From Paenibacillus sp. IHBB 10380 (GTDB taxonomy: Bacteria > Bacillota > Bacilli > Paenibacillales > Paenibacillaceae): a stretch of DNA of 64,000 nucleotides. The notes beneath the pieces are model-generated. The model was not told the DNA's origin and ran no database searches. It saw only the letters and a program-made list of their open reading frames with translations. Position numbers and translations under genes: made by a program. The stretch is from positions 1,798,001 through 1,862,000 of the forward strand of contig NZ_CP010976.1 of NCBI RefSeq assembly GCF_000949425.1, read 5' to 3'. This document shows, piece by piece, positions 1 to 64,000 of this stretch (the first letter of the stretch is position 1; each line of letters starts with the position of its first letter).

Positions 1-3000
1 TCGAAATATTCAAGGGATCAAAGGTATCAATGGATATATCCGATAAATCTAGCGTCACTGCCTTCGTATTAGTATTTGTGATTTGTTCTGTTAATAATGA
101 AGGAGTAATAGTCAATATTCCAGTAAGTTTATCGTTGAGTTTAGATTCAATGATGGATCCAGCCTTGAATTTTTTTGAATTATCTTTAGGTGTAGATGTA
201 GGATTACTACTATAAGATCCAGAATAAGATGGACCTGTACTAGGATTTGGCCCAGGTCCTGGATCTAGAGGAGTCGTAACCTTAACCGTTATAGGAGACA
301 TCCCATATACAGGAATCGAAGTGCCTTTTTTGTTCAATAATTTTACTTTTGAAATATTAATTGGATAGGAGCCCGCTTCTGTAGCTGTGAAATTAAATGA
401 TGCTAATGTACCTTTCAGTCTTCCTTCTGGAAGGGTGAGAGTATAATCCACTTGTTTCAGGCCGTTAGCAAGATCAGTAATAATAAGTTCTGGGTTGATC
501 GTATTTAGACGTAGTTTCGTAGGATACGTTAAGCTGAAGGATGCAGAATAAACATCTTCAGTGACCGAATAGTTAACTCCTACATCGAATGCTTCACCCG
601 CTAATACCTGAGATTTAGAGGAGGAGAGATTAACTTGGCTGCTATCAGGGTTATAATTGTAGTGAATGATTTTAGCAGGTATCTGTTTACCGTTGCCTAC
701 AGAATCGTAAGCAAATATATAGTAAGTATTCTCACCTTTATGAATAGGAACGTTTAGAGTAAAATGACCTGTCTTATCAAGGGTTCCATCAAATTGCTGA
801 AGTCCCTGATCCGATTGTACGAGACCACTGATACCTATGAGTTCATTTAGGTTCGTACCATCATCCAAATAATCCAGATGTAAATCACTCGTGATGTCGC
901 CTGTTATAGTACCTACCCCAGGTTGATCTTGGTGAAGAATCAAGCTCTCACTATCTAGAGAAATTTCAGGTGCTTGAAGATCCACCAAGAATGATTTGGC
1001 AGATTTCTCTAGAACTTCATTCGTATCAAGAATGACAGGAGCCATCACGTAAATACCATCTGTTAACGTGATCTCACTGTCCTCTGTAATCACAGTCCCA
1101 TCCCACGTATAGTTATAATAGTTCTTGTCGTGGAGGGGTTTTACAGTTATTGAATCATAAGTGTATCCAATAGGGGCTCCAGTTATACCATCAAAAATGA
1201 AGAAGAGAAAGCTTTCTAGGTCTTGATTTACTGCGAAAGATACATCCATGGTATCAGATACTTCATCACCATTCGGAGAGAATACAGTCGATGAGAAATC
1301 AAGATCAGTGATTGGAGTCAAGTTGAAGCTCTCACCTACAAAAACACTGAAAGGAACTCTAAGTTCGTGTGAGGTTGTTGCTTCAGTGAGTACAATTTGA
1401 CCATCATACATCCCATCAGGGGTTCCTTCAGGAATTGTTAAATTGACTGGAAATACAGTGTTTGGTGTTCCTTCATAAACATAAACCGTATCTATATTAG
1501 GCTGGATCGTAAGACCACTGTTACTATACCAATCTACAGAAGCGTGATAGATTTGGTTAGAATTACTGATATTATCGATAGTGATTTGTTTAGATACTTT
1601 CGTGTTAGCTCTTTGTTGTCCATAAGACAAGCTGCTAGTGTAGTAGTCAGAAGTTGTTTGGTTATTTATCTGAGTCGGGATAGGCTCCTTAACTTTGATA
1701 ATCGAGTCAGCTTCAATACTTTTGACTAAGTCAACGCGACCGGCTCCTTGTTGGTTAACAGAATAAGGTCTGCCTTGTCGGTCACTGAGAGGAACCGAGT
1801 TATTACTTAAGATCGATTTAAGTTGATATGGATCTAAGTCAAGATTAGATTGTTTGGTTTGTTCAAGAATTAAAGCAACTGCCCCTGCAATATGTGGAGC
1901 TGCCATACTCGTACCATTTAAATTCTCGTATGCATTACTATAATCTCCATTATATGCAGGAATAGAAGAACGAATTCCCACACCAGGAGCTGAGAAATCA
2001 GGTTTAATAGAGTAGTTCGGAAGTGCAGGTCCTCTTGAGCTAAAGTCAGCTAACAGATCCTGCTCCTCAATAAGGGAGAAGGTGATTGTAGAATGACCTT
2101 GTTCTATTTTATTTTTTAATGTGAGGCCATCTTCCTGAGTAATAGTATAGGTAGGTACATAATTTCCTGGCTCACCTAAAGTCGCACCAAATTCTCCAGT
2201 CGTATTGTTGTGAATAATAAGTGCTTTTGCTCCAGCAGCTGTTGCATTGATGGATTTTTCTCCGAAACTCAGAACACCTCGAGAGACAACAACGATTTTA
2301 CCGCTTACATCTAGATTGCTATAATCGCTCACTTGTCCAAAGTTAGCATAAACAAGATCAAGCTCTTGATTCGATTCACCCAGCTCAGGTGAGAACGTCG
2401 CTAGTTGAGCAAAAATATCACCTATCTCAGAAGATGAGAAGAGGGGGGTATGAGCTGGAGGAGTAGAGGCTCCTACAGAGATGGATAACTGCGATGCAGC
2501 AGGACTTCCAACGGTTTGATCATTTGGACCTTCATTTCCATTAGCTAATACAACGGTGACTCCAGCAAGTGTGGCATTATCTGCAGCAATGGAGTCAGGG
2601 CTATACTCATTGTTCAGACCTGAACCGAGAGATAGATTGATTACATCAAGTCCATCCGTTACACCAAGCTCAATTGCTGCGATAACATTCTCAGAATTCC
2701 CGCGCCCATATGGACCAAGAACACGGTAGACATATAAGTCAGCACCAGGAGCGACCCCTCTAACCCAACCTTTTCCATCGTGTGGATGTTTTGGATCACC
2801 TTGCCCAACCACGGTTCCTGAAACATGCGTCCCATGAGAGGTGTCATACGGTTTACCATCCTTTATAGGCTTTGTAGGATCGGGTAATGTTTCCATAGGA
2901 TCAGAGTCGTTATCTACGAAATCGTAGCCGCCTTTATAAGCTCCTTTGAGACTAGGGTGATTATAATCAATACCGGTATCAATGACCCCCACTTTAATGC

Positions 3001-3676
3001 CAGCACCGGTGTACCCAGATTCCCAGAGCTTGTCAGCTCCAATGAAAGGTGCACTCACATCCATATAAGGTATGAAGCCTTCAGACATGGCATCTATTTC
3101 TAAAGCTTTATATTCGATATTAGGATATATTGCTTTAACCCCAGGTAACAACAGAAGTTGATCTACCTCATCAGCAGGTAGTGTAACGGAGTAACCATTA
3201 AATACTTCTGAGTACTCACGATTAATCGTTGCCCCAGAGTTAAGGATTGCAGCAGATTTGAATGTTGAATGTTCCTGACGAAGCGTATTACTATAACTGT
3301 TAATACTTGATTTCATACTAAATGGAGCAGTAGCCTCAAATACTTTGAGAGGATCGGAGGCCAACTCTACGATAACTGTAATAGGTTCATTACTGTCACT
3401 AGGTTCGACGAAGTTCTCAGCTTGCACAGAAGACTTCATACGCTTAGTATCCATTGATTGTTTTCCATGAATTTCAGGAAGTTGGAGCTTGGGAATTGGA
3501 TGTTGTTGGAGTAAATCAGAATCGCTAAGAGGTTTAAGTTTCGATTGAATCTCAAGGGGTGGATTTGTTGATTCCTCAATAGCAGCATAGGACTGTGGTA
3601 CGGCAATCCCTATCGCAAGAATAAAGCTTAGCAAAACAATAAAATAACTACGAATTATACGTATACGTTTCTCCAA
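1..3676 (-). CDS. Vpr-like secreted subtilisin-family (S8) protease with PA insert and cohesin-like domain, partial
   Basis: Extracellular serine endopeptidase; about 1225 residues are visible and the C-terminus lies beyond the left edge. The start is TTG at 3676, about 8 bases after AGGAGG. A signal peptide (basic start, hydrophobic core, cleavage near SYA) is followed by an I9-type propeptide. The catalytic triad is clear: D233 (GVIDTGID), H281 (DTSHGTHVSG) and S590 (NGTSMAAPH). A protease-associated domain is inserted between H and S, as in B. subtilis Vpr. Fn3/Ig-like segments follow. Residues about 1010-1130 resemble a cohesin fold, then comes a Pro/Gly/Ser-rich linker (DPGPGPNPSTGPS). 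In Paenibacillus such a linker often precedes SLH anchors, so cell-surface anchoring is inferred but not visible. Protease family call is secure; the C-terminal domain calls are weaker. Confidence 0.93.
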   Translation of the reverse strand, partial: MEKRIRIIRSYFIVLLSFILAIGIAVPQSYAAIEESTNPPLEIQSKLKPLSDSDLLQQHPIPKLQLPEIHGKQSMDTKRMKSSVQAENFVEPSDSNEPITVIVELASDPLKVFEATAPFSMKSSINSYSNTLRQEHSTFKSAAILNSGATINREYSEVFNGYSVTLPADEVDQLLLLPGVKAIYPNIEYKALEIDAMSEGFIPYMDVSAPFIGADKLWESGYTGAGIKVGVIDTGIDYNHPSLKGAYKGGYDFVDNDSDPMETLPDPTKPIKDGKPYDTSHGTHVSGTVVGQGDPKHPHDGKGWVRGVAPGADLYVYRVLGPYGRGNSENVIAAIELGVTDGLDVINLSLGSGLNNEYSPDSIAADNATLAGVTVVLANGNEGPNDQTVGSPAASQLSISVGASTPPAHTPLFSSSEIGDIFAQLATFSPELGESNQELDLVYANFGQVSDYSNLDVSGKIVVVSRGVLSFGEKSINATAAGAKALIIHNNTTGEFGATLGEPGNYVPTYTITQEDGLTLKNKIEQGHSTITFSLIEEQDLLADFSSRGPALPNYSIKPDFSAPGVGIRSSIPAYNGDYSNAYENLNGTSMAAPHIAGAVALILEQTKQSNLDLDPYQLKSILSNNSVPLSDRQGRPYSVNQQGAGRVDLVKSIEADSIIKVKEPIPTQINNQTTSDYYTSSLSYGQQRANTKVSKQITIDNISNSNQIYHASVDWYSNSGLTIQPNIDTVYVYEGTPNTVFPVNLTIPEGTPDGMYDGQIVLTEATTSHELRVPFSVFVGESFNLTPITDLDFSSTVFSPNGDEVSDTMDVSFAVNQDLESFLFFIFDGITGAPIGYTYDSITVKPLHDKNYYNYTWDGTVITEDSEITLTDGIYVMAPVILDTNEVLEKSAKSFLVDLQAPEISLDSESLILHQDQPGVGTITGDITSDLHLDYLDDGTNLNELIGISGLVQSDQGLQQFDGTLDKTGHFTLNVPIHKGENTYYIFAYDSVGNGKQIPAKIIHYNYNPDSSQVNLSSSKSQVLAGEAFDVGVNYSVTEDVYSASFSLTYPTKLRLNTINPELIITDLANGLKQVDYTLTLPEGRLKGTLASFNFTATEAGSYPINISKVKLLNKKGTSIPVYGMSPITVKVTTPLDPGPGPNPSTGPSYSGSYSSNPTSTPKDNSKKFKAGSIIESKLNDKLTGILTITPSLLTEQITNTNTKAVTLDLSDISIDTFDPLNIS

Positions 3677-4171
3677 AATACCGCCTCCTAGACCTAATAT
3701 TAGATGAAACTAGCAATCCTAAATCTCTAATCTCTCAATCCTCCTTTGATAGTTATGTAAAAATTGAACACTAGTCAAATACACCTTCTATTTTACATTT
3801 TTAACATTATTTTGATATGAGACATAGAGACTAGCTATTTCAATTTGTTGTTTAGTGAATTAAGTCGAAAACTTATGTCGGATTGCGGGGAGGGGGAGTA
3901 CATGCAAGGGGAATCTCGCGTTAAATATCGTTTCATCGTTTAATGGAAGTGCTTGATTAGCTCTTAATCGAAATATCCATAGGTATAACTACATAGTTTG
4001 AACGAATTATTAATAGTTTTAGTATAAATAGAAGTGAGGAAAAATTATGAAATAAAGCAGTATGGTTTTTATAATTGTGGGTAATAAAGATTTGATCTAG
4101 ATACAATTTCCATATGTAGGTTGCCATTAATTTTAAATCTATAATGAAATCGTAAGGAGTGTTGGAGATTT
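3677..4171. other. AT-rich intergenic region, no gene recognised
   Basis: About 495 bases between the protease start and the small plus-strand ORF. It should hold the protease promoter, reading leftwards. I see no convincing ORF, strong hairpin or RNA gene. Confidence 0.5.
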
Positions 4172-4516
4172 ATGTCTCAACGTATTGTGCTAACACCAGA
4201 ACAACTTGAAGAAATATCTAGGAAATTCGGACATCATCCGAATCGAATTACATGCTATATCAGTTCAGTGGCATCTGTTAAGGACTGGAATCTGAAAGTT
4301 GGCGCGAAAGCTTCACTTAACAAATATGAGGGGGGGATCGATATTCCATTACCCTTTACGGATAAAGACCTTAATGTTGGTGGGTCTGCTTCTCTCGGAG
4401 TAGTCGGTGCATCTGCTGAAGTGGGTAAAGATGGTTTGAAATTCCATGTTCATTTCGATTATTTTCTCAGTCACAGAATAGCTTATTTCTATGAGATTAG
4501 GAATCACTGTCCCTAG
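4172..4516 (+). pseudogene. Remnant of a WXG/LXG-type (T7SS toxin-like) protein fused to unrelated sequence
   Basis: A 114-codon frame beginning MSQRIVLTPEQLEEISRKF, which resembles the start of WXG100-type type VII secretion substrates. It then passes abruptly into Ala/Gly/Lys-rich sequence (KVGAKASLNKYEGG, GVVGASAEVGKDGLKF) like the spacer regions of polymorphic toxins. The last ~25 residues look out of frame, and the opposite strand there encodes what looks like the N-terminus of a small membrane protein. The simplest reading is a degraded gene with an internal deletion and a C-terminal junction with another gene. Family assignment is an inference from composition and the first 20 residues. 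Confidence 0.4.
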
Positions 4517-4573
4517 CACGCCAATAACTGCTATGATGATCATGATCCTTTTAAACTTACTCAATTGACCCAT
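4457..4573 (-). pseudogene. N-terminal fragment of a small membrane protein
   Basis: Read leftwards from an ATG at 4573: MGQLSKFKRIMIIIAVIGVLG, then TVIPNLIEISYSV. This is a basic start followed by one hydrophobic helix, as in a real membrane or exported protein. After about 40 residues it runs into the antisense of the toxin-like remnant, where the translation loses character. Probably a second gene truncated at the same junction. Family unknown. Confidence 0.35.
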
Positions 4574-4666
4574 ACCCCTCTCGATTTAACAGATGTAGAT
4601 CCTCCGACTCCAAATAAGCTTACTCCTGCAGTATAATAGTTCAATTACTGATGAAGGAGCAATAAC

Positions 4667-4712
4667 TGTGTTTCTCGTAAGTTTTGCCTCAACGAGCGCG
4701 TTGCGAAACACA
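4667..4712. repeat. Inverted repeat (TGTGTTTC / GAAACACA) with nested CAACG/CGTTG hairpin
   Basis: TGTGTTTC at 4667-4674 pairs with GAAACACA at 4705-4712. Inside, CAACG and CGTTG (4690-4703) form a second small stem around AGCG. There is no T-run, so it is not an obvious terminator. It sits just upstream of the GNAT gene, in a region of gene debris. Confidence 0.45.
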
Positions 4713-4754
4713 ACCTATAGTTAAAAATACTAAAATAATTAAGGAGTTTATCTT

Positions 4755-5144
4755 ATGGATATACATTATGTTACAGATTTATCATCAGAAGATTGTATAT
4801 ATGAATTATATGAGAATCTTGATTGGAATAAGTATTTACAACTAAACAAAGATCAGTTAATCACCGCTATGAGACAAAGTTGGTGTGTTATCTATGCGTA
4901 TCACGAACATCGCTTAGTGGGTACTGGGAGAATAGTGTCTGATGGGATCATGAATGCTTATTTGTGCGGATTGGGGGTTCACTCCGATTTTAGAAGTAAA
5001 GGAATAGGATCTGAAATTACCCGTTTACTAGTGGAGCTTAGCCAAAAGCGTAACTTGCATCTGCAGCTATTTTGTGAAGAAGAATTAGTGCCGTACTATG
5101 AAGGTTTGAACTTTAATGTATTTGCAGTTGGAATGAGAAGTTAA
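4755..5144 (+). CDS. GNAT-family N-acetyltransferase
   Basis: A 129-residue single-domain GNAT protein, predicted to transfer an acetyl group from acetyl-CoA to a small molecule or protein amine in the cytoplasm. The acetyl-CoA pyrophosphate-binding stretch is visible as GVHSDFRSKGIGSEI (residues about 75-90), matching the R/Q-x-x-G-x-G/A motif, and a hydrophobic strand precedes it. The start ATG has AAGGAG about 9 bases upstream. Length is typical for a minimal GNAT domain. It stands alone between degraded genes, and its substrate cannot be told from sequence. Confidence 0.85.
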   Translation: MDIHYVTDLSSEDCIYELYENLDWNKYLQLNKDQLITAMRQSWCVIYAYHEHRLVGTGRIVSDGIMNAYLCGLGVHSDFRSKGIGSEITRLLVELSQKRNLHLQLFCEEELVPYYEGLNFNVFAVGMRS

Positions 5145-5642
5145 CAAGATCAGTTTTTATGAATCTTATGGGTACAACAGATAAACAATAATAATAGGGC
5201 GGCAGCTCAAAATGAAGTAACCCATGACGACTGTTAAAGATGATTGTATCGTGGTAGCAAAACCTACTTCAGGGAGAATAAGTTTCACACGAAGATGGGG
5301 CAGTCGATTATGGGTCGCAGCAGACGATAACTCAGCAAGAAGCGGCTGCAGTTGGGTCGCTTCTGATTCAGTTTATGCTGAAGGGAATGTGACAACGTAT
5401 ATAGTGCTGTTTTAGATAGCGGCCGTGTGCGATCTTTTTTTTGTCTAGTATCACAATCTGCCTCCCGTTGCTTGTACGAGATAAGACAAGGCGACAGGGC
5501 TAGGAGTTGCTGAAAAACTTGATATGCAAAAGTCAAGATTGCCCTCGGATCAGATGGACGAATCTTTAACTACGGCCTGAAATAAAGTTCTGATTTTTGG
5601 CGCCTAGGGGGCATGACCGCCGAGCCGTACATCAGCACTTGA
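5145..5642. other. Gene debris without an intact ORF
   Basis: No intact gene. Short plus-strand frames look like broken coding sequence. One around 5285-5395 reads VSHEDGAVDYGSQQTITQQEA and ends at a TGA. Another near 5536-5584 reads VKIALGSDGRIFNYGLK and then stop, which looks like a natural protein C-terminus. The stretch ends in a strong terminator. I could not assign a family. Confidence 0.4.
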
Positions 5643-5669
5643 CACTGCCTCTCGGGGCAGTGTTTTTTT
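5643..5669 (+). terminator. Rho-independent terminator
   Basis: CACTGCC (5643-5649) pairs with GGCAGTG (5656-5662) around a 6-base loop, followed by seven Ts. It closes the debris region on the plus strand. Confidence 0.85.
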
Positions 5670-5702
5670 ATATGAATATGAGGGAGAGAGGGAGAGATAC
5701 AT

Positions 5703-5819
5703 ATGAGTTTCAGTCTATTTGAAGCGAGCAATGAAGAAAATCAAGCAGAATGGTTCGGTCTCAATGTACGTGAAGATCAACAAAAGTTCGTAACACCTAT
5801 TGTATTGGATTTGAATTAA
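5703..5819 (+). pseudogene. N-terminal fragment of a BltD-like GNAT acetyltransferase
   Basis: A 38-codon ORF (MSFSLFEASNEENQAEWFGL onward) with a GGGAGAGAGGGAGAG purine-rich site upstream. The pattern of a Trp, then L.V.EDQQKFV, resembles the first ~35 residues of spermidine/spermine acetyltransferases of the BltD type, in which an N-terminal helix ends in EEQ..FV. A stop follows at once, so the acetyl-CoA-binding part is missing. It could be a genuine small protein, but a truncated gene is more likely. Confidence 0.45.
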
Positions 5820-5852
5820 GATTTCTTCTGAAGAAGGGTAACTAAACGTAAA

Positions 5853-5906
5853 AAAAAGAATGGATGGAGAATCAGATAATATCTGACATCTCTATCCATT
5901 CTTTTT
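5853..5906. terminator. Bidirectional terminator between converging genes
   Basis: AAAAAGAATGGAT (5853-5865) is perfectly complementary to ATCCATTCTTTTT (5894-5906). The A-run and T-run on either side make it usable from both strands. It serves the minus-strand exonuclease and the plus-strand fragment. Confidence 0.85.
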
Positions 5907-5913
5907 AGGCAGT

Positions 5914-6690
5914 TTATCTCACGGTCGCGGCTTTCATGCGAGGTTCTTTGGCTACTTCTGCTGCAAAATAATTTTGTAATTCTGCTAGTTTTCGAGGATC
6001 TGTAAAAGATATTTTGTCTGTAAGATAGTGCTCAAGAAGAAACTCCCAATTAGGCGTTATTTTTTGAGCTATCATGTTTCGGATTGCATTCTTCACCATT
6101 CGCCGTTCCTTGGCATTGGAGTACACATCTATATATTGTTGAATACGTTCGAAATCTAACGCCTCGAAGATCGTTCTAAATACTTCTGAGGTCATCTGAG
6201 CGTCATCTAATGCTCTATGTGCTGTCCCTGTCGCCGTTATATTGAGATCTATTAAGGCAGCTTCCACACTTACATCATTGGTTACATTTTTATAGCGTAC
6301 AAAGCCCTTTAATAAATCAAAATAGTTCGCTGCCATCCACAATGAATCATCAAGCTTGTGCATCCGGGTATCGTACACGATACGTTTTAAATCTTCTCCG
6401 CCCCAAGTAACAAGTAGGAATTCTTCACTTTGATTGAGCCAACTTTGGAAATCTGTAATGACTTTGCGAAAACCTTCGGCTTGATCAATCCCTTCTTGAG
6501 GGATTCCAGTTTTTTTCTTAATAAAGCTATTTAGCTTAGAGAAATATACAGGTTTAATCAGGGATGAGAAGCTATCAATTTGACGCAAAGAAGAATCTAA
6601 CTTCACAGCTCCGATCTCGATAACTTCCATAGGTAAATCACTGGCAAATTTGCGGCCGTTGAATTCAATATCTAGAATAATATAGTCCAT
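5914..6690 (-). CDS. DEDDh 3'-5' exonuclease, KapD/ERI-1-like
   Basis: A predicted Mg-dependent 3'-5' exonuclease of the RNase T/DnaQ superfamily, 258 residues. The first acidic motif is DIEFN near the N-terminus and the last is HRALDDA near residue 160, the His-Asp pair that defines the DEDDh subgroup. B. subtilis KapD, which affects the KinA route into sporulation, has this architecture, but this protein is ~50 residues longer through a C-terminal helical tail. Two in-frame ATGs occur (6696 and 6690). GGAGG lies only 3 bases from the first but 9 from the second, so the second is preferred. It is monocistronic with its own terminator. Confidence 0.85.
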   Translation of the reverse strand: MDYIILDIEFNGRKFASDLPMEVIEIGAVKLDSSLRQIDSFSSLIKPVYFSKLNSFIKKKTGIPQEGIDQAEGFRKVITDFQSWLNQSEEFLLVTWGGEDLKRIVYDTRMHKLDDSLWMAANYFDLLKGFVRYKNVTNDVSVEAALIDLNITATGTAHRALDDAQMTSEVFRTIFEALDFERIQQYIDVYSNAKERRMVKNAIRNMIAQKITPNWEFLLEHYLTDKISFTDPRKLAELQNYFAAEVAKEPRMKAATVR

Positions 6691-6927
6691 AGTCATGGCC
6701 CTCCGTTCTGTAACATGTTCTATTCTAACAGAAAAAGCAAGTTTAGTAGAGTTTTACACTTCGTTAATAATAGCTACATTACTTATACGATGTTGATTTT
6801 ATGAAGAATAAAAAGATAACTGCTGGGAATATCCTTTGGTTGAATCCTAGAATCTAAATTTTGTGAATGATTTTTACAATTAAGGTCATAATAAACATTG
6901 AAGTATATAAACAAAGGAGAGATATTA

Positions 6928-7443
6928 GTGGGAATATTAGATGGTAATCCAAAAGATGAACCTTTACATTATGGGGAGATCTATGAAGTTTGGTTATTTT
7001 CAATGAAAGCAAAAGGCTGCATCTCAGCATACCGGGCTTATCAGTATCATGCTGGAGATAAGGATCTTAGAAAATTATTAGGTGACGTAATTGATCAAGC
7101 TGAGCTGGAAGTCAGTGAATGTGATAAAGTTCTTACTCATAATGGAATCGTAACGTCACCTAAACTCCCTGAAAGACCAGAAGTTAAATTAGAGGATATT
7201 CCTGTAGGTGTAAGATTTACTGATCAAGAAATTGCTGCAATGGTTGCTGCAGATACCTCATTAGGATTAGTCTCATGTAGTGCGATTATGGGTAATTCAA
7301 TAAGAGAAGATCTGGGTGCTTTGTTTGCGAAATATCATGTTACAAAAGCTGCTCTAGGGTTAAAGGTTCTTAAAATGACCAAGGAAAAAGGGTGGCTTAT
7401 ACCTCCTCCACTTCAAGTAAAGCGTGCTGATAAAGAAGTATAA
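6928..7443 (+). CDS. DUF3231 family protein
   Basis: A 171-residue protein resembling the DUF3231 family of Bacillales, helical proteins of unknown role with a ferritin-like/CotF-like look. Visible features are a helix-rich N-terminal half (YEVWLFSMKAKGCISAYRAY) and a central PERPEVKLEDIPVGVRFTD linker, followed by a second helical part. Many members carry two copies of this unit, but this one has a single copy. GTG at 6928 is chosen as start because AAAGGAGAG lies 7-8 bases upstream; an ATG at 6898 has no such site. A terminator follows directly. No function is assigned. Confidence 0.75.
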   Translation: MGILDGNPKDEPLHYGEIYEVWLFSMKAKGCISAYRAYQYHAGDKDLRKLLGDVIDQAELEVSECDKVLTHNGIVTSPKLPERPEVKLEDIPVGVRFTDQEIAAMVAADTSLGLVSCSAIMGNSIREDLGALFAKYHVTKAALGLKVLKMTKEKGWLIPPPLQVKRADKEV

Positions 7444-7466
7444 AAAGTATATTTATTGATTTAAAT

Positions 7467-7505
7467 AAAAAGCAGAAACTTCGATTTATGGAGATTCTGC
7501 TTTTT
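7467..7505 (+). terminator. Rho-independent terminator after DUF3231 gene
   Basis: AAAAAGCAGAA (7467-7477) pairs with TTCTGCTTTTT (7495-7505), ending in a T-run. Confidence 0.85.
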
Positions 7506-7635
7506 ATTATTTCTTGTTTATTAAATAACCGAACTGCTACTGTTTTTATGAGTTGGTTCTAGGGTACGGCTTTGATTGAATAGAATGATACGAGCGTCCG
7601 TATTATTATTTAATTTAGAAAGATGGTGCTAGAAC

Positions 7636-8265
7636 TTGGGCATACTATTCGGTTATATATTTTTGGGAATATCTTTATCAGCACCCATCGGGCCCATTAA
7701 TGCGGCACAATTAGATGCAGGTATTAAAAAGGGATTCGGACATGCATGGTTAGTGGGATTAGGGGCAATGGTTGCCGATATCCTCTATATGATAATGGTG
7801 TATATGGGGCTTGTTCATTTCATATCCGTACCGTTCATACAAACTTTTCTGTGGCTTTTCGGCAGTTTTGTACTTATTTATACCGGGATTGAAAGTTTGA
7901 TGGGAATTGGACAAGTTGTGGACAATAGGCAAAACAATAGGGACACCCGCTTTAAATCATTTTCCTATGGTTTCTTGATGTCATTAACTAATCCGTTAAC
8001 TATCCTATTCTGGCTTGGAATTTATGGATCGGTACTAGTAGAGACAGCATCAAAATATGATGCTAAACATTTATTATTATATAGTTTTGCCATTATTTTT
8101 GGTATTTTTATTTGGGATCTTATCATGGCGAGCGTGGCCAGTTCTGCTCGAAAGTGGTTTACAGAAAATACCCTTAAAGTTATTTCAGCCATATCAGGTT
8201 TGTCATTACTCGGTTTTGGGGTTTATTTTGGATATAAAGCCGTTAAAATTCTATTTTTCCATTGA
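7636..8265 (+). CDS. LysE/RhtB-family amino acid exporter
   Basis: A 209-residue membrane protein with about six hydrophobic helices. It begins GYIFLGISLSAPIGPINAAQ, the typical LysE-family opening with the PGP/PIGP signature, and contains SYGFLMSLTNPLTILFW, the second conserved family motif. The family exports amino acids such as lysine, homoserine or threonine; the substrate here is unknown. The start is TTG at 7636 with only a weak purine-rich site upstream, so translation may be modest. It converges tail to tail (3 bases apart) with an amino acid permease; together they could balance import and export, which is inference. Confidence 0.88.
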   Translation: MGILFGYIFLGISLSAPIGPINAAQLDAGIKKGFGHAWLVGLGAMVADILYMIMVYMGLVHFISVPFIQTFLWLFGSFVLIYTGIESLMGIGQVVDNRQNNRDTRFKSFSYGFLMSLTNPLTILFWLGIYGSVLVETASKYDAKHLLLYSFAIIFGIFIWDLIMASVASSARKWFTENTLKVISAISGLSLLGFGVYFGYKAVKILFFH

Positions 8266-8268
8266 AGG

Positions 8269-9612
8269 TTATTCCTTTATGTTTTTCTTCCATTTTCTCC
8301 TTATTAGTAGCGTAACAATCGTAATTAGGAGAAGAAAGCCGAGACTTACAAAGAAACCAGGACGACTAGTATGGTGAAACAATGAACCACTAATAGCGGT
8401 AAGGAGTATGAGCATACCGAGAAACCGTTTCATTTTGCCCCACTTCGTCAATTGTAATATGCTACCTGATGTGATGAGAATGAAAAACCAGTTGTAAAGC
8501 AACATTAAACCAGCAGCAGTCGTGATATACACATACACTTTTCCAGGCAACAGCATAGCACATACAATCGATAGGATTAGCGCAGCGGTTGTTAATCCAA
8601 TAGCAAAGAGAGGACGATTCTTCGTTTTCTTAGCAAAGAGTGAGGGAGCGTCATCATCTTCCGCTAATGTAACGAGCATGCTGGTTACGGCAAATAGAGA
8701 AGCGACCATGGTAGAGAACCCAGCAATGATCAGAATTCCAATAAAAAGATGTGGCACAAAAGGTAGTTCATATTGATGGAGAGCTTGCAGAAATGGGCTT
8801 TCTTTCGTGTTTAGGGTTTTCCATGAAATCATAATAATCGTGAGTGTAAGTGAAACTACATAAATAATGGCGATTAAACTTAACATAACTCTTCCTGATT
8901 TTGGAGCGTCTTTGGGCTCTTGAAGGCGGATAGCCATGATACCCATAATCTCAATTCCTCCAAAAGCATAAAAAGCAAAGAGCAGGGATGACCATAATCC
9001 GATGAACCCTTTTTCAAAAAATGTGTCGAACGGAAATGAAGGGTTAGACTTACCTTGTCCCAGAACACCACATAAAGCGAGCACGCCGAGCACGATAAAC
9101 ATGATGATAGCGGACACTTTGATGATGGCAAATACATTCTCCATACGTTCGAAACCTTTCGTACCTGCGAATATGATCGCTAACCCTAAAATGGCAAATA
9201 CAGAGGCCAAAACCCACATCGGAATGTTTGGGAACCAAAAGCGAGAAAACAAGGATAAGGCAGTTAATTGACTGCCCGTTATCAATAATTCGGAGGACCA
9301 ATAAACCCATCCGCTACTAAAGCCAGCCCAACGGCCATAAGCTTGTTTAGCATATGAACGAAAAGATCCCTTAACTGGATGTTCAGCAGTCATTTGTGCA
9401 AGAACGTCGAAGACGAGATAAGTGCCAATTGCAGCTATAACGAAAGAAATCAATACGGAAGGCCCACCAATTGTGATTGCTAACCCTGCCCCTAAGAAAT
9501 AACCTGTTCCAATGGTACAAGCAACACCGAGAAGAGATAATTGCCACCAACGAAGTTTGTTTTCATGATCACTAGATGTTTGATTGTTATGTGGATTGTT
9601 ATTCCTGGGCAT
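8269..9612 (-). CDS. APC-superfamily amino acid permease
   Basis: A 447-residue integral membrane protein with roughly 12 hydrophobic helices. The first helix carries the APC signature around GVACTIGTGYFLGAGLAI (residues about 29-46), the glycine-rich unwound segment that binds the amino acid carboxylate. The hydrophilic N-terminus is rich in Asn and Gln, and the C-terminus ends in a basic tail. AAGGAG lies upstream of the ATG at 9612. The short upstream region shows no T-box leader, so specificity cannot be inferred from regulation. It resembles YvbW/YdgF-type permeases of B. subtilis. Confidence 0.88.
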   Translation of the reverse strand: MPRNNNPHNNQTSSDHENKLRWWQLSLLGVACTIGTGYFLGAGLAITIGGPSVLISFVIAAIGTYLVFDVLAQMTAEHPVKGSFRSYAKQAYGRWAGFSSGWVYWSSELLITGSQLTALSLFSRFWFPNIPMWVLASVFAILGLAIIFAGTKGFERMENVFAIIKVSAIIMFIVLGVLALCGVLGQGKSNPSFPFDTFFEKGFIGLWSSLLFAFYAFGGIEIMGIMAIRLQEPKDAPKSGRVMLSLIAIIYVVSLTLTIIMISWKTLNTKESPFLQALHQYELPFVPHLFIGILIIAGFSTMVASLFAVTSMLVTLAEDDDAPSLFAKKTKNRPLFAIGLTTAALILSIVCAMLLPGKVYVYITTAAGLMLLYNWFFILITSGSILQLTKWGKMKRFLGMLILLTAISGSLFHHTSRPGFFVSLGFLLLITIVTLLIRRKWKKNIKE

Positions 9613-9715
9613 TTACATAGTTCTCCTTTAGGTTAGAAAAACACACCTTCCATCATGCAAGTTACAGCTTATTTTAATTTGCTCTTAATGGTGAGAAATA
9701 TACAGGATCAACAAA

Positions 9716-10200
9716 ATGACGGTGCTCGGGGATTGGAACCAGAGTATATTCATTCATGATAAGGCAAGCGCTAGCATAGGCACATTGAATTCGTTATATG
9801 GGGATAAGGTCACTGAGACTTTCATATTAACGCGAAGCTATCGCTCGGCACGGCAAATAGTCGAGTTTACGCATGCATTAATCGAAGGAGGGGAGACGAT
9901 TGAACCGTTCAACCGAGAAGGCAAAAAAGCAACCTTAAAGCAATTAGCCGATACAACGGAACTTGTATGCAAAGTTGCAGAAAGCGTTCAAGACTTTCAG
10001 GTGGAAGGGTATAGGACGATTGCGGTTATATGCAAAACAGCGAATGAGAGCAAAGAAGCTTACGAAGCATTGAAGGACATGATTAAGGTGAGGCTGATTG
10101 GGAAAGAAACGGATTCCTTTCAGGCAGGTATACTGCTATCTAGCCAAAGGAATAGAATTTGATGCTGTTGTTATTTTTAACGCTTCTCAAACGCATCTAA
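9716..10200 (+). pseudogene. Internal fragment of a HelD-like superfamily I helicase, frameshifted
   Basis: The frame opens with MTVLGDWNQSIFIHD, the motif III region of UvrD/HelD-type ATPases (LGD.NQSIY), and continues through FILTRSYRSARQIVEF, a canonical helicase motif IV. Near 10135 the frame breaks. The next conserved stretch, LAKGIEFDAVVIFNASQ, is read in a different frame and homology ends near 10200. The Walker A half and the C-terminus are both missing. HelD recycles stalled RNA polymerase in Gram-positives. The fragment stops about 20 bases before a dif-like site at 10220. Confidence 0.8.
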
Positions 10201-10219
10201 TGAATGTTAATTGTAATTT

Positions 10220-10247
10220 AGTTTACATAAAAATAATTATGTAAACT
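10220..10247. repeat. dif-like 28-bp site A (11-6-11)
   Basis: Left arm AGTTTACATAA (10220-10230), spacer AAATAA (10231-10236), right arm TTATGTAAACT (10237-10247). The arms are perfect inverted copies. As I recall the B. subtilis dif site, its XerD-binding arm is exactly TTATGTAAACT; here both arms are of that type. The arms are identical to those of site B at 12013. Confidence 0.65.
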
Positions 10248-10292
10248 CATGTTCGCTAGAATCTTTTTTTGAGATAACTCAGAGCAACGTCT

Positions 10293-10338
10293 AACACTAA
10301 AGGGTATCCTCCATTAATGGAAGATACCCTTTAGTGTT
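10293..10338. terminator. 16-bp hairpin at the 3' end of the MFS gene
   Basis: AACACTAAAGGGTATC (10293-10308) pairs perfectly with GATACCCTTTAGTGTT (10323-10338). It lies just beyond the stop of the minus-strand transporter. The T-run is weak in both directions, so it may act as terminator or as mRNA 3' protection. Confidence 0.65.
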
Positions 10339-10348
10339 GTTATCAAAA

Positions 10349-11569
10349 TTATCCACTTACCTCTTTATCTTTAGGTAGAAATATCGCTAAAATACCGAGT
10401 AACGGTAGGTAGGCTGAGAGATTCATAATAAAATCGATACTTGTCTGATCTGCTACCTTACCCATGACGGCGGAACCTAGTCCACCAAGACCGAAGGCTA
10501 ATCCGAAAAATAGTCCCGAAATTAAACCGATTTTATTAGGTAATAGTTCCTGAGCATAGACTACAATAATCGAAAAAGCTGACGATAATACAAAGCCTGC
10601 ACAAATACTAAGCAAGGTAACGTAGACTAAGGAAACATGTGGCAGTAAAAGAGAGAAGGGGGCAGTTCCTAAGATAGACAACCAAATAATATTACGTCGC
10701 CCGAATCGATCAGATAATGGGCCTCCTATAAAGGTACCTGCTGCTGATGCTGCTAGAAAGGCGAATAAAAACCACTGTGCGTGCTGTACCGTCATCCCGA
10801 ATTTATCAATTAAGAAGAATGTGTAATAGGAAGAAATACTCGATATGTACACATGCTTGGAGAAAACAAGAAATACAAGGATGACGATAGCCCATATGAC
10901 TTGTGAGCGACTTAATCCCGTCTTAGAGGTTTCTGTCGTTTTAGTCTTTTTGATGGAGCGTGTGATCACAGGTTGAATACTATACCATTTCGCAACGTAA
11001 TATTGGATCGCAATGGCAGCAACGGCAGCTATCGTAAACCAAATCACGCCGAACTGTCCTAAATGGACAAAAATGAGTGCCGTCATGATGGGGCCTAACG
11101 AAGATCCAATATTTCCCCCAACTTGGAAAATCGACTGTGATAGACCTCTTCTGCCTCCACTAGCTAAATAGGCAACACGAGATGATTCTGGGTGAAAAAT
11201 AGCTGAGCCAATACCCATCGCAATGACTGCAAGCACAACAATGAGGAAATTAGGAGCTACGGATAAAGCTATGATTCCGAGTAAGGTAAAGCATACGCCA
11301 AAAGGTAATATGTAAGGTCGCGGTCGAATGTCTGAATATATCCCTACAACAGGTTGCAACATAGACGCTGTAATATTCATAGCGAATGCAATTAAACCGA
11401 TTTGACTGAACGTTAAGTTCATGGAATCTTTAATGATGGGAAATAGGGCAGAGACGGTTGATTGCATAGAGTCATTCAATAAATGAACAATACTGATAGC
11501 AAACAGAATCGGATATACGGTTGTTGAAGGTGAAGCAATAGGTGCTGTCTGTGTGTCTGATCTGGCCAA
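10349..11569 (-). CDS. MFS efflux transporter, fosmidomycin-resistance (Fsr) type
   Basis: A 406-residue major facilitator with 12 predicted helices. The region AIFHPESSRVAYLASGGRRGLSQ matches the signature of Fsr-like MFS exporters, and GPLSDRFGRRNI is the A-like motif of the second half. The Fsr family exports antibiotics such as fosmidomycin; the real substrate is unknown. Start is TTG at 11569 because AGGAGG sits 8 bases upstream; an in-frame ATG at 11632 lacks a site. It lies between dif-like sites A and B and is transcribed leftwards as a single gene. Confidence 0.88.
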   Translation of the reverse strand: MARSDTQTAPIASPSTTVYPILFAISIVHLLNDSMQSTVSALFPIIKDSMNLTFSQIGLIAFAMNITASMLQPVVGIYSDIRPRPYILPFGVCFTLLGIIALSVAPNFLIVVLAVIAMGIGSAIFHPESSRVAYLASGGRRGLSQSIFQVGGNIGSSLGPIMTALIFVHLGQFGVIWFTIAAVAAIAIQYYVAKWYSIQPVITRSIKKTKTTETSKTGLSRSQVIWAIVILVFLVFSKHVYISSISSYYTFFLIDKFGMTVQHAQWFLFAFLAASAAGTFIGGPLSDRFGRRNIIWLSILGTAPFSLLLPHVSLVYVTLLSICAGFVLSSAFSIIVVYAQELLPNKIGLISGLFFGLAFGLGGLGSAVMGKVADQTSIDFIMNLSAYLPLLGILAIFLPKDKEVSG

Positions 11570-11670
11570 AACGAATACCTCCTGAATGATGTTACATTTA
11601 CCTATTATCCTTAAAATCGTTGTTTTTGTCACTCATTATATTTAGTGATATACGAATTTCATAAGTTAAA

Positions 11671-11702
11671 AAACAGCGTATAACATAAATTATACGCTGT
11701 TT
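11671..11702 (-). terminator. Hairpin with minus-strand T-run (also 11-6-11 in layout)
   Basis: AAACAGCGTATAA (11671-11683) pairs with TTATACGCTGTTT (11690-11702) around a 6-base loop. On the minus strand a run of six Ts follows, so it is a good terminator for the lactonase gene upstream. The inner 11-6-11 geometry, with arms ending TATAA/TTATA, also recalls a dif XerC arm; see findings. Confidence 0.7.
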
Positions 11703-12001
11703 CGATTGTGAGCAATCAGAATGCTCATCGTCGGACAAGAGATAAGCTTATTCGGTGCAAAAATAAGTATATAAATACAAATACTAGATGTATAAATTGA
11801 TGGCTATTTTCTTTGATTAAAATTGGAGATAAGAAAGTGGGTTAGAGATTCAAAATATCGAAAAGACTTAATAGAGAATTTCAGATTAGGGGGAACGAGA
11901 AGAAGGGGTAGCGAAGATGAGAAGTTCTGAATTTTAGGAATAAAAGGAAGTCGTATATTCTCATAAGTCATTCGTAATAATTTTGAGCATATAAGTAAAA
12001 C
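11703..12001. other. Intergenic region, no gene recognised
   Basis: About 300 AT-rich bases between the hairpin at 11671 and the 50-bp palindrome at 12002. A minus-strand frame of 68 codons exists here, but it has no ribosome binding site or recognisable family and is not called. Confidence 0.45.
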
Positions 12002-12051
12002 GAACAACATAAAGTTTACATAATATATATTATGTAAACTTTATGTTGTTC
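12002..12051. repeat. 50-bp perfect palindrome containing dif-like site B (12013-12040)
   Basis: The two 25-base halves are exact reverse complements with no loop. The core at 12013-12040 has left arm AGTTTACATAA, spacer TATATA and right arm TTATGTAAACT. Spacer plus right arm (17 bases) match the B. subtilis dif site as I recall it; the left arm is a second XerD-type arm instead of the XerC arm. Outside the core, AACAACATAA and its complement TTATGTTGTT extend the symmetry. Confidence 0.7.
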
Positions 12052-12073
12052 CGATCTCAATTTATAGGGATGA

Positions 12074-12829
12074 TCAAAGAAATTCGGGAAAAGTCCGCTG
12101 TTGTTTTGCTTGTTCCAGATCATGTCCAAAGAAAATAAGTGAAGGTCGTATCTCTTGTGCTTTTTGTTTCATATTACGGATCGACTGTATTGCCAATTCA
12201 AAATCAGACGAAGCGAAGGGGACTAGATGTTCATAATTTTCTTGGGTATAGGCGAGATCAATCGTAAGTAATACCGGACCGGACTTCTCTGTAGTGACAA
12301 GTACAGACTGGTGTCCTGGCGAATGGCCTGGAGTAAATAATAACTGGATACCTGGCGCAACTTCATAATCTCCTTCAATTGGATGATATTGCAAATCCGG
12401 TTGAATACACTCAGGTGGAGCATAGTTTGGATTATTAATAGCTGCTTCCAGCTCTGCTTTTTGCACATAAATAGGTGTATTCGGAAAATAAGGGTTGCCT
12501 CCTGCGTGATCCATATGTAGATGAGAATTAATCACGGCTTGAATATCACTAATCTCGTAACCGGCCTTTTTGATGAGGTTTCTTATATGATCTTTTTGCT
12601 CCATTTCGGGAAGGAATTGGCCTTCTAAGGGAGTTCCATTAAAATAATCCGGATTCCCAATAAACGAATCTGGCATTCCAGTATCGACTATAATGGGTCC
12701 ATCCTTAGTCTCAAGCAGAAAGGACCAGATCGGGAGTTTGACCATCCTACCGGGTGAAAGATTCACATTTAGCGCAGAGTGATCTAAAAATAGATATCCT
12801 GACGGTAACCAGTGCAATTTTTTTATCAT
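12074..12829 (-). CDS. aiiA: AiiA-type N-acyl homoserine lactonase
   Basis: A metallo-beta-lactamase-fold enzyme that hydrolyses the lactone ring of acyl-homoserine lactone signals (quorum quenching). It follows Bacillus AiiA almost end to end. All zinc ligands are visible: SHLHMDHAGG gives H103, H105, D107 and H108; TPGHSPGH gives H169; TIDLAYT gives D191 and catalytic Y194; FFGHD gives H236. With the start at the ATG at 12829 the protein has 251 residues, against 250 for AiiA. A longer frame from 12874 adds 15 residues that AiiA lacks. It lies between dif-like sites B and C and is transcribed away from the recombinase gene. Confidence 0.92.
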   Translation of the reverse strand: MIKKLHWLPSGYLFLDHSALNVNLSPGRMVKLPIWSFLLETKDGPIIVDTGMPDSFIGNPDYFNGTPLEGQFLPEMEQKDHIRNLIKKAGYEISDIQAVINSHLHMDHAGGNPYFPNTPIYVQKAELEAAINNPNYAPPECIQPDLQYHPIEGDYEVAPGIQLLFTPGHSPGHQSVLVTTEKSGPVLLTIDLAYTQENYEHLVPFASSDFELAIQSIRNMKQKAQEIRPSLIFFGHDLEQAKQQRTFPEFL

Positions 12830-13293
12830 TGGATATTCACTGCCTTTCTTGGAATGATGATTAGGGTACTTCATTTACCTATATTTAGTATGTTAATTAA
12901 TTACATAATAACATACTTTTATTGTAAATGATCGTTTATTGGATGTCATTGGCTGGAATCAATTTTCTGCATATTACATCGGTTAATTCTAAAATTTGTC
13001 ACATTATAAAACCGCTGAATTCTCTTGAATGAGTGTAGAAAATCTAACAGTTGCATATGTGAATTAAGAAGTAAGCAAACAACCACAATAGACCTTGTCT
13101 TTCAAGGAACTTCGTGCGGTTGGTTGGCGTTTATCTACTTTCCTTGTCATTTGTTCTAGAGTATCAGATAATAGATTCATTGAAAAAATAGAATGATCGG
13201 AATCATATCCATACGATAAACCGATGATCTTTCCTAATTAGGAGGTCCATACTCGGTACATAGGTTGTCATAAACTAGGGGAGGGGCGATGGC
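12830..13293. other. Divergent intergenic region with an imperfect stem-loop
   Basis: Separates aiiA from the recombinase and must hold both promoters. CCTTG (13093-13097) pairs with CAAGG (13103-13107), nested in a looser pairing of CAAACAACC with GGTTGGTTG. The half-site AATTACATAA near 12899 resembles one dif arm. No ORF is seen. Confidence 0.4.
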
Positions 13294-14229
13294 GTGAACG
13301 ATCTGAATGAAGACTACGACGAAGAACTGGATGCTTTTCTGATCTGGATGAAGGATGCCGGCTACACCTCCTATACGCAGAAGTCCTATCTGGCTGACGT
13401 GAGGCAGTTTCTGGAAAGCCTGAATGGCAAGAAGCTGGAAGCTGTTAAAAAGCTGCATGTGGTATCTTTTCTTTCCTCTGTACGTGAGCGTGGGGTAAGC
13501 GACACTACACGTAACCGTAAACATGCTTCAGTTAGCTGTTTCTTCAAAGCGCTGATTGAACTAGAGCTCCATACAGGGAATCCTGCGGAAGGAATTAAGA
13601 AGTCGAAGACTGATAAGAACCGTGCCCCTGTGTTTCTCGATGAAAGTGACTTAGCTAACTTTATACATTCTATTGAAGGAAAGTACAAGCTGAGGAATAC
13701 AGCTATTTTTCTCCTTATGGGTTATATGGGGCTTCGTGTAGGTGAAGTGAATGCCTTGAATGTCAATGATTTCAATCCAGAGAGAAGCACGCTTGCCGTA
13801 TTTGGTAAAGGGCGTAAGTGGCGAACACTTCCAGTTCCTGAATTTGTGAACAATATATTGCAACAAGCTTTAGCGGAGAGGTTAGAACCATGGCGAGCGA
13901 AGGAAGATGGAATGTTCGTATCCCAAAAAGGGCGGAGACTTTCCATACGTAATATTCAGCAGATTGCTGCTGACTCTTTTGACCATTTTCAAAGTGGAAC
14001 GCCTCAATTTCAAAGAATCCCTTATTCGAGCCATAAGCTACGACATTCTTTTGCCACTATGTTACTACGTAAAGGTGCTGACCTGCGCACGGTGCAGGAG
14101 TTACTTGGGCATTCCTCAATTCAAACAACGACTGTGTATACACATATTACGAGTCGTGAGAAGGAAGAGGCCATGGCTAGATTGAGCGTAGAGCTTCCTA
14201 TATTACAGTCTAATCATTCTAATAAATAG
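13294..14229 (+). CDS. XerC/XerD-like tyrosine recombinase
   Basis: A 311-residue site-specific recombinase with an N-terminal SAM-like core-binding domain (residues about 8-95) and a C-terminal catalytic domain. The full active site is visible: R148 (MGLRVGEVN), K172 (GKGRKWR), H247 and R250 ([10 protein letters not shown]), H273 (LGHSS) and the nucleophile Y282 (TVYTH). Length and layout match XerC/XerD/CodV rather than longer phage integrases. Start is GTG at 13294 after a GGGGAGGGG purine run. Its 5' part uses more GC-rich codons (CTG, GGC) than neighbouring genes. It lies between dif-like sites B and C and ends 15 bases before site C, suggesting it acts on these sites (inference). Confidence 0.9.
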
Positions 14230-14244
14230 TTTGGTTAGAGTCAT

Positions 14245-14272
14245 GGTTAACATAACTAATATTATGTAATCT
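14245..14272. repeat. dif-like 28-bp site C (11-6-11, degenerate)
   Basis: Left arm GGTTAACATAA (14245-14255), spacer CTAATA (14256-14261), right arm TTATGTAATCT (14262-14272). The inner 6 bases of the left arm (ACATAA) and inner 8 of the right arm (TTATGTAA) equal those of sites A and B; the outer bases differ. It starts 15 bases after the recombinase stop codon. Confidence 0.55.
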
Positions 14273-14390
14273 TAAAATCGTGCGCTAATTCTTTTCGCTC
14301 AATAGAAAGGCGGAATTCCGTGCTAAGGGATTTCTGTGAAATACGGTTTTTCAACGTCGAATTATTCAGAAAAGGGAGGCGTTCATAGTT

Positions 14391-14477
14391 ATGAAGGACA
14401 CGGATAAAATTTACAATACCGCCGTTGAGGTGACACTAGAGGTCATCGGTGGGAAATGGAAGCGTAGATTGCAATAA
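14391..14477 (+). pseudogene. N-terminal stub of an HxlR-family regulator
   Basis: ATG at 14391, with AAAGGGAGG upstream, encodes 28 residues: MKDTDKIYNTAVEVTLEVIG, then GKWKRRLQ and a stop. The VEVTLEVIGGKWK segment is the hallmark start of HxlR winged-helix regulators, where it is normally preceded by a redox-active Cys, here apparently lost. The DNA-binding body is missing. The junction lies where the opposite-strand SDR pseudogene begins, so a deletion probably fused the two. Confidence 0.75.
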
Positions 14478-15033
14478 CCATGGCAAGATTCATTGGATTA
14501 CCAAGAGAGAAGCCGCATACGACAGAGGGACGGAGCGCAGACCACGTCCAGGTTTTTCCTTTTTGCCGTTTTTCTAGAAAATTTTGCTGATCGACATTAA
14601 ATTCGGGTGGCATATGGTGAGCATCTGTCTCACGGGCCGGAGTCTTGAATGGACCTAGATGTGCGCCGTACACCTTGTAACCTTGCATCAGACTGATATG
14701 TTTCAGACCAGGTGGATCGCTTCGACTACGTTCACTAGCATGGCTAGATTGGGTGGAACAAGTTCTGCCCAAGTGGGTCGGTCCTGGTAGGCGGCATAGA
14801 AGATATGTGTAACTTCAGTTAGATTACTTAATTTTTTGATACTATCTTCTTTATCGAGTAGATCGACCACGACATATCGGATACGGTCTTTGGACTCTCC
14901 GCTACGACGCGATATGCCGATTACGTCCCAAATCGTTAAGAGTTGCAAGGTGTTCGATGAGGTTGCGACCAATAACGCCATTGGCGCCAACGACCAATGC
15001 AACTTTCCTAGTTGCTGTGTTGTCATTATTCAT
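14478..15033 (-). pseudogene. Frameshifted and truncated SDR (NAD-dependent epimerase, VEP1-like)
   Basis: Read leftwards from ATG 15033 (AAGGAG upstream): RKVALVVGANGVIGRNLIEH gives the Rossmann G-x-x-G-x-x-G loop. Homology then continues in a second frame (WDVIGISRRSGESKDRIRYV, VVDLLDKEDSIKKLSNLTEV, THIFYAAYQDRPTWAELVPP) and in a third (YKVYGAHLGPFKTPARETDA, RPSVVCGFSLGN). At least two frameshifts separate these pieces and the C-terminus is cut off near 14478. The layout suits an atypical extended SDR of the PRISE/VEP1 group. It is clearly dead. Confidence 0.75.
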
Positions 15034-15253
15034 AGTGCTTCAACTCCTTATGTGAGTAGTTGGGAAGTAAGCACTTTGAAGTACTATAGGCACCTTTAGG
15101 TAATCCAACACAGTTTAATGAAACATACTATCTACTATATTAATCATTGGAATCGTGGCAAACATATTGTAAAAAAAGTTTGCGGTTTATCAGTGGATGA
15201 AATATGCTGTAATACTAAAGTATGATCGAACGCGAGTAAAAGGAGTTTTTGGG

Positions 15254-16345
15254 ATGAAATTTGATGTGCAATATTTATCTTTTTTTGTAATAAAGGTAGA
15301 AAGTAAGGAAGGGCAGACTGATAAATCTTATAAGCATTATCAGACCATGGATGGATATGAATATCTAGACAGCGATATTAAGAAGTTTTTGGATGGTGAG
15401 TTTACTAGGATTAGTAAGCGTAAGGTAGAGAAGAACCCGAATACGGAACAATCTCCTACCAAAATTGGCCGTTTCATCGTTGAACCTGGTCATGAACTCA
15501 CCAGTAATCCGAACTTTAATATGTTGGTTCGTCTGCGCACAGTAGATGACAAAGATGATTACAAGAATGCCTGTGATGATCTAGTGAGAATTTATTTGGA
15601 TACCAGCTCCGTACGAGGTGGCGCTTTAATTATCGTTCAAGCGGCGCTGACAACTCATCCGGAAGATCCTTTTATTTTCGTACTAAAATGTGATTTCGAG
15701 AATAAAATCGCTAGGATATCTGAGAAAAATCTAGTTAGAGAAATTGAGATGGCTATTAGTGCACGTAATATGAAATCTATTCAATATCCATATATGCCTG
15801 AAGAAGGATTGTTTGAGGAATGGGAATTGAAGATCCATCAGTCATCTCATGCTAGATACTTTGAAGAATTTTTGAAATTTATCACCTACGAGCAATCCAT
15901 TCCTGAAATTGTGAATGAGCATGTGATGGAATTTGTACAGACGTATGTAGAGAACAAATGGCCTGATGCTAGTCATGAAGAGCGCCATCAAGAAGAGCGA
16001 GAGCTAGAACTGTGGGCAGCAAGTGACAAACGGACGTTGCAGGAAAAATGGGAGCCAGATCAAGTCGTAGAGGCTGCTAGCCGAATTGTTGACATTAAAC
16101 CCGAAATTGAAATCAAATTTAAGCTGGGAGATACTTATATCAAAGGATTTCTAGCGGATTATGGCAATAAAATTCATCTCACGAAATTACGTGATGGGTA
16201 TGCGGTTGTGATTGAAGGCGATGCCTTCACCTTCGATAAAAGCTATTCACCTGTAGAATTACTTCAACCTGAGAGCTTCCGGTCAGTAGCTGAAAGATTG
16301 CTTCAATCTCAGAATGAAGAATTACATGAAGAAGATGATCAATAG
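15254..16345 (+). CDS. DUF3900 domain protein
   Basis: A 363-residue protein that I match to the Bacillales DUF3900 group from its opening (FDVQYLSFFVIKVESKEGQ) and conserved middle (RFIVEPGHELTSNPNFNMLV). The central stretch is mixed alpha/beta, residues 220-290 are rich in charged helix (HEERHQEERELELWAASDK) and the C-terminus is acidic. No signal peptide or membrane helix is present, so it should be cytoplasmic. AAAAGGAG lies 8 bases before ATG 15254, preferred over an upstream ATG at 15197. It is monocistronic. Function is unknown. Confidence 0.65.
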   Translation: MKFDVQYLSFFVIKVESKEGQTDKSYKHYQTMDGYEYLDSDIKKFLDGEFTRISKRKVEKNPNTEQSPTKIGRFIVEPGHELTSNPNFNMLVRLRTVDDKDDYKNACDDLVRIYLDTSSVRGGALIIVQAALTTHPEDPFIFVLKCDFENKIARISEKNLVREIEMAISARNMKSIQYPYMPEEGLFEEWELKIHQSSHARYFEEFLKFITYEQSIPEIVNEHVMEFVQTYVENKWPDASHEERHQEERELELWAASDKRTLQEKWEPDQVVEAASRIVDIKPEIEIKFKLGDTYIKGFLADYGNKIHLTKLRDGYAVVIEGDAFTFDKSYSPVELLQPESFRSVAERLLQSQNEELHEEDDQ

Positions 16346-16396
16346 ACTCAAATGGTATTCTGTAACCAAGGAATAATAATTTAATATCAGCTCATT

Positions 16397-16429
16397 AATA
16401 CCTCTTATTTGCTCTGTTTAAGAGGTATT
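16397..16429 (+). terminator. Hairpin after the DUF3900 gene
   Basis: AATACCTCTTA (16397-16407) pairs with TAAGAGGTATT (16419-16429). The T-run after it is short. Confidence 0.6.
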
Positions 16430-16533
16430 TGGTGATAGCATTGAACAATGACTTTGTTTTGTTATTATTTCAATGTATAATCAACTATATGTAATTATTT
16501 ATATCATCATTATTAAAAGGAGAAGATGTAGTA

Positions 16534-17841
16534 GTGGATAGTGACAGGACAGGCTTAGGTACAGGAATGAGTTTATTTTTAATCGCTATTTTGATAGCTT
16601 TAACAGCTTTTTTCGTAGCGGTAGAATTTGCAATGGTGAGGCTTCGTTCTAGCCGAGTAGATCAGATGATCAGTGAAGGTCGGAAGAACTCGCTTGCAGT
16701 GAAGAAGGTTATAACCAATCTTGATGGTTACTTATCCGCATGTCAGCTTGGGATAACGATAACTTCGCTAGGATTAGGGTGGCTTGGGGAGCCAACGGTA
16801 GAACATATTCTCCATCCGTTATTTGTGAAAATGCAAATATCAGAATCTATCAATAGTTTTCTTTCATTCATCATTGCATTTGTAGCTATTACTTACTTAC
16901 ATGTTGTAGTAGGTGAATTGGCACCTAAAACAGTAGCTATTCGTAAAACAGAGGCCATTGCGCTCATGACTGCGCACCCGATTATATGGTTTGACAAGGT
17001 AATGAGACCTTTTATATGGACACTTAATGGTTCAGCAAATCAGTTAGTTAAGTTATTCGGTATCAAACCTGCCTCAGAACATGAAGAGGCTCATACGGAA
17101 GAAGAAATTCACTTTATCATAAATGAGAGTTATGAAAGTGGCAAAATCAACAAAAATGAATATGGTTATGTAAACCGCATTTTTGCTTTTGATAATTTGC
17201 TGGCCAAGGATATCCTTGTCCCTCGTACTGATATGGTGTGCCTATACAGTGATAAATCGCAGCAAGAGAACATGGAGATTATAAAGACAGAACAATATAC
17301 AAGATTCCCTATTGCGCTTGAAGACAAAGATAACATTATAGGGACAATTAATACGAAGCAATTCTTTTTAGCTTATAATGATAATCCAGATGTAGAAGTT
17401 GAATCTTTGATTCAACCTGTGATGTCAGTACCTGAGACGACACCGGTTGATGCTTTATTGAAGAAGATGCAGAAGGAAAGTACACATATAGCAATTCTAG
17501 TAGATGAATATGGGGGTACCTCGGGTATGGTGACCATCGAAGATATCTTGGAGCAGATTGTGGGCGAGATCCGAGATGAATTCGATAGTGACGAGGAACA
17601 AGAAATTGTTCGTATCGCAAGTAACCATATTGTTGCTGATGGCAAAGCATCATTGATGCATATCAACAATATGCTTCCCTTTGATTTCGAGACAGAGGAA
17701 TGGGATTCAATCGGTGGTTGGTTATATGGCCATCATTCCGAATTAGAGCAAGGTGAACAATGGCAATACGATAATATAACTTTTACTCTTCTTGAGAAAG
17801 ATAAGAATCGGTATTGTAAAGTTGAAATCATTGTTAATTAA
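16534..17841 (+). CDS. CNNM/CorC-family membrane transporter with CBS pair
   Basis: A 435-residue protein of the family that includes B. subtilis MpfA (YhdP), linked to Mg2+ efflux. An N-terminal CNNM membrane domain (residues about 1-190; EFAMVRLRSSRVDQM and LDGYLSACQLGITITSLGLG are family landmarks) is followed by two CBS domains (about 210-330, EDKDNIIGTINTK and LVDEYGGTSGMVTIEDILEQ) and a C-terminal CorC/HlyC domain. Start is GTG at 16534, with AAAAGGAG about 12 bases upstream. A paralogue occurs at 25138. Transport is inferred from the family. Confidence 0.88.
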   Translation: MDSDRTGLGTGMSLFLIAILIALTAFFVAVEFAMVRLRSSRVDQMISEGRKNSLAVKKVITNLDGYLSACQLGITITSLGLGWLGEPTVEHILHPLFVKMQISESINSFLSFIIAFVAITYLHVVVGELAPKTVAIRKTEAIALMTAHPIIWFDKVMRPFIWTLNGSANQLVKLFGIKPASEHEEAHTEEEIHFIINESYESGKINKNEYGYVNRIFAFDNLLAKDILVPRTDMVCLYSDKSQQENMEIIKTEQYTRFPIALEDKDNIIGTINTKQFFLAYNDNPDVEVESLIQPVMSVPETTPVDALLKKMQKESTHIAILVDEYGGTSGMVTIEDILEQIVGEIRDEFDSDEEQEIVRIASNHIVADGKASLMHINNMLPFDFETEEWDSIGGWLYGHHSELEQGEQWQYDNITFTLLEKDKNRYCKVEIIVN

Positions 17842-17860
17842 GTGAAAAGTTAATAGCCTT

Positions 17861-17901
17861 AAAAAACAAAAACAGTCGAGATTCGACTGTTTTTGTTTTT
17901 T
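17861..17901. terminator. Strong bidirectional terminator
   Basis: A 19-bp perfect stem: 17861-17879 (A-rich, ending CAGTCGA) pairs with 17883-17901, with loop GAT. T-runs occur on both strands. Confidence 0.9.
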
Positions 17902-17965
17902 ACGCTACTATCATTATGATATAATGGTTACTTTATAGGGATCGTATAGATTAGGAGGACTATAT

Positions 17966-19249
17966 TTGACAATAAGACAGGCATATCTATGGATCATATT
18001 CTTAGTAAGTATCATTCTAAGTTCTTGCTCTTCCCCTTCCTCGAATATTGGAGCTAACACCACGCCAGAACAAGTGGATGACTTGGGTGAACAAGGACAG
18101 GTACTGAATGTAGTTACACCGGATACAATTACTTCTAAAAGCGATAATGTTACTAAAAAATATCAAATTCAGACACGCCTGACTGATTTCCACATGATTA
18201 ACGGAACTACAGGTCTTGCTTGGGGCTTAACAAAGAACGCTCTGCGGATGTATCAGACAAAGGATAACGGAAAGTCATGGATTAATATCTCACCTGCTGC
18301 AAATGTTAAATTTGGTGCGAATATTAAATATGGATCTAATGTTTTTTTCATAGATTCACAGAATGGCTGGATTATTCGTAATGCTCAAGGAAAAACAGAG
18401 ACGGTGTTATTACGTACAGTAAATGGGGGACGTAATTGGAAAATCTCCTCTATTACAGGTGTGGAGAACATTGTTGATATTTACTTCACCTCTATAGATC
18501 GTGGTTGGATTATGACTTCGACTCAAACATCGATGGGGAAGGAAGAAAAGGCATTATTCCATACAGACGATGGTGGAGATAAATGGAAAAAGGTTATGCA
18601 AAATGCTGGAACGAAAGCTACTGCTAACAATATGCGTGAATCTATACCTCATAGGGGTTATGTTATGGGTATGGATTTCATAGATTCTACGAATGGGTTT
18701 ATAACGACGAAAGATCTTGGTATCCCTAAGTTATACAGAACAGAGGATGCGGGTACGACTTGGTCTGATGAATCCAAATTCTTCGATAGAAATAAATTTG
18801 GAAATTGCAGCAACTATTTTACAGAGGGACCTCAATTTTTTGCAGGTGATAGCTCAAAAGGTTGGATGTCTATAGGCTGTACTCTAGGTAGCAGTTCTAA
18901 ATTTAATGGCTATTTCACAATAGATGGTGGACATAGCTGGGAATTCACGCCGTTTAATCTGAAGTGGTCTAAAGGTGTGAATCAATTCCTTCAACCTGTA
19001 TTTATTAATGAAAACGAAGGTTGGATATTACAAGACGTTTCTTTATTCCATACGTATAACCGAGGAAAGTCATGGAGTAAATTACCTCGAAGCCCTATAC
19101 TTGAGGAGCAGCTAGCGATCCATCCTGTAGTCGTTAAATTAGAATTTATCAATTCATATATGGGTTGGATTTTATTAGAGAATAGTGATACCAAACGTTC
19201 CCTTTTACTACAAACCATTGATGGAGGAAGTAGTTGGAAGGTACTGTGA
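17966..19249 (+). CDS. Lipoprotein with Asp-box (BNR) beta-propeller repeats
   Basis: A 427-residue predicted lipoprotein. A hydrophobic signal ends in the lipobox LSSC with lipidated C21. The rest carries at least seven copies of the S/T-x-D-x-G-x-x-W Asp-box, e.g. TKDNGKSW, TVNGGRNW, TDDGGDKW, TEDAGTTW, TIDGGHSW, TYNRGKSW and TIDGGSSW. Spacing suggests a seven-bladed propeller like Ycf48/HCF136 or sialidase scaffolds, but no sialidase active site was recognised. It probably works outside the membrane as a binding or assembly factor. Start is TTG at 17966, 7 bases after TAGGAGG. No operon partner. Confidence 0.82.
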   Translation: MTIRQAYLWIIFLVSIILSSCSSPSSNIGANTTPEQVDDLGEQGQVLNVVTPDTITSKSDNVTKKYQIQTRLTDFHMINGTTGLAWGLTKNALRMYQTKDNGKSWINISPAANVKFGANIKYGSNVFFIDSQNGWIIRNAQGKTETVLLRTVNGGRNWKISSITGVENIVDIYFTSIDRGWIMTSTQTSMGKEEKALFHTDDGGDKWKKVMQNAGTKATANNMRESIPHRGYVMGMDFIDSTNGFITTKDLGIPKLYRTEDAGTTWSDESKFFDRNKFGNCSNYFTEGPQFFAGDSSKGWMSIGCTLGSSSKFNGYFTIDGGHSWEFTPFNLKWSKGVNQFLQPVFINENEGWILQDVSLFHTYNRGKSWSKLPRSPILEEQLAIHPVVVKLEFINSYMGWILLENSDTKRSLLLQTIDGGSSWKVL

Positions 19250-19258
19250 ATACGACAA

Positions 19259-19287
19259 AGGCAGTGTGTATTTTAGGAACACTGCCT
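19259..19287 (+). terminator. Hairpin after the propeller lipoprotein gene
   Basis: AGGCAGTGT (19259-19267) pairs with ACACTGCCT (19279-19287). No good T-run follows, so termination is only probable. Confidence 0.5.
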
Positions 19288-19442
19288 AAACACTAAAATA
19301 GAATATTGAAAATAATTAAATAAAAATTAAAACTTTTCATTATAATGTGAAATTAATCACAATCATTGTTTGGAATGTATGGTATCTTTAGAGTGTAAAG
19401 AAGAAGTGTACACAAGATTGAAACTAAGAGGGAGTGTTACAG

Positions 19443-19634
19443 ATGACAACTTTCGATAATAACGTAGACTTAACTAGTAAAAAACTACTTCAATTTTGCT
19501 ATACATGTGAAGATGCTCATGCTTGTGATTCTGAAGAGAAATGCAAAAGTTGTTGGGAAGAACATGGAATGCTAACAGAGCAAGAAGCTAACGTGACTGA
19601 GACTCAGAAATTTCTACAAATGATGCATGCTTAA
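19443..19634 (+). CDS. Small Cys-rich protein, possibly zinc-binding
   Basis: A 63-residue protein with four cysteines between residues about 20 and 37 (CYTCEDAHACDSEEKCKSCW), arranged as CxxC, C and CxxC-like pairs that could bind a metal. No signal peptide. ATG 19443 is chosen because AGAGGGAG lies about 8 bases upstream; an ATG at 19434 is too close to that site. It is monocistronic. I do not recognise the family and infer zinc binding only from the cysteine spacing. Confidence 0.65.
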   Translation: MTTFDNNVDLTSKKLLQFCYTCEDAHACDSEEKCKSCWEEHGMLTEQEANVTETQKFLQMMHA

Positions 19635-19835
19635 TGGATTGTATATAAGAAACTATTTATTAAATAGATCGTATTAAGAAGAGGCAAAGGGAAATATTTC
19701 CTAGTCTCTTCTTTTGTTATCTATACATACATAAGAAGTATTCAATTTTCAGTACAAGTGGCATATACATTGAGAAGAGACAAGGACAGAAGCTTATCTA
19801 AAGTATGTGTACAAGGGAGAAAGGGGGATATCAAC

Positions 19836-20234
19836 TTGGGGATGGATTCATTTTGGATGTTTGATTTCGTTGGAACGGTGATACCGATCTTTGTCGTTGT
19901 TTTTATTGGAATTATCTTATTAAGTATCGGTAAGGGTGTGAGACAGTGGGGTCGGAATAACAAACAGCCAATACTTACCGTAGGCTCTCAAATTGTGAGT
20001 AAAAGGAATGAAGTGAGGCACCATCAACGGTCGAATGATCAAATGTCCAGCTATACCCGTACTTCTTATTATATAACGTTCGAGGTAGAAAGCGGTGATC
20101 GGATAGAGTTCACCGTAGATGGTGAAGAATACGGGATGTGTGCGGAAGGAGATACGGGACGCTTAACCTTCCAAGGGACGCGATACATGGGGTTTCAGAG
20201 GAAACCCAAATTCACACCACAAGAGGATGCTTAA
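19836..20234 (+). CDS. DUF2500-like membrane protein
   Basis: A 132-residue protein with one N-terminal transmembrane helix (FVGTVIPIFVVVFIGIILLS) followed by a soluble beta-rich domain. The domain pattern (PILTVGSQIVSKRNEVRHH, then YYITFEVESGDRIEFTVDGE and EGDTGRLTFQGTRYMGF) fits the DUF2500 family of small bacterial membrane proteins. The TTG at 19836 is preferred: AAAGGGGG sits 8 bases upstream, whereas an ATG at 19758 has no site. Function unknown. A clear terminator follows. Confidence 0.75.
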   Translation: MGMDSFWMFDFVGTVIPIFVVVFIGIILLSIGKGVRQWGRNNKQPILTVGSQIVSKRNEVRHHQRSNDQMSSYTRTSYYITFEVESGDRIEFTVDGEEYGMCAEGDTGRLTFQGTRYMGFQRKPKFTPQEDA

Positions 20235-20309
20235 TCATTTTCATTCGTCACAGGTACTTATCTCGTTCTAGATGGGGGTATGACGCGTTAAATGATTTAT
20301 GAGGAATAA

Positions 20310-20348
20310 AACCCCGATGACCACCGCAATTGCGTGATCATCGGGGTT
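20310..20348. terminator. Terminator shared by converging genes
   Basis: AACCCCGATGA (20310-20320) pairs with TCATCGGGGTT (20338-20348). It lies between the DUF2500-like gene (plus) and ugpB (minus). Confidence 0.75.
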
Positions 20349-20368
20349 AAGAATGTAATTTTTCCTTA

Positions 20369-21754
20369 CTATTTGCTAACCGTCTGATTATATTCTTGAA
20401 TTTTAAGTGTAATCTCCTTGGCAGCGTTATCTAGCGCTTGTTCGGGAGATTTATTATTGTTAAGCACTTCTTCAATGGCCGTCTCTGTTAATTGACGAGC
20501 TTCAGGAAAGACCCCCATGACGGCTCCTTGTGTAGCTTGACTTGGGATGGTATTATGCAACTGATCTACAGCTGTTTGAAATTGTGGATACTTCGTAAGA
20601 TTATCTTTCACAATCTGCTCGTCATAAGCTTTTAATGTGATGGGGAAGTAGCCTGTGTTTACATGCCAGTAAGCTTGAGTTGTAGGATTAGCTAGAAATT
20701 TAATGAATTCCCAAGCTCCCTGTTGTTCTGATTCTGAACGATTGTTCAGAATCCATAAGCTTGCTCCTCCGACGATTACTCCGCCTTTCTTACCTGCTTC
20801 TGGTCTTGGCAGAGTGGTCGTTCCGACTTCGAATTTACCTTCCGCTGCCGTTACAATTCCACGGAGAGATGCTGTTGAATCAAGCGTCATGGCGATTTGA
20901 CCTGCTGCAAAAGCCTTCTTCGTATCGTCTGTTTTACGCCCCAGATTAATGAGTGACTTATCATCTAACATTTGCTTCCACCACTTTAGTGTGCTAACTC
21001 CTGTCTCGTTATTCAACAAGGAAGAGGTAGCTGGACTTGTTCTGCCGTTCCCATTGTCAAGAAGGTCTTGCCCTTGATTCGCGAATAATTGTTCCATGAA
21101 CCATCCATAAATGGCGAAGGAGGCTCCTGATTGGCCCTTTTTCGTAAGTTTCTTAGCTGCTACAGCTACTTCTTCATAAGTTGTAGGCGGATTCTCTGGA
21201 TCAAGTCCTGCATCTTTGAATGCATCCTTGTTGTAGTAAAGAATTGGGTTAGAGGTATTGAATGGCATCGAATACAACTGTTTGTCAAAAGTATAGTAGT
21301 TCAGTATATTCTGTTCCAGACCAGATATATCATATTGTTCCTTATCTATGAACGTTTGTATTGGAGTAATAGCTTTCGTATCGATCATGTAACGACTACC
21401 AATTTCGTAGACTTGCATTAGCGTTGGACTACTCTCGGAATCCATGGATGCTTTGAGCTTGTTTAAGCTCTCATCATAAGTTCCTTGAAAGACCGCTTCA
21501 ACCTGTACTTTTTCTTGAGAAGCGTTAAAATCAGAGACGAGCTTTTTGAGTGTAGTTTCCAATTCACCACTCATCGAATGCCACCAGATAATTTTAACAG
21601 GTTCTACAGGTACTATCCCTGATTCGGTAGAAGCTAATGCTGCTTCACCCTTAACCTCATTATTACCAGCTGATCCACAGGCAGAGACAATCAGCATTAC
21701 CCAAATGAATACTAATAGTACTAGTGGTTGCTTACGCATTGATTTCAATTCCAT
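20369..21754 (-). CDS. ugpB: UgpB-like glycerol-3-phosphate/sugar ABC transporter binding lipoprotein
   Basis: A 461-residue substrate-binding lipoprotein of a carbohydrate-type ABC importer. The lipobox is VSAC with lipidated C26. The mature part follows E. coli UgpB closely in key stretches: IIWWHSMSGELETTLKKLV, LMQVYEIGSRYMIDTKAI, MPFNTSNPILYYNKDAFKDA, VGGASLWILNN and YWHVNTGYFPITLKAYD. Those residues line the glycerophosphodiester/G3P pocket in UgpB, so a phosphoglycerol-type ligand is plausible. ATG 21754 is preferred over the ATG at 21784 because of the GGGAGAG site. It is the last gene of the minus-strand cluster, 155 bases after ugpE. Confidence 0.88.
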   Translation of the reverse strand: MELKSMRKQPLVLLVFIWVMLIVSACGSAGNNEVKGEAALASTESGIVPVEPVKIIWWHSMSGELETTLKKLVSDFNASQEKVQVEAVFQGTYDESLNKLKASMDSESSPTLMQVYEIGSRYMIDTKAITPIQTFIDKEQYDISGLEQNILNYYTFDKQLYSMPFNTSNPILYYNKDAFKDAGLDPENPPTTYEEVAVAAKKLTKKGQSGASFAIYGWFMEQLFANQGQDLLDNGNGRTSPATSSLLNNETGVSTLKWWKQMLDDKSLINLGRKTDDTKKAFAAGQIAMTLDSTASLRGIVTAAEGKFEVGTTTLPRPEAGKKGGVIVGGASLWILNNRSESEQQGAWEFIKFLANPTTQAYWHVNTGYFPITLKAYDEQIVKDNLTKYPQFQTAVDQLHNTIPSQATQGAVMGVFPEARQLTETAIEEVLNNNKSPEQALDNAAKEITLKIQEYNQTVSK

Positions 21755-21909
21755 GATTTCACAATCTCTCCCTTTTTGAATCATATTTATCTGAAATCAG
21801 AAGCAGTCAGGTTCAAAAGCTTCTAATATCGGAACAAGTTGAAGCATGAGTGGATTCTCGTCTAACTTCCTTCTATTTAACTCATGAACAGAACCAAGTA
21901 ATGCTATAT

Positions 21910-22734
21910 CTAACCTTTAAGTGCTCCAGCCGTAATTCCTCGTACGAGCGGTTTCAGTCCAAGGACAAGCAGTAGCAGGGACGGGAGAAGAACCATAATG
22001 ATGCCGGCAAAGACTAGATTCCACGCTGTCATCTCTTCAAATTGAAGCATGCTAATGCCAATTTGGACGGTTCTCATCTCCTCTTTATTCGTAATCAACA
22101 GTGGCCATAGATACATATTCCAATGATTTAAGAATGAATATACGCCAAGTGTAGCAAGCATAGGAGTGGATAAAGGAAGAACTAAGGATGCAAAGATACG
22201 GATATGTCCGCATCCATCGATTTTGGCTGCTTCAAATAGTTCACTAGGTAATTGTAAGAAGGATTGTCGCAGCAAGAATGTTCCAAATGCAGAAGCAAGG
22301 AAAGGTAAAATTAATCCAGTATAACTATCTAGCAGATTCCAATTTTTAATCGTTAGATAGTTAGGGATCATCGTCACTTCCCAAGGAATCATCATCGTAG
22401 ATAGAAAAATAGAGAATAGGACAGTCTTACCTGGAAACCGTAAAAAGGCGAAAGCGTAAGCGGCAGTACTTGCTGTAAGGAGTTGTCCAAACATAATGAG
22501 TGATGAGACAACGAAGCTATTCTGAATGAAACGCATGATGGGTATCGTGTTCAGTACCTGACTATAGTTCTCAAAGCGTAGTACCTCAGGGAATAGCCTT
22601 GGAGGATAGGCTGCTGATTCGTTACTTGTCATGAATGAGGATGTTAATGTATATAGCAACGGGAACAGTAATAGGCATGAAGCAATAATGAGGATGAAAT
22701 ATAGGAGACTTTGGTTCATTCTGTTCATCCTCAT
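21910..22734 (-). CDS. ugpE: UgpE/MalG-like ABC transporter permease
   Basis: A 274-residue inner-membrane permease with six predicted helices. The EAA loop that docks the ATPase is visible as ELFEAAKIDGCGHIRIFASL near residue 190. Together with UgpA it would form the channel for the UgpB ligand. Its ATG overlaps the upstream ugpA stop by 4 bases (ATGA), indicating translational coupling. Family is certain; the ugpE name rests on the UgpB-like partner. Confidence 0.87.
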   Translation of the reverse strand: MRMNRMNQSLLYFILIIASCLLLFPLLYTLTSSFMTSNESAAYPPRLFPEVLRFENYSQVLNTIPIMRFIQNSFVVSSLIMFGQLLTASTAAYAFAFLRFPGKTVLFSIFLSTMMIPWEVTMIPNYLTIKNWNLLDSYTGLILPFLASAFGTFLLRQSFLQLPSELFEAAKIDGCGHIRIFASLVLPLSTPMLATLGVYSFLNHWNMYLWPLLITNKEEMRTVQIGISMLQFEEMTAWNLVFAGIIMVLLPSLLLLVLGLKPLVRGITAGALKG

Positions 22735-23681
22735 TGATAATGCACCTTCTTCTCAAGGAATTTAAATTGAAACAGAGTAAGCACAAGAATAATGAAGAAT
22801 AGAATAAGTGCTTGTGCACTTCCAATGCCAAATCTGTAATTTACAAATGCATCCTGATAAATGTTATAGACCATAACATCGGTGCTATTCATAGGACCAC
22901 CCTTCGTTAGAATGTTGATCTGTCCGAATGACTGAAATGCTCCAATGATAGATACAACAAAGACAAAGAAGAGGGAAGGTGTAATGAGGGGTAAGGTCAA
23001 GCTAATAAAAGTACGAATGGGACGGGCTCCGTCTATTTGAGCACTATCATAAATATCTTGGGGCACACTTTGCATCCCGCTCAGTAATACAATAAATTGG
23101 AACCCAATATTCATCCAGATGGTCATAAGAGCGATTGATATAAGGGCCCAATTGGGGTCAGTTAACCACTGAATAGGCTCAATACTCAGTAGTCCTAGAA
23201 TATAGTTAAGCATCCCTAAAGTCGGATGATATAGGATCATCCAGATAATAGAGCCTGTACCAACAGAGATAGCCATGGGCAATGAGAAGATGAAGCGAAA
23301 GATCCTGATCCCACGTAATTTGCTTTGAGCCAGACCTGCAAGGAGCAAGGCAAGGAGGATTCCTGTTGGCACGGTATAAAGAATGAATAGTAAGGTGACT
23401 TGAATACTTTTGTAAAATAGTTCAGATGTTAATAGGTTCGTGAAATTATCTAAACCTACATACTGAGCGACCCGGCCTCGCGGATCTGTTAGATACAAAC
23501 TCAAATATAGAGATTTTACAAGCGGGTAGAAAAGGAAAATTCCGAATAAGAGAAGAGAAGGGGCTAGAAATAAGTATGCAAGTAGACGTTCAAACCACAT
23601 CAAACGACGTAGAGACTTCTTATTAACTTTGTGCTTAACAGAGGGTGTGAAGGTAGGATTTAGGGTGACCTCTTTATTCAT
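22731..23681 (-). CDS. ugpA: UgpA/MalF-like ABC transporter permease
   Basis: A 316-residue permease with six helices. The EAA loop appears as DIYDSAQIDGARPIRTFISL near residue 220. It is the first gene of the ugpA-ugpE-ugpB cluster, preceded by GAGGTAAC before ATG 23681. No ATPase gene (UgpC/MsmX type) lies nearby, so a shared ATPase encoded elsewhere is likely, as for many Bacillales sugar importers. The upstream region has AT-rich TTTAACA/CTAACA elements that could suit PhoP control, but I cannot establish that. Confidence 0.88.
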   Translation of the reverse strand: MNKEVTLNPTFTPSVKHKVNKKSLRRLMWFERLLAYLFLAPSLLLFGIFLFYPLVKSLYLSLYLTDPRGRVAQYVGLDNFTNLLTSELFYKSIQVTLLFILYTVPTGILLALLLAGLAQSKLRGIRIFRFIFSLPMAISVGTGSIIWMILYHPTLGMLNYILGLLSIEPIQWLTDPNWALISIALMTIWMNIGFQFIVLLSGMQSVPQDIYDSAQIDGARPIRTFISLTLPLITPSLFFVFVVSIIGAFQSFGQINILTKGGPMNSTDVMVYNIYQDAFVNYRFGIGSAQALILFFIILVLTLFQFKFLEKKVHYQ

Positions 23682-23865
23682 GAATAATGTTACCTCGCTT
23701 TCGGCTGTTCATTCTTATGAAGAGTATAAAATTTACATGTTAGAGGGGATTACCCTTTTTGTTAAATGATTGTTTATTTATGAAAAAGTCACCTTACTGG
23801 GCGAATGAACATAAGATGGGGTTAAGAATGAGAAATACTTGTTGGTAGGGGAGGCGGAGCGGAAG

Positions 23866-24288
23866 ATGGCTGTTATTAAAACAAACTCAGAAGAGGCTAG
23901 GTTATTAGGTAGGTTAATGAGAGCCGAAGCTGAGGGAGAAGGAGAGCAGGGCATGTTAATGGTTGGAAACGTAGGCGTTAATCGTGTATTAGGAGATTGT
24001 TTGGACTTTCCAAGTATTCGCACGATTACGCAAATGGTATACCAAAGCCCTGGAGGATTTGAGGCAACGCAAAAAGGATATTTTTATCAAAAGGCACGAG
24101 AAAGAGATGTTAGGTTAGCTACACGAGTCATTAATGGTGAACGAATATGGCCTGCTAGTAATGCTCTTTGGTTTTTCAGGCCTGAAGGAGCTTGCCCAAG
24201 TACATGGTACAATCAACAAAATACAGGTAGGTTCAAATCGCATTGTTTCTTTAGCCCAACGGCAGGGGATTGCCCTACAGTGTATTAA
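23866..24288 (+). CDS. cwlJ: Spore cortex-lytic hydrolase CwlJ
   Basis: A 140-residue enzyme that helps degrade cortex peptidoglycan during spore germination, notably in response to Ca-dipicolinate. It follows B. subtilis CwlJ (142 residues) nearly throughout: RLMRAEAEGEGEQGMLMVGN (with the catalytic Glu of the SleB/CwlJ fold), FEATQKGYFYQKARERDVRL, INGERIWPASNALWFFRP and WYNQQNTGRFKSHCFFSPTA. No signal peptide, consistent with deposition in the coat from the mother cell. ATG 23866 is chosen from the homology and the GGGGAGG about 11 bases upstream. gerQ follows after 71 bases, as in Bacillus. Confidence 0.94.
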   Translation: MAVIKTNSEEARLLGRLMRAEAEGEGEQGMLMVGNVGVNRVLGDCLDFPSIRTITQMVYQSPGGFEATQKGYFYQKARERDVRLATRVINGERIWPASNALWFFRPEGACPSTWYNQQNTGRFKSHCFFSPTAGDCPTVY

Positions 24289-24359
24289 AGATGAACTGAA
24301 ATGAACTCTTATAAGTATAGAATTAAATCTGCTTGTATTATAAGGAGGAAATATATAAC

Positions 24360-24863
24360 GTGATTACACAACAACCTTATCAACCCCAACTGGTAAATTA
24401 TAGAATTGGAAATGGTAATGATCGTGGACTGCATAATAATAATATGCCTTATATGGGAATGGGATCGGGCATGATGCCTCCCCAATCAGGTGGGATGCCA
24501 CCTCAATCGAGCATGATGCCTCCCCAAGTCCCTAGTGGGAGTCCTATGACACCGTCAGGAACTATAGCGAGTACGACTCCACCGCCGGTCTTTGAGCAAT
24601 CCTATGTTGAGAACATTTTACGTGCAAACTTAGGGAAAACAGGAACATTCTACATGACATACGAGAACAATTCGGAATGGAATGCCAAGATATTCAAAGG
24701 GGTCGTCGAAGCTGCTGGTCGTGACCATATTATTATTAGTGACCGGGCTACGGGTAAGAGGTTTCTACTTTTAACTCTCAACTTAGATTACGTAACATTT
24801 GATGAGCCTCTTAATTATTCATATCCTGGAGTGATTGGTACTTCAGGCCAAGGTAGTAGATAA
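24360..24863 (+). CDS. gerQ: Spore coat protein GerQ
   Basis: A 167-residue coat protein needed in B. subtilis for CwlJ to localise to the spore coat, and cross-linked there by transglutaminase Tgl. The N-terminal half is low-complexity, rich in Gln, Met, Pro and Gly (MMPPQSGGMPPQSSMMPPQ); these glutamines are plausible cross-link sites. The C-terminal half (about 80-150) is the conserved GerQ domain with SYVENILRANLGKTGTFYMT and GVVEAAGRDHIIISDRATGK. Start is GTG at 24360 after AAGGAGG. It forms a probable mother-cell-expressed operon with cwlJ. Confidence 0.93.
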   Translation: MITQQPYQPQLVNYRIGNGNDRGLHNNNMPYMGMGSGMMPPQSGGMPPQSSMMPPQVPSGSPMTPSGTIASTTPPPVFEQSYVENILRANLGKTGTFYMTYENNSEWNAKIFKGVVEAAGRDHIIISDRATGKRFLLLTLNLDYVTFDEPLNYSYPGVIGTSGQGSR

Positions 24864-24888
24864 CATTTCAATATTTAATATCAAGTAG

Positions 24889-24925
24889 GGGACGCTCTTT
24901 TCTTCGCAAATGACGAAGGCGTCCC
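24889..24925 (+). terminator. Terminator after gerQ
   Basis: GGGACGC (24889-24895) pairs with GCGTCCC (24919-24925). An inner CTTCG/CGAAG pairing extends the hairpin, and a short T-run follows. Confidence 0.7.
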
Positions 24926-25137
24926 TTTAGGCGTGTTAAATCGCTGTTTTTCCATGAAAACTCATTGTTTCTGTATGATATAGTCATACGTCGACGTTTG
25001 ACTGTGTATTGTAGAACTATATAATTAAATGAATAAGTTAAAATCATACTGAATGGAGATGAGTCGCTTGGGAAGTTGATGCTGTCTAAACAATCCATGG
25101 ATATGAACAATCAAATTACTCTAAGAATACGAAGGAG

Positions 25138-26499
25138 GTGTACCTATTCGTCAAAGAAGGATATCGACGAATAGGAATAAGATTGGATGACCCTTTACCG
25201 AGTTTATTTTATTTATTATGGTTATTTATTTTAGTTGTATTGAATGGATTTTTTGTATCCGCTGAATATGCTATGGTTAACGCAAGAAGTAATCGAATCG
25301 AAACATTAGTTGCAGAGGGACGGAGAGGTGCATTATTTGCACAGAAAATTACCAACAACCTGGATGCTTATCTTTCTGCTTGCCAGCTTGGTATTACACT
25401 CGCCTCTATAGGATTGGGTTGGATTGGCGAAATTGCAATTTCAGGGTGGATAAGGCCTGTATTGAGTATTTTAGGGTTCAACAATACGATAGTAACGGTG
25501 GTTTCTATTGCGCTTGCTTTTCTATTTGTCACGATCGTGCACATCGTTCTAGGTGAATTAGCACCCAAAACATTCGCGATTCGGAAATCAGATACGGTAA
25601 CTTTATTATCAGCAGCACCGATGACTTTATTCTATACGATCATGTACCCGCTTATATGGTTATCCAACAGACTGGCTAATGGTCTAATGAGAATGCTACA
25701 CATCGAACCAGTATCAGAGCAGGACTCAGCTCATACGGAGCAAGAAATACGCATTTTGATGAAAGAAAGCAATAAAAGTGGACTTATTAACAATACAGAA
25801 CTTGCGCTTGTCGATAATATATTTGGCTTTGCGGAGACGACTGCAAGGGAGATCATGATCCCTAGAACGGAAATGATCTGTTTATACAATCATATTCCAA
25901 GAGAAGAGAACCTGGAAATCGCATACGATGGAATGCGAACACGCTATCCGATATGTGAGGGAGATAAAGATAATATCATCGGATTTATTCATATCAAAGA
26001 CTTGCTTAGAGCTAATGACATCGAATATCCTCACATCGTCCGCCCAATTATAACGGTTCCAGAATCGATTCAGATCAGTGAATTACTTAAGCTGATGCAA
26101 CGTGGTAAGACTCAGATCGCCATATTAATTGATGAATATGGGGGTACTTCAGGACTTGTAACGTTGGAAGATATTATGGAGGAGATCGTTGGGGAGATTC
26201 AAGACGAATTCGATGAAGAACGACCCGGTATAGAGAATATAAGAGATGACGAATATTCCATTGATGGATTAATGCTCATTGATGAAATTAATGAACGTTT
26301 TGGATTAGATATGGACACCACCGATTACGATACTATAGGTGGCTGGCTCTATTCACGACTTGAAACGATCCCTCCTCAGAAGGGCCAATCAGTGGAATTC
26401 GACAACTATATATATATAGTGGAAGAGACGGACAACAAGCGGATCGCAAGAATACAACTGCTTAAGAAACAATTCATGGTGGAAGAAGCAGGAGCATAA
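25138..26499 (+). CDS. CNNM/CorC-family membrane transporter, second copy
   Basis: A protein of up to 453 residues with the same order as the gene at 16534: CNNM membrane domain (SAEYAMVNARSNRIETLV, LDAYLSACQLGITLASIGLG), CBS pair (EGDKDNIIGFIHIKDLL, LIDEYGGTSGLVTLEDIMEE) and CorC domain (YDTIGGWLYSRLE). The start is uncertain. The strong AAGGAGGTG at 25132 overlaps the GTG at 25138, which would leave no spacing. TTG at 25183 is the next in-frame choice and would begin just before the first membrane helix. Metal (Mg2+) efflux is inferred from the family. Confidence 0.86.
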   Translation: MYLFVKEGYRRIGIRLDDPLPSLFYLLWLFILVVLNGFFVSAEYAMVNARSNRIETLVAEGRRGALFAQKITNNLDAYLSACQLGITLASIGLGWIGEIAISGWIRPVLSILGFNNTIVTVVSIALAFLFVTIVHIVLGELAPKTFAIRKSDTVTLLSAAPMTLFYTIMYPLIWLSNRLANGLMRMLHIEPVSEQDSAHTEQEIRILMKESNKSGLINNTELALVDNIFGFAETTAREIMIPRTEMICLYNHIPREENLEIAYDGMRTRYPICEGDKDNIIGFIHIKDLLRANDIEYPHIVRPIITVPESIQISELLKLMQRGKTQIAILIDEYGGTSGLVTLEDIMEEIVGEIQDEFDEERPGIENIRDDEYSIDGLMLIDEINERFGLDMDTTDYDTIGGWLYSRLETIPPQKGQSVEFDNYIYIVEETDNKRIARIQLLKKQFMVEEAGA

Positions 26500-26514
26500 C
26501 TTAAAGGCACGTAT

Positions 26515-26550
26515 AAAAAGACAAGGTGAGATCGAGCACCTTGTCTTTTT
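26515..26550. terminator. Bidirectional terminator
   Basis: AAAAAGACAAGGTG (26515-26528) pairs perfectly with CACCTTGTCTTTTT (26537-26550). It lies between the CNNM gene (plus) and the sigma factor (minus). Confidence 0.9.
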
Positions 26551-26595
26551 GTGTGAACATTATAGCGGCAGGAATCGGATGGTACAGCTGTTTGA

Positions 26596-27186
26596 TTAAA
26601 TATTGCGCGTGACGTCTCTTATTTCCCAATCTGTACATAATAATTTCTTGATGCGCTCTCTAATGCGAAATAGTCTTTGTTTGATAATTTCTTCACGAGT
26701 GTTGAGTAGCACAGACATTTCCTTGTATGACAATCCGTATTTCCATCGATACTCAATGATAGCTTTAGATTCGGGTTTGAGTGTATTGATGTATCTTATA
26801 ATGGAGTCCTCCATCATTTTCGTTTCAACAATATGTTCAACAGATATTGGGGAAACGGACAGTTCTTCTAAACAGATGGAGTCACTGCTTAGGGTTATTT
26901 GATTCTGAAGATGTTTTTTGTTTTTTCGTAAATAATTCATACAGGTATTTCTTGTCACTACTTTTAGCCAAGCTCTTAACTTCACTTCATTCTCAAATTT
27001 TGGCTTGTTCTCAATGATTTTAATGAATGATTCTTGAATGATATCTTCTGTAGAAGAACGATCTTTGACAATACAGTAAACTAAACCATAAACATATTCA
27101 TAGTATTCATAATAAACTTTTTGTTGGATGGATTGACTAAGTATATTGAAATTTGCTGTCACCAACAATTGAAGCGTATTCGACAT
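26596..27186 (-). CDS. ECF-type RNA polymerase sigma factor
   Basis: A 196-residue sigma-70 family protein with region 2 (YEYVYGLVYCIVKDRSSTED and IIQESFIKIIENKPKF) near residues 28-65 and region 4 (YRWKYGLSYKEMSVLLNTRE) near residues 145-175. Regions 1 and 3 are absent, as in ECF sigma factors. It would direct polymerase to a specific promoter set. No anti-sigma gene is next to it in either direction, which is unusual for the class. Its DNA is more AT-rich than neighbouring genes. Confidence 0.85.
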   Translation of the reverse strand: MSNTLQLLVTANFNILSQSIQQKVYYEYYEYVYGLVYCIVKDRSSTEDIIQESFIKIIENKPKFENEVKLRAWLKVVTRNTCMNYLRKNKKHLQNQITLSSDSICLEELSVSPISVEHIVETKMMEDSIIRYINTLKPESKAIIEYRWKYGLSYKEMSVLLNTREEIIKQRLFRIRERIKKLLCTDWEIRDVTRNI

Positions 27187-27427
27187 GGTACTTCCCTCTC
27201 AATCTATCATCTTACTATGTCACCATAAAAGAGTACTTATGTATACCCATCTATATTACCATTTAATTCATGAATGAACTTAACTATTTCATATTTGGAT
27301 ATTTAATGTGGAAATGGACATCTAGAAGGTTAAGGCAATCTCTCTGACATCGCCCCTTTGGAATGTATATGGCATGATATGATATGATATAAATGAATGA
27401 ATTTAAGCGATTTCACAGGAGGAAGTA

Positions 27428-28432
27428 ATGGATAATCCAAATGCAGCATTTGAAACTAATTTTCAAGGAGAAACCGCCATATGGCTTACGCATGGGCGCT
27501 ATGAGGCAGCCGTGCTGCCTGAAATGGGCGCTAATCTAATTCTATTTAGAGATAAGGAGAAGGGTTACCACTTCTTGCGTGAACCGAAGGCAGAAGAAAT
27601 GGATGATTTCAAGGCAAGTCCCGGAATCTATGGGATTCCTGTGTTATTCCCACCGAACCGCTATGAAGATGGTAAATTTCCTTGGGATGGGCAAGTCTAT
27701 CAATTGCCAGTGAATGAGCCTGTTACAGGTAATCATTTACACGGTTATATGCATACGCTACCATGGACTGTAGAACGTTATACATCGGATGTATTGGAAA
27801 GTGTGGTCATTCTTTCACAGAGAGTAAGCGAGGGGCATCTGTACAAACAATACTTTCCTTTCGACTTCACCATTAGACTGCGTTATACCTTGAGTGATGC
27901 GGGCCTTCAGCAACAGGTTACAGTAATCAATGAAGGTACGCAGCGTATGCCGAATCTAATTGCATTCCATACGGCTATCCATGCTCCGTTTGCACCTGAT
28001 AGTAAAGCTTCTGATTACCGTGTTAAGATCACCATCGGTGAACGTGTTGAACTGAACGAGCGCAATTTGCCAACAGGTCAATTCCAGCCCTTATCGCCTG
28101 ATGAAGTACTAATGAAGGGGGATGGGGTGAATCCTTATTTTGCAGGGATGGATAACCATTACACGGCAATGCCTCAAAATGGGCGTAATCATATGGAGTT
28201 GACGGATACTCGGACAGGCGACAAGCTCATTTATGATGTAGGTACGTCATATAAGTATTGGATGATTTGGAACAATGGTGCAAATGGCCGATACTTCTGT
28301 CCTGAACCGCAAATGAACTTAGTGAATGCGCCTAATATAAGTGGCAAGGACGCTGAGGAGATCGGGTTAATCGGAATAGAACCAGGAGAGATCTGGGAAC
28401 AAACCAGTCGTTTATACGGCATTAATAATTAA
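27428..28432 (+). CDS. Aldose 1-epimerase (GalM-type mutarotase)
   Basis: A 334-residue beta-sandwich enzyme predicted to interconvert alpha and beta anomers of hexoses. The family landmarks are YEAAVLPEMGANLILFRDKE, IPVLFPPNRYEDGKFPWDGQ, NHLHGYMHTLPW (first conserved His of the active site), AFHTAIHAPF (second His) and the Glu near IGLIGIEPGE. No signal peptide. CAGGAGG lies before ATG 27428. Monocistronic, with a terminator after it. Similar distant members (YeaD-type) act on sugar phosphates, so the exact substrate is open. Confidence 0.87.
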   Translation: MDNPNAAFETNFQGETAIWLTHGRYEAAVLPEMGANLILFRDKEKGYHFLREPKAEEMDDFKASPGIYGIPVLFPPNRYEDGKFPWDGQVYQLPVNEPVTGNHLHGYMHTLPWTVERYTSDVLESVVILSQRVSEGHLYKQYFPFDFTIRLRYTLSDAGLQQQVTVINEGTQRMPNLIAFHTAIHAPFAPDSKASDYRVKITIGERVELNERNLPTGQFQPLSPDEVLMKGDGVNPYFAGMDNHYTAMPQNGRNHMELTDTRTGDKLIYDVGTSYKYWMIWNNGANGRYFCPEPQMNLVNAPNISGKDAEEIGLIGIEPGEIWEQTSRLYGINN

Positions 28433-28470
28433 TTTCATTAATTAAATGAATTAGGTTGAACTAACAATAA

Positions 28471-28503
28471 AAAGCACATATCTTTATCGTAGATATGTGC
28501 TTT
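28471..28503. terminator. Bidirectional terminator
   Basis: AAAGCACATATCT (28471-28483) pairs with AGATATGTGCTTT (28491-28503) around a 7-base loop, between converging genes. Confidence 0.85.
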
Positions 28504-28528
28504 CATATACTTGGTTCCAATAGTCGGG

Positions 28529-29014
28529 TTAGTTAAGTTGTTGACCACAGTTACGACAGTATTGGTCTGCTGTAGCTGATGCTGTGCCGCAATGTGTACA
28601 GTGATTGCTCTTTACTTCGGTATTGTATGGAGAGGCGATAGGGACTGTTTTCACCTTCATGAGATGGAATTGCTGCCCACAGAATGGACAATATGTTGCA
28701 TCAGTAGGGAGCATTTTGCCACAACCACATTCTTTGAGATTTTGACTATGTTGGAGTTTGCGCTGCATTTGTTCAATTTCATGTTCTAATCGCTGAATAG
28801 CTTGTTGATATTTCTGTAAAGATACAGTTGGAATTACACTCTCCTTGCGCTTCACACAGGCATAGATAACCCGTCCAATGTCGGTGTAATTCTTTTCTAT
28901 TTCTCTTTCTTTCGTAGTTAATTGAATTTTTAATGTTGTAGTTTCAACGGTATTGTGTGCTTTTTTGCTAACGTCAGAGACACCTTGTTTCAGTTTAAAG
29001 AAGAACTGGGACAT
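28529..29014 (-). CDS. Zinc-ribbon protein with coiled-coil N-terminus
   Basis: A 161-residue cytoplasmic protein. Residues about 10-95 are charged and helical (IQLTTKEREIEKNYTDIGRV, LQKYQQAIQRLEHEIEQMQR), likely a coiled coil. Two zinc ribbons follow: CGCGKMLPTDATYCPFCG near 95-112 and CTHCGTASATADQYCRNCG near 138-156. Such layouts are common in small regulatory or scaffold proteins of Firmicutes. I see no catalytic domain. The start ATG 29014 has GGAGG upstream. Confidence 0.78.
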   Translation of the reverse strand: MSQFFFKLKQGVSDVSKKAHNTVETTTLKIQLTTKEREIEKNYTDIGRVIYACVKRKESVIPTVSLQKYQQAIQRLEHEIEQMQRKLQHSQNLKECGCGKMLPTDATYCPFCGQQFHLMKVKTVPIASPYNTEVKSNHCTHCGTASATADQYCRNCGQQLN

Positions 29015-29173
29015 ACATTTCCTCCTTCATGGGTTGTACCTTGGAGGGTTACTCCATGATTTTTGCAGTCAATATAAAGATTCTACTTATAGTGTATGGT
29101 CTTACACGGTTGTGTATGACCTTGGTTAGATTTATAACAATCCTACAATTAAACCTTTTTAAGGGGTGAACTT

Positions 29174-29878
29174 ATGGCGAATCTAGATCACAAAGAAATC
29201 ATTATACATACTTATGATGAAGCAGTTAAGCTTATCGAGCAGATAGGTATTTTACCACTCGCTTCCATGATTCCAGGGCATCCTTCGCTTGTTAGTGTGA
29301 CAGCTCCTAATCAGTGGCATTCAGACACAGACAATGACCCATGGAAATGGCGGACGCGATTTCCTGGAGATGGAGCCGCAGCATATGGAAAAATGATGAA
29401 GAAGAAAGCCGTCCTGATCTCGCGCGAATGGTTCCCTTATGTGCTAAAAGTAGTTAGTCACACCGATGATCCAAATACTCGTTATCACAACGGATTAATG
29501 TCTAAAGCAGCCGTTGAGGTCTATCGATGCATTCAGGAGCAAGAAGGTATTGATACACGAGCGTTAAGAGGACGTGCTGGGATGAAAGCCAAAGAAATGA
29601 AAACTGCTTTTGATAACGCAGTACTTGAGCTTCAAGGAAATCTAGATATTGTGATCTCGGGCGTTAAGGAGAAAGTAAATGAACTTGGAGAACAGAATGG
29701 CTGGAACAGCACTTCTTATGAAACGGTAGGCCATTGGATGGAGGGGGCAGGCATGAAGACACTAACACTTAGTCGTGAAGAGGCCAGCTTTGAATTAAGT
29801 GATAGACTTGAAAGCGTCTGTAGTGCCGAGGCTGTTCTATTTCTACGTAAACAGTTTCAAATGAAATCCTTCCAATAA
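29174..29878 (+). CDS. Conserved hypothetical protein, possibly AlkZ-related
   Basis: A 234-residue soluble protein. The middle holds NQWHSDTDNDPWKWRTRFPG, then YGKMMKKKAVLISREWFPYV and GRAGMKAKEMKTAFDNAVLE. These recall a Bacillales group described as AlkZ-related (winged-helix DNA glycosylase-like), but I cannot confirm the link or point to a catalytic residue. The C-terminal half is helical. AAGGGGTG lies upstream of ATG 29174. The phosphopantetheinyl transferase gene follows after 41 bases, so they may be co-transcribed. Confidence 0.5.
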   Translation: MANLDHKEIIIHTYDEAVKLIEQIGILPLASMIPGHPSLVSVTAPNQWHSDTDNDPWKWRTRFPGDGAAAYGKMMKKKAVLISREWFPYVLKVVSHTDDPNTRYHNGLMSKAAVEVYRCIQEQEGIDTRALRGRAGMKAKEMKTAFDNAVLELQGNLDIVISGVKEKVNELGEQNGWNSTSYETVGHWMEGAGMKTLTLSREEASFELSDRLESVCSAEAVLFLRKQFQMKSFQ

Positions 29879-29919
29879 TATAATAGGGTATGATATGTAT
29901 TTGAGAAGAGGGGCAAGAG

Positions 29920-30624
29920 ATGGTAGAAATATATGCAATGTCTATTGAAGGTATAGATGATACGTTATATTCACAGCTGATCATGTACGTTGGTGATGAA
30001 CGAAGAAAGAAGAGCGAACGATATAAGTTCTATAACGATAGACTCCGAAGTGTTGTATCGGAATGTCTGGTGCGTGCTGTCATAGGTCAGAGAATCGATC
30101 CAACAACCGTTCCCATTATTTTTAATGTGGGTCCTTACGGAAAGCCTTTCGTGGAGGATGCTCCCGCGTTCCATTTTAATATTAGTCATTCAGGGACGTG
30201 GGTCGTGTGTGCGGTAGATAATCAGCCTGTAGGAATAGATATCGAGGAAATCAAACCGATTAATACTGAACTGGCACGTCTCGTATTCTCAGATGAAGAA
30301 AAGGCAACATTAGAGGCTCTAACCGGCACTGAGCAACTTCATTATTTCTATCATATATGGACCTTGAAAGAAAGTTATGTAAAGGCAATAGGATTAGGAT
30401 TATCACATCCGCTTCGGTCATTCTCCTTTCAACTTCATGATGGGGGAGCTGCAAGTATTGAGCCTTTACATTTACAAGAACGGTATTCATTTCATAGGAT
30501 TGATTTTCAAGAGAAATATAAGTTATCCTTGTGTACTTCTAATTCTGATAATGCTGATAACAAGGAATATTCCGTCATTGTGAAGGAACCGGACTTTTTA
30601 ATCAAGGCTTTAGGAAGACTGTAA
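29920..30624 (+). CDS. Sfp-type 4'-phosphopantetheinyl transferase
   Basis: A 234-residue enzyme that transfers phosphopantetheine from CoA to a carrier-protein serine. Diagnostic residues are H90 in FNISHSGTWV, D107 and E109 in VGIDIEEI (Mg2+ binding), and W147, K150, E151 and K155 in IWTLKESYVKA. The two-half pseudo-dimer length matches Sfp (224 residues). No NRPS, PKS or carrier protein is in the window, so partners must lie elsewhere. The ATG 29920 follows GAGGGGC. The next gene, a methyltransferase, starts 60 bases after the stop. Confidence 0.92.
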   Translation: MVEIYAMSIEGIDDTLYSQLIMYVGDERRKKSERYKFYNDRLRSVVSECLVRAVIGQRIDPTTVPIIFNVGPYGKPFVEDAPAFHFNISHSGTWVVCAVDNQPVGIDIEEIKPINTELARLVFSDEEKATLEALTGTEQLHYFYHIWTLKESYVKAIGLGLSHPLRSFSFQLHDGGAASIEPLHLQERYSFHRIDFQEKYKLSLCTSNSDNADNKEYSVIVKEPDFLIKALGRL

Positions 30625-30684
30625 ATGGGGTATTACTTTTAGAGAGGTTTGAAAGTAATACCTCGGATACAGGAGGCGGTTTAT

Positions 30685-31401
30685 ATGAATCAAGCTAATT
30701 TTGACGAGGCCCGCAAGGCTGAAGCGAATTACCATAATGAACTTTATAGTGATCATGAGATTTTAGAACCGGGTACATGGATGGCCCAACCGATTCCCAT
30801 TGTAATGGAACTATTAGATCGTTTACTACAGCATCAAGATCATGTGACTGTTCTAGATCTTGGCTGTGGAGCAGGGCGTAACACGATTCCACTTGCGGTG
30901 CGGCTTAAAGAGACGAATAGTAGGGTTGTTGGCGTTGATCTACTGGATGAAGCTATAGAAAAGCTACGTGATAATGCGAAGAAATACGATGTAGCGAATG
31001 TTATCGAAGCTAGAAAGGGGGATGCGGAACAGGTAGATATACTGGAAGACTCTTATGATTATATCGCGGCATGTGGCTGTCTAGAACACGTCTCCTCAGA
31101 AGAAGCGTTCATAAAGGTGTTAGAACGAATGAAGCTGGGCACGAGGTTGGGCGGCATCCACTGTATTACGATGAATACAGAGGTTCAGGAGGTCGATCGA
31201 GATACGGGGCGTGAGTTAGAAACGCTAATTGAGCTCAATTTGTCCACGGAGAAGGCATTTACAATTCTTGAAAAAGTCTATCACGAATGGAATGTGCTTG
31301 ATCAGAAAACGACACTTCTATCTATCGATGAGGAAAAGTATGATAAGCCCTCACAATTTCGCGGCCAGTCGATTACGTTTGCTGTTCAGAAGATTTCCTA
31401 G
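30685..31401 (+). CDS. Class I SAM-dependent methyltransferase
   Basis: A 238-residue methyltransferase. Motif I (VLDLGCGAGRNTIPLA) near residue 55 binds SAM, followed by the acidic end of strand 2 (VVGVDLLDEAIEKL) and motif II (YDYIAACGCLEHVSSEEAF). Substrate unknown. ATG 30685 is preferred, with AGGAGG 9 bases upstream; an ATG at 30649 lacks a site. It probably shares a transcript with the phosphopantetheinyl transferase and ends at a clear terminator. The TehB/Methyltransf_25 type fits best. Confidence 0.85.
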   Translation: MNQANFDEARKAEANYHNELYSDHEILEPGTWMAQPIPIVMELLDRLLQHQDHVTVLDLGCGAGRNTIPLAVRLKETNSRVVGVDLLDEAIEKLRDNAKKYDVANVIEARKGDAEQVDILEDSYDYIAACGCLEHVSSEEAFIKVLERMKLGTRLGGIHCITMNTEVQEVDRDTGRELETLIELNLSTEKAFTILEKVYHEWNVLDQKTTLLSIDEEKYDKPSQFRGQSITFAVQKIS

Positions 31402-31490
31402 AGTACTAAATATGTTTATGTACAGAACGTCAGTTGAAAGAATTCAATTTATGAAATATTCAGCAATTCAAGTAGAATTCGTCGCTAAAG

Positions 31491-31520
31491 CCCGCTCCTA
31501 TTTATTGAGGAGCGGGTTTT
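31491..31520 (+). terminator. Rho-independent terminator
   Basis: CCCGCTCC (31491-31498) pairs with GGAGCGGG (31509-31516), followed by TTTT. It ends the methyltransferase transcript. Confidence 0.85.
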
Positions 31521-31533
31521 AGACTTGCTAGGA

Positions 31534-31701
31534 CTATTCTTTTGACGATGACTTTACGTTACTAAATGCAGAAGGTTTGGCAACCCATTCATCGGCTTGT
31601 GGCTCAATATCGACGCCATTCTCCATCTTTTTTCTTTCAGCCAAGGAATCGCCACTTTTGTTTTCTTTGTTGCGGACCTGATCTTCCGTTTGATGATCCA
31701 A
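31534..31701 (-). CDS. Small hydrophilic protein
   Basis: A 55-residue, highly charged protein (LDHQTEDQVRNKENKSGDSL onward) with no hydrophobic segment. The start is taken as TTG 31701 because GGAGG lies 8 bases upstream; the ATG at 31716 overlaps that same site. Small polar proteins like this are common in spore formers, but there is no recognisable SASP motif. Family and function unknown. Confidence 0.5.
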   Translation of the reverse strand: MDHQTEDQVRNKENKSGDSLAERKKMENGVDIEPQADEWVAKPSAFSNVKSSSKE

Positions 31702-32018
31702 GATTGATTCCTCCATTCACCAGCAGATTGATTTTTGTCATGCTATCTTATATTGCCCGTAAAAGCTCTTTACAAACATCATTTCGGTACGCGTATCGTT
31801 TACAATCGCAGAATAAAAATATCTCCTTACTCAAATTATTGATATCCTTATGCTGTTCATTAGGAATACAGGTTCCGATCCCCTATGATGGAAGATAGAG
31901 AATGTTGCGGATATAGTAGCTTAGGGGAAAATTAAAATCGAGTGCGTTTTATTTTAAGGAGAATGGGTATAGTATATTACGACACGGCAAGAAGACTAAA
32001 TGTGGAGGATTGAACATA
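31702..32018. other. Intergenic region, no further gene recognised
   Basis: About 317 bases between the small hydrophilic protein (minus) and the nitroreductase (plus), which diverge. It should hold both promoters. I see no hairpin or ORF with a ribosome binding site. Confidence 0.45.
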
Positions 32019-32621
32019 ATGGGTAAAGATTTTTTGAGCGCAATCAAAGATAGACGTTCGTATTATGGGATTAGTAAAGAAAAGGTAGTCCCCAATTCAC
32101 GTATTCAGGAACTTGTCGAGCATGCAGTGAAATATACACCGACTTCTTTTAACTCTCAGACTTCTCGGGCAGTTCTTTTACTTGATGAACAACATGATAA
32201 ACTATGGAACTTGACCGAAGACATCCTACGTGTAGTTGTAGGAGATGATAAGGCCTTTGCCTCTACATCAGAGAAGATGGCTAGTTTCCGAAGTGGTTAT
32301 GGTACGGTATTATTCTTCGAAGATACGAGTGTGGTTGCTGGTATGCAACAAAAGTATCAAGCGTATGCTGACAATTTCCCAATATGGTCTAATCAGTCTA
32401 GTGGCATGCTTCAACTTGTGGTGTGGACAGCGCTTGAACAAGAAGGATTAGGAGCTTCCTTACAGCACTACAATCCATTGATCGATGACAAAGTTAGATC
32501 GGAGTGGAACATACCAGAACATTGGAAGCTAATTGCTGAAATGCCGTTCGGTAAACCAACTTCCGAGCCAGGTGAGAAACAATTTCAACCCCTTGAAGAA
32601 CGAGTTAAAGTATACGAATAA
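32019..32621 (+). CDS. Nitroreductase-family FMN oxidoreductase
   Basis: A 200-residue flavoprotein of the nitroreductase family, HBN1/YdgI-like subgroup. The N-terminal IKDRRSYYGISKEKVVPNSR and YTPTSFNSQTSRAVLLL segments bind FMN phosphate. Residues from SSGMLQLVVWTALEQEGLGA to SLQHYNP form the second conserved region. It would reduce nitro compounds or quinones with NAD(P)H in the cytoplasm; physiological substrate unknown. ATG 32019 is used, with GGAGG about 10 bases upstream. Confidence 0.88.
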   Translation: MGKDFLSAIKDRRSYYGISKEKVVPNSRIQELVEHAVKYTPTSFNSQTSRAVLLLDEQHDKLWNLTEDILRVVVGDDKAFASTSEKMASFRSGYGTVLFFEDTSVVAGMQQKYQAYADNFPIWSNQSSGMLQLVVWTALEQEGLGASLQHYNPLIDDKVRSEWNIPEHWKLIAEMPFGKPTSEPGEKQFQPLEERVKVYE

Positions 32622-32678
32622 ATCAAACTCAATACAACGTGGGTAGCCGTCCTCTATTTAACGATGAGGAGGGGCTAC

Positions 32679-33863
32679 TTATTTGTGCTCTTCAATAGCT
32701 CTCTGAGCTAACTTTCGAAGAGTCACATCATCCATTGGGGGATTGTGTAAACCGAAACGAACATCACGATACATCCTCTGTAGGGGATGAGACATGGCTA
32801 GGCTATGCACACCGACAATGCGCATAGCCTTGTCTACCACGGATATAGCCGTGTTGACTGCAAATGATTTAACAGCTGCAAGATCAGAACTGACAAAAGC
32901 GTGATTGTCTGGATGAGTGGCGTCGTCCTGTTCCCAGCGTGCCGCTACTGCGTACATATAGTGCCGGGCTACAGATAATTCTAATTCGATTTGTCCCATA
33001 CTTTGTTGAATGTTGGGTAGCTGAATAATAGGATGTGTTAGACTATTGGGTTGATATTGAGCAGCAAATGTAATGGCTTCCTGTCTTGCCGCCAAGGCGA
33101 TACCTAAATAGCAGGCGGGTATACTCAACAGATAAGGATTGATTTTGCCCGGATTCACTTGATCAGGTCTTGTGTATACATGGGATTCTAGCGGAACAAG
33201 AACATCATTAAAAACAAGGTCATGACTTGCTGTTCCTCGCATTCCAAGCATGTTCCAAGTGTAATCGATGACAAGTCCTGGGGTTCCTTTCGGTATAAGA
33301 AATTCAAAGATGGCATCCGTTGTTTCTTCTCTTGCTGAGACAATGAAATAATCTAGTGCGGGAGAAAGAGAGGTAAAGGTTTTACGTCCGTTCAGTACAT
33401 ATCCTTGGATAGTTTTTGTAGCACGAGATTCTGGCTTTCCTCCTCGTGTTGGACTTCCTGTAGCGGCCTCTGTCTCTGCTCTATTGACGAAAGCGCCTTG
33501 TTCAACAATCGATTTACATAAGGCTGTAAAGGTAGTACTATCCCAAGTATTATTTCGCGTTAAATCAAGCACCGTGATCATGTGCCATCCAATAGCTAAT
33601 GCCGTAGGAGCATCTACTTGAGCTATTCGTTCTTGACAGAGCAGCAGTTCCGTTAGTGAAAGGTCTTGTCCTCCAAGATCACTAGGCACAGCGAAGGATG
33701 GATATCCACTTGTTCTCAATTCTGAGACTAGCTCTTCGTTGAATCCGTTAGTTTCATCTGTTTCTTGAACTGCTAATGGTTGTCTGTCCACGATGTCCCC
33801 GATGTATTTCAATAGATGCTGCTGCTTCTCAGTTACAGCGAACCAATTCTGAATGTTAGGCAT
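32679..33863 (-). CDS. Acyl-CoA dehydrogenase-like flavoprotein
   Basis: A 394-residue protein with the three-domain acyl-CoA dehydrogenase fold: N-terminal helices, a beta domain around GYVLNGRKTFTSLSPALDYF and WNMLGMRGTASHDLVFNDV, and a C-terminal four-helix bundle. The segment where many ACADs have their catalytic Glu reads DVRFGLHNPPMDDVTLRKLA, more like the DszC/SfnC or HpaH-type flavin monooxygenases that share the fold. It may thus oxidise an acyl-CoA (YdbM-like) or act as a flavin-dependent oxygenase. Nearby nitroreductase could supply reduced flavin, which is inference. Confidence 0.82.
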   Translation of the reverse strand: MPNIQNWFAVTEKQQHLLKYIGDIVDRQPLAVQETDETNGFNEELVSELRTSGYPSFAVPSDLGGQDLSLTELLLCQERIAQVDAPTALAIGWHMITVLDLTRNNTWDSTTFTALCKSIVEQGAFVNRAETEAATGSPTRGGKPESRATKTIQGYVLNGRKTFTSLSPALDYFIVSAREETTDAIFEFLIPKGTPGLVIDYTWNMLGMRGTASHDLVFNDVLVPLESHVYTRPDQVNPGKINPYLLSIPACYLGIALAARQEAITFAAQYQPNSLTHPIIQLPNIQQSMGQIELELSVARHYMYAVAARWEQDDATHPDNHAFVSSDLAAVKSFAVNTAISVVDKAMRIVGVHSLAMSHPLQRMYRDVRFGLHNPPMDDVTLRKLAQRAIEEHK

Positions 33864-34062
33864 ATGTTATTCCTCCTATTATATCTCAGAATATCATTCT
33901 TTTTTGATTAAGCGCAAATAAACGAAGCTAATGAAGGATCAGCTTAAATGAATCATGATCATGATCATGGGATTAGCTTACATAGGTTTATCATTGTAGT
34001 TCTGGTATGTATAATAAGATGTTGATATACTGATACATAGGATAGTGAAATGGAGTGTTGAG

Positions 34063-34338
34063 ATGAGTAAAGGCAGAGTATGGAACCAAGGCAAACGAAA
34101 TGGTGGACCCCCAAAAGGTAGTAAGGGCAAACCACTAACTAGAACCAACGAGGGCATTCCCACTGTTCAGCCAATAGAAGCGATTGTAGCTGAAATTAAT
34201 CGTGAGATCGATATTCCTATTAACAGCGTTAAGCGGATGAACCGCGATAATTGGGTCCAAAGACCAGTTCGTGAAATCCGCAAAGAGGCTAAAGCTATGA
34301 ATAATGACCCGGGAGAAGAGGGTTCTTCTAGTCTATAG
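34063..34338 (+). CDS. Small basic hypothetical protein
   Basis: A 91-residue polar protein with a very basic, glycine-rich start (MSKGRVWNQGKRNGGPPKGS) and a helical middle. ATG 34063 is preferred; TGGAGTG lies a few bases upstream, whereas the ATG at 34045 has no site. The arginine/lysine content suggests nucleic-acid binding, but no known domain is seen. Confidence 0.55.
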   Translation: MSKGRVWNQGKRNGGPPKGSKGKPLTRTNEGIPTVQPIEAIVAEINREIDIPINSVKRMNRDNWVQRPVREIRKEAKAMNNDPGEEGSSSL

Positions 34339-34513
34339 TACAGTACAATCGAAAAAGTCTTTCCGTTTACAGGAGCGACAATTTACGAAAGATTCGAATC
34401 GACTGATACAACCAGCGCGTGCCGATATTCAATCGGTGCGCTTGTTAAAAATGTAATCAAAGTATAAGGAATTATAATAAAAGAGAATAAGTCTAAAAGA
34501 AAAGGTGTCATAT

Positions 34514-36070
34514 ATGAGCATATTAAACGTAGAACGACTAAGCCACGGTTTTGGTGACCGTGCTATCTTTAACAACGTATCATTTCGCCTCCTCAAAGGC
34601 GAGCACATCGGACTGATCGGAGCCAATGGCGAAGGTAAGTCCACCTTCATGAATATCATTACAGGTAAACTTCAACCGGATGATGGCAAAATTGAGTGGT
34701 CAAAACGCATGCGTGCAGGTTATCTTGATCAGCATGCTGCTCTAAGCAAAGGTTTGACAATTCGTGACGTCCTACGGGGAGCATTTCAGTATCTATTCGA
34801 TATGGAACAAGAAATGAACGATATGTACGGTAAGATGGGGGAGGTTACCCCAGAAGAACTGGAGCAGCTACTTGAGGATGTAGGTACGATTCAGGATATG
34901 CTGACGAATCAGGATTTTTACTTAATCGATGCCAAAATCGATGAAACCGCTCGCGGACTGGGATTAACGGATATTGGACTGGACAAGGATGTCAACGATC
35001 TCAGTGGTGGTCAACGTACGAAAGTATTACTAGCCAAGCTTTTGCTCGAAAAACCGGATATTCTGCTTCTCGATGAGCCGACAAACTATTTGGATGAGCA
35101 GCATATTGAGTGGTTAAGACGTTACCTGCAAGAGTATGAGAATGCATTCATTCTCATCTCACACGACATTCCGTTCCTTAATAGCGTTATCAATCTGATT
35201 TACCACATGGAGAATCAGGATTTAACCCGCTATGTCGGTGATTACGACTACTTCGAGCAGGTTCACGAAATGAAAAAGCAGCAGCTTGAATCAGCGTACA
35301 AGCGTCAAAAGCAAGAAATTGCAGAGTTGAAAGATTTCGTTGCCCGGAACAAAGCAAGTGTCGCTACGCGAAATATGGCGATGTCCAGACAAAAGAAACT
35401 GGATAAGATGGATGTCATTGAACTGGCCAAGGACAAACCGAAGCCGCAGTTCAATTTCAGGGATGCGAGAACTTCAAGTAAGCTGATTTTTGAAGCTAAA
35501 GAACTTGTCATTGGTTATGAAGATCCTCTATCTAGATCACTCGACCTCCGTATGGAACGTGGCCAGAAGATCGCATTAGTCGGTGCGAATGGGATTGGTA
35601 AAACGACATTATTACGAAGCATACTAGGTGAAATCCAGGCTTTGTCCGGATCGGTTCACCTTGGAGAGAATCTGGAAATTGGTTATTTCCAACAGGAAAT
35701 GAAGGACACCAATTACAATACATGTATCGAAGAAATTTGGAAGGAGTTCCCTTCCTATACCCAATTTGAAGTCCGCTCCGCCTTGGCCAAGTGTGGACTC
35801 ACCAACAAACATATCGAGAGCAAGATAGCTGTTCTAAGCGGTGGTGAGAAGGCAAAAGTACGACTCTGTAAGCTGATTAACAACGAATCGAATTTACTTG
35901 TGCTGGATGAGCCTACAAACCATTTGGATGTGGATGCCAAGGAAGAGCTTAAGCGTGCTCTCCAAGCATATAAAGGCAGTATTCTGTTGATCTCTCACGA
36001 ACCGGAATTTTATCGTGATGTTGTGACGGATACGTGGAACTGTGAGTCATGGACGACTAAGGTCTTTTAA
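34514..36070 (+). CDS. ABC-F family ATPase (YkpA/YbiT type)
   Basis: A 518-residue soluble protein with two ABC ATPase domains and no membrane part; the family acts on the ribosome. Domain 1 has Walker A GANGEGKST, signature LSGGQ and Walker B LLLDEPTNYLD. The charged linker (about 240-310; MKKQQLESAYKRQKQEIAEL) is the P-site tRNA interaction motif. Domain 2 has GANGIGKTT, LSGGEKAKV and LVLDEPTNHLD. Length and the short C-terminus suit the YbiT/YkpA housekeeping subgroup rather than antibiotic-resistance members. ATG 34514 is used; an in-frame GTG lies at 34505. Confidence 0.9.
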   Translation: MSILNVERLSHGFGDRAIFNNVSFRLLKGEHIGLIGANGEGKSTFMNIITGKLQPDDGKIEWSKRMRAGYLDQHAALSKGLTIRDVLRGAFQYLFDMEQEMNDMYGKMGEVTPEELEQLLEDVGTIQDMLTNQDFYLIDAKIDETARGLGLTDIGLDKDVNDLSGGQRTKVLLAKLLLEKPDILLLDEPTNYLDEQHIEWLRRYLQEYENAFILISHDIPFLNSVINLIYHMENQDLTRYVGDYDYFEQVHEMKKQQLESAYKRQKQEIAELKDFVARNKASVATRNMAMSRQKKLDKMDVIELAKDKPKPQFNFRDARTSSKLIFEAKELVIGYEDPLSRSLDLRMERGQKIALVGANGIGKTTLLRSILGEIQALSGSVHLGENLEIGYFQQEMKDTNYNTCIEEIWKEFPSYTQFEVRSALAKCGLTNKHIESKIAVLSGGEKAKVRLCKLINNESNLLVLDEPTNHLDVDAKEELKRALQAYKGSILLISHEPEFYRDVVTDTWNCESWTTKVF

Positions 36071-36116
36071 ATAGTGATCCAATAAGGTTCACTAAGATAC
36101 ATGATATGAGAGGGTA

Positions 36117-36164
36117 CCCGAAAGATGGACACTTAGACAAAAGTGAACTCTATCGGGTCTTTTC
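36117..36164 (+). terminator. Terminator-like hairpin after the ABC-F gene
   Basis: ACCCGA near 36117 pairs with TCGGGT near 36156, with an inner CACTT/AAGTG pairing, followed by CTTTTCGTTT. A stem with internal loops, so only probable. Confidence 0.5.
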
Positions 36165-36211
36165 GTTTATAATCGATCTATAAGAGTTTAGAACCTGGTA
36201 CTAGGAATTCG

Positions 36212-36220
36212 TGCTATAAT
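36212..36220 (+). promoter_or_regulatory. Extended -10 promoter element for the acyl-CoA synthetase
   Basis: TGCTATAAT at 36212-36220 matches the extended -10 consensus (TGnTATAAT), 53 bases before the TTG start at 36273. No convincing -35 box is seen, as is common for extended -10 promoters. Confidence 0.5.
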
Positions 36221-36272
36221 AATACGATATAGTATCAATTATTTATCTGATCAACAAAGGAGACGACTCAAA

Positions 36273-37865
36273 TTGGATTATAAACAATGGATCTCACCTG
36301 AATATTACAATCTGACTTCAGAAATGGAGCGTTTCGATTCCGCTAAAACTGCGCTTAAGTGGCTGGATGAGAATGGTGATTACGAAGAGATCACATACGG
36401 AGAACTCCTTAAGCAAGCTAACCAACTCGCTAATGGGCTAGAAGGTCTTGGACTTCGCAAAGGAGACCGAGTGCTGGTTATGGTACCACGGAGAATCATT
36501 GCTTATGTCATATATCTTGCTTGTTTAAAGACAGGACTAGCTATTATTCCTTCTTCGGAGATGCTACGGGCCAAGGATCTAGCTTATCGTCTACGTCATT
36601 CTGAGGCTCGAGCTGTTATAGTATGGTCTGACGCTACTCAGGAAGTAGACAAGATTGATGAGGACATCCCTTCTTTGGATTACCGCATCGCAGTTTCAGC
36701 GGAGGGAGCTGAAATGAAGGCTGGTTGGTTAGGGTTGGAGGCAACGATGAAAGGTCAATCGGATACCTTTGATGCTGTGCAAACCCACCGAGATGATATG
36801 GCGATTCTTGCTTATACGTCTGGAACAACTGGTAACCCTAAAGGTGTGGTTCATAGTCATGGCTGGGGTTATGCTCACTTACGAATCGCTGCATCTCTCT
36901 GGTTGGATATTCAGGAATCAGACACGGTATGGGCAACGGCAGCACCAGGATGGCAAAAGTGGATTTGGAGCCCGTTCTTGTCCGTCCTTGGAAGTGGAGC
37001 AACTGGATTCGTCTATAACGGTTCGTTTCAGCCGAACCGTTATTTGGAACTCATACAGAGTTATGGTGTTCAGGTATTATGTTGTACGCCAACGGAATAT
37101 CGGTTAATGGCGAAAACGGATGGATTGGATCAATACGATTTATCTAACCTACGAAGTGCTGTATCAGCGGGAGAACCGCTGAACGAGGAAGTGATTAACG
37201 AATTCCAACGGCATTTCGATTTGACTATTCGTGACGGTTATGGGCAAACAGAAAGTACTCTTTTAATCGGAACTTTGAAGGATGCTCCCTCACGTACTGG
37301 TTCCATGGGCAGGTCTATTGCTGAAGGACTTGTAGAAGTCATAGACGAAGAGGGTACACCGCTAGCTCCTGGAGAAGTGGGTGATATTGCTGTTCACTCA
37401 GATATGCCAGCATTGTTTCAAAGTTATTACCAAGATTCTGAACGCAAAACAGCCTCGATACACGGGAACTATTTCGTGACAGGCGATCGGGCAAAGAAGG
37501 ATGCAGAAGGATACTTCTGGTTTGAGGGTCGTGGAGATGATATCATCATTAGCTCGGGATATACGATAGGTCCCTTCGAAGTAGAGGAAGCTCTCATAAA
37601 GCATCATGCGGTAAAAGAATGTGCCGTTATAGCTAGTCCTGATGAGATCAGAGGCCATGTGGTGAAAGCGTTCATCGTACTAAAAGAGGAAATAGCAGGT
37701 TCACCAGAACTTGTCAAAGAGCTTCAGAACCATGTCAAAGAATGGACAGCTCCATACAAGTATCCACGAAAGATAGAATTTATTAAGGATCTCCCTAAGA
37801 CAAACTCAGGTAAGATCCGAAGAGTAGAACTGCGGCAGCAGGAGCAACGGGCTTCGCAGGAGTAA
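36273..37865 (+). CDS. Acyl-CoA synthetase (AMP-forming), YtcI/AcsA-like
   Basis: A 530-residue ANL-superfamily enzyme that adenylates a carboxylic acid and transfers it to CoA. Core motifs in order: A3 AYTSGTTGNPKGVVHSHG near residue 180, A5 IRDGYGQTEST near 322, A7 YFVTGDRA, A8 GRGDDIIISSGYTIGPFEVE and A10 PKTNSGKIRR with the catalytic lysine. It resembles B. subtilis YtcI and medium-chain or acetyl/propionyl-CoA synthetases; chain-length preference is not readable. Start is TTG at 36273 after AAAGGAGACG. Monocistronic. Confidence 0.9.
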   Translation: MDYKQWISPEYYNLTSEMERFDSAKTALKWLDENGDYEEITYGELLKQANQLANGLEGLGLRKGDRVLVMVPRRIIAYVIYLACLKTGLAIIPSSEMLRAKDLAYRLRHSEARAVIVWSDATQEVDKIDEDIPSLDYRIAVSAEGAEMKAGWLGLEATMKGQSDTFDAVQTHRDDMAILAYTSGTTGNPKGVVHSHGWGYAHLRIAASLWLDIQESDTVWATAAPGWQKWIWSPFLSVLGSGATGFVYNGSFQPNRYLELIQSYGVQVLCCTPTEYRLMAKTDGLDQYDLSNLRSAVSAGEPLNEEVINEFQRHFDLTIRDGYGQTESTLLIGTLKDAPSRTGSMGRSIAEGLVEVIDEEGTPLAPGEVGDIAVHSDMPALFQSYYQDSERKTASIHGNYFVTGDRAKKDAEGYFWFEGRGDDIIISSGYTIGPFEVEEALIKHHAVKECAVIASPDEIRGHVVKAFIVLKEEIAGSPELVKELQNHVKEWTAPYKYPRKIEFIKDLPKTNSGKIRRVELRQQEQRASQE

Positions 37866-37892
37866 GGCTCGCTGCAATCATAGAATCAAATA

Positions 37893-37936
37893 AACCCTGA
37901 AGAACCCAAACGATGCATAATGGGACCTTCAGGGTT
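37893..37936 (+). terminator. Terminator after the acyl-CoA synthetase gene
   Basis: AACCCTGAAG (37893-37902) pairs with CTTCAGGGTT (37927-37936), followed by ATTT. Weak T-run, long loop. Confidence 0.7.
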
Positions 37937-37992
37937 ATTTGATCATGTTACAGTGTAACTTGACCATACCATCCGGCTATTTCGCGTGAGGT

Positions 37993-38310
37993 TTAACGAA
38001 TATCTCGTATTTTAACATTCGTACTGTACACCATAGAATTACTTGATAATTTAAAAGAAGGATAATTAGGGTCTGCGTCAAGTCGCATGAATTCTTCGTA
38101 ATAAATCTCTTGCTGGGGGTTAATTAGTAAAGGGATCAAGCCAGCCTCGACTTTAATATCGCCGCTATCGGGTTCGTTTATGATCAACAGTACTGTTATT
38201 CCGTCACACCCACAACCTTCTGTATCATAGAAAAGTTTAACGTAACCTGGTCGAACTCCAAGACTTGTATTTAATCTTTCTTTTGCCAGTGGAGTTAATT
38301 GAATGTTCAT
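37993..38310 (-). CDS. HesB/IscA-like (YqkB-type) iron-sulfur biogenesis family protein
   Basis: A 105-residue protein of the HesB-like fold. It starts MNIQLTPLAKERLNTSLGVR and has DTEGCGCDGITVLLIINEPD in the middle, where the Cys-Gly-Cys pair is typical of the YqkB subgroup rather than the three-cysteine IscA carrier. The length (B. subtilis YqkB 107) matches. Role in Fe-S assembly is inferred from the fold. ATG 38310 with AAGGAGCG upstream is preferred over a start at 38403. Confidence 0.8.
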   Translation of the reverse strand: MNIQLTPLAKERLNTSLGVRPGYVKLFYDTEGCGCDGITVLLIINEPDSGDIKVEAGLIPLLINPQQEIYYEEFMRLDADPNYPSFKLSSNSMVYSTNVKIRDIR

Positions 38311-38511
38311 AGTATATATACGCTCCTTAAATATCTTGGTGTAGGTAGAGAATGCTAGCGTAACAATCGTCATTATGGCTCCTGCTAAATGGATCGTCAT
38401 CATAAATATACACTAAGTACCAAATGGGGGATAGGAGAATGAAATCCGGTATAGCAAATAGAACCGAGATCCAACGTACTAGCACAATGACTCCAAAGAA
38501 AGTAAGGAATA

Positions 38512-38644
38512 ACAAACCAAGGAGATAGCTGATGGTGGACAAGTGTTAATGCCATTATCGGCCACACCTGTGAGTGAGAAGTTTGGGTGGGTCACAGATA
38601 AATATGGTGTCTCTTGGCAATTAAATCTTGCAAAAAGCGAATAA
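38512..38644 (+). pseudogene. C-terminal fragment of a PhnB-like VOC protein
   Basis: One frame reads EIADGGQVLMPLSATPVSEK and then FGWVTDKYGVSWQLNLAKSE before a stop. This is the characteristic end of PhnB/3-demethylubiquinone methyltransferase-like glyoxalase-fold proteins (GG.v.mpl, FG...D.fGv.W.l). The N-terminal three quarters are absent. An opposite-strand membrane-like frame (38327-38542) abuts it. Confidence 0.7.
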
Positions 38645-38652
38645 AATAAGGA

Positions 38653-38687
38653 AACAGCTCTGTCGCAACGATGCGATCAGAGCTGTT
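38653..38687 (+). terminator. Hairpin after the VOC fragment
   Basis: AACAGCTCTG (38653-38662) pairs with CAGAGCTGTT (38678-38687). It was probably the original terminator of the truncated gene. Confidence 0.6.
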
Positions 38688-38741
38688 GTATTCTTGATTG
38701 AATCATCAATTATCAAACATCTAAGAGAATTATTGCTCTTT

Positions 38742-38960
38742 TTACGATTCTGCGATTGGATTAGCTGCTACAATGGCGTTATATACATCATCAGGTGTAA
38801 CAGGGAAAGGTATATTAACCATTGGATCATTAGCCGCACAAGACAATTCAGCCACTTGACGCCACTCGGATTCTCACAAACTTATCGACACCTAGATCTT
38901 TCACACCATCGATAGTGTTATTGCCCAATACGATATAGTAATTGTCTTCTTATGACATGA
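38742..38960 (-). pseudogene. C-terminal fragment of a glycerol dehydrogenase-like enzyme
   Basis: Read leftwards, two frames give NNTIDGVKDLGVDKFVRI and then RQVAELSCAANDPMVNIPFP followed by VTPDDVYNAIVAANPIAES and stop. The last part matches the end of GldA-type iron-containing alcohol dehydrogenases (A..AC...ET..NMP...TPD.VYAA). A frameshift sits between the pieces and the rest of the gene is missing. Confidence 0.6.
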
Positions 38961-39001
38961 TCATTCTTTTTTTGCCCTTATAGAGATGGTTATTCTTTTG
39001 C

Positions 39002-39709
39002 CTATTCTTTATCTACAGGATGATTCAATTTATCTTGATAATAATCAAATACAAGATTCCCGGTTGTCGTTTTTACGGCATAAAAAATGTCGTGAACTTC
39101 TTTGCCTTTATTAAATATTTCTTTCATCAGCCATTCCTCCGATATATTATTTCCTATTAAATTTCTATGCATGATTGTTCCATCCATAACTAATTCAATT
39201 GGAAAAATGGAATGATCTGATGCGATATGTAAATCTTGTTTGGTTACGGTTAGATATTGATCTTTTTTCTTTACTGATAGCCTTCCATTCGTCTCCAAAA
39301 TCGCATAATCTACCTCATCCAGATTAAATACATCCTTTTCTCTCAATGATTGATTAAGGGAGTCCAACGTGTAATGGATTTTTCGCATGTTCCCTTCAAG
39401 TAGATTCCCTTTATCAATAACTACAGTTGGTGCTCCTGCAATCCAATGTCTTGTTCTTTGATATTTAAGAGCTACTCCAGATGAAATATAGGAAGTAAGA
39501 GTTAATACAACTAAACACATGAGAAAATATAAAACATGAAATTGTCTATTGAAAGCTAAATTCGCTGCAATCGCTCCCATCGTAATTCCTGTTGCAAAAT
39601 CATGGAAAGTCATATTCGAGATGGTTTGTTTTCCCAAAATTCTTGAAATTAATAGTAAAGCTATAAACGCCAGAACTGTTCTTCCGATTAAATCCAAATA
39701 TTCAAGCAC
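39002..39709 (-). CDS. YetF/DUF421 family membrane protein
   Basis: A 235-residue protein with three N-terminal membrane helices (LIGRTVLAFIALLLISRILG, GITMGAIAANLAFN, LYFLMCLVVLTLTSYISSGV) followed by the soluble DUF421 domain carrying MRKIHYTLDSLNQSLREKDV and VDYAILETNGRLSV. B. subtilis YetF and its paralogues have this layout and can be linked to spore germination or envelope function, but no activity is proven. Start is GTG 39709 after GAGGTGA. Monocistronic. Confidence 0.85.
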   Translation of the reverse strand: MLEYLDLIGRTVLAFIALLLISRILGKQTISNMTFHDFATGITMGAIAANLAFNRQFHVLYFLMCLVVLTLTSYISSGVALKYQRTRHWIAGAPTVVIDKGNLLEGNMRKIHYTLDSLNQSLREKDVFNLDEVDYAILETNGRLSVKKKDQYLTVTKQDLHIASDHSIFPIELVMDGTIMHRNLIGNNISEEWLMKEIFNKGKEVHDIFYAVKTTTGNLVFDYYQDKLNHPVDKE

Positions 39710-39992
39710 TTTTCATTGTCACCTCAGTCGGTAGAAATACTAAGCTATCTGCCTATTCATTTCCTAAATGGCTTAGACGCATACTTTTGCTACAGGATAC
39801 ATTTTAGAAAAGGAAGTCGAAGCACAAGAGCCTATAAGACCTAGCATAACAATCTCTTATGCAGAGGCACTAACAAAGCAGGTGAATCTTTAAATTAAAT
39901 GAATTTTGTTGGATTTATGTTTTCTTTTACTGGAAAAAGGTTACGCTGTTGAGGTGAGGTAACCCCAATCCAATAAAGGAGGCACAAGCGTA

Positions 39993-40541
39993 ATGAAAAA
40001 AAATGTTGTGTTTGTCTGTCTTGGTTTGCTTAGTTTACTCCTAGTCGCTGCCTTCGTGATTCCAGCAGCCTTCGCCCGATCGGAAGAGGCGCAGCAGGTT
40101 AAAGCGAATATAATAAACACTAAGGGTGAAGAGATAGGTACTGCTGTAATAACCCAAAAAGCCGACGGGGTTCAGCTACATATCGAAGCAAAGAATCTTA
40201 CACCTGGTGTACATGGCATACATTTCCACGAAATAGGGAAGTGTGATGCGCCTGACTTTAAGACAGCAGGGGCGCATTTGAATCCTAATCATAAGCAACA
40301 CGGATTTAACAATCCAGAGGGATATCATGCTGGCGACTTATTGAACCTTCAAGTGAAAGAAGATGGAACCGTAAGAGCTGATTTGGAGAGTAATACGGTG
40401 ACACTAACCCAAGGCTTATCCAATTCTTTACTAAAGCCTGGCGGATCAGCCCTCGTGATCCACGAGAAGGAGGATGATTATGTTACGGACCCATCTGGTA
40501 ATTCCGGTAATCGGGTTGCCTGTGCAGCCATTCAAAAGTAA
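39993..40541 (+). CDS. sodC: Secreted Cu/Zn superoxide dismutase
   Basis: A 182-residue extracytoplasmic enzyme that dismutates superoxide. The signal peptide runs to about residue 29 (AAFARS). All metal ligands seem present: H77 and H79 (GIHFHE), H95 (GAHLNPN), H103 (KQHG), H112 and D115 (YHAGD) and H157 (LVIHEKEDD). C84 and C177 form the conserved disulfide, and R174 (GNSGNRVAC) is the substrate-guiding arginine. B. subtilis YojM is reported to lack part of the copper site; this one looks catalytically complete. AAAGGAGG precedes ATG 39993. Confidence 0.92.
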   Translation: MKKNVVFVCLGLLSLLLVAAFVIPAAFARSEEAQQVKANIINTKGEEIGTAVITQKADGVQLHIEAKNLTPGVHGIHFHEIGKCDAPDFKTAGAHLNPNHKQHGFNNPEGYHAGDLLNLQVKEDGTVRADLESNTVTLTQGLSNSLLKPGGSALVIHEKEDDYVTDPSGNSGNRVACAAIQK

Positions 40542-40617
40542 TAATTTTATGCTTTAGACGATCGATATAGCTAGTCATGTTCATGTAAGCCACATCAATG
40601 TACGTATACACAATGGC

Positions 40618-40655
40618 AGAAGACCCGCAGATGGAAACACGTCTACGGGTCTTCT
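40618..40655 (+). terminator. Terminator after sodC
   Basis: AGAAGACCCG (40618-40627) pairs with CGGGTCTTCT (40646-40655), followed by TTT. Confidence 0.8.
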
Positions 40656-40695
40656 TTTGAGTTACGTACTATCCTCTATACGATGTATATTAGGG

Positions 40696-40782
40696 TTAAC
40701 TCATCTTATCTTTTTGGGACGGGTCAAAATAGAGCTCAAACTTGCCGTCAACTTCGGGTTCACTTTCTGCTGTAATGGTCAT
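40696..40782 (-). CDS. Very small ORF, possibly a gene fragment
   Basis: A 28-residue frame (MTITAESEPEVDGKFELYFD, then PSQKDKMS) with AAAGGAAG about 7 bases before the ATG at 40782. It starts 38 bases after the VOC gene on the same strand. The acidic composition and good ribosome binding site make it a possible small protein; it could equally be the end of a broken gene. No family recognised. Confidence 0.35.
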   Translation of the reverse strand: MTITAESEPEVDGKFELYFDPSQKDKMS

Positions 40783-40820
40783 TATATTATCTTCCTTTCT
40801 CATTAGCTGGTAGTGGGTCT

Positions 40821-41180
40821 CTAGCTGAATTCTAATATTTCAATAACATTGCCAAATGGATCTTTAAACGCGCTGTAGTATCCCGGAGGGCAGGGCTGTG
40901 GCGTATTATAAATCATTTCTATACCTTGGGATGACAGTTCGGCAATCGATTGCACTAGATTATCCGTCTGTAAGCCCAGAACCACTTGGGCCTGCCTCGG
41001 ATAGTTCGCTTGAGTGGGCTGCTCTACCTGGCACAGAATAATTGGGATTTCTTCATGATTCAAGCCCACAAGTGTCTCGTCGTACTCCTGTGAAACTTCA
41101 AATCCTAATCTTTCGCAATAAAATTGTTTTGCTAGTTCCATGTTAGAGACAAAAATCGATATTACGCATATTTTTTGCAT
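40821..41180 (-). CDS. VOC (glyoxalase/bleomycin-resistance) superfamily protein
   Basis: A 119-residue single VOC module. It begins VISIFVSNMELAKQFYCERL, the first beta-alpha unit, and ends PPGYYSAFKDPFGNVIEILE, the classic DP.GN..E signature containing the last metal-binding Glu. As one module it should dimerise. It may be a dioxygenase, a lyase or a drug-binding resistance protein. It lies 75 bases downstream of an AraC-type regulator on the same strand and is probably its co-transcribed partner. Confidence 0.85.
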   Translation of the reverse strand: MQKICVISIFVSNMELAKQFYCERLGFEVSQEYDETLVGLNHEEIPIILCQVEQPTQANYPRQAQVVLGLQTDNLVQSIAELSSQGIEMIYNTPQPCPPGYYSAFKDPFGNVIEILEFS

Positions 41181-41255
41181 GTTTCAATCCCCCCATAGTG
41201 TTGTACATAACTTGTATTATATAGGGAGAAAGAGGTGGGAAATTCTTCTACTTTG

Positions 41256-42032
41256 CTATTTTTTTCCTTTCTGTTCGAATAATAAAAGGGGGAGGTTAAC
41301 AACAATTGGCGGATCACAAGGTAGTGGCTCTCTTAATTGGATCGTCATATTCATTTCTGTCTTGTCCGTCACATGAATGGGCGATGGGTATTTGCCACGT
41401 AAGGAATGATCAAGCACAAAGTAATCTTTGGGGTTCAGACTCCAAGGTATCCCCGCAGCTAGCACAAAATATGTTCCTTCTGGAACTTTGGTCAAGATAC
41501 ACGTTCGATTCTTCCGATTCAATGCCGTACCAGCAATTGGCCTCTGGTCTGGTATAGGTCGAGGAAAGAGACCTACGAAAATTATTCCACGAAACGAATC
41601 CGGAGTCTCGATATGACAGCAAATCTTCTGAACTGAGTTCAGCTCACATGTAATTAGCCCCAATTCTTGAAACTCATACTGATTCATATAATTGGATAAT
41701 GCTTTCGAATGATTGCGAAATTTTTTCGGTGTAACACCCACCGTTTGCTTGAATCGTGTGTTAAATGAACCGGCACTTCGGAACCCAATAGCAAGCAACA
41801 CCTTTACAAGTAGCGACGGGGCTTTGAGCAGTTCTATTTTCCCAGATTCGATTCGTAAGGCAGAGAGATAATATCGAGGGGATATACCGGTTACATTTTT
41901 AAATACTCTAGTAAAATGATAAGCGCTATAACCAACGTGGGCAGCCAACTGTTCAGATGTAATATCTTCATCCAGATGACACTTCATATAATGGATCGCT
42001 TGTTCTGCAGCTGCGATATGATTGTCTTTCAT
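41256..42032 (-). CDS. AraC-family transcriptional regulator
   Basis: A 258-residue regulator. The two helix-turn-helix units are N-terminal (residues about 10-105): LAAHVGYSAYHFTRVFKNVT and IGFRSAGSFNTRFKQTVGVT with the PKKFR tail. The C-terminal ~150 residues are a separate effector domain, an order like Rob or GyrI-fusion regulators, but I do not recognise the domain firmly. It likely controls the VOC gene downstream. ATG 42032 has no strong ribosome binding site. Confidence 0.85.
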   Translation of the reverse strand: MKDNHIAAAEQAIHYMKCHLDEDITSEQLAAHVGYSAYHFTRVFKNVTGISPRYYLSALRIESGKIELLKAPSLLVKVLLAIGFRSAGSFNTRFKQTVGVTPKKFRNHSKALSNYMNQYEFQELGLITCELNSVQKICCHIETPDSFRGIIFVGLFPRPIPDQRPIAGTALNRKNRTCILTKVPEGTYFVLAAGIPWSLNPKDYFVLDHSLRGKYPSPIHVTDKTEMNMTIQLREPLPCDPPIVVNLPLLLFEQKGKK

Positions 42033-42695
42033 ATGTATTCACCTGAATCTATATCGTGGTAATGATTCACAGTTTGCGATAACAAGGTACTCGCCTCCCT
42101 GAGTTTCTAGCCGTATTTCTATATTACTAAAAAGGAATTAACATCACAATGATTGATGCTAAGACAATATTCACAGTAAAAGGGAAGGTAGAAGGGAGCT
42201 GATCCTCCATTTTCATTTCATCAAGAATTTTCTATTGCAGTGGACACCCCTCGTTCTTGAGAACAATGAAATCGCGTTCAATACAGGCCTGTTAGATAAA
42301 TCTATCGTAATCAATGTTAAAGACTACCTGCAGGTGGTTTAGCCACGTGTCATATTAGATATTTCAAATGGTTAACCAGTAGAGTGCAAAGTGATATGAA
42401 AAATCTTATATGCACGATCAACAATAGATGTCTTGGAGTTAATAATAAAATGGAAACAATCATTGCTTCATTTTTTCAAGATAATGTTCAGCATTTAAAA
42501 ACATTTTATTAAGCAGTTTTAAAGCATAGGCCTGTTCATCCTCAGACGATTTATTAGTAGGTTCGTATTAGCGGTAGCGCTTGATAAGGGAAAGAAGGGA
42601 CTCAAGACAGCATCGTTAAATTGAGGAGAATAATAAGATAAAAGTTATCATGGGCGAATAAACGTTTTTCCATGGGATGCTGTACTAGCAGAGCT
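42033..42695. other. Gene-poor region with an unassigned open fragment
   Basis: No intact gene in about 660 bases. One plus-strand frame stays open from about 42208 to 42342, reading HFHFIKNFLLQWTPLVLENN and then EIAFNTGLLDKSIVINVKDY before a stop. It has protein-like character but no start, and I cannot assign it. The rest looks like degraded sequence and ends in the terminator at 42696. Confidence 0.35.
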
Positions 42696-42739
42696 AATGG
42701 CAGTCTATTCAACTCTATAGGGTTGAATAGACTGCCATT
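42696..42739. terminator. Strong 18-bp hairpin
   Basis: AATGGCAGTCTATTCAAC (42696-42713) pairs perfectly with GTTGAATAGACTGCCATT (42722-42739) around an 8-base loop, followed by AATCTTTATTATTT. No intact gene precedes it, so it is probably the leftover terminator of a lost gene. Confidence 0.75.
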
Positions 42740-42804
42740 AATCTTTATTATTTACTTCAAGAGATAATTAAAACGATTATCTTAAAAGGAGAATGTAATT
42801 ACAT

Positions 42805-43950
42805 ATGAAACGAGTATCACGAATGATTGTGAGTTTTGGTGCTATCATAATTATCTTCCTAGGGTTAAATGCTTATATTGGTTGGAACGTCTACTTATTC
42901 CTATCCCATTATAACTCCACAATGTCCACTGTATGGTTCTCTCTCGTGTTCTGCATTCTTGTTTTCTCTTATTTATTAGGTCGGTGGGGTAACAATAATG
43001 CTGTAGGTCGCTTATTTAAAGTGATGGGTTCATATTATTTAGCAATCATGGAATTTTTGATTATCATATTACCGCTCGCAGATATCTCAGCATGGTTGTT
43101 GAAAAGAGTAGGGTACTCTGAATCCTTCTATATTCCAGTTGTCGGATGGACGACGATGGTCTTGTTGGTCATTCTCATTGTCTGGGGATCGTATAATGCT
43201 TGGAGTCCTATCCTCCGGACTTACCGCCTACCTATCTCTAAACAAGGTAGTGGTAAACGTAAGCTAACCATTGCCGTAGCATCAGATATTCACTTGGGTA
43301 ATATTGTGGGAAATCGCCATCTCAAACGTCTCATTAAAGGAATGAATCAAATGGAACCTGACCTGATTCTTCTACCAGGAGATATTATTGATGATTCGAT
43401 TGAGCCATTTATGCGCAATAAGATGGCAGATAGTCTGAAACAGTTACATGCAACTTTCGGAGTTTATGCGGTATTAGGTAACCATGAGTATTATGGTGGA
43501 AATATTGAACAATACATCACTGAAATGAGCGCCATTGGTATCCGTGTTCTACGCGATGAAACGGTTAGTATTGATAATGATCATGTGGTTATCGCGGGCA
43601 GGAAAGATCGAACTGCGGAAAGTGTGGATCCAAATGGACGCTTAAGTATAGAGGAGCTACTTGATCATGTAGACAAATCGAAGCCGATCATTGTCATGGA
43701 CCATCAGCCCTATGGATTCCAACAAGCAGCTGAAGCTGGTGCGGATATTCTACTGTGTGGACACACACATCGTGGACAATTCGCACCTAATCATTGGGTT
43801 ACAGGTCGACTATTTGAGTTGGACTGGGGTTACATGCTTAAACAACATTTACATGTTGTCGTATCCTCTGGATTCGGCACATGGGGACCCCCAATTCGAC
43901 TTGCTAGCCGCTCTGAAATCATCCGGTTAGATGTGGAATTAGAAGGGTAA
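42805..43950 (+). CDS. Membrane-anchored metallophosphoesterase (YkuE/YaeI-like)
   Basis: A 381-residue protein with four N-terminal membrane helices (residues 1-135) and a C-terminal calcineurin-like phosphoesterase domain. Metal-binding motifs in order: SDIHLG, GDIIDD, GNHEYY, MDHQP and GHTHRGQ. The family hydrolyses phosphodiesters or phosphomonoesters, and relatives act on UDP-diacylglucosamine or cell-envelope substrates. AAAAGGAG precedes ATG 42805. A long terminator follows. Confidence 0.88.
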   Translation: MKRVSRMIVSFGAIIIIFLGLNAYIGWNVYLFLSHYNSTMSTVWFSLVFCILVFSYLLGRWGNNNAVGRLFKVMGSYYLAIMEFLIIILPLADISAWLLKRVGYSESFYIPVVGWTTMVLLVILIVWGSYNAWSPILRTYRLPISKQGSGKRKLTIAVASDIHLGNIVGNRHLKRLIKGMNQMEPDLILLPGDIIDDSIEPFMRNKMADSLKQLHATFGVYAVLGNHEYYGGNIEQYITEMSAIGIRVLRDETVSIDNDHVVIAGRKDRTAESVDPNGRLSIEELLDHVDKSKPIIVMDHQPYGFQQAAEAGADILLCGHTHRGQFAPNHWVTGRLFELDWGYMLKQHLHVVVSSGFGTWGPPIRLASRSEIIRLDVELEG

Positions 43951-43956
43951 CTGAGA

Positions 43957-43999
43957 ACATAGAAAGAACCTGATGATACACATCAGGTTCTTTCTATGT
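43957..43999. terminator. 19-bp bidirectional terminator
   Basis: 43957-43975 (ACATAGAAAGAACCTGATG) pairs perfectly with 43981-43999 around a 5-base loop. It isolates the phosphoesterase from the ars operon. Confidence 0.88.
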
Positions 44000-44088
44000 C
44001 TAAATCATGTTCTCCATAAAACCATTGTGGAATATAAGTATTGGATTCAGTCTTATTATTTCTTGCATACTTCTTGACGTAGATATAA

Positions 44089-44110
44089 TATATAAGCATA
44101 TGCTTATATA
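44089..44110 (+). promoter_or_regulatory. 22-bp perfect palindrome, likely ArsR operator
   Basis: TATATAAGCAT (44089-44099) is followed at once by its complement ATGCTTATATA (44100-44110). It overlaps the end of a TATAAT-like -10 at 44084-44089 and lies 22 bases before the arsR start. This is where an autoregulatory ArsR/SmtB operator is expected. Confidence 0.75.
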
Positions 44111-44132
44111 CGAAACGGAAGGAGGAGTAACT

Positions 44133-44459
44133 GTGGAGGAACTTTCGAATGTGGCAGACAACTTGAAGCTTCTAGGTGATAAAACACGTCTCGCCATGTT
44201 ATCGCTTCTGAAAGAACGGGAATGGTGTGTATGTGAATTTGTGGCGATTTTTGAAATCTCACAACCTGCTATTAGCCAACATCTGAGGAAGTTGAAAGCA
44301 CAAGGCATAGTGAAAGAGAATAAACGCGGACAATGGGTATATTATTCATTAAACATTGCAGACAAACCTTATATCCAAGCTGTTCTTGATCAAATGCCTG
44401 ATTCGAAGACAATACTTTCTAGTCTGAACAAAGAACAGATTAACGCTGTTTGTGAGTAA
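44133..44459 (+). CDS. arsR: ArsR-family arsenic-responsive repressor
   Basis: A 108-residue winged-helix repressor of the ArsR/SmtB family. The first helix region ADNLKLLGDKTRLAMLSLLK leads to REWCVCEFVAIF, whose Cys-Val-Cys pair is the As(III)/Sb(III) sensing motif of classical ArsR. The recognition helix is EISQPAISQHLRKLKAQGIV. GTG 44133 is taken as the start, with AAGGAGGAG upstream. A palindrome immediately upstream is its probable operator. It is the first gene of the ars operon. Confidence 0.92.
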   Translation: MEELSNVADNLKLLGDKTRLAMLSLLKEREWCVCEFVAIFEISQPAISQHLRKLKAQGIVKENKRGQWVYYSLNIADKPYIQAVLDQMPDSKTILSSLNKEQINAVCE

Positions 44460-44492
44460 CTAAAGTGATTCGCACAATTGGAGGTTTAGGTC

Positions 44493-45788
44493 GTGGGTTC
44501 AGTCATATTAGCCATTATCATATTTGTAACAACATTAGTTTTTGTAATCTGGCAGCCTAGAAACTTATCCATTGGATGGTCCGCCTGTGGCGGAGCTATA
44601 CTTGCATTACTCTTAGGGGTAGTGAGCTTCAGCGATGTTGTGGATGTCACCTTAATTGTGTGGAATGCAACTCTAGCTTTTGTCGCTATCATTCTGATTT
44701 CTCTAATCCTAGACAAAATCGGATTTTTCGAATGGGCTGCTTTACATATGGCCAGAGCTGCTAGAGGTCATGGGATTCGGATGTTCGTCTATGTTACTAT
44801 TCTTGGAGCAATCGTTGCCGCATTTTTCGCAAATGATGGGGCAGCCTTAATATTGACACCGATTGTACTAGCTATGGTACGAGCACTGAATTTTGATGAG
44901 AAAAAAGTATTCCCGTTCATTATTGCAAGTGGATTTATTGCGGATACAACTTCGCTACCCCTAGTGGTCAGTAACTTAGTGAATATTGTATCTGCGGATT
45001 TCTTTGGCATTACATTTATGGAATACGCCGGCCGTATGATTGTACCGACACTCTTTTCATTGGTTGCTAGTATCTTCGTACTGTACTTCTTCTTCCGAAA
45101 AAGTATTCCGAGAACGTTCGATGCTACACAGCTTAAAAGTCCGGTGGATGCAATCAAGGACAAGAAAATGTTCAAGTTATCATGGATTGTTCTGACTGTA
45201 CTCTTAATTGGGTACTTTATTAGCGAGTTCATGCATATTCCAGTATCGGTTGTAGCAGGAATCATTGCGATTCTATTCTTGCTTATGGCGAGAAGAAGTC
45301 CGCACATAGTGACCACAGAAGTTATTAAAGGCGCACCGTGGGCGATTGTATTCTTTTCTATCGGGATGTACGTTGTGGTATATGGATTACGAAATGCAGG
45401 ACTGACCGATCTGTTATCCAATGCGATTCAGGCGGCTGCCGACCAAGGGATATTTGTAGCAACGATGTCCATGGGCTTTATCGCAGCGTTCATTTCATCG
45501 ATCATGAATAACATGCCTACGGTGATGATTGATGCACTGGCTATAGATGCTACGAATACAACCGGTGTGATGAAGGAAGCTTTAATCTACGCAAACGTCA
45601 TCGGTTCCGATCTGGGTCCGAAGATTACTCCGATTGGTTCACTAGCCACGCTATTGTGGCTCCATGTCCTATCATCTAAAGGCGTGAAGATTTCCTGGGG
45701 AACGTACTTCAAAACTGGAATTATATTAACCATCCCAACGTTGTTTATTACACTTTTAGGTCTTTACCTGTGGTTAATTATTCTTTAA
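44493..45788 (+). CDS. arsB: ArsB-type arsenite efflux permease
   Basis: A 431-residue membrane protein with about 12 helices, the arsenite/antimonite extruder of the ArsB/NhaD superfamily. Landmarks are [20 protein letters not shown] near residue 105, [20 protein letters not shown] near 150 and [20 protein letters not shown] near 345, the conserved N/D-rich re-entrant segments. Start is GTG 44493, with TTGGAGG upstream, 33 bases after arsR. Its stop codon overlaps a truncated arsC, so the operon has been damaged just downstream. Confidence 0.93.
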
Positions 45789-46051
45789 ATGAGGTAGGCG
45801 TTGATATATCCGGACAGACCTCCGATATCATTGATTCCCAATTGCTCAATCATGCTGATTTGGTAATAACGTTATGTGGGGATGCAGCCGACAAATGTCC
45901 AATAACGCCTCCACAAGTGAGACGCGAACACTGGGGATTTGATGACCCTGCGAAAGCACAGGGGACGGTCGAAGAGAAGTGGTCTGTATTCCAACGAGTG
46001 CGTGATCAGGTTGGAGAAAGAATTCAATTGTTTGCTGAAACTGGTGAATAA
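45776..46051 (+). pseudogene. arsC: Arsenate reductase ArsC lacking its N-terminal active-site half
   Basis: The frame reads [40 protein letters not shown] and [20 protein letters not shown], closely matching the C-terminal ~90 residues of thioredoxin-coupled ArsC. The redox cysteines C82 and C89 (LCGDAADKC) remain, but the first ~50 residues with the CTGNSCRSQ phosphate-binding loop and nucleophilic Cys10 are absent. The sequence joins directly to the last codons of arsB. A deletion of the arsB-arsC junction is the likely cause; an active reductase is not expected. Confidence 0.88.
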
Positions 46052-46054
46052 TAA

Positions 46055-46105
46055 CTTAACATACAAGAAACCACTTCTCGTCGAAGTGGTTTCTTGTATG
46101 TTAAG
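46055..46105 (+). terminator. Long hairpin ending the ars operon
   Basis: A 23-bp perfect stem: 46055-46077 (begins CTTAACATAC) pairs with 46083-46105 around loop TCGTC. A T-run follows after about 15 bases. Confidence 0.8.
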
Positions 46106-46254
46106 GAGGTCTACCCCTTTTTTTTCTAGATCTATGAATTAATACAAAAAGGCTGTTTTCTGATAAAGTTAGTATTTAGAATCATTCATTAAAGTCCCTT
46201 ATATTGTGAATCTTTAATGATTTGTCATAGAAGATGAAAAGAGGAAATAAAAAA

Positions 46255-46947
46255 ATGAGAAGAATCCTTGTTGTAGATGATGAAAAAAAGATAAGGGATG
46301 TAATATCTTCTTATCTTCTGAAAGAAGGATATGAGATTGTTGAAGCACAAACAGGTAAGGAAGCCATAGAATTGGTCAATCGTGGAACTATAGATTTTAT
46401 TATTTTAGATTTAATGTTACCAGACATTTCAGGTGAAGAAGTTTGCCAAGTATTAAGGCAAGAGCATTCCACACCTATATTAATGTTAACTGCAAAAGTT
46501 ATGGAGAAGGATATGATCTATGGGCTATCCATAGGTGCAGATGATTATATGATCAAACCATTTAGCCCAAGAGAATTGGTAGTGCGTGTGAAGACTATTC
46601 TTAGACGAGCAAATGAGGGACAACTCCTAGCAGATTATATTTCATATAATAACGGGGAATTGATCATTGATAATGTTCAACAAGTGGTTAGATTTGAAGA
46701 TGAAGCGATAAATGTAACTCCAATCGAATTCAAATTACTTGTGGTGTTAGCGAAGCATCCAGGAAGATCATTTACTAGAGAAGAATTGGTTGAGAAAGTT
46801 ATTGGTTTTGATTTTGAAGGAGATTCAAGGACCATTGACCAACATATTAAGAATTTACGCCAAAAAATCGAAAAAACTCCCAAGGAACCAACTTATATCA
46901 CCACTGTATATGGGGTAGGTTATAAGTTTGGGGGAGGAAAAAAATGA
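46255..46947 (+). CDS. OmpR-family response regulator
   Basis: A 230-residue response regulator. The receiver domain has D8/D9 (VVDDE), the phospho-acceptor D52 (ILDLMLP) and the K of the MIKPF motif. The C-terminal winged helix (about 130-230; VTPIEFKLLVVLAKHPGRSF, GDSRTIDQHIKNLRQKIE) binds DNA. ATG 46255 is preferred; AAGAGG lies about 9 bases upstream. It overlaps its sensor kinase by 4 bases (ATGA). The downstream Met/His-rich lipoprotein is a candidate target. Confidence 0.92.
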   Translation: MRRILVVDDEKKIRDVISSYLLKEGYEIVEAQTGKEAIELVNRGTIDFIILDLMLPDISGEEVCQVLRQEHSTPILMLTAKVMEKDMIYGLSIGADDYMIKPFSPRELVVRVKTILRRANEGQLLADYISYNNGELIIDNVQQVVRFEDEAINVTPIEFKLLVVLAKHPGRSFTREELVEKVIGFDFEGDSRTIDQHIKNLRQKIEKTPKEPTYITTVYGVGYKFGGGKK

Positions 46948-48017
46948 TTAAAGGATTACATGCTCGCCTTGCTACTAGTTTTATTATTATAGCTTCTACT
47001 GTTCTTGTTATAGCTAGCATTGTCATCATGTTAGAAATTCATTACCATTTTCAAATGTTCCAAAGTGAGTCTTCAATCACTAATAAGATGAATGTCATTA
47101 ATTATCATCTAGAAAGAGCTATGCTGGAATCTATATTGTGGACAGCTTTAGGTGCGATAATGTTCGTATTTATCGTTAGTTATTTTGTAGCCAAAAAAAT
47201 CTCCCAACCCTTAATACAAATGAGACAAGTTGCTGAACGGATGTCAAAAGGAAAATGGGACGCTCGAATACATGTGGATGGCAATGATGAAATAAGTGAA
47301 CTAGCTACATCATTCAATCATTTAGCTCATCAACTACAGCAACAGGAAGTTGTGCGTAGAAATATGAGCGCTGACATTGCACATGAGCTTCGAACACCTT
47401 TGGCAACATTGAAAAGTCATATGGAAGCATTTGAAGATGGTATATGGGAACCCACGCCTTCACGATTAAATTCTTGTACGGAAGAAATCAACAGACTTAT
47501 TCATTTAATTAGTGATTTAGAGCAGTTAAATAATTTGGAGTCTCCAGATTTCAAAATCAGGTTGAAAAACGGAGATTTTAAAGATGTCGTTACTCAAAGT
47601 GTTGATTCCGTTAAAGAAGCATTTATTCAAAAAAATATTAAACTGGAAATAAGTGATATTGAACATACCATCCTCTATATGGATCAGGAAAGAATGGTAC
47701 AAGTTCTTATTAACCTCTTAACCAATTCGTTGAAATATACGAATAGTGGTGGGAAAGTATCGGTTTCTTTTAAGACAAGAGACCAAGTATTGCTTGTATT
47801 AGTTAAAGATAATGGCGTAGGTATGAAAGAAGAAAACTTGTTGAAAGTGTTTGATAGGTTATATCGTGAAGACCCTTCTAGGAGTCGTAGTTCAGGGGGA
47901 AGTGGAATTGGTCTAGCCATTGTTAAACGTTTGGTGGAAGCACATAAAGAACAGGTGTGGATAGACAGTAAAGAAAATGAAGGTACAACGGTATTTGTGC
48001 AATTGCCAAAGACATGA
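46944..48017 (+). CDS. Sensor histidine kinase, BaeS-like
   Basis: A 357-residue membrane kinase with two N-terminal helices (residues about 8-32 and 62-84) flanking a very short extracytoplasmic loop of ~30 residues. These are followed by a HAMP domain (VAKKISQPLIQMRQVAERMS), the DHp helix with phosphorylated H147 (ADIAHELRTPLA) and the ATPase domain (N box LINLLTNSLKYTN, G boxes DNGVGMKEENL and GGSGIGLAIVK). The tiny sensor loop suggests sensing at or within the membrane. Overlaps the regulator gene by ATGA. Confidence 0.92.
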   Translation: MIKGLHARLATSFIIIASTVLVIASIVIMLEIHYHFQMFQSESSITNKMNVINYHLERAMLESILWTALGAIMFVFIVSYFVAKKISQPLIQMRQVAERMSKGKWDARIHVDGNDEISELATSFNHLAHQLQQQEVVRRNMSADIAHELRTPLATLKSHMEAFEDGIWEPTPSRLNSCTEEINRLIHLISDLEQLNNLESPDFKIRLKNGDFKDVVTQSVDSVKEAFIQKNIKLEISDIEHTILYMDQERMVQVLINLLTNSLKYTNSGGKVSVSFKTRDQVLLVLVKDNGVGMKEENLLKVFDRLYREDPSRSRSSGGSGIGLAIVKRLVEAHKEQVWIDSKENEGTTVFVQLPKT

Positions 48018-48152
48018 TAGTAAGAAAAGCCTCGCTTATCCTCCTTGTTTAGCTAATTCAACTTATGAAAATGACTTTCTTCACAAGTTCTTCATATTGT
48101 TGAGGTAAATTAAGGCTATATGATGAACTTTATTAGTTATGGAGGTAAGAGC

Positions 48153-49433
48153 ATGCAATTTTTTAGAATCAGAACCATCATGAATATGTTAGTTTTGGCT
48201 TTTGCTTTATCGGCTTGCAGTAATAATAATAACGAGCCTAAGGAAGAAATGAATCACGAGAATATGGACCACGAGAATATGGAACAAAATACGGATGAAA
48301 GTTCAAAGGGGAACGCCAGTCAGGACAAAATGGTAGCCACTCCACCAAGTGAATTTAACGACAATGCCGCATCAAACTTAATGGTCTCCAATACCAAGAA
48401 TGTAACAAGACTGGATACAGATGACCCAATCGCAATGGCAGTGATGGTGTCACAGACCGTTTGGGCATCAACACATAAGGAAAGCCAACCGGGTGCTGTC
48501 ATCTTAGCTCCTGTAGACAACTGGGCTATCACTTTAGCTAGTGCTGACTTAATTCATCACCCAAATAATGGACCCATTCTTTTTATGAACAAAGATGGAA
48601 TTCCTGAAATAAGCATGAATGAAATAAAAAGATTGAATCCGACAGGAAATATGAATGGTGTTCAAATCATGGTGATGGGTGATGTGGATGATACTGTTCT
48701 AGCTTCACTAAAAGATTATAAAGTTGAACAAGTGAAGGGCTCAGATGCTGCAACTTTTGCAAAAGATATTGATGAAACATATGCGAAGTTGACTGGCAGT
48801 TATCCGATAAGTGTTATCGTTGGTTCACTCGAAGATGATGCAAGACTTTACACAACGCCAGCTATTCATTGGATTGCACATATGCCTGAACCGATTCTTT
48901 ATGTAAAGAAGGAAGAAATTCCAGAGGCTACAAAACAGGCATTAAAAGAAAGAAAAAACAAAGCAAATATCTATGTATTAGGACCTGAATCTATCGTTTC
49001 AAAAGAAACCGAGAAAGCTCTTAGTGAGTACGGGAAAGTAACGAGAATAAGTGGCGAAACACCTGTTTCTAATTCTATAGAGTTTGCTAAATTTAGAGAT
49101 GAAGAAGCAAAATTCGGATGGGGATTACAAGACTCGGGTCACGGAATATCCATAATTTCTTTATCAACACCTGACCTTGCACTAGCTGGAGCCCCATTTG
49201 CTCATTTAGGAAAACACGCTCCGATGATTTGGACGGATGGCGAACTTACGCAGGAACATTATGATTTCTTTGCTACTATTAAACCAATGTTTAAAGATAA
49301 TCCAACGGTTGGGCCATATAATCATGCGTTCTTATTAGGTAATCTCAACAACATTCCTTTTAAAACACAAGGAATTATTGACGAACAACTAGAAATTGTT
49401 TCAGAAGATGGAATGGGACATGGGGGACATTAA
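48153..49433 (+). CDS. Lipoprotein with Met/His-rich segment and cell-wall-binding repeats
   Basis: A 426-residue lipoprotein with lipobox ALSAC (lipidated C22). Directly after it comes an Asn/Glu/Met/His-rich stretch (EEMNHENMDHENMEQNTDES), and the protein ends DGMGHGGH; both look like metal-binding tails as in copper-handling proteins. The core (about 75-400) resembles cell-wall-binding repeat 2 modules, e.g. PGAVILAPVDNWAITLASAD, ANIYVLGPESIVSKETEKAL and the final GPYNHAFLLGN. ATG 48153 has TGGAGG upstream. It begins 135 bases after the kinase and is likely controlled by the two-component system; metal function is inference. Confidence 0.78.
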   Translation: MQFFRIRTIMNMLVLAFALSACSNNNNEPKEEMNHENMDHENMEQNTDESSKGNASQDKMVATPPSEFNDNAASNLMVSNTKNVTRLDTDDPIAMAVMVSQTVWASTHKESQPGAVILAPVDNWAITLASADLIHHPNNGPILFMNKDGIPEISMNEIKRLNPTGNMNGVQIMVMGDVDDTVLASLKDYKVEQVKGSDAATFAKDIDETYAKLTGSYPISVIVGSLEDDARLYTTPAIHWIAHMPEPILYVKKEEIPEATKQALKERKNKANIYVLGPESIVSKETEKALSEYGKVTRISGETPVSNSIEFAKFRDEEAKFGWGLQDSGHGISIISLSTPDLALAGAPFAHLGKHAPMIWTDGELTQEHYDFFATIKPMFKDNPTVGPYNHAFLLGNLNNIPFKTQGIIDEQLEIVSEDGMGHGGH

Positions 49434-49442
49434 CTATAAAGG

Positions 49443-49469
49443 CCGATTCCTTCACAGGATCGGTTTTTT
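49443..49469 (+). terminator. Terminator after the lipoprotein gene
   Basis: CCGATTCC (49443-49450) pairs with GGATCGG (49457-49463) with one bulge, followed by six Ts. Confidence 0.75.
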
Positions 49470-49501
49470 AGGTTGATATCTGCATAGTCATAATAGATGA
49501 T

Positions 49502-49556
49502 CAAAGATCGGCCTCACATTCCCGATTGAATAGGATCTTTGTGAAGCCGATCTTTG
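49502..49556. terminator. Hairpin at the 3' end of the 55-residue protein gene
   Basis: CAAAGATCGGC (49502-49512) pairs with GCCGATCTTTG (49546-49556), with further TCACA/TGTGA pairing inside. It abuts the minus-strand small gene. Confidence 0.6.
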
Positions 49557-49557
49557 T

Positions 49558-49725
49558 TTATTGTTGCTTCTGTGATTGGTTCTTAGCGGAGGTATGTTCT
49601 TCAAACACCTCTGCGGCTTCTTCTGCGGAAAATTCAGGTTCGAATTTACCTGGAATAGGCAGTTTGTTTAGCTTTGTTGCTTGTACTTCTGCTTTAGTCG
49701 GTTCATTATTATTTGAGCTGCTCAT
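49558..49725 (-). CDS. Small acidic hydrophilic protein
   Basis: A 55-residue protein: MSSSNNNEPTKAEVQATKLN, then a Pro/Phe/Glu-containing middle and a Gln/Lys-rich tail. No hydrophobic segment. An excellent AAAGGAGGTG lies 7 bases before ATG 49725, so it is very probably translated. Composition resembles small spore or stress proteins, but I do not recognise the family. Confidence 0.6.
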   Translation of the reverse strand: MSSSNNNEPTKAEVQATKLNKLPIPGKFEPEFSAEEAAEVFEEHTSAKNQSQKQQ

Positions 49726-49918
49726 AATAGACACCTCCTTTCGTAAGGAACAACATTTTATAGTTTTCCAGAAAGGTGAATATTTTATCCAGAAGCACCT
49801 TGAGATTCTCTTGTAATACGTGTGAACATCGTCTAACATGTAAACTATTCTTATCACGGAAACACCGAGTTCCTGTTCAACAATTATTTTAATACACATA
49901 TGATTGGGAGGATATTAA

Positions 49919-50467
49919 ATGGTACAAACCATTAAAGTTTTGGCGATATCGGGGAGCCTGCGTCACAATTCCTCCAATACGGCATTAATGAACGCGATGA
50001 TTGCATTAGCTCCGGCTAACATGGAATTCATTACTTATGGCGGATTAGGCGACCTTCCGCATTTTAACCCCGACATCGATATCGACGTTGGACCAGCTCC
50101 GGTAGCAGGGCTGAGAAAACAACTTAAAGAGGCGAATGGTGTTCTTATATGTACACCCGAGTATGGGAACGGTGTGCCTGGCGTTCTGAAAAATGCCCTT
50201 GACTGGATTGTGTCCTCAGGTGAGTTTGTGAATAAACCTACAGCGGTAGTTAGCGCTTCACCAACTCCTATGGGGGGTGATAAAGCACATGATTCACTTC
50301 TGCTTACGCTTAAAATGATTAGCGCTGAGATTGTAGAAGGGGGGACGATGATGATACCGCACATCACTTTGAAACTGAATAAAGAAGGTATTATTACGGA
50401 CCCTGAAACAAAGCAGGAGTTATTAACTGTGATCCGGACGCTCGGGCAAGCTTGTACAAATAAGTAA
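49919..50467 (+). CDS. NADPH-dependent FMN reductase (azo/chromate reductase family)
   Basis: A 182-residue flavodoxin-like reductase. The FMN phosphate-binding loop is SGSLRHNSSNTALM near residue 12, and TPEYGNGVPGVLKNALDWIV near residue 80 is the family signature that stacks on the flavin. It would transfer electrons from NADPH to FMN, quinones, azo dyes or chromate. GGGAGG precedes ATG 49919. A strong terminator lies 83 bases downstream. Confidence 0.9.
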   Translation: MVQTIKVLAISGSLRHNSSNTALMNAMIALAPANMEFITYGGLGDLPHFNPDIDIDVGPAPVAGLRKQLKEANGVLICTPEYGNGVPGVLKNALDWIVSSGEFVNKPTAVVSASPTPMGGDKAHDSLLLTLKMISAEIVEGGTMMIPHITLKLNKEGIITDPETKQELLTVIRTLGQACTNK

Positions 50468-50814
50468 ACAAGTGACTTTTGAAAATCATCCATGAACGAC
50501 TTTACATAATCGTCATTGTACAAGACAACAGTCTGCTGTTGTAATTCTTAAACGGCTTCGCCGTCCCTTCAAGGACGGCGAAGCCGTTTCTTTTTGCTAG
50601 ATGGTAGTAAGTTAACCGCATTTCTATCCATACGTTAGCCTGATTTATGTTCAATTTTAGGCTTTGTCGCTTTTTATCAATATAACTGATAGATCCTATA
50701 AGAACATTCTAATTGACCCCTTCTAGCTGCTGTGTTAGTTTCAAGAGAGAATAAAATTAATTTGATCGTATTACTGAGAATTAATACATTGCATCCTACG
50801 TGAGGTGGAAACTG
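50468..50814. other. Intergenic region before cysJ
   Basis: Holds the terminator at 50550-50589, a small CAACAG/CTGTTG hairpin (50526-50541) and, further right, the cysJI promoter region. I could not pick out a convincing CymR or CysL box, and no riboswitch is apparent. Confidence 0.4.
50550..50589 (+). terminator. Strong terminator
   Basis: AAACGGCTTCGCCGTCC (50550-50566) pairs perfectly with 50573-50589 around loop CTTCAA, then CTTTTT. A 17-bp GC-rich stem. Confidence 0.92.
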
Positions 50815-52638
50815 TTGGAACTCCAAGTAATAAATAGTCCTTTTAATCAGGAGCAAGTGGAACTGCTCAATCGTCTTTTGCCAACGCTAACAGATGGACA
50901 ACAACTCTGGTTGAGCGGGTATTTAACGGCTCTTCAGGGAACGACAGGAGCGGTGGCATCCGACTTAACACCAGTAGCGCCTTCGGCATCAAATATACCA
51001 GTAATTTCCAAAGAGGTGACAATCCTCTTCGGATCACAGACTGGCAACTGTAATGGATTGGCACAGAAGGTGTCCAAGAAACTGAAGGATCGTGACTTTC
51101 AGGTCACACTTTCCTCGATGGGCGATTTCAAAACGAACGGCTTAAAGAAGGTACAAAACTTACTTATTCTGGTTAGTACTCACGGTGAAGGAGATGCACC
51201 GGACAACGCTATTCCTTTCTATGAGTTCCTTCATAGCAAGAGAGCGCCTCAATTAGAGGGCTTATCGTTTTCTGTACTCGCACTGGGGGACACTTCTTAT
51301 GAGTTTTTTTGCCAAACGGGTAAGGATTTCGATAAGCGCCTAGAAGAGCTAGGCGGGAAGCGGATAATTCCACGTGTCGATTGTGACGTGGATTTTGACG
51401 AATCGGCGGCGGAATGGATGAATCAAGTCATCAGTTCCTTAAGTAAGACATCGGTAAACTCATCTAGCGTCAGTGGCGTCAGTGGAACCTCCCCGATGGA
51501 GACGGAATCAGAATACTCAAGAACGAATCCCTTTCAGGCTGAAGTTCTAGAGAACTTGAATCTGAATGGCCGTGGGTCAGACCGTGAAACACGTCACCTT
51601 GAGATATCACTGGAGGGATCAAATCTTCAGTATGAACCGGGAGATAGCTTGGGCATCTTTCCGGAGAATCATCCTCGTTATGTAGACGAGTTGATCGAAG
51701 CCATGGGCTGGAATGCAGAGGAGTTTGTAGCGATTAATAAGAATGGTGAAGAGCGGAAATTACGCGAAGCATTACATCGTCATTATGAGATCACAGTGCT
51801 TACGAAACCGCTGCTTACACAAGTGGCTAATCTTACTTCGAGCAATGAACTAGCAGTGTTAATAGGGGCTGGGAACGAAGCAGAGCTTCGACATTATCTA
51901 GGTGAGCGGGATCTATTAGATTTGGTGCAGGACTACTCGCTGAAGGGAATCTCTGCCGGAGATTTCGTTTCAATCCTTAGGAAATTGCCTGCACGGTTGT
52001 ACTCGATTGCTAGCAGTTCCAAATCATTTCCGGATGAGGTACATGTTACGGTTCGAACCATTCGTTATGAGGCACAAGGGCGCGAACGTTATGGCGTCTG
52101 TTCCACGCAACTATCAGAACGAATACAGTCAGGTGATACTCTACCGGTTTTTATACAGCACAATCCGAATTTCAAGCTTGCTGAGAGCCCAAATACACCA
52201 ATCATCATGATTGGACCTGGCACAGGTGTTGCACCGTTTAGAGCTTTCTTAGGAGAGAAGGAGGAGACGGGATCTGAAGGGAAAACTTGGTTGTTCTACG
52301 GTGACCAGCATTTCTCAACAGACTTTCTTTATCAGACAGAATGGCAGCGCTGGCTCAAGGATGGCGTGCTGACACGAATGGATGTTGCATTCTCACGAGA
52401 TACAGACAAGAAAGTATACGTACAACACCGGATGCTTGAGAAGAGTCAAGAGCTCTATCAATGGCTGCAGGACGGTGCATGCATATATGTCTGTGGTGAT
52501 GAGAAGAAGATGGCACATGATGTGAACGCGGCATTATTAACGATCCTCGAACAAGAGGGCGGTCTCAGTCCAGAGAAAGCAGCGGAGTATTTAACAGATA
52601 TGCAACAGCAGAAACGTTATCAACGGGATGTTTACTAA
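50815..52638 (+). CDS. cysJ: Sulfite reductase (NADPH) flavoprotein alpha subunit
   Basis: A 607-residue diflavin reductase that passes electrons from NADPH through FAD and FMN to CysI for sulfite reduction to sulfide. An N-terminal tail (LELQVINSPFNQEQVELLNR) matches B. subtilis CysJ. Next come the FMN flavodoxin domain (LFGSQTGNCNGLAQKVSKK, STHGEGDAPDNA), the FAD domain (RLYSIASSSKSFPDEVH; GVCSTQLSERI) and the NADPH domain (IGPGTGVAPFRAFLGE, VYVCGDEKKMAHDV), ending QQQKRYQRDVY. TTG 50815 is preferred, 6 bases after AGGTGG. It forms an operon with cysI. Confidence 0.94.
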   Translation: MELQVINSPFNQEQVELLNRLLPTLTDGQQLWLSGYLTALQGTTGAVASDLTPVAPSASNIPVISKEVTILFGSQTGNCNGLAQKVSKKLKDRDFQVTLSSMGDFKTNGLKKVQNLLILVSTHGEGDAPDNAIPFYEFLHSKRAPQLEGLSFSVLALGDTSYEFFCQTGKDFDKRLEELGGKRIIPRVDCDVDFDESAAEWMNQVISSLSKTSVNSSSVSGVSGTSPMETESEYSRTNPFQAEVLENLNLNGRGSDRETRHLEISLEGSNLQYEPGDSLGIFPENHPRYVDELIEAMGWNAEEFVAINKNGEERKLREALHRHYEITVLTKPLLTQVANLTSSNELAVLIGAGNEAELRHYLGERDLLDLVQDYSLKGISAGDFVSILRKLPARLYSIASSSKSFPDEVHVTVRTIRYEAQGRERYGVCSTQLSERIQSGDTLPVFIQHNPNFKLAESPNTPIIMIGPGTGVAPFRAFLGEKEETGSEGKTWLFYGDQHFSTDFLYQTEWQRWLKDGVLTRMDVAFSRDTDKKVYVQHRMLEKSQELYQWLQDGACIYVCGDEKKMAHDVNAALLTILEQEGGLSPEKAAEYLTDMQQQKRYQRDVY

Positions 52639-52675
52639 ATAGATATTCCATAGATTGCGAGAGGAGAAACCTTAT

Positions 52676-54400
52676 ATGTCAGATAATAATTTGATGTCGT
52701 CGCATAGTGCTCCGCACAGCGATGTAGAAGAAATCAAGCGCAGGAGTCAATACTTGCGGGGAAGTCTTACCGAGACATTACAAGACCCTATCACGGGATC
52801 TATACCCGAAGACGATAATCGATTGATGAAACATCATGGTAGTTACATGCAGGACGATCGGGATTTGCGCAATGAGCGGCTGAAGCAGAAGCTCGAACCC
52901 GCTTATCAGTTCATGCTCCGAGTGCGTGCGGCTGGTGGCGTTGTCACGCCGGAGCAGTGGCTCATGATGGACAGTGTTGCACAACAATATGCCAATGGAA
53001 CCATTCGGCTGACGACCCGTCAGTCCTTTCAACTACATGGTGTACTCAAGTGGAACCTGAAGAATACGATCCGTGAAGTTAATGATGCGTTGTTAAGCAC
53101 ATTGGCAGCTTGCGGAGATGTGAACCGTAACGTGATGTGTAACCCGAATCCATACCAATCCGAGGTTCATGCACAAGTGTATGAGTGGGCTGCTAAGGTT
53201 AGTGATCATCTTAATCCACGAACTAGAGCCTATCACGAGATCTGGCTTGATGGTGAGAAAGTGGTGGACAGTCAGGCTCATGATGTGGAAATAGAACCGA
53301 TCTATGGTGCTGTTTATCTACCTCGTAAGTTTAAGATTGGTATCGCTGTCCCTCCATCTAATGATGTTGACGTGTTCTCCCAGGATCTGGGTCTAATTGC
53401 TATTGTCGAAGAGGGACGCCTGATCGGATTCAACGTCGCGGTAGGTGGTGGGATGGGGATGGCACACGGTGATCCTAAGACGTATCCCCAAGTAAATAAA
53501 ATAATTGGGTTCTGCACACCGGAACAGATGATCGACGTAGCAGAGAAGACGGTCACAATCCAACGGGATTACGGTGATCGTGCGGTGCGGAAGCACGCTC
53601 GGTTTAAGTACACCATCGATGACCGCGGCTTAGATTGGTTCATCAATGAACTTACGAATCGTCTGGGTTGGAGTCTTGAGGAAGCACGTCCTTACCATTT
53701 TGACCATAACGGGGATCGATATGGCTGGGTGAAGGGCAGTAATGGGAAATGGCATTTCACGATGTTTATTCAGAGCGGCCGGATCAAAGACGAGGATGAC
53801 TATCTTCTGATGACGGGACTTCGGGAAATTGCCAAAGTGCATACAGGAGATTTCCGACTAACTGCGAACCAGAATCTGATTATCGCCAACATAAGTACAC
53901 AGAAAAAGAAAAAGATCGAGAGAATGATCAAAGAATATGGACTCACGGATGGGATCCACCATTCTGCATTGCGGAGAAACTCGATGGCCTGCGTATCTTT
54001 TCCAACCTGTGGACTCGCAATGGCCGAATCGGAGCGCTACCTACCTACGCTGATGGACAAAATCGAGCCTATGCTTGTGGAATCCGGTCTGCGTGAGAAG
54101 GAAATCGTCATCCGTATGACCGGTTGCCCAAATGGATGTGCTCGACCGATGTTGGCGGAGATTGCGTTCATTGGTAAGGCTCCCGGAAAATACAACATGT
54201 ATTTGGGCGGCGGATTTACTGGAAATCGTCTAAATAAGCTGTACAAAGAAAACATCGGTGAGACGGAGATTCTTGCGTCATTGAATCCGATTATTAGTCA
54301 ATATGCGAAAGAACGTCAGGAAGGCGAACATTTCGGTGATTTTGTTATTCGTGCCGGCTATGTCAAAGAAGTCCTTTCGGGACAGGACTTTCATTCGTAG
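52676..54400 (+). CDS. cysI: Sulfite reductase hemoprotein beta subunit
   Basis: A 574-residue siroheme and [4Fe-4S] enzyme that reduces sulfite to sulfide. Cluster ligands are C439 and C445 ([10 protein letters not shown]) and C484 and C488 ([10 protein letters not shown]). The sirohaem-binding arginine/lysine stretches ([49 protein letters not shown]) are all present, in the two-repeat order of the family. ATG 52676 is preferred, with AGGAG upstream. It starts 37 bases after cysJ. Confidence 0.94.
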
Positions 54401-54458
54401 ACCCGTGTCTTCCATACTGGATCAACCAGTCTCAATAGCTTTCTTTAGAAATAGGCTC

Positions 54459-54512
54459 AAAAAAACCGAAGTGTCACATCCTATGAATCATAGGTGGCAC
54501 TTCGGTTTTTTT
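54459..54512. terminator. Bidirectional terminator after cysI
   Basis: AAAAAAACCGAAGTG (54459-54473) pairs with CACTTCGGTTTTTTT (54498-54512), with further CCTATG/CATAGG pairing inside. Confidence 0.9.
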
Positions 54513-54733
54513 GAACATACTGCTCAAGCACTGATTTTGGTGTTGAGCCTGTAAATAAGTGAATGAGTTAAAGGCTCATCCGTAGACAAAAATGTTGACT
54601 TAGAGTAGACTCCAAGTTATATAACTTATCCAGATAAGAAGCACTATCACAGGTTAAAATAATCGAACACTACACCATTTAGAATAATTGGAACTGCATA
54701 ATCTCAATGACAAAAGAATGGAGCTAAATAATT

Positions 54734-56569
54734 ATGTATCGCAATTTAGAAGAATGTATCATCGATTTAGAAAAGAATGGACATTTAGTCCGCATTAAAG
54801 AAGAAGTCGATCCCTACCTTGAAATGGCTGCAATTCACATGAAAGTTTATGAGGCTGGCGGTCCAGCGTTGTTATTTGAGAATGTAAAGGGTTCAAAGTT
54901 TCGTGCGGTATCTAACATTTTCGGAAAAATCGAGCGTAGTAAGTTTATCTTCCGAGATACCTGGGCATCGGTACAGAATGTAATGGCTCTGCGGGACGAT
55001 CCCATGAAAGCGTTAAAACAACCATTTCACAATATTGGAAACGGGTTGGCAGCTTTGAAAGCTCTCCCGTTGAAAAAGTTTGGTAGCCTTCCGGTTACTG
55101 CACAGGAAATCCAAATAGCAGACCTTCCGCTGATTCAGCACTGGCCTATGGATGGTGGGGCTTTTATCACCTTGCCCCAAGTGTATACTGAAGACCCAGC
55201 AAAACCAGGAATTATGAATTCCAATCTGGGTATGTACCGTGTTCAACTGAGTGGCAATGAATATGAGATGAATAAAGAGATTGGTTTGCACTATCAGATT
55301 CACCGTGGTATCGGAGTACATCAGGACAAGGCGAACAAACTAGGAGTCCCTCTAAAAGTGAGTTGTTTTGTAGGGGGGCCACCAGCGCACACGTTGTCAG
55401 CTATCATGCCCTTACCAGAAGGTCTGAGCGAGATGACGGTTGCCGGCTTGCTTGCAGGACGTAATTTTCGCTACAGCTATGTCGATGGCTTCTGTATTAG
55501 TAATGATGCTGATTTTGTGATAACTGGCGAAATTCACCATGGGGAGACGAAACCAGAGGGACCTTTTGGTGATCATTTGGGCTATTATAGTCTCACTCAT
55601 CCTTTTCCATTAATGAAAGTACATAAAGTGTATGCCAAGCCAAATGCGATATGGCCGTTTACCGTTGTGGGTCGTCCGCCGCAGGAAGATACCGCATTCG
55701 GAGAACTCATTCATGAGTTAACAGGGGATGCGATCAAACATGAAATTCCTGGTGTCAAGGAAGTTCATGCTGTTGATGCTGCGGGTGTACATCCGTTACT
55801 TTTTGCGATTGGTAGTGAACGTTACACACCCTATCAGCAAGTCAAACAACCGGCCGAGCTGCTCACGATAGCCAATCGTATTTTAGGAACAGGACAACTG
55901 AGCTTGGCGAAGTATTTATTTATAACGGCTGAAGAGAATCAACCCATAGATACGCATCATGAAGTGGATTTTTTGAGATATATATTAGAACGTATTGATC
56001 TACATCGCGACATTCATTTTTATACAAATACGACCATCGATACGCTAGATTATTCAGGCACAGGATTAAATAGTGGTAGCAAAGTTGTCTTCGCCGCTTA
56101 TGGAGATAAGAAGAGGGATTTATGCAAAGAGGTACCTGACGAATTGAAAGACATTCGAGGCTTTGAACATGCACAACTCATAATGCCAGGTATTGTGGTC
56201 ATCCAAGGACCTGCATTTATTGATTATGCACAAGCACAACAGGAACTACAAGGGTTAAGCAATGCTATTCAATCCAAAGGACCTATCCCATCTTGTCCGA
56301 TGATCATTCTGAGTGACGATAGCTCATTCATGAGTGCAACAATCCAGAATTTCTTATGGGCTACATTCACGCGCAGCAATCCTTCACATGACATTTATGG
56401 AGTGAATGGTAATTACGAGAACAAGCATTGGGCTTGTGATAATGTGATTATTGATGCACGTAGTAAGCCACATCAAGCACCGCCATTAATACCCGATCCA
56501 ACGGTAGAGAAGAACATCGAACGATTATTTGCCAAAGGGGCTAGCCTGGGTGAAATAAAGTTAGGGTAA
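54734..56569 (+). CDS. UbiD-family (de)carboxylase
   Basis: A 611-residue member of the prenylated-FMN-dependent UbiD family. Landmarks are the Mn/prFMN-binding region around GVHQDKANKLGVPLKVSCFV, the motif ITGEIHHGETKPEGPFGDHL near residues 262-281 with the catalytic Glu/Asp set (E..PFGDH), and HPFPLMKVHKVYAKPNAIWP. Length (~610) fits the menaquinone/aromatic-acid branch rather than E. coli UbiD (497). No UbiX-type prenyltransferase lies nearby to make the cofactor. No convincing ribosome binding site before ATG 54734 beyond GGAGC. Monocistronic with a terminator. Confidence 0.87.
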   Translation: MYRNLEECIIDLEKNGHLVRIKEEVDPYLEMAAIHMKVYEAGGPALLFENVKGSKFRAVSNIFGKIERSKFIFRDTWASVQNVMALRDDPMKALKQPFHNIGNGLAALKALPLKKFGSLPVTAQEIQIADLPLIQHWPMDGGAFITLPQVYTEDPAKPGIMNSNLGMYRVQLSGNEYEMNKEIGLHYQIHRGIGVHQDKANKLGVPLKVSCFVGGPPAHTLSAIMPLPEGLSEMTVAGLLAGRNFRYSYVDGFCISNDADFVITGEIHHGETKPEGPFGDHLGYYSLTHPFPLMKVHKVYAKPNAIWPFTVVGRPPQEDTAFGELIHELTGDAIKHEIPGVKEVHAVDAAGVHPLLFAIGSERYTPYQQVKQPAELLTIANRILGTGQLSLAKYLFITAEENQPIDTHHEVDFLRYILERIDLHRDIHFYTNTTIDTLDYSGTGLNSGSKVVFAAYGDKKRDLCKEVPDELKDIRGFEHAQLIMPGIVVIQGPAFIDYAQAQQELQGLSNAIQSKGPIPSCPMIILSDDSSFMSATIQNFLWATFTRSNPSHDIYGVNGNYENKHWACDNVIIDARSKPHQAPPLIPDPTVEKNIERLFAKGASLGEIKLG

Positions 56570-56584
56570 ATGAACAGATTTGAA

Positions 56585-56625
56585 AAAAAGCCGACAATCT
56601 CAAGGATGAGTTTGATCGGCTTTTT
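56585..56625. terminator. Terminator after the UbiD gene
   Basis: AAAAAGCCGA (56585-56594) pairs with TCGGCTTTTT (56616-56625), with an inner CTC/GAG pairing. Confidence 0.85.
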
Positions 56626-56735
56626 GGTGTTGAGTGTTGTTATTTATATAGATTGAACTAAAGTTTACACTCTCCAAACTCTATAGATTCTAGTAAAGAT
56701 CATCAATATGAGGGTTCGTCTTTAGTTCATTCTAT

Positions 56736-58355
56736 CTATTTAGCTTTAATATACATCTCGTTAAAATATTGTTCAAGCATACGCTTGGTTGCGAACTCCT
56801 CGCGGGTCGTCTCAATACTCTTCTTCATCATGGAGACCCACTTTGGACGGTTTTCATAGTACGTTGGTAGCACTTTGGTAAGTAACGTATTGTACAAAGC
56901 TGCCGTATCATGGCGGTCTAATTCCTCGAAATCGGTTGTCTCGTAGCCATCCCCGATCTGCCAACCATTCTCACCATCGAGACAGGCCTCTGGCCACCAT
57001 CCGTCCAGAATAGAGCAGTTGAGTACGCCGTTCATCGCTGCTTTCATCCCTGAGGTTCCGCTGGCTTCAAGCGGTCTACGTGGATTGTTAAGCCAGATAT
57101 CTGAGCCTCGGGTAAGCATGGCTCCAATGGTCATATCGTAATTTTCTAAGAACACGACGCTCTTCGGATATTTCTTCATCATAGCTACCAGGTTGCTAAC
57201 TATTTTCTTACCAACATCGTCTAAAGGATGGGCTTTACCTGAGAAGACGATCTGAACTTTCCCAGATTCCAGATAGGGTTCAATAATTTCAGGAGTTGAG
57301 AAAATGAGATCACTTCGTTTATAGGGCGCCGCTCTACGGGAGAAGCCGATGAGTAGATTATCTACGTTTAACTGGATACCAGAGCGTTCTTTAATGAAAT
57401 CAATCAACTCTTGCTTCATTTCCATATGTGTCATCCACAGATCACCGTCATTCTCGAAGGTACGAGTGATACGCTCATCGACCCAAGTAGGTGTATGGAT
57501 GGCATTCGTGATGCCGATAATAGGAGACCTACCAGCAACCTCCTTCCACATTTTGTTGGAGGTATCGGCATGCAGTTGAGCTACGCCATTAGAGATACGT
57601 GAAAGACGTAACCCAGCTACGGTCATATTGAATGGATTGCCACCTATACGCTCCATCTGGTCACGGGTCAAGCCATTGAAAGCCGTCATATACTCAAGAC
57701 GTTCGAGTGGATGAGTTTCGTTACCTTCTTTGATTGGTGTATGTGTGGTGAATACGACTTCTTCTTTGGTCGCTCTCCAAGCCTCTTCGAAAGAATGACC
57801 AGCACACATCTTTTCGCGGATTAGTTCGGTAGCCGCAAGAGCGGCATGCCCTTCATTGAAATGGTAGACGTCTATCGGGATTTCCATCGCACGCATCGCC
57901 TTGACGCCACCAATGCCGATTACGATTTCTTGCGCAATTCGTTCTTCACCAAACCAACCGTATAGCTGACCGGTAATCCAAGCATCGTTGTTCTCAGGTA
58001 TATCTGTATCAAGCAAATAGAGTGGGGTATTGCCAAAATGCTCTGTTTTCCATACTTTGCACACCACATCGCTATTTCTAACTTTAACCGTTACTTTAAC
58101 ACCAGTATCCTCAAGAAAATCGTAAACGTAGTTATGGTAAGTGTCGTAAGGTTTTCCCTCTGCATCAATTCTTTGATCTGTATAGCCTTGTTTCCATTTC
58201 AGCCCGATTGCTACAATAGGCATGTTGATGTCTTTTGCTCCCTTGATATAATCTCCGGCAAGAATGCCTAGACCACCTGCATACATTTTGAAATCCGAAT
58301 GAAGTCCATACTCCATGCTAAAGTAAGCTACGGTTGGCAATTTTTTCTCACTCAA
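56736..58355 (-). CDS. glgP: Alpha-glucan phosphorylase, short form
   Basis: A 539-residue PLP enzyme that releases glucose 1-phosphate from glycogen or maltodextrin. It belongs to the short alpha-glucan phosphorylase group (about 540-600 residues) rather than the ~800-residue classical form. Landmarks are VAYFSMEYGLHSDFKMYAGG at the N-terminus, YHFNEGHAALAATELI, FSRRAAPYKRSDLIF, and the PLP-lysine region RPLEASGTSGMKAAMNGVLN. GAGG precedes ATG 58355. No glgBCDA genes are adjacent. A LacI/CcpA-like palindrome lies 67 bases upstream. Confidence 0.92.
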   Translation of the reverse strand: MSEKKLPTVAYFSMEYGLHSDFKMYAGGLGILAGDYIKGAKDINMPIVAIGLKWKQGYTDQRIDAEGKPYDTYHNYVYDFLEDTGVKVTVKVRNSDVVCKVWKTEHFGNTPLYLLDTDIPENNDAWITGQLYGWFGEERIAQEIVIGIGGVKAMRAMEIPIDVYHFNEGHAALAATELIREKMCAGHSFEEAWRATKEEVVFTTHTPIKEGNETHPLERLEYMTAFNGLTRDQMERIGGNPFNMTVAGLRLSRISNGVAQLHADTSNKMWKEVAGRSPIIGITNAIHTPTWVDERITRTFENDGDLWMTHMEMKQELIDFIKERSGIQLNVDNLLIGFSRRAAPYKRSDLIFSTPEIIEPYLESGKVQIVFSGKAHPLDDVGKKIVSNLVAMMKKYPKSVVFLENYDMTIGAMLTRGSDIWLNNPRRPLEASGTSGMKAAMNGVLNCSILDGWWPEACLDGENGWQIGDGYETTDFEELDRHDTAALYNTLLTKVLPTYYENRPKWVSMMKKSIETTREEFATKRMLEQYFNEMYIKAK

Positions 58356-58674
58356 TGGACAAGCCTCCTAATCATTTCATTGTGGGGGTCCGTATACAAC
58401 TTGAAGTGTCACAATGTAGGTGCAAACGTTTGCTCGAAAAAAATTACTCCAAATTATTCCAAGTGATTCCACCCATAGGTTAGCATATCTCTAAGGAAAA
58501 AGTCTATAAAGAATAGCCGAATGGGTTAGTTCTTTTATTAGCTTTTTTATAATGTGAAACAGTTGTGGTTTCCTTCGCTAGCAATCGAAGTTGCATTATT
58601 TGTAAAACAAAAGTAATATCTTTCTAGTGGTACCTTGCAAAATATAGTACTAAGCAAAGTGGTGATGTGTACTT
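58356..58674. other. Divergent promoter region between glgP and the PadR operon
   Basis: About 320 bases holding the operator-like palindrome at 58422 on the glgP side and AT-rich sequence on the PadR side. No ORF seen. Confidence 0.5.
58422..58433 (-). promoter_or_regulatory. LacI/CcpA-type operator-like palindrome
   Basis: GCAAACGTTTGC is a perfect 12-bp palindrome centred on CG, flanked by T on the left and T on the right. This closely resembles cre or other LacI-family operators (TG.AA.CG.TT.CA core). It lies 67 bases before the glgP start, a suitable place for sugar-responsive repression. Confidence 0.65.
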
Positions 58675-58986
58675 ATGAACGTACAGTTTAAAAAAGGTGT
58701 ATTGGAATTGTGTGTATTAAGCTTGACTGCCAAGAAAGATATGTACGGATACGAATTGGTTGAAGAAATTTCAAAAAACTTTGAGATTTCAGAGGGCACG
58801 ATCTATCCGTTATTAAGAAGGCTTACTAAAGAAGGGTTATTTTCCACCTATCTTATGGAATCAACAGAGGGCCCCCCAAGGAAGTACTACAAATTAACGC
58901 CAAAAGGATTGGATCTAAAAAATGAACTCGTTATGGAATGGAAGGAATTTGCTAAAGGCGTAGAAAAAATGACTGAGGAGGAGTAA
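58675..58986 (+). CDS. PadR-family transcriptional regulator
   Basis: A 103-residue winged-helix regulator. It has [20 protein letters not shown] near the N-terminus, the recognition helix region [19 protein letters not shown], and the wing [13 protein letters not shown], all standard PadR landmarks. The short C-terminal helix is for dimerisation. ATG 58675. It heads a three-gene operon with DUF1700 and DUF4097 genes, a common Firmicutes arrangement in which PadR represses its own operon. Confidence 0.92.
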
Positions 58987-58989
58987 GGG

Positions 58990-59538
58990 GTGAACAAAGA
59001 GGTCTATTTAGCCGAAATTCGCAAATATTTAACAATACTCCCCAAACAGGAACAGGATGAAATATTAACAGATTATGAGGAGCATTTTGAACAAGCACGA
59101 TTAAGAGGTCGTACGGAGAGTGACACTATTCAAAGTTTCGGGGAACCTCATGTGATTGCGAAGGAAATATTAGTTCAATATGAAATTACTAAGGCGCAAG
59201 TGAATCCATCATTGAATAGCGTGACGAGAGCCGTGTTTGCCGCATTGGGATTAGGAGTTCTGAACTTATTGTTTGTTTTAGCTCCATTTATTTTGGGTTT
59301 AGCAGTTCTTGTTGCATTGTTTGCGTGCTCTATCTTTCTGTTAGCCTCTCCCATTCTCTTGTTAATCCAAGACGGCTTCACATTCACGTATGTCAAAGAA
59401 TTGTTTTCTATTATCGGTCTTGTCGGTATTGGTCTACTCATACTTCTAGGGGCGCTGAAAATCACGACTCTTTATTATAAATGGATGATTAACTATTTGA
59501 AGTTCAATCTGAGAATGGTAAGGAGGAATGAGAGTTGA
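58990..59538 (+). CDS. DUF1700 (HAAS-domain) membrane protein
   Basis: A 182-residue protein. Residues 1-70 form the HAAS domain (YLAEIRKYLTILPKQEQDEI, LTDYEEHFEQARLRGRTESD), which in related proteins contacts the PadR regulator. The rest holds three hydrophobic helices (about 80-165). GTG 58990 starts 3 bases after the padR stop, and the next gene overlaps the end, so the three are translationally coupled. Probably a membrane-linked sensor or scaffold. Confidence 0.87.
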   Translation: MNKEVYLAEIRKYLTILPKQEQDEILTDYEEHFEQARLRGRTESDTIQSFGEPHVIAKEILVQYEITKAQVNPSLNSVTRAVFAALGLGVLNLLFVLAPFILGLAVLVALFACSIFLLASPILLLIQDGFTFTYVKELFSIIGLVGIGLLILLGALKITTLYYKWMINYLKFNLRMVRRNES

Positions 59539-60314
59539 AGTGGAATACGAAAAAGATCATCCAAATCGCTTTCGGTTTGGTTGTAGTAGCCATCATTGGA
59601 AACGTCCTGTTGTACATGTTCAATCTATCTCCGTTTAATTTAGCAGTGATTGATCAATCGCGTTCAGTATCTGCTGCTAACGTAACTGATATTCACGTCA
59701 ATTCTAATACGGCTAATGTTAATATCGTACCGTATGACGGTACAGAAATTCAAGTTCATATGAAAGGCAAGTCAGAAGAGAGATGGGCAGATGACTTCCA
59801 ATTATCGGTTGAGGAGAATGGAAATCAGGTCACCATAGAAGCAAACGAATTGGAAAAGACACGAATATTTGTACTCTATTCTGGTGATTATGAACTTCTG
59901 GTTCAATTGCCGCAGAAAAACTTTGAACGACTTCAGGTACAGACGGAAGCAGCGGATATAGACGTTGAGGGAGTGCAGATTAAGCGATCGTTCTTAGAAG
60001 CAGGTGTTGGCAATATAACAAGCAAGCAATTGCAAGGGATCATTAACGGTGTAACGGGAGCTGGGGATATTTACGTACAACTGCAATCCGTCGAGAATGA
60101 TATAGAAGCAAAAACATCAGTTGGAAATATAACGGTAACAACGGAGATTGCGCCTGAAGCTATCCAAACGGAGTTAAGGAATGGTTTGGGCGAACGAACA
60201 ATAGATTTTCCAGGCTTACCCAACGCTGAAGACGGTTCAGTAGGGACTGGAGGACCGAATGTTAAACTATCGGCGGAAGTGGGCGACTTGGCACTATTGA
60301 TGGCAGATCATTAA
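59535..60314 (+). CDS. DUF4097-family envelope protein
   Basis: A 259-residue protein with an N-terminal membrane anchor (IIQIAFGLVVVAIIGNVLLY) and a long repetitive beta-solenoid-like part typical of DUF4097 (VTDIHVNSNTANVNIVPYDG, LQVQTEAADIDVEGVQIKRS, GAGDIYVQLQSVENDIEAKT). The start TTG 59535 overlaps the previous stop. Likely located outside the membrane; precise role unknown. Last gene of the PadR operon. Confidence 0.85.
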   Translation: MKWNTKKIIQIAFGLVVVAIIGNVLLYMFNLSPFNLAVIDQSRSVSAANVTDIHVNSNTANVNIVPYDGTEIQVHMKGKSEERWADDFQLSVEENGNQVTIEANELEKTRIFVLYSGDYELLVQLPQKNFERLQVQTEAADIDVEGVQIKRSFLEAGVGNITSKQLQGIINGVTGAGDIYVQLQSVENDIEAKTSVGNITVTTEIAPEAIQTELRNGLGERTIDFPGLPNAEDGSVGTGGPNVKLSAEVGDLALLMADH

Positions 60315-60396
60315 CCATTAGGCATGTGATCTCTATTTAAAATGACAAAAGTAGTCTGCGATCTATACAGTTTGTGAATGGATGATTTTGGACGGC

Positions 60397-60429
60397 AAGA
60401 CCACCACGAAATTCGTGCTGGTCTTTTTT
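60397..60429 (+). terminator. Terminator of the PadR operon
   Basis: AAGACCA (60397-60403) pairs with TGGTCTT (60419-60425), with inner CACGAA/TTCGTG, then a T-run. Confidence 0.8.
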
Positions 60430-60564
60430 GTGGTACATCTGGCATGATGAGGTTGGTCGCCTTTCAGTGAATGTACAGCTAAACGGCTCTCACATGCGCA
60501 ATTTATGATTGCATAGCGTAAGCACTTTATAATAAATGAATTTAAGTTTACATAGTTACCAAAT

Positions 60565-61527
60565 TTAGTAAGTTACCATGTAATAGCCGCCCCATGTAGA
60601 ATAGTTCAGGTCACCATAATTACGGTTAGCTGTGTTTGGATCAACAATAAAATTTGAACTAGCATCTCTATAATCAATTGCAGTAAGTCCACGTTTATGT
60701 GACCAACCACCATCAGAATCTTGTCTATACCAGTGATAGTCATAGCCTGGCGAAATTACTAAGGCCACTTTATATTGATGATAACCTGGAACTTCAGAGT
60801 AAGAAGAATTACTAATAGATTTACCTAAGTAAGGCATATCTGCTAAAGTAGCATTATAGATGTTGGATGTAGTTAGACTCGTAAACTGACTCCCAGCAAG
60901 TTCGCCTGGCTGTAATTTATGTCCTGAATAAGTAGATACATTCAACATATAAGCATAACAATTTGCTTTATCTGTTAAGTTTGCCCATGTACTAGGTGAA
61001 TATGGATGTTCCCACCCTCCTGTTGGCATGGATTGAGCAAATGGCACGATTGGTGGTTCTTTAGATGATTGTTTTAATTCGGCGGGACTATTTGGAGTTT
61101 CTTGGAAAGATATTGAACTTTTAGTCAGTGAAGCAAACTCAGCTGGTCTATAATTAATCTGCAATTGTACTTCTTTTGGTAAACTGTTAAACCATTTTAG
61201 CCATTCCTGAGTATCAGGAGAAAAATTTGCTAAAGGATCAATGAATTTTTTCGATTCTGCATTGCCTGTTGGAGTTTCTTGGTTAGAAATGAAGTTTTCA
61301 TTTAATGAAGTAAACTCGGCTGGTCTATAATTGACCTGCAATTGTTCTTCTTCTGTTAAGCTGTTTGACCACTTCATCCATTCCTGAGTATGAGTAGAAT
61401 AAGTAGTTAAAGTGGAAGCGATTCCAGTATAAATGACCTTATTATTTACATTAGGACTAGCAAAAATGGGATTTGTGAGTAATGCCAGCATTACTACAGA
61501 CAAAAGAACTGAAAACAATTTCTTCAT
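60565..61527 (-). CDS. Secreted protein with duplicated repeat and Cys/His domain
   Basis: A 320-residue exported protein. Signal peptide residues 1-23 (cleavage near IFASP). Two copies of a 39-residue unit follow, residues 48-86 and 107-145 (QEWMKWSNSLTEEEQLQVNY and QEWLKWFNSLPKEVQLQINY, each continuing RPAEF...QETP); 27 of 39 positions are identical. The C-terminal ~150 residues carry NCYAYML (C190), YDYHWYRQDSDGGWSHKRG (H265, H277) and IVDPNTANRNYG, which suggests a papain-like Cys-His hydrolase domain. Function is inference. GAGGAG precedes ATG 61527. It diverges from the lipoprotein gene at 61810. Confidence 0.7.
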   Translation of the reverse strand: MKKLFSVLLSVVMLALLTNPIFASPNVNNKVIYTGIASTLTTYSTHTQEWMKWSNSLTEEEQLQVNYRPAEFTSLNENFISNQETPTGNAESKKFIDPLANFSPDTQEWLKWFNSLPKEVQLQINYRPAEFASLTKSSISFQETPNSPAELKQSSKEPPIVPFAQSMPTGGWEHPYSPSTWANLTDKANCYAYMLNVSTYSGHKLQPGELAGSQFTSLTTSNIYNATLADMPYLGKSISNSSYSEVPGYHQYKVALVISPGYDYHWYRQDSDGGWSHKRGLTAIDYRDASSNFIVDPNTANRNYGDLNYSTWGGYYMVTY

Positions 61528-61809
61528 ATTTCTCTCCTCCTTGGAATAATTAAATTGTTGTTAAAATAAAACCTTTACACATCCTGATTTAGTTTCACTA
61601 GTAATCACCTCCTTGTTAGTAGTTAAAAAAAAGTAAACAGTCTATCAACTTTAACTATAAATAATATGTCATAATTGTTTTATTTTGTAAATAAAATAAT
61701 ATAATACAAATAAATCATATGTATGGAATAATTAATGTGTGTTATCATTACATTGAAATTTGATGGTTACTTCAAGGAATGAAAAATCATAGAAAGAAGG
61801 TACCCAAGA

Positions 61810-62160
61810 ATGAAAAATAAGCATAGTATCATGACTATAATATTTTTTATTGTACTGGTTACATTTTCTGCTTGTGACATTAATTATGATAGTGATAACG
61901 ATACAATATTGTCATTAGATAAGTTGCGATCTTTAGCAAAAAAAGGTGAAGTGTTATCGTGGAACGATTTTGAAGGTTATCCCTTTGAAGACATTGGTTC
62001 AGGATTATACATTCGTAAATATGAAATTGAAGGTAAATACCATTTATTAATTAGTGGCAGAAGTATTAACAATGCTCCTGATAATATCTATCTTGTCAAG
62101 ACAACCGGAGAGCAGATCGATATTCGATATGATGACATAGATTCTTTTATTCTTAATTGA
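61810..62160 (+). CDS. Small lipoprotein
   Basis: A 116-residue lipoprotein with lipobox FSAC (lipidated C22), followed by an acidic linker (DINYDSDNDT) and a mixed alpha/beta domain of ~85 residues (ILSLDKLRSLAKKGEVLSWN, DFEGYPFEDIGSGLYIRKYE). ATG 61810 follows GAAAGAAGG. Its position opposite a secreted protein may mean shared control. I do not recognise the family. Confidence 0.68.
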   Translation: MKNKHSIMTIIFFIVLVTFSACDINYDSDNDTILSLDKLRSLAKKGEVLSWNDFEGYPFEDIGSGLYIRKYEIEGKYHLLISGRSINNAPDNIYLVKTTGEQIDIRYDDIDSFILN

Positions 62161-62174
62161 ACTTAACATGTATA

Positions 62175-62196
62175 AATGCCGCCATTGGGCGGCATT
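62175..62196 (+). terminator. Terminator after the small lipoprotein gene
   Basis: AATGCCGCC (62175-62183) pairs with GGCGGCATT (62188-62196) around a tight loop, followed by TTG. Confidence 0.85.
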
Positions 62197-62279
62197 TTGT
62201 TTATCAACCTATCCAATATGATACAATAACTGTCATCATGCGTATTCTCAAAGTAAAAATAAGTTAGGGTGATCTTCAA

Positions 62280-62963
62280 ATGAAAATTTTGCTTGTGGAA
62301 GATGATAAAACGATCGCATCAGGACTTGAATATTCGCTACAACAAGATCAATTTTCCACGGTTCTTTGCTATGATGTTGCATCTGCTAAAGAAGTGCTAG
62401 CTGAACAGTTAGATCAATTCACGTTATGTTTATTTGATATATCGCTGCCAGATGGTAGTGGCTATGAATTGTGTAAAGTAGTGAAAGAGCGGAGCGATAT
62501 TCCCGTCATCTTTTTAACAGCGATTGATGATGAGGTTAATGTTGTGATGGGGCTTGATATGGGAGCAGACGATTATATAACAAAACCCTTTCGTATTCGT
62601 GAGCTTCTCTCTCGGATCAAATCGGTGTTACGGAGATATCATAAACAGACTCAGACCAAATCAATTATTGAGATAGAAAATGTCCGGATTAACACGCTTG
62701 AAGGTAAAGTTTATAAGAATGGCGATGAGATTGCATTGACTGCCTTAGAGTATCGCTTATTACTTATCTTCGCTAACCATATTGGACAGGTTCTCTCAAG
62801 AAATCAACTTTTAGAGAGGATATGGGATGTGGCAGGAGACTTCGTGAATGATAATACATTAACCGTCTACATAAAAAGGTTACGGGAAAAGTTAGAGGAT
62901 AATCCGCAGAATCCCACGATTATCAAAACAGTACGCGGTTTGGGTTATAAGGTGGGTGATTAG
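62280..62963 (+). CDS. OmpR-family response regulator
   Basis: A 227-residue response regulator. Receiver domain with the acidic pocket ILLVEDDK, phospho-acceptor D53 (LFDISLPDG), switch T (FLTAIDDE) and K in YITKPF. The winged helix (about 130-225) includes LTALEYRLLLIFANHIGQVL and NTLTVYIKRLREKL. The kinase gene overlaps its stop. Pairs of this type often precede peptide-antibiotic ABC transporters (BceRS-like), which would lie beyond the right edge. Confidence 0.92.
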   Translation: MKILLVEDDKTIASGLEYSLQQDQFSTVLCYDVASAKEVLAEQLDQFTLCLFDISLPDGSGYELCKVVKERSDIPVIFLTAIDDEVNVVMGLDMGADDYITKPFRIRELLSRIKSVLRRYHKQTQTKSIIEIENVRINTLEGKVYKNGDEIALTALEYRLLLIFANHIGQVLSRNQLLERIWDVAGDFVNDNTLTVYIKRLREKLEDNPQNPTIIKTVRGLGYKVGD

Positions 62964-62964
62964 C

Positions 62965-63957
62965 ATGCTACGTAATAGAGAAATCCTCATGTTATTGCTA
63001 ACGATGTGCTCGATCAGTATAGTGGCGGTAATTGTATTGGTTATGGTCTCGCTTGCTGCGGCAGTGCTCACTTTAATCACTTCAGCTCTGCTCATTGGAT
63101 GCAGTTTGGTATTTACGAGATGGAGATATCGCGAACTCGAAAAACTTTCTGGATATTTGCGCCAAATTAGTGGTGGTGATTATTCGCTTGATGTTCGTGA
63201 TAATCAAGAGGGTGAACTTAGTATTCTGAAGAACGATATTTATAAAGTGACGCTAATGCTATCCGAGCAGAAGTCACTATTGCAACATGATAAAGTCCAG
63301 CTAACCAATGCTATCTCCGACATATCTCATCAGCTCAAAACCCCACTTACCTCCATGACGGTAATGGCAGATTTGTTAAGTGAACCCGAGCTACCTATAG
63401 AGAAAAGAACGGAATTTACACGCAATATTCGTATTCAGCTCGAACGGATCGGGTGGCTTGTTTCTTCGTTATTAAAGTTCTCGAAAATTGACGCCGGAAC
63501 GGTACAATTTAAACAAGATCGCATTTCGGTGAAAAAGCTTCTTCAAAAAGCGTTAGAGCCCGTGCTGATTCCGATGGACATTAAGGAACAAACAGTTTCG
63601 ATTAAGGGTGAAGATACCGTCTCTTTTCTGGGTGATCTGAATTGGACAGCCGAAGCCGTAATCAACATTCTGAAGAATAGTGTCGAGCACACACATGAAG
63701 GTGGTGAGATCTTTATTTCTTTTTCAGAAAATACACTGTTTACGGAAGTTATCATTGCAGATAACGGTAAGGGAATCCCGAAGGAAGAGTTACCCTATGT
63801 TTTCAAACGATTTTATAAAGGTAAGAATGCAAGCGAAGATAGCATCGGTATTGGGCTTGCTCTGGCTCACAGCATTATTACAAGTCAGAACGGTGATATT
63901 GAGGTTAAGAGTGAAAGAGGAACGGGTACACAGTTTCGTATTAAGTTTTACAAATAG
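62965..63957 (+). CDS. Sensor histidine kinase
   Basis: A 330-residue membrane kinase with two closely spaced N-terminal helices (residues about 5-50) and almost no outside loop. This intramembrane-sensing layout is common in BceS/VanS-like kinases that watch a partner transporter. The DHp domain has phosphorylated H122 (SDISHQLKTPLTS), then the N box (INILKNSVEHTH) and G boxes (ADNGKGIPKEEL; SIGIGLALA). ATG 62965 is preferred, 9 bases after AAGGTGG; GTG 62956 lies inside the site. Confidence 0.9.
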   Translation: MLRNREILMLLLTMCSISIVAVIVLVMVSLAAAVLTLITSALLIGCSLVFTRWRYRELEKLSGYLRQISGGDYSLDVRDNQEGELSILKNDIYKVTLMLSEQKSLLQHDKVQLTNAISDISHQLKTPLTSMTVMADLLSEPELPIEKRTEFTRNIRIQLERIGWLVSSLLKFSKIDAGTVQFKQDRISVKKLLQKALEPVLIPMDIKEQTVSIKGEDTVSFLGDLNWTAEAVINILKNSVEHTHEGGEIFISFSENTLFTEVIIADNGKGIPKEELPYVFKRFYKGKNASEDSIGIGLALAHSIITSQNGDIEVKSERGTGTQFRIKFYK

Positions 63958-63966
63958 GTGATTTAA

Positions 63967-64000
63967 ATGAAATTGGCGGATGGTCAAGCCAAGTGCGACG
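63967..64000 (+). CDS. Possible start of the next gene, cut by the window edge
   Basis: An ATG at 63967, with AGGTGA a few bases upstream, opens a frame (MKLADGQAKCD) that runs off the right edge. It is 9 bases after the kinase stop, so a co-transcribed third gene is plausible. Too short to identify. Confidence 0.35.
   Translation, partial: MKLADGQAKCD

What the first reader, a model, noticed from the sequence alone, without database searches (positions are those of the whole stretch)
10220..14272. Three dif-like 28-bp sites bracketing an efflux pump, a quorum-quenching lactonase and a Xer-type recombinase
Seen directly: sites at 10220-10247, 12013-12040 and 14245-14272 all have an 11-bp arm, a 6-bp spacer and an 11-bp inverted arm. 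Sites A and B have identical arms (AGTTTACATAA and TTATGTAAACT); site C is degenerate. Known: this is Xer/dif geometry, and TTATGTAAACT is the XerD arm of B. subtilis dif as I recall it. Unlike dif, both arms are XerD-like, which could suit one recombinase acting alone. A complete XerC/XerD-like recombinase lies between B and C. Inference: two modules (A-B with the MFS pump, B-C with aiiA plus recombinase) could move by site-specific recombination, like the p-dif modules of Acinetobacter plasmids. I know of no such chromosomal modules in Paenibacillus.
Basis: partly seen in the sequence, partly recalled or inferred. Interest (0 to 1): 0.85.

Follow-up and report, generated by a model that had tools for sequence, protein, structure and literature searches.

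The report
XerD-type palindromes marking replication terminus
The three look-alike DNA palindromes are most likely docking sites for the protein XerD that mark where chromosome copying ends, probably where it strips DNA-folding SMC rings off the chromosome, rather than edges of mobile gene cassettes.

Summary
The three 28-bp sites are real. A fourth lies 2.2 kb left of the window; no other copy at up to 3 mismatches exists in the 5.79-Mb genome. Both arms match the XerD half of B. subtilis dif. Sites occur in 86 of 100 same-genus genomes and, in exact form, in 52 Paenibacillus, 26 Streptococcus/Lactococcus/Gemella and 28 other stretches; streptococcal ones cluster near xerS. The array is near the terminus: GC-skew switch and RTP Ter-like motifs. 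XerC is over cut-off in 0 of 61 genomes; XerD persists but lacks a catalytic arginine in 9 of 20, this one included. Best explanation: XerD-binding sites of the kind where XerD unloads SMC in B. subtilis; binding and unloading are inferred. Mobile modules are not supported: 169 of 174 mappable sites keep position in relatives, 53 of 57 length differences of 1 kb or more add no site, spacers are unmatched. The neighbouring recombinase is intact, but 7 of 9 genomes without it keep sites (one equals its control).

The parts
10220..10247 (.). Site A: palindromic pair of XerD half-sites, spacer AAATAA
   Evidence: 0 mismatches to AGTTTACATAA-N6-TTATGTAAACT
12013..12040 (.). Site B: palindromic pair of XerD half-sites, spacer TATATA
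   Evidence: 0 mismatches; core of a 50-bp perfect palindrome 12002-12051
14245..14272 (.). Site C: degenerate site starting 16 bp after the recombinase stop codon, spacer CTAATA
   Evidence: 3 mismatches to the strict pattern; 1 mismatch when W/Y variants seen across the genus are allowed
13294..14229 (+). Further Xer-family tyrosine recombinase (311 aa), catalytic motifs intact, conserved beside the array in the genus
   Evidence: match at E<=1e-60 in 91 of 100 genomes, 64% identity or more in 85; catalytic motifs intact in 41 of 41 orthologues checked; below cut-offs of XerC/XerD/XerA/XerS
10349..11632 (-). MFS transporter between sites A and B (neighbouring gene, not part of the proposed mechanism)
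   Evidence: PF07690, 162.6 bits; no NCBIfam family above cut-off
12074..12874 (-). AiiA-type N-acyl homoserine lactonase between sites B and C (neighbouring gene)
   Evidence: NF045699, 405.8 bits against cut-off 375

Best explanation
The palindromes are multi-copy binding sites for XerD at the replication terminus, each made of two XerD half-sites facing each other, of the kind at which XerD unloads SMC complexes in B. subtilis. XerD, encoded elsewhere (fur-xerD-deoB), would bind both arms as a dimer. SMC rings that travel from the origin and reach the terminus would be released there, without strand exchange, so spacers are free to vary. In this genus XerC is not found and XerD has lost catalytic residues in several species. 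Chromosome dimer resolution has probably passed to XerS, encoded at the left edge of the same region. Shown here: sequence, copy number, terminus location, positional conservation, no XerC over cut-off, XerD catalytic changes, XerS presence. Inferred: that XerD is the binder, that SMC is unloaded, and what XerS does.
For: Both arms equal the XerD arm of B. subtilis dif. The four sites are the only copies at up to 3 mismatches in the genome. The array is about 0.1-0.2 Mb from the GC-skew switch in this genome and within about 0.4 Mb of it in the two others sampled, G057 and G054; the recombinase beside it lies at 0.4-0.6 of the contig in 26 of 31 near-complete single contigs (contigs assumed to start near the origin). 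RTP Ter-like motifs lie beside it, one on each side of the fourth site; across the genus such motifs form two blocks of opposite orientation, one often next to rtp. In 26 close pairs 169 of 174 mappable sites keep position. In 74 orthologous site pairs arms are 92% identical, spacers 75%, flanks 54-55% (arms biased upward because sites were chosen by their arms). XerC is over cut-off in 0 of 61 genomes, and 60 of 61 show one XerC/D-like match at E<=1e-80, not two. XerD is over cut-off in this genome with Arg-to-Lys and His-to-Tyr at catalytic positions of 1A0P; Arg-to-Lys in 9 of 20 genomes read. XerS is over cut-off in 98 of 100. In 8 of 8 Streptococcus/Lactococcus/Gemella genomes the XerD-like protein has lost four of six catalytic residues and is followed by scpA, in four confirmed with Pfam (the others read by eye), and these genomes carry the palindromes. 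Citing papers state that XerD unloads SMC near the B. subtilis terminus: PMC8242196, PMC12322038 (both: site- or sequence-specific), PMC8357415, and PMC9733580 for S. aureus as likely (passages).
Against: No binding or unloading was tested. The primary paper (Karaboja 2021) is not held, so the B. subtilis XerD-site sequence was not compared. 14 of 100 genomes have no site at up to 3 mismatches of the strict pattern, though two of them that I fetched, G086 and G087, have relaxed ones; G004 has none in the 40 kb fetched. A catalytically intact recombinase is conserved beside the array, and in 13 of 41 regions a site lies within about 60 bp of its 3' end, which this explanation does not account for. 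11 of 20 XerD proteins keep the arginine. 28 of 106 exact matches are in other groups, mostly metagenome bins and Clostridia, where neither terminus nor XerD was examined. Of the 26 lactic and Gemella stretches only 11 hold a full xerS match; the others were not checked further, apart from those sharing a genome.
Confidence: 0.74

Rival explanations
1. The palindromes are recombination sites of the neighbouring recombinase, which acts alone at both arms (as XerS or XerH do on their sites), for example to resolve chromosome dimers at the terminus.
For: The recombinase is intact in 41 of 41 regions and sits beside the array; a site lies within about 60 bp of its 3' end in 13 of 41; the terminus location suits dimer resolution.
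Against: 7 of 9 genomes without it (none at E<=1e-60) keep sites (G024's single site equals its control). Streptococci have the arrays near XerS instead. Several sites per genome with unmatched spacers would not suit resolution at one point.
Confidence: 0.13
2. Mobile modules: segments between sites are captured and lost as units by Xer recombination, like p-dif modules.
For: Variable genes lie between sites across the genus. One relative, G098, carries an extra site with a second copy of a transporter-like gene next to it.
Against: 169 of 174 mappable sites keep position; 53 of 57 length differences of 1 kb or more add no site. Homology often ends at a site on one side only, and a conserved site in fast-evolving intergenic DNA would give that picture anyway. 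Spacers are unmatched. No XerC over cut-off.
Confidence: 0.05
3. The palindromes are binding or exchange sites of XerS.
For: XerS is encoded near the array in Paenibacillus and in several streptococcal loci.
Against: In 5 of 6 streptococcal/lactococcal loci read, a separate sequence with both published difSL arms lies upstream of xerS (a variant in the sixth, L172), while the palindromes lie elsewhere (arms as quoted in PMC5357621).
Confidence: 0.04
4. They are ordinary transcription terminators.
For: Gaps holding sites are convergent more often than all gaps (49 of 126 sites against 255 of 1066 gaps). Site B scores as a terminator-like hairpin on the minus strand.
Against: Sites A and C do not score as terminators. 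Stems are A+T-rich, the letters are conserved across genera, and no copy at up to 3 mismatches exists elsewhere in the genome.
Confidence: 0.04

Closest known systems
XerD-dependent SMC unloading sites of B. subtilis (Karaboja et al. 2021; paper not held, known here from four citing papers; the name XDS is recalled)
   Same: XerD half-site sequence, terminus location; more than one site and no need for XerC (these two features of the B. subtilis sites are recalled)
   Different: Here no XerC is found over cut-off in the genus, XerD has lost a catalytic arginine in 9 of 20 species, and sites sit beside xerS, RTP Ter-like motifs and a further recombinase; the B. subtilis site sequence itself was not compared
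dif of XerCD (B. subtilis, E. coli)
   Same: 28 bp, 11-6-11 layout, right arm and terminus location
   Different: Both arms are XerD-type; several copies; variable spacers; no XerC over cut-off
XerS/difSL of streptococci and lactococci
   Same: Terminus location beside xerS; XerS present in Paenibacillus
   Different: difSL has other arms and an 11-bp centre (PMC5357621, passages); the palindromes are separate from it in the same loci
p-dif modules of Acinetobacter (PMC6449649, PMC13141974 and chromosomal ones PMC12907356; listing and abstract beginnings only)
   Same: Several dif-like sites with accessory genes between them
   Different: No XerC arm, no unit-wise gain or loss with an added site, positions fixed between related species

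Membership tests
XDS (XerD-binding SMC unloading sites) | XerD half-site sequence | tested here: met
   Both arms equal the XerD arm of B. subtilis dif
XDS (XerD-binding SMC unloading sites) | Located in the replication terminus | tested here: met
   GC-skew switch in three genomes and RTP Ter-like motifs
XDS (XerD-binding SMC unloading sites) | XerD and SMC-ScpAB encoded | tested here: inconclusive
   XerD found; smc/scpAB not searched in Paenibacillus; scpA, and scpB where the stretch reaches, follow xerD in streptococci and Gemella
XDS (XerD-binding SMC unloading sites) | XerD binds and SMC is released there | not testable with these tools
   Needs ChIP-seq
XDS (XerD-binding SMC unloading sites) | Similarity to the B. 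subtilis site sequence | not tested
   Paper not held and no B. subtilis genome reachable by name
p-dif / dif modules | Segments gained or lost as units bounded by sites | tested here: not met
   (species level; strains of one species not compared)
p-dif / dif modules | XerC and XerD arms with both recombinases | tested here: not met
   Two XerD-type arms; XerC over cut-off in 0 of 61 genomes
XerS/difSL | difSL arm sequence (TTTCCGAAAA / TTTTCTTGAAA) | tested here: not met
   Arms differ (PMC5357621 passage)
Intrinsic terminators | G+C-rich stem followed by T run, genome-wide use | tested here: not met
   Only site B scores; copies confined to one region
XerC / XerD / XerA / XerS equivalogs (gene 13294) | Score above the NCBIfam cut-off | tested here: not met
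   197.1 vs 335.15; 175.6 vs 329.6; 170.3 vs 220; 109 vs 267

The most novel reading that the evidence does not exclude
In Paenibacillus and in streptococci XerD is ceasing, or has ceased, to be a recombinase and has become a dedicated terminus protein that acts at arrays of double XerD half-sites, while dimer resolution moved to XerS and XerC was lost. The Paenibacillus terminus then holds one assembled locus: RTP Ter sites, xerS, the XerD array and a further, still intact Xer recombinase of unknown target.
Probability: 0.45. Interest if true: 0.75.

Novelty: new variant of a known kind. Interest (0 to 1): 0.6.

Why it matters
If right, these lineages are natural separation-of-function cases for XerD: recombination partner lost, catalytic residues eroding, DNA sites kept. 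That would make it testable with natural proteins whether SMC unloading is an independent role of XerD kept by selection. The array is also a simple sequence marker for the terminus in Paenibacillus and some streptococcal genomes. It also warns that dif-like sites with accessory genes between them need not be mobile modules.

Tried and rejected
Mobile modules, terminators and a B. subtilis-like dif (0 of 100 genomes at up to 3 mismatches) were tested and not supported. Breakpoints that seemed to fall exactly at site edges were rejected as evidence: reading them showed the site to be the only conserved stretch in fast-changing intergenic DNA, so homology ends there anyway. A conserved stretch upstream of xerS was looked at as a possible XerS target; it is not present in all and was not pursued. 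The motif TATTGTGAATTTTTCATATGNTGAAAT was first taken for a XerS target, then read as RTP Ter-like when it proved to lie in two blocks of opposite orientation and next to rtp. Five viral contigs held the exact site; the one whose frames I listed (L266) looks like a tailed phage by eye, and none of the five matched the recombinase or XerS. Literature: search 8 (dif modules, Xer, Paenibacillus) 0 papers; search 48 (XDS terms) 0; search 71 (RTP, Paenibacillus, Ter sites) 0; search 72 (Paenibacillus and XerS) 0; one search gave 17 and one search gave 5, of which PMC8242196, PMC9733580, PMC12322038 and PMC8357415 were seen in passages; one search gave 6, of which PMC5357621 and PMC3025954 were seen in passages.
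Full report
Observation. In the whole genome (G000, 5.79 Mb; the window is C1:1798001-1862000) the only further copy at up to 3 mismatches is perfect and lies at 1795754, just left of the window. TTATGTAAACT is the right half of B. subtilis dif as printed in PMC3025954 (passages); the left arm is its inverse, so both arms are XerD-type.

Spread. Of 100 genomes of the genus searched, 86 have at least one site; the reversed-pattern control had one match in each of 4 genomes (the list of places was cut at G038). The exact form AGTTWACATAA-N6-TTATGTWAACT gives 106 stretches in the collection of 84,980 species (titles of all): by my count 52 Paenibacillus, 18 Streptococcus, 3 Lactococcus, 5 Gemella and 28 others (Clostridia, Bacillaceae, one Cohnella, metagenome bins). 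Of the 26 lactic and Gemella stretches (up to 8 kb each), 11 hold a full xerS-like match and one a partial match. Fourteen genomes behind such loci were searched with up to 3 mismatches. In seven of the eight lactic and Gemella ones all sites lie on one contig (G105 has just one site; G106 has two sites on two contigs); in the five Streptococcus genomes and the Gemella genome there are 2-6 sites within about 7-17 kb, with a xerS-like gene in the stretch. The other six, Bacillaceae and Clostridia, have 1-4 sites each; one, G113, also has 2 control matches.

The neighbouring recombinase. The 13294 protein has a match at E<=1e-60 in 91 of 100 genomes (85 at 64% identity or more, two of these partial). 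I fetched 40 kb around it from 40 of these genomes, chosen for long contigs, and with the own region examined 41. Sites at up to 2 mismatches of the relaxed arms occur in 40 of 41 regions, 126 in all, 5 of them inside predicted frames. They lie mainly on its 5' side; in 13 of 41 one lies within about 60 bp of its 3' end. Catalytic motifs are intact in 41 of 41. It scores below the XerC, XerD, XerA and XerS cut-offs. Nine genomes have no match at 1e-60; 7 of them still have sites, mostly with 2-3 mismatches and more dispersed, and in one of the 7, G024, the single site equals its control.

Terminus. GC skew of 20-kb samples of the own genome turns from plus to minus between 1.90 and 1.98 Mb; the array is at 1.796-1.812 Mb. 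In G057 the switch lies between 3.52 and 3.90 Mb and the array at about 3.70-3.73 Mb; in G054 the switch lies between 3.52 and 3.75 Mb and the recombinase at 3.94 Mb. In 31 of the 40 fetched genomes with near-complete contigs the recombinase lies at 0.4-0.6 of the contig in 26 (contig starts taken to be near the origin). A second motif, TATTGTGAATTTTTCATATGNTGAAAT, occurs in 98 of 100 genomes at up to 3 mismatches with no control match (list of places cut at G039). In 16 of 17 listed genomes whose copies fall on one large contig, the copies there form two blocks of opposite orientation; G020 does not fit. The replication terminator protein RTP is over cut-off in 60 of 61 genomes, and in 22 of the 24 genomes present in both lists a motif copy lies about 160-350 bp from rtp (not in G005 and G007). 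I read the motif as an RTP Ter site (inference). In the own genome two copies lie at 1795618 and 1796932, on either side of the fourth palindrome; its four opposite copies were counted but their places were not listed, and rtp is at 2777643.

Which Xer proteins. XerD is encoded between fur and deoB (flanking genes read by eye), the setting I recall for B. subtilis ripX. XerC is over cut-off in 0 of 61 genomes, and 60 of 61 show exactly one XerC/D-like match at E<=1e-80 (the control search rang in five genomes, B. subtilis among them, over the cut-off in two that were not named, so a XerC below cut-off is not wholly excluded). XerS is over cut-off in 98 of 100; the own copy is at the left edge of the region. 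Against the E. coli XerD structure 1A0P, the own XerD has lysine for the catalytic arginine and tyrosine for a catalytic histidine (the naming of catalytic positions is recalled). Arg-to-Lys holds in 9 of 20 genomes, the 20 best-scoring loci (19, the twentieth, L294, where a second catalytic histidine is also changed); 11 keep the arginine. In seven streptococcal and lactococcal genomes the XerD-like gene is over the cut-off of its own family. In all seven and in Gemella four of six catalytic positions are changed in an alignment, and scpA follows: Pfam confirms ScpA in four of four stretches scanned and ScpB in three of three, the rest was read by eye.

Modules or fixed sites. Among 26 pairs of the 41 regions with 86% identity or more, 192 site instances were considered: 18 could not be mapped, 169 of the remaining 174 have a site at the same place in the relative. 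57 length differences of at least 1 kb (not independent) were found; 53 do not change the site number; three of the other four concern a weak second site in G078 and one a duplication in G098. Spacer identity within genomes is as in permutations (10 of 168 against 8.46, P 0.33); orthologous sites keep arms (92%) better than spacers (75%) and flanks (54-55%), with the caution that sites were picked by their arms.

Reading. That XerD unloads SMC near the B. subtilis terminus is stated in passages of PMC8242196, PMC12322038 and PMC8357415, and for S. aureus as likely in PMC9733580. The original paper is not held; that it names the sites XDS is recalled. The palindromes have what such sites need: XerD arms, several copies, terminus location, tolerance of spacer change, and persistence where XerC is not found and XerD is eroding. 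I therefore take them for XerD-binding, XDS-like sites. That XerD binds them and that SMC leaves there is inference. What the further recombinase does remains open. I found nothing in print on Paenibacillus XerS or dif modules in searches. The mended counts of the check (9 of 20 instead of 8 of 19; wider spread outside the main groups) did not call for other odds.

Noticed in passing
own genome C1:1795618 and 1796932 (2382 and 1068 bp left of window start); genus-wide: Motif TTTTCTATTGTGAATTTTTCATATGnTGAAATTTT: core in 98 of 100 genomes, two blocks of opposite orientation in 16 of 17 genomes that could be judged, and 160-350 bp from rtp in 22 of 24: probably RTP Ter sites of a replication fork trap.
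   Followed up: partly
genus-wide; own xerD in L038:1489-2400: XerC over cut-off in 0 of 61 genomes and XerD with a lost catalytic arginine in 9 of 20.
   Followed up: partly
L308-L315: XerD-like gene with four of six catalytic residues changed directly before scpA/scpB in streptococci, lactococci and Gemella.
   Followed up: partly
G032 C2:309605, G065 C1:164366, G069 C12:402860: A nearly identical asymmetric site TTTTTTCATAAWTTATATTATGTAAACT, once per genome, in three genomes that lack the 13294 orthologue: a candidate true dif.
   Followed up: no
12002-12051: 50-bp perfect palindrome around site B; such long palindromes are unusual in a chromosome (recalled).
   Followed up: no
9716-10162: Fragment of a HelD-like RNA polymerase recycling helicase (profile 575-715 of 779), apparently a gene remnant.
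   Followed up: no
G098 (L083, L084): Two copies of a transporter-like gene (MFS by eye), each directly beside a palindrome, 7.3 kb apart: the one case that looks like a duplicated site-bounded unit.
   Followed up: partly
L193, L203, L213; L194, L229: A palindrome about 10-20 bp behind the xerS stop codon in three streptococci and about 100 bp behind a XerS-like gene in two Anaerobacillus contigs, much as behind the Paenibacillus recombinase.
   Followed up: no
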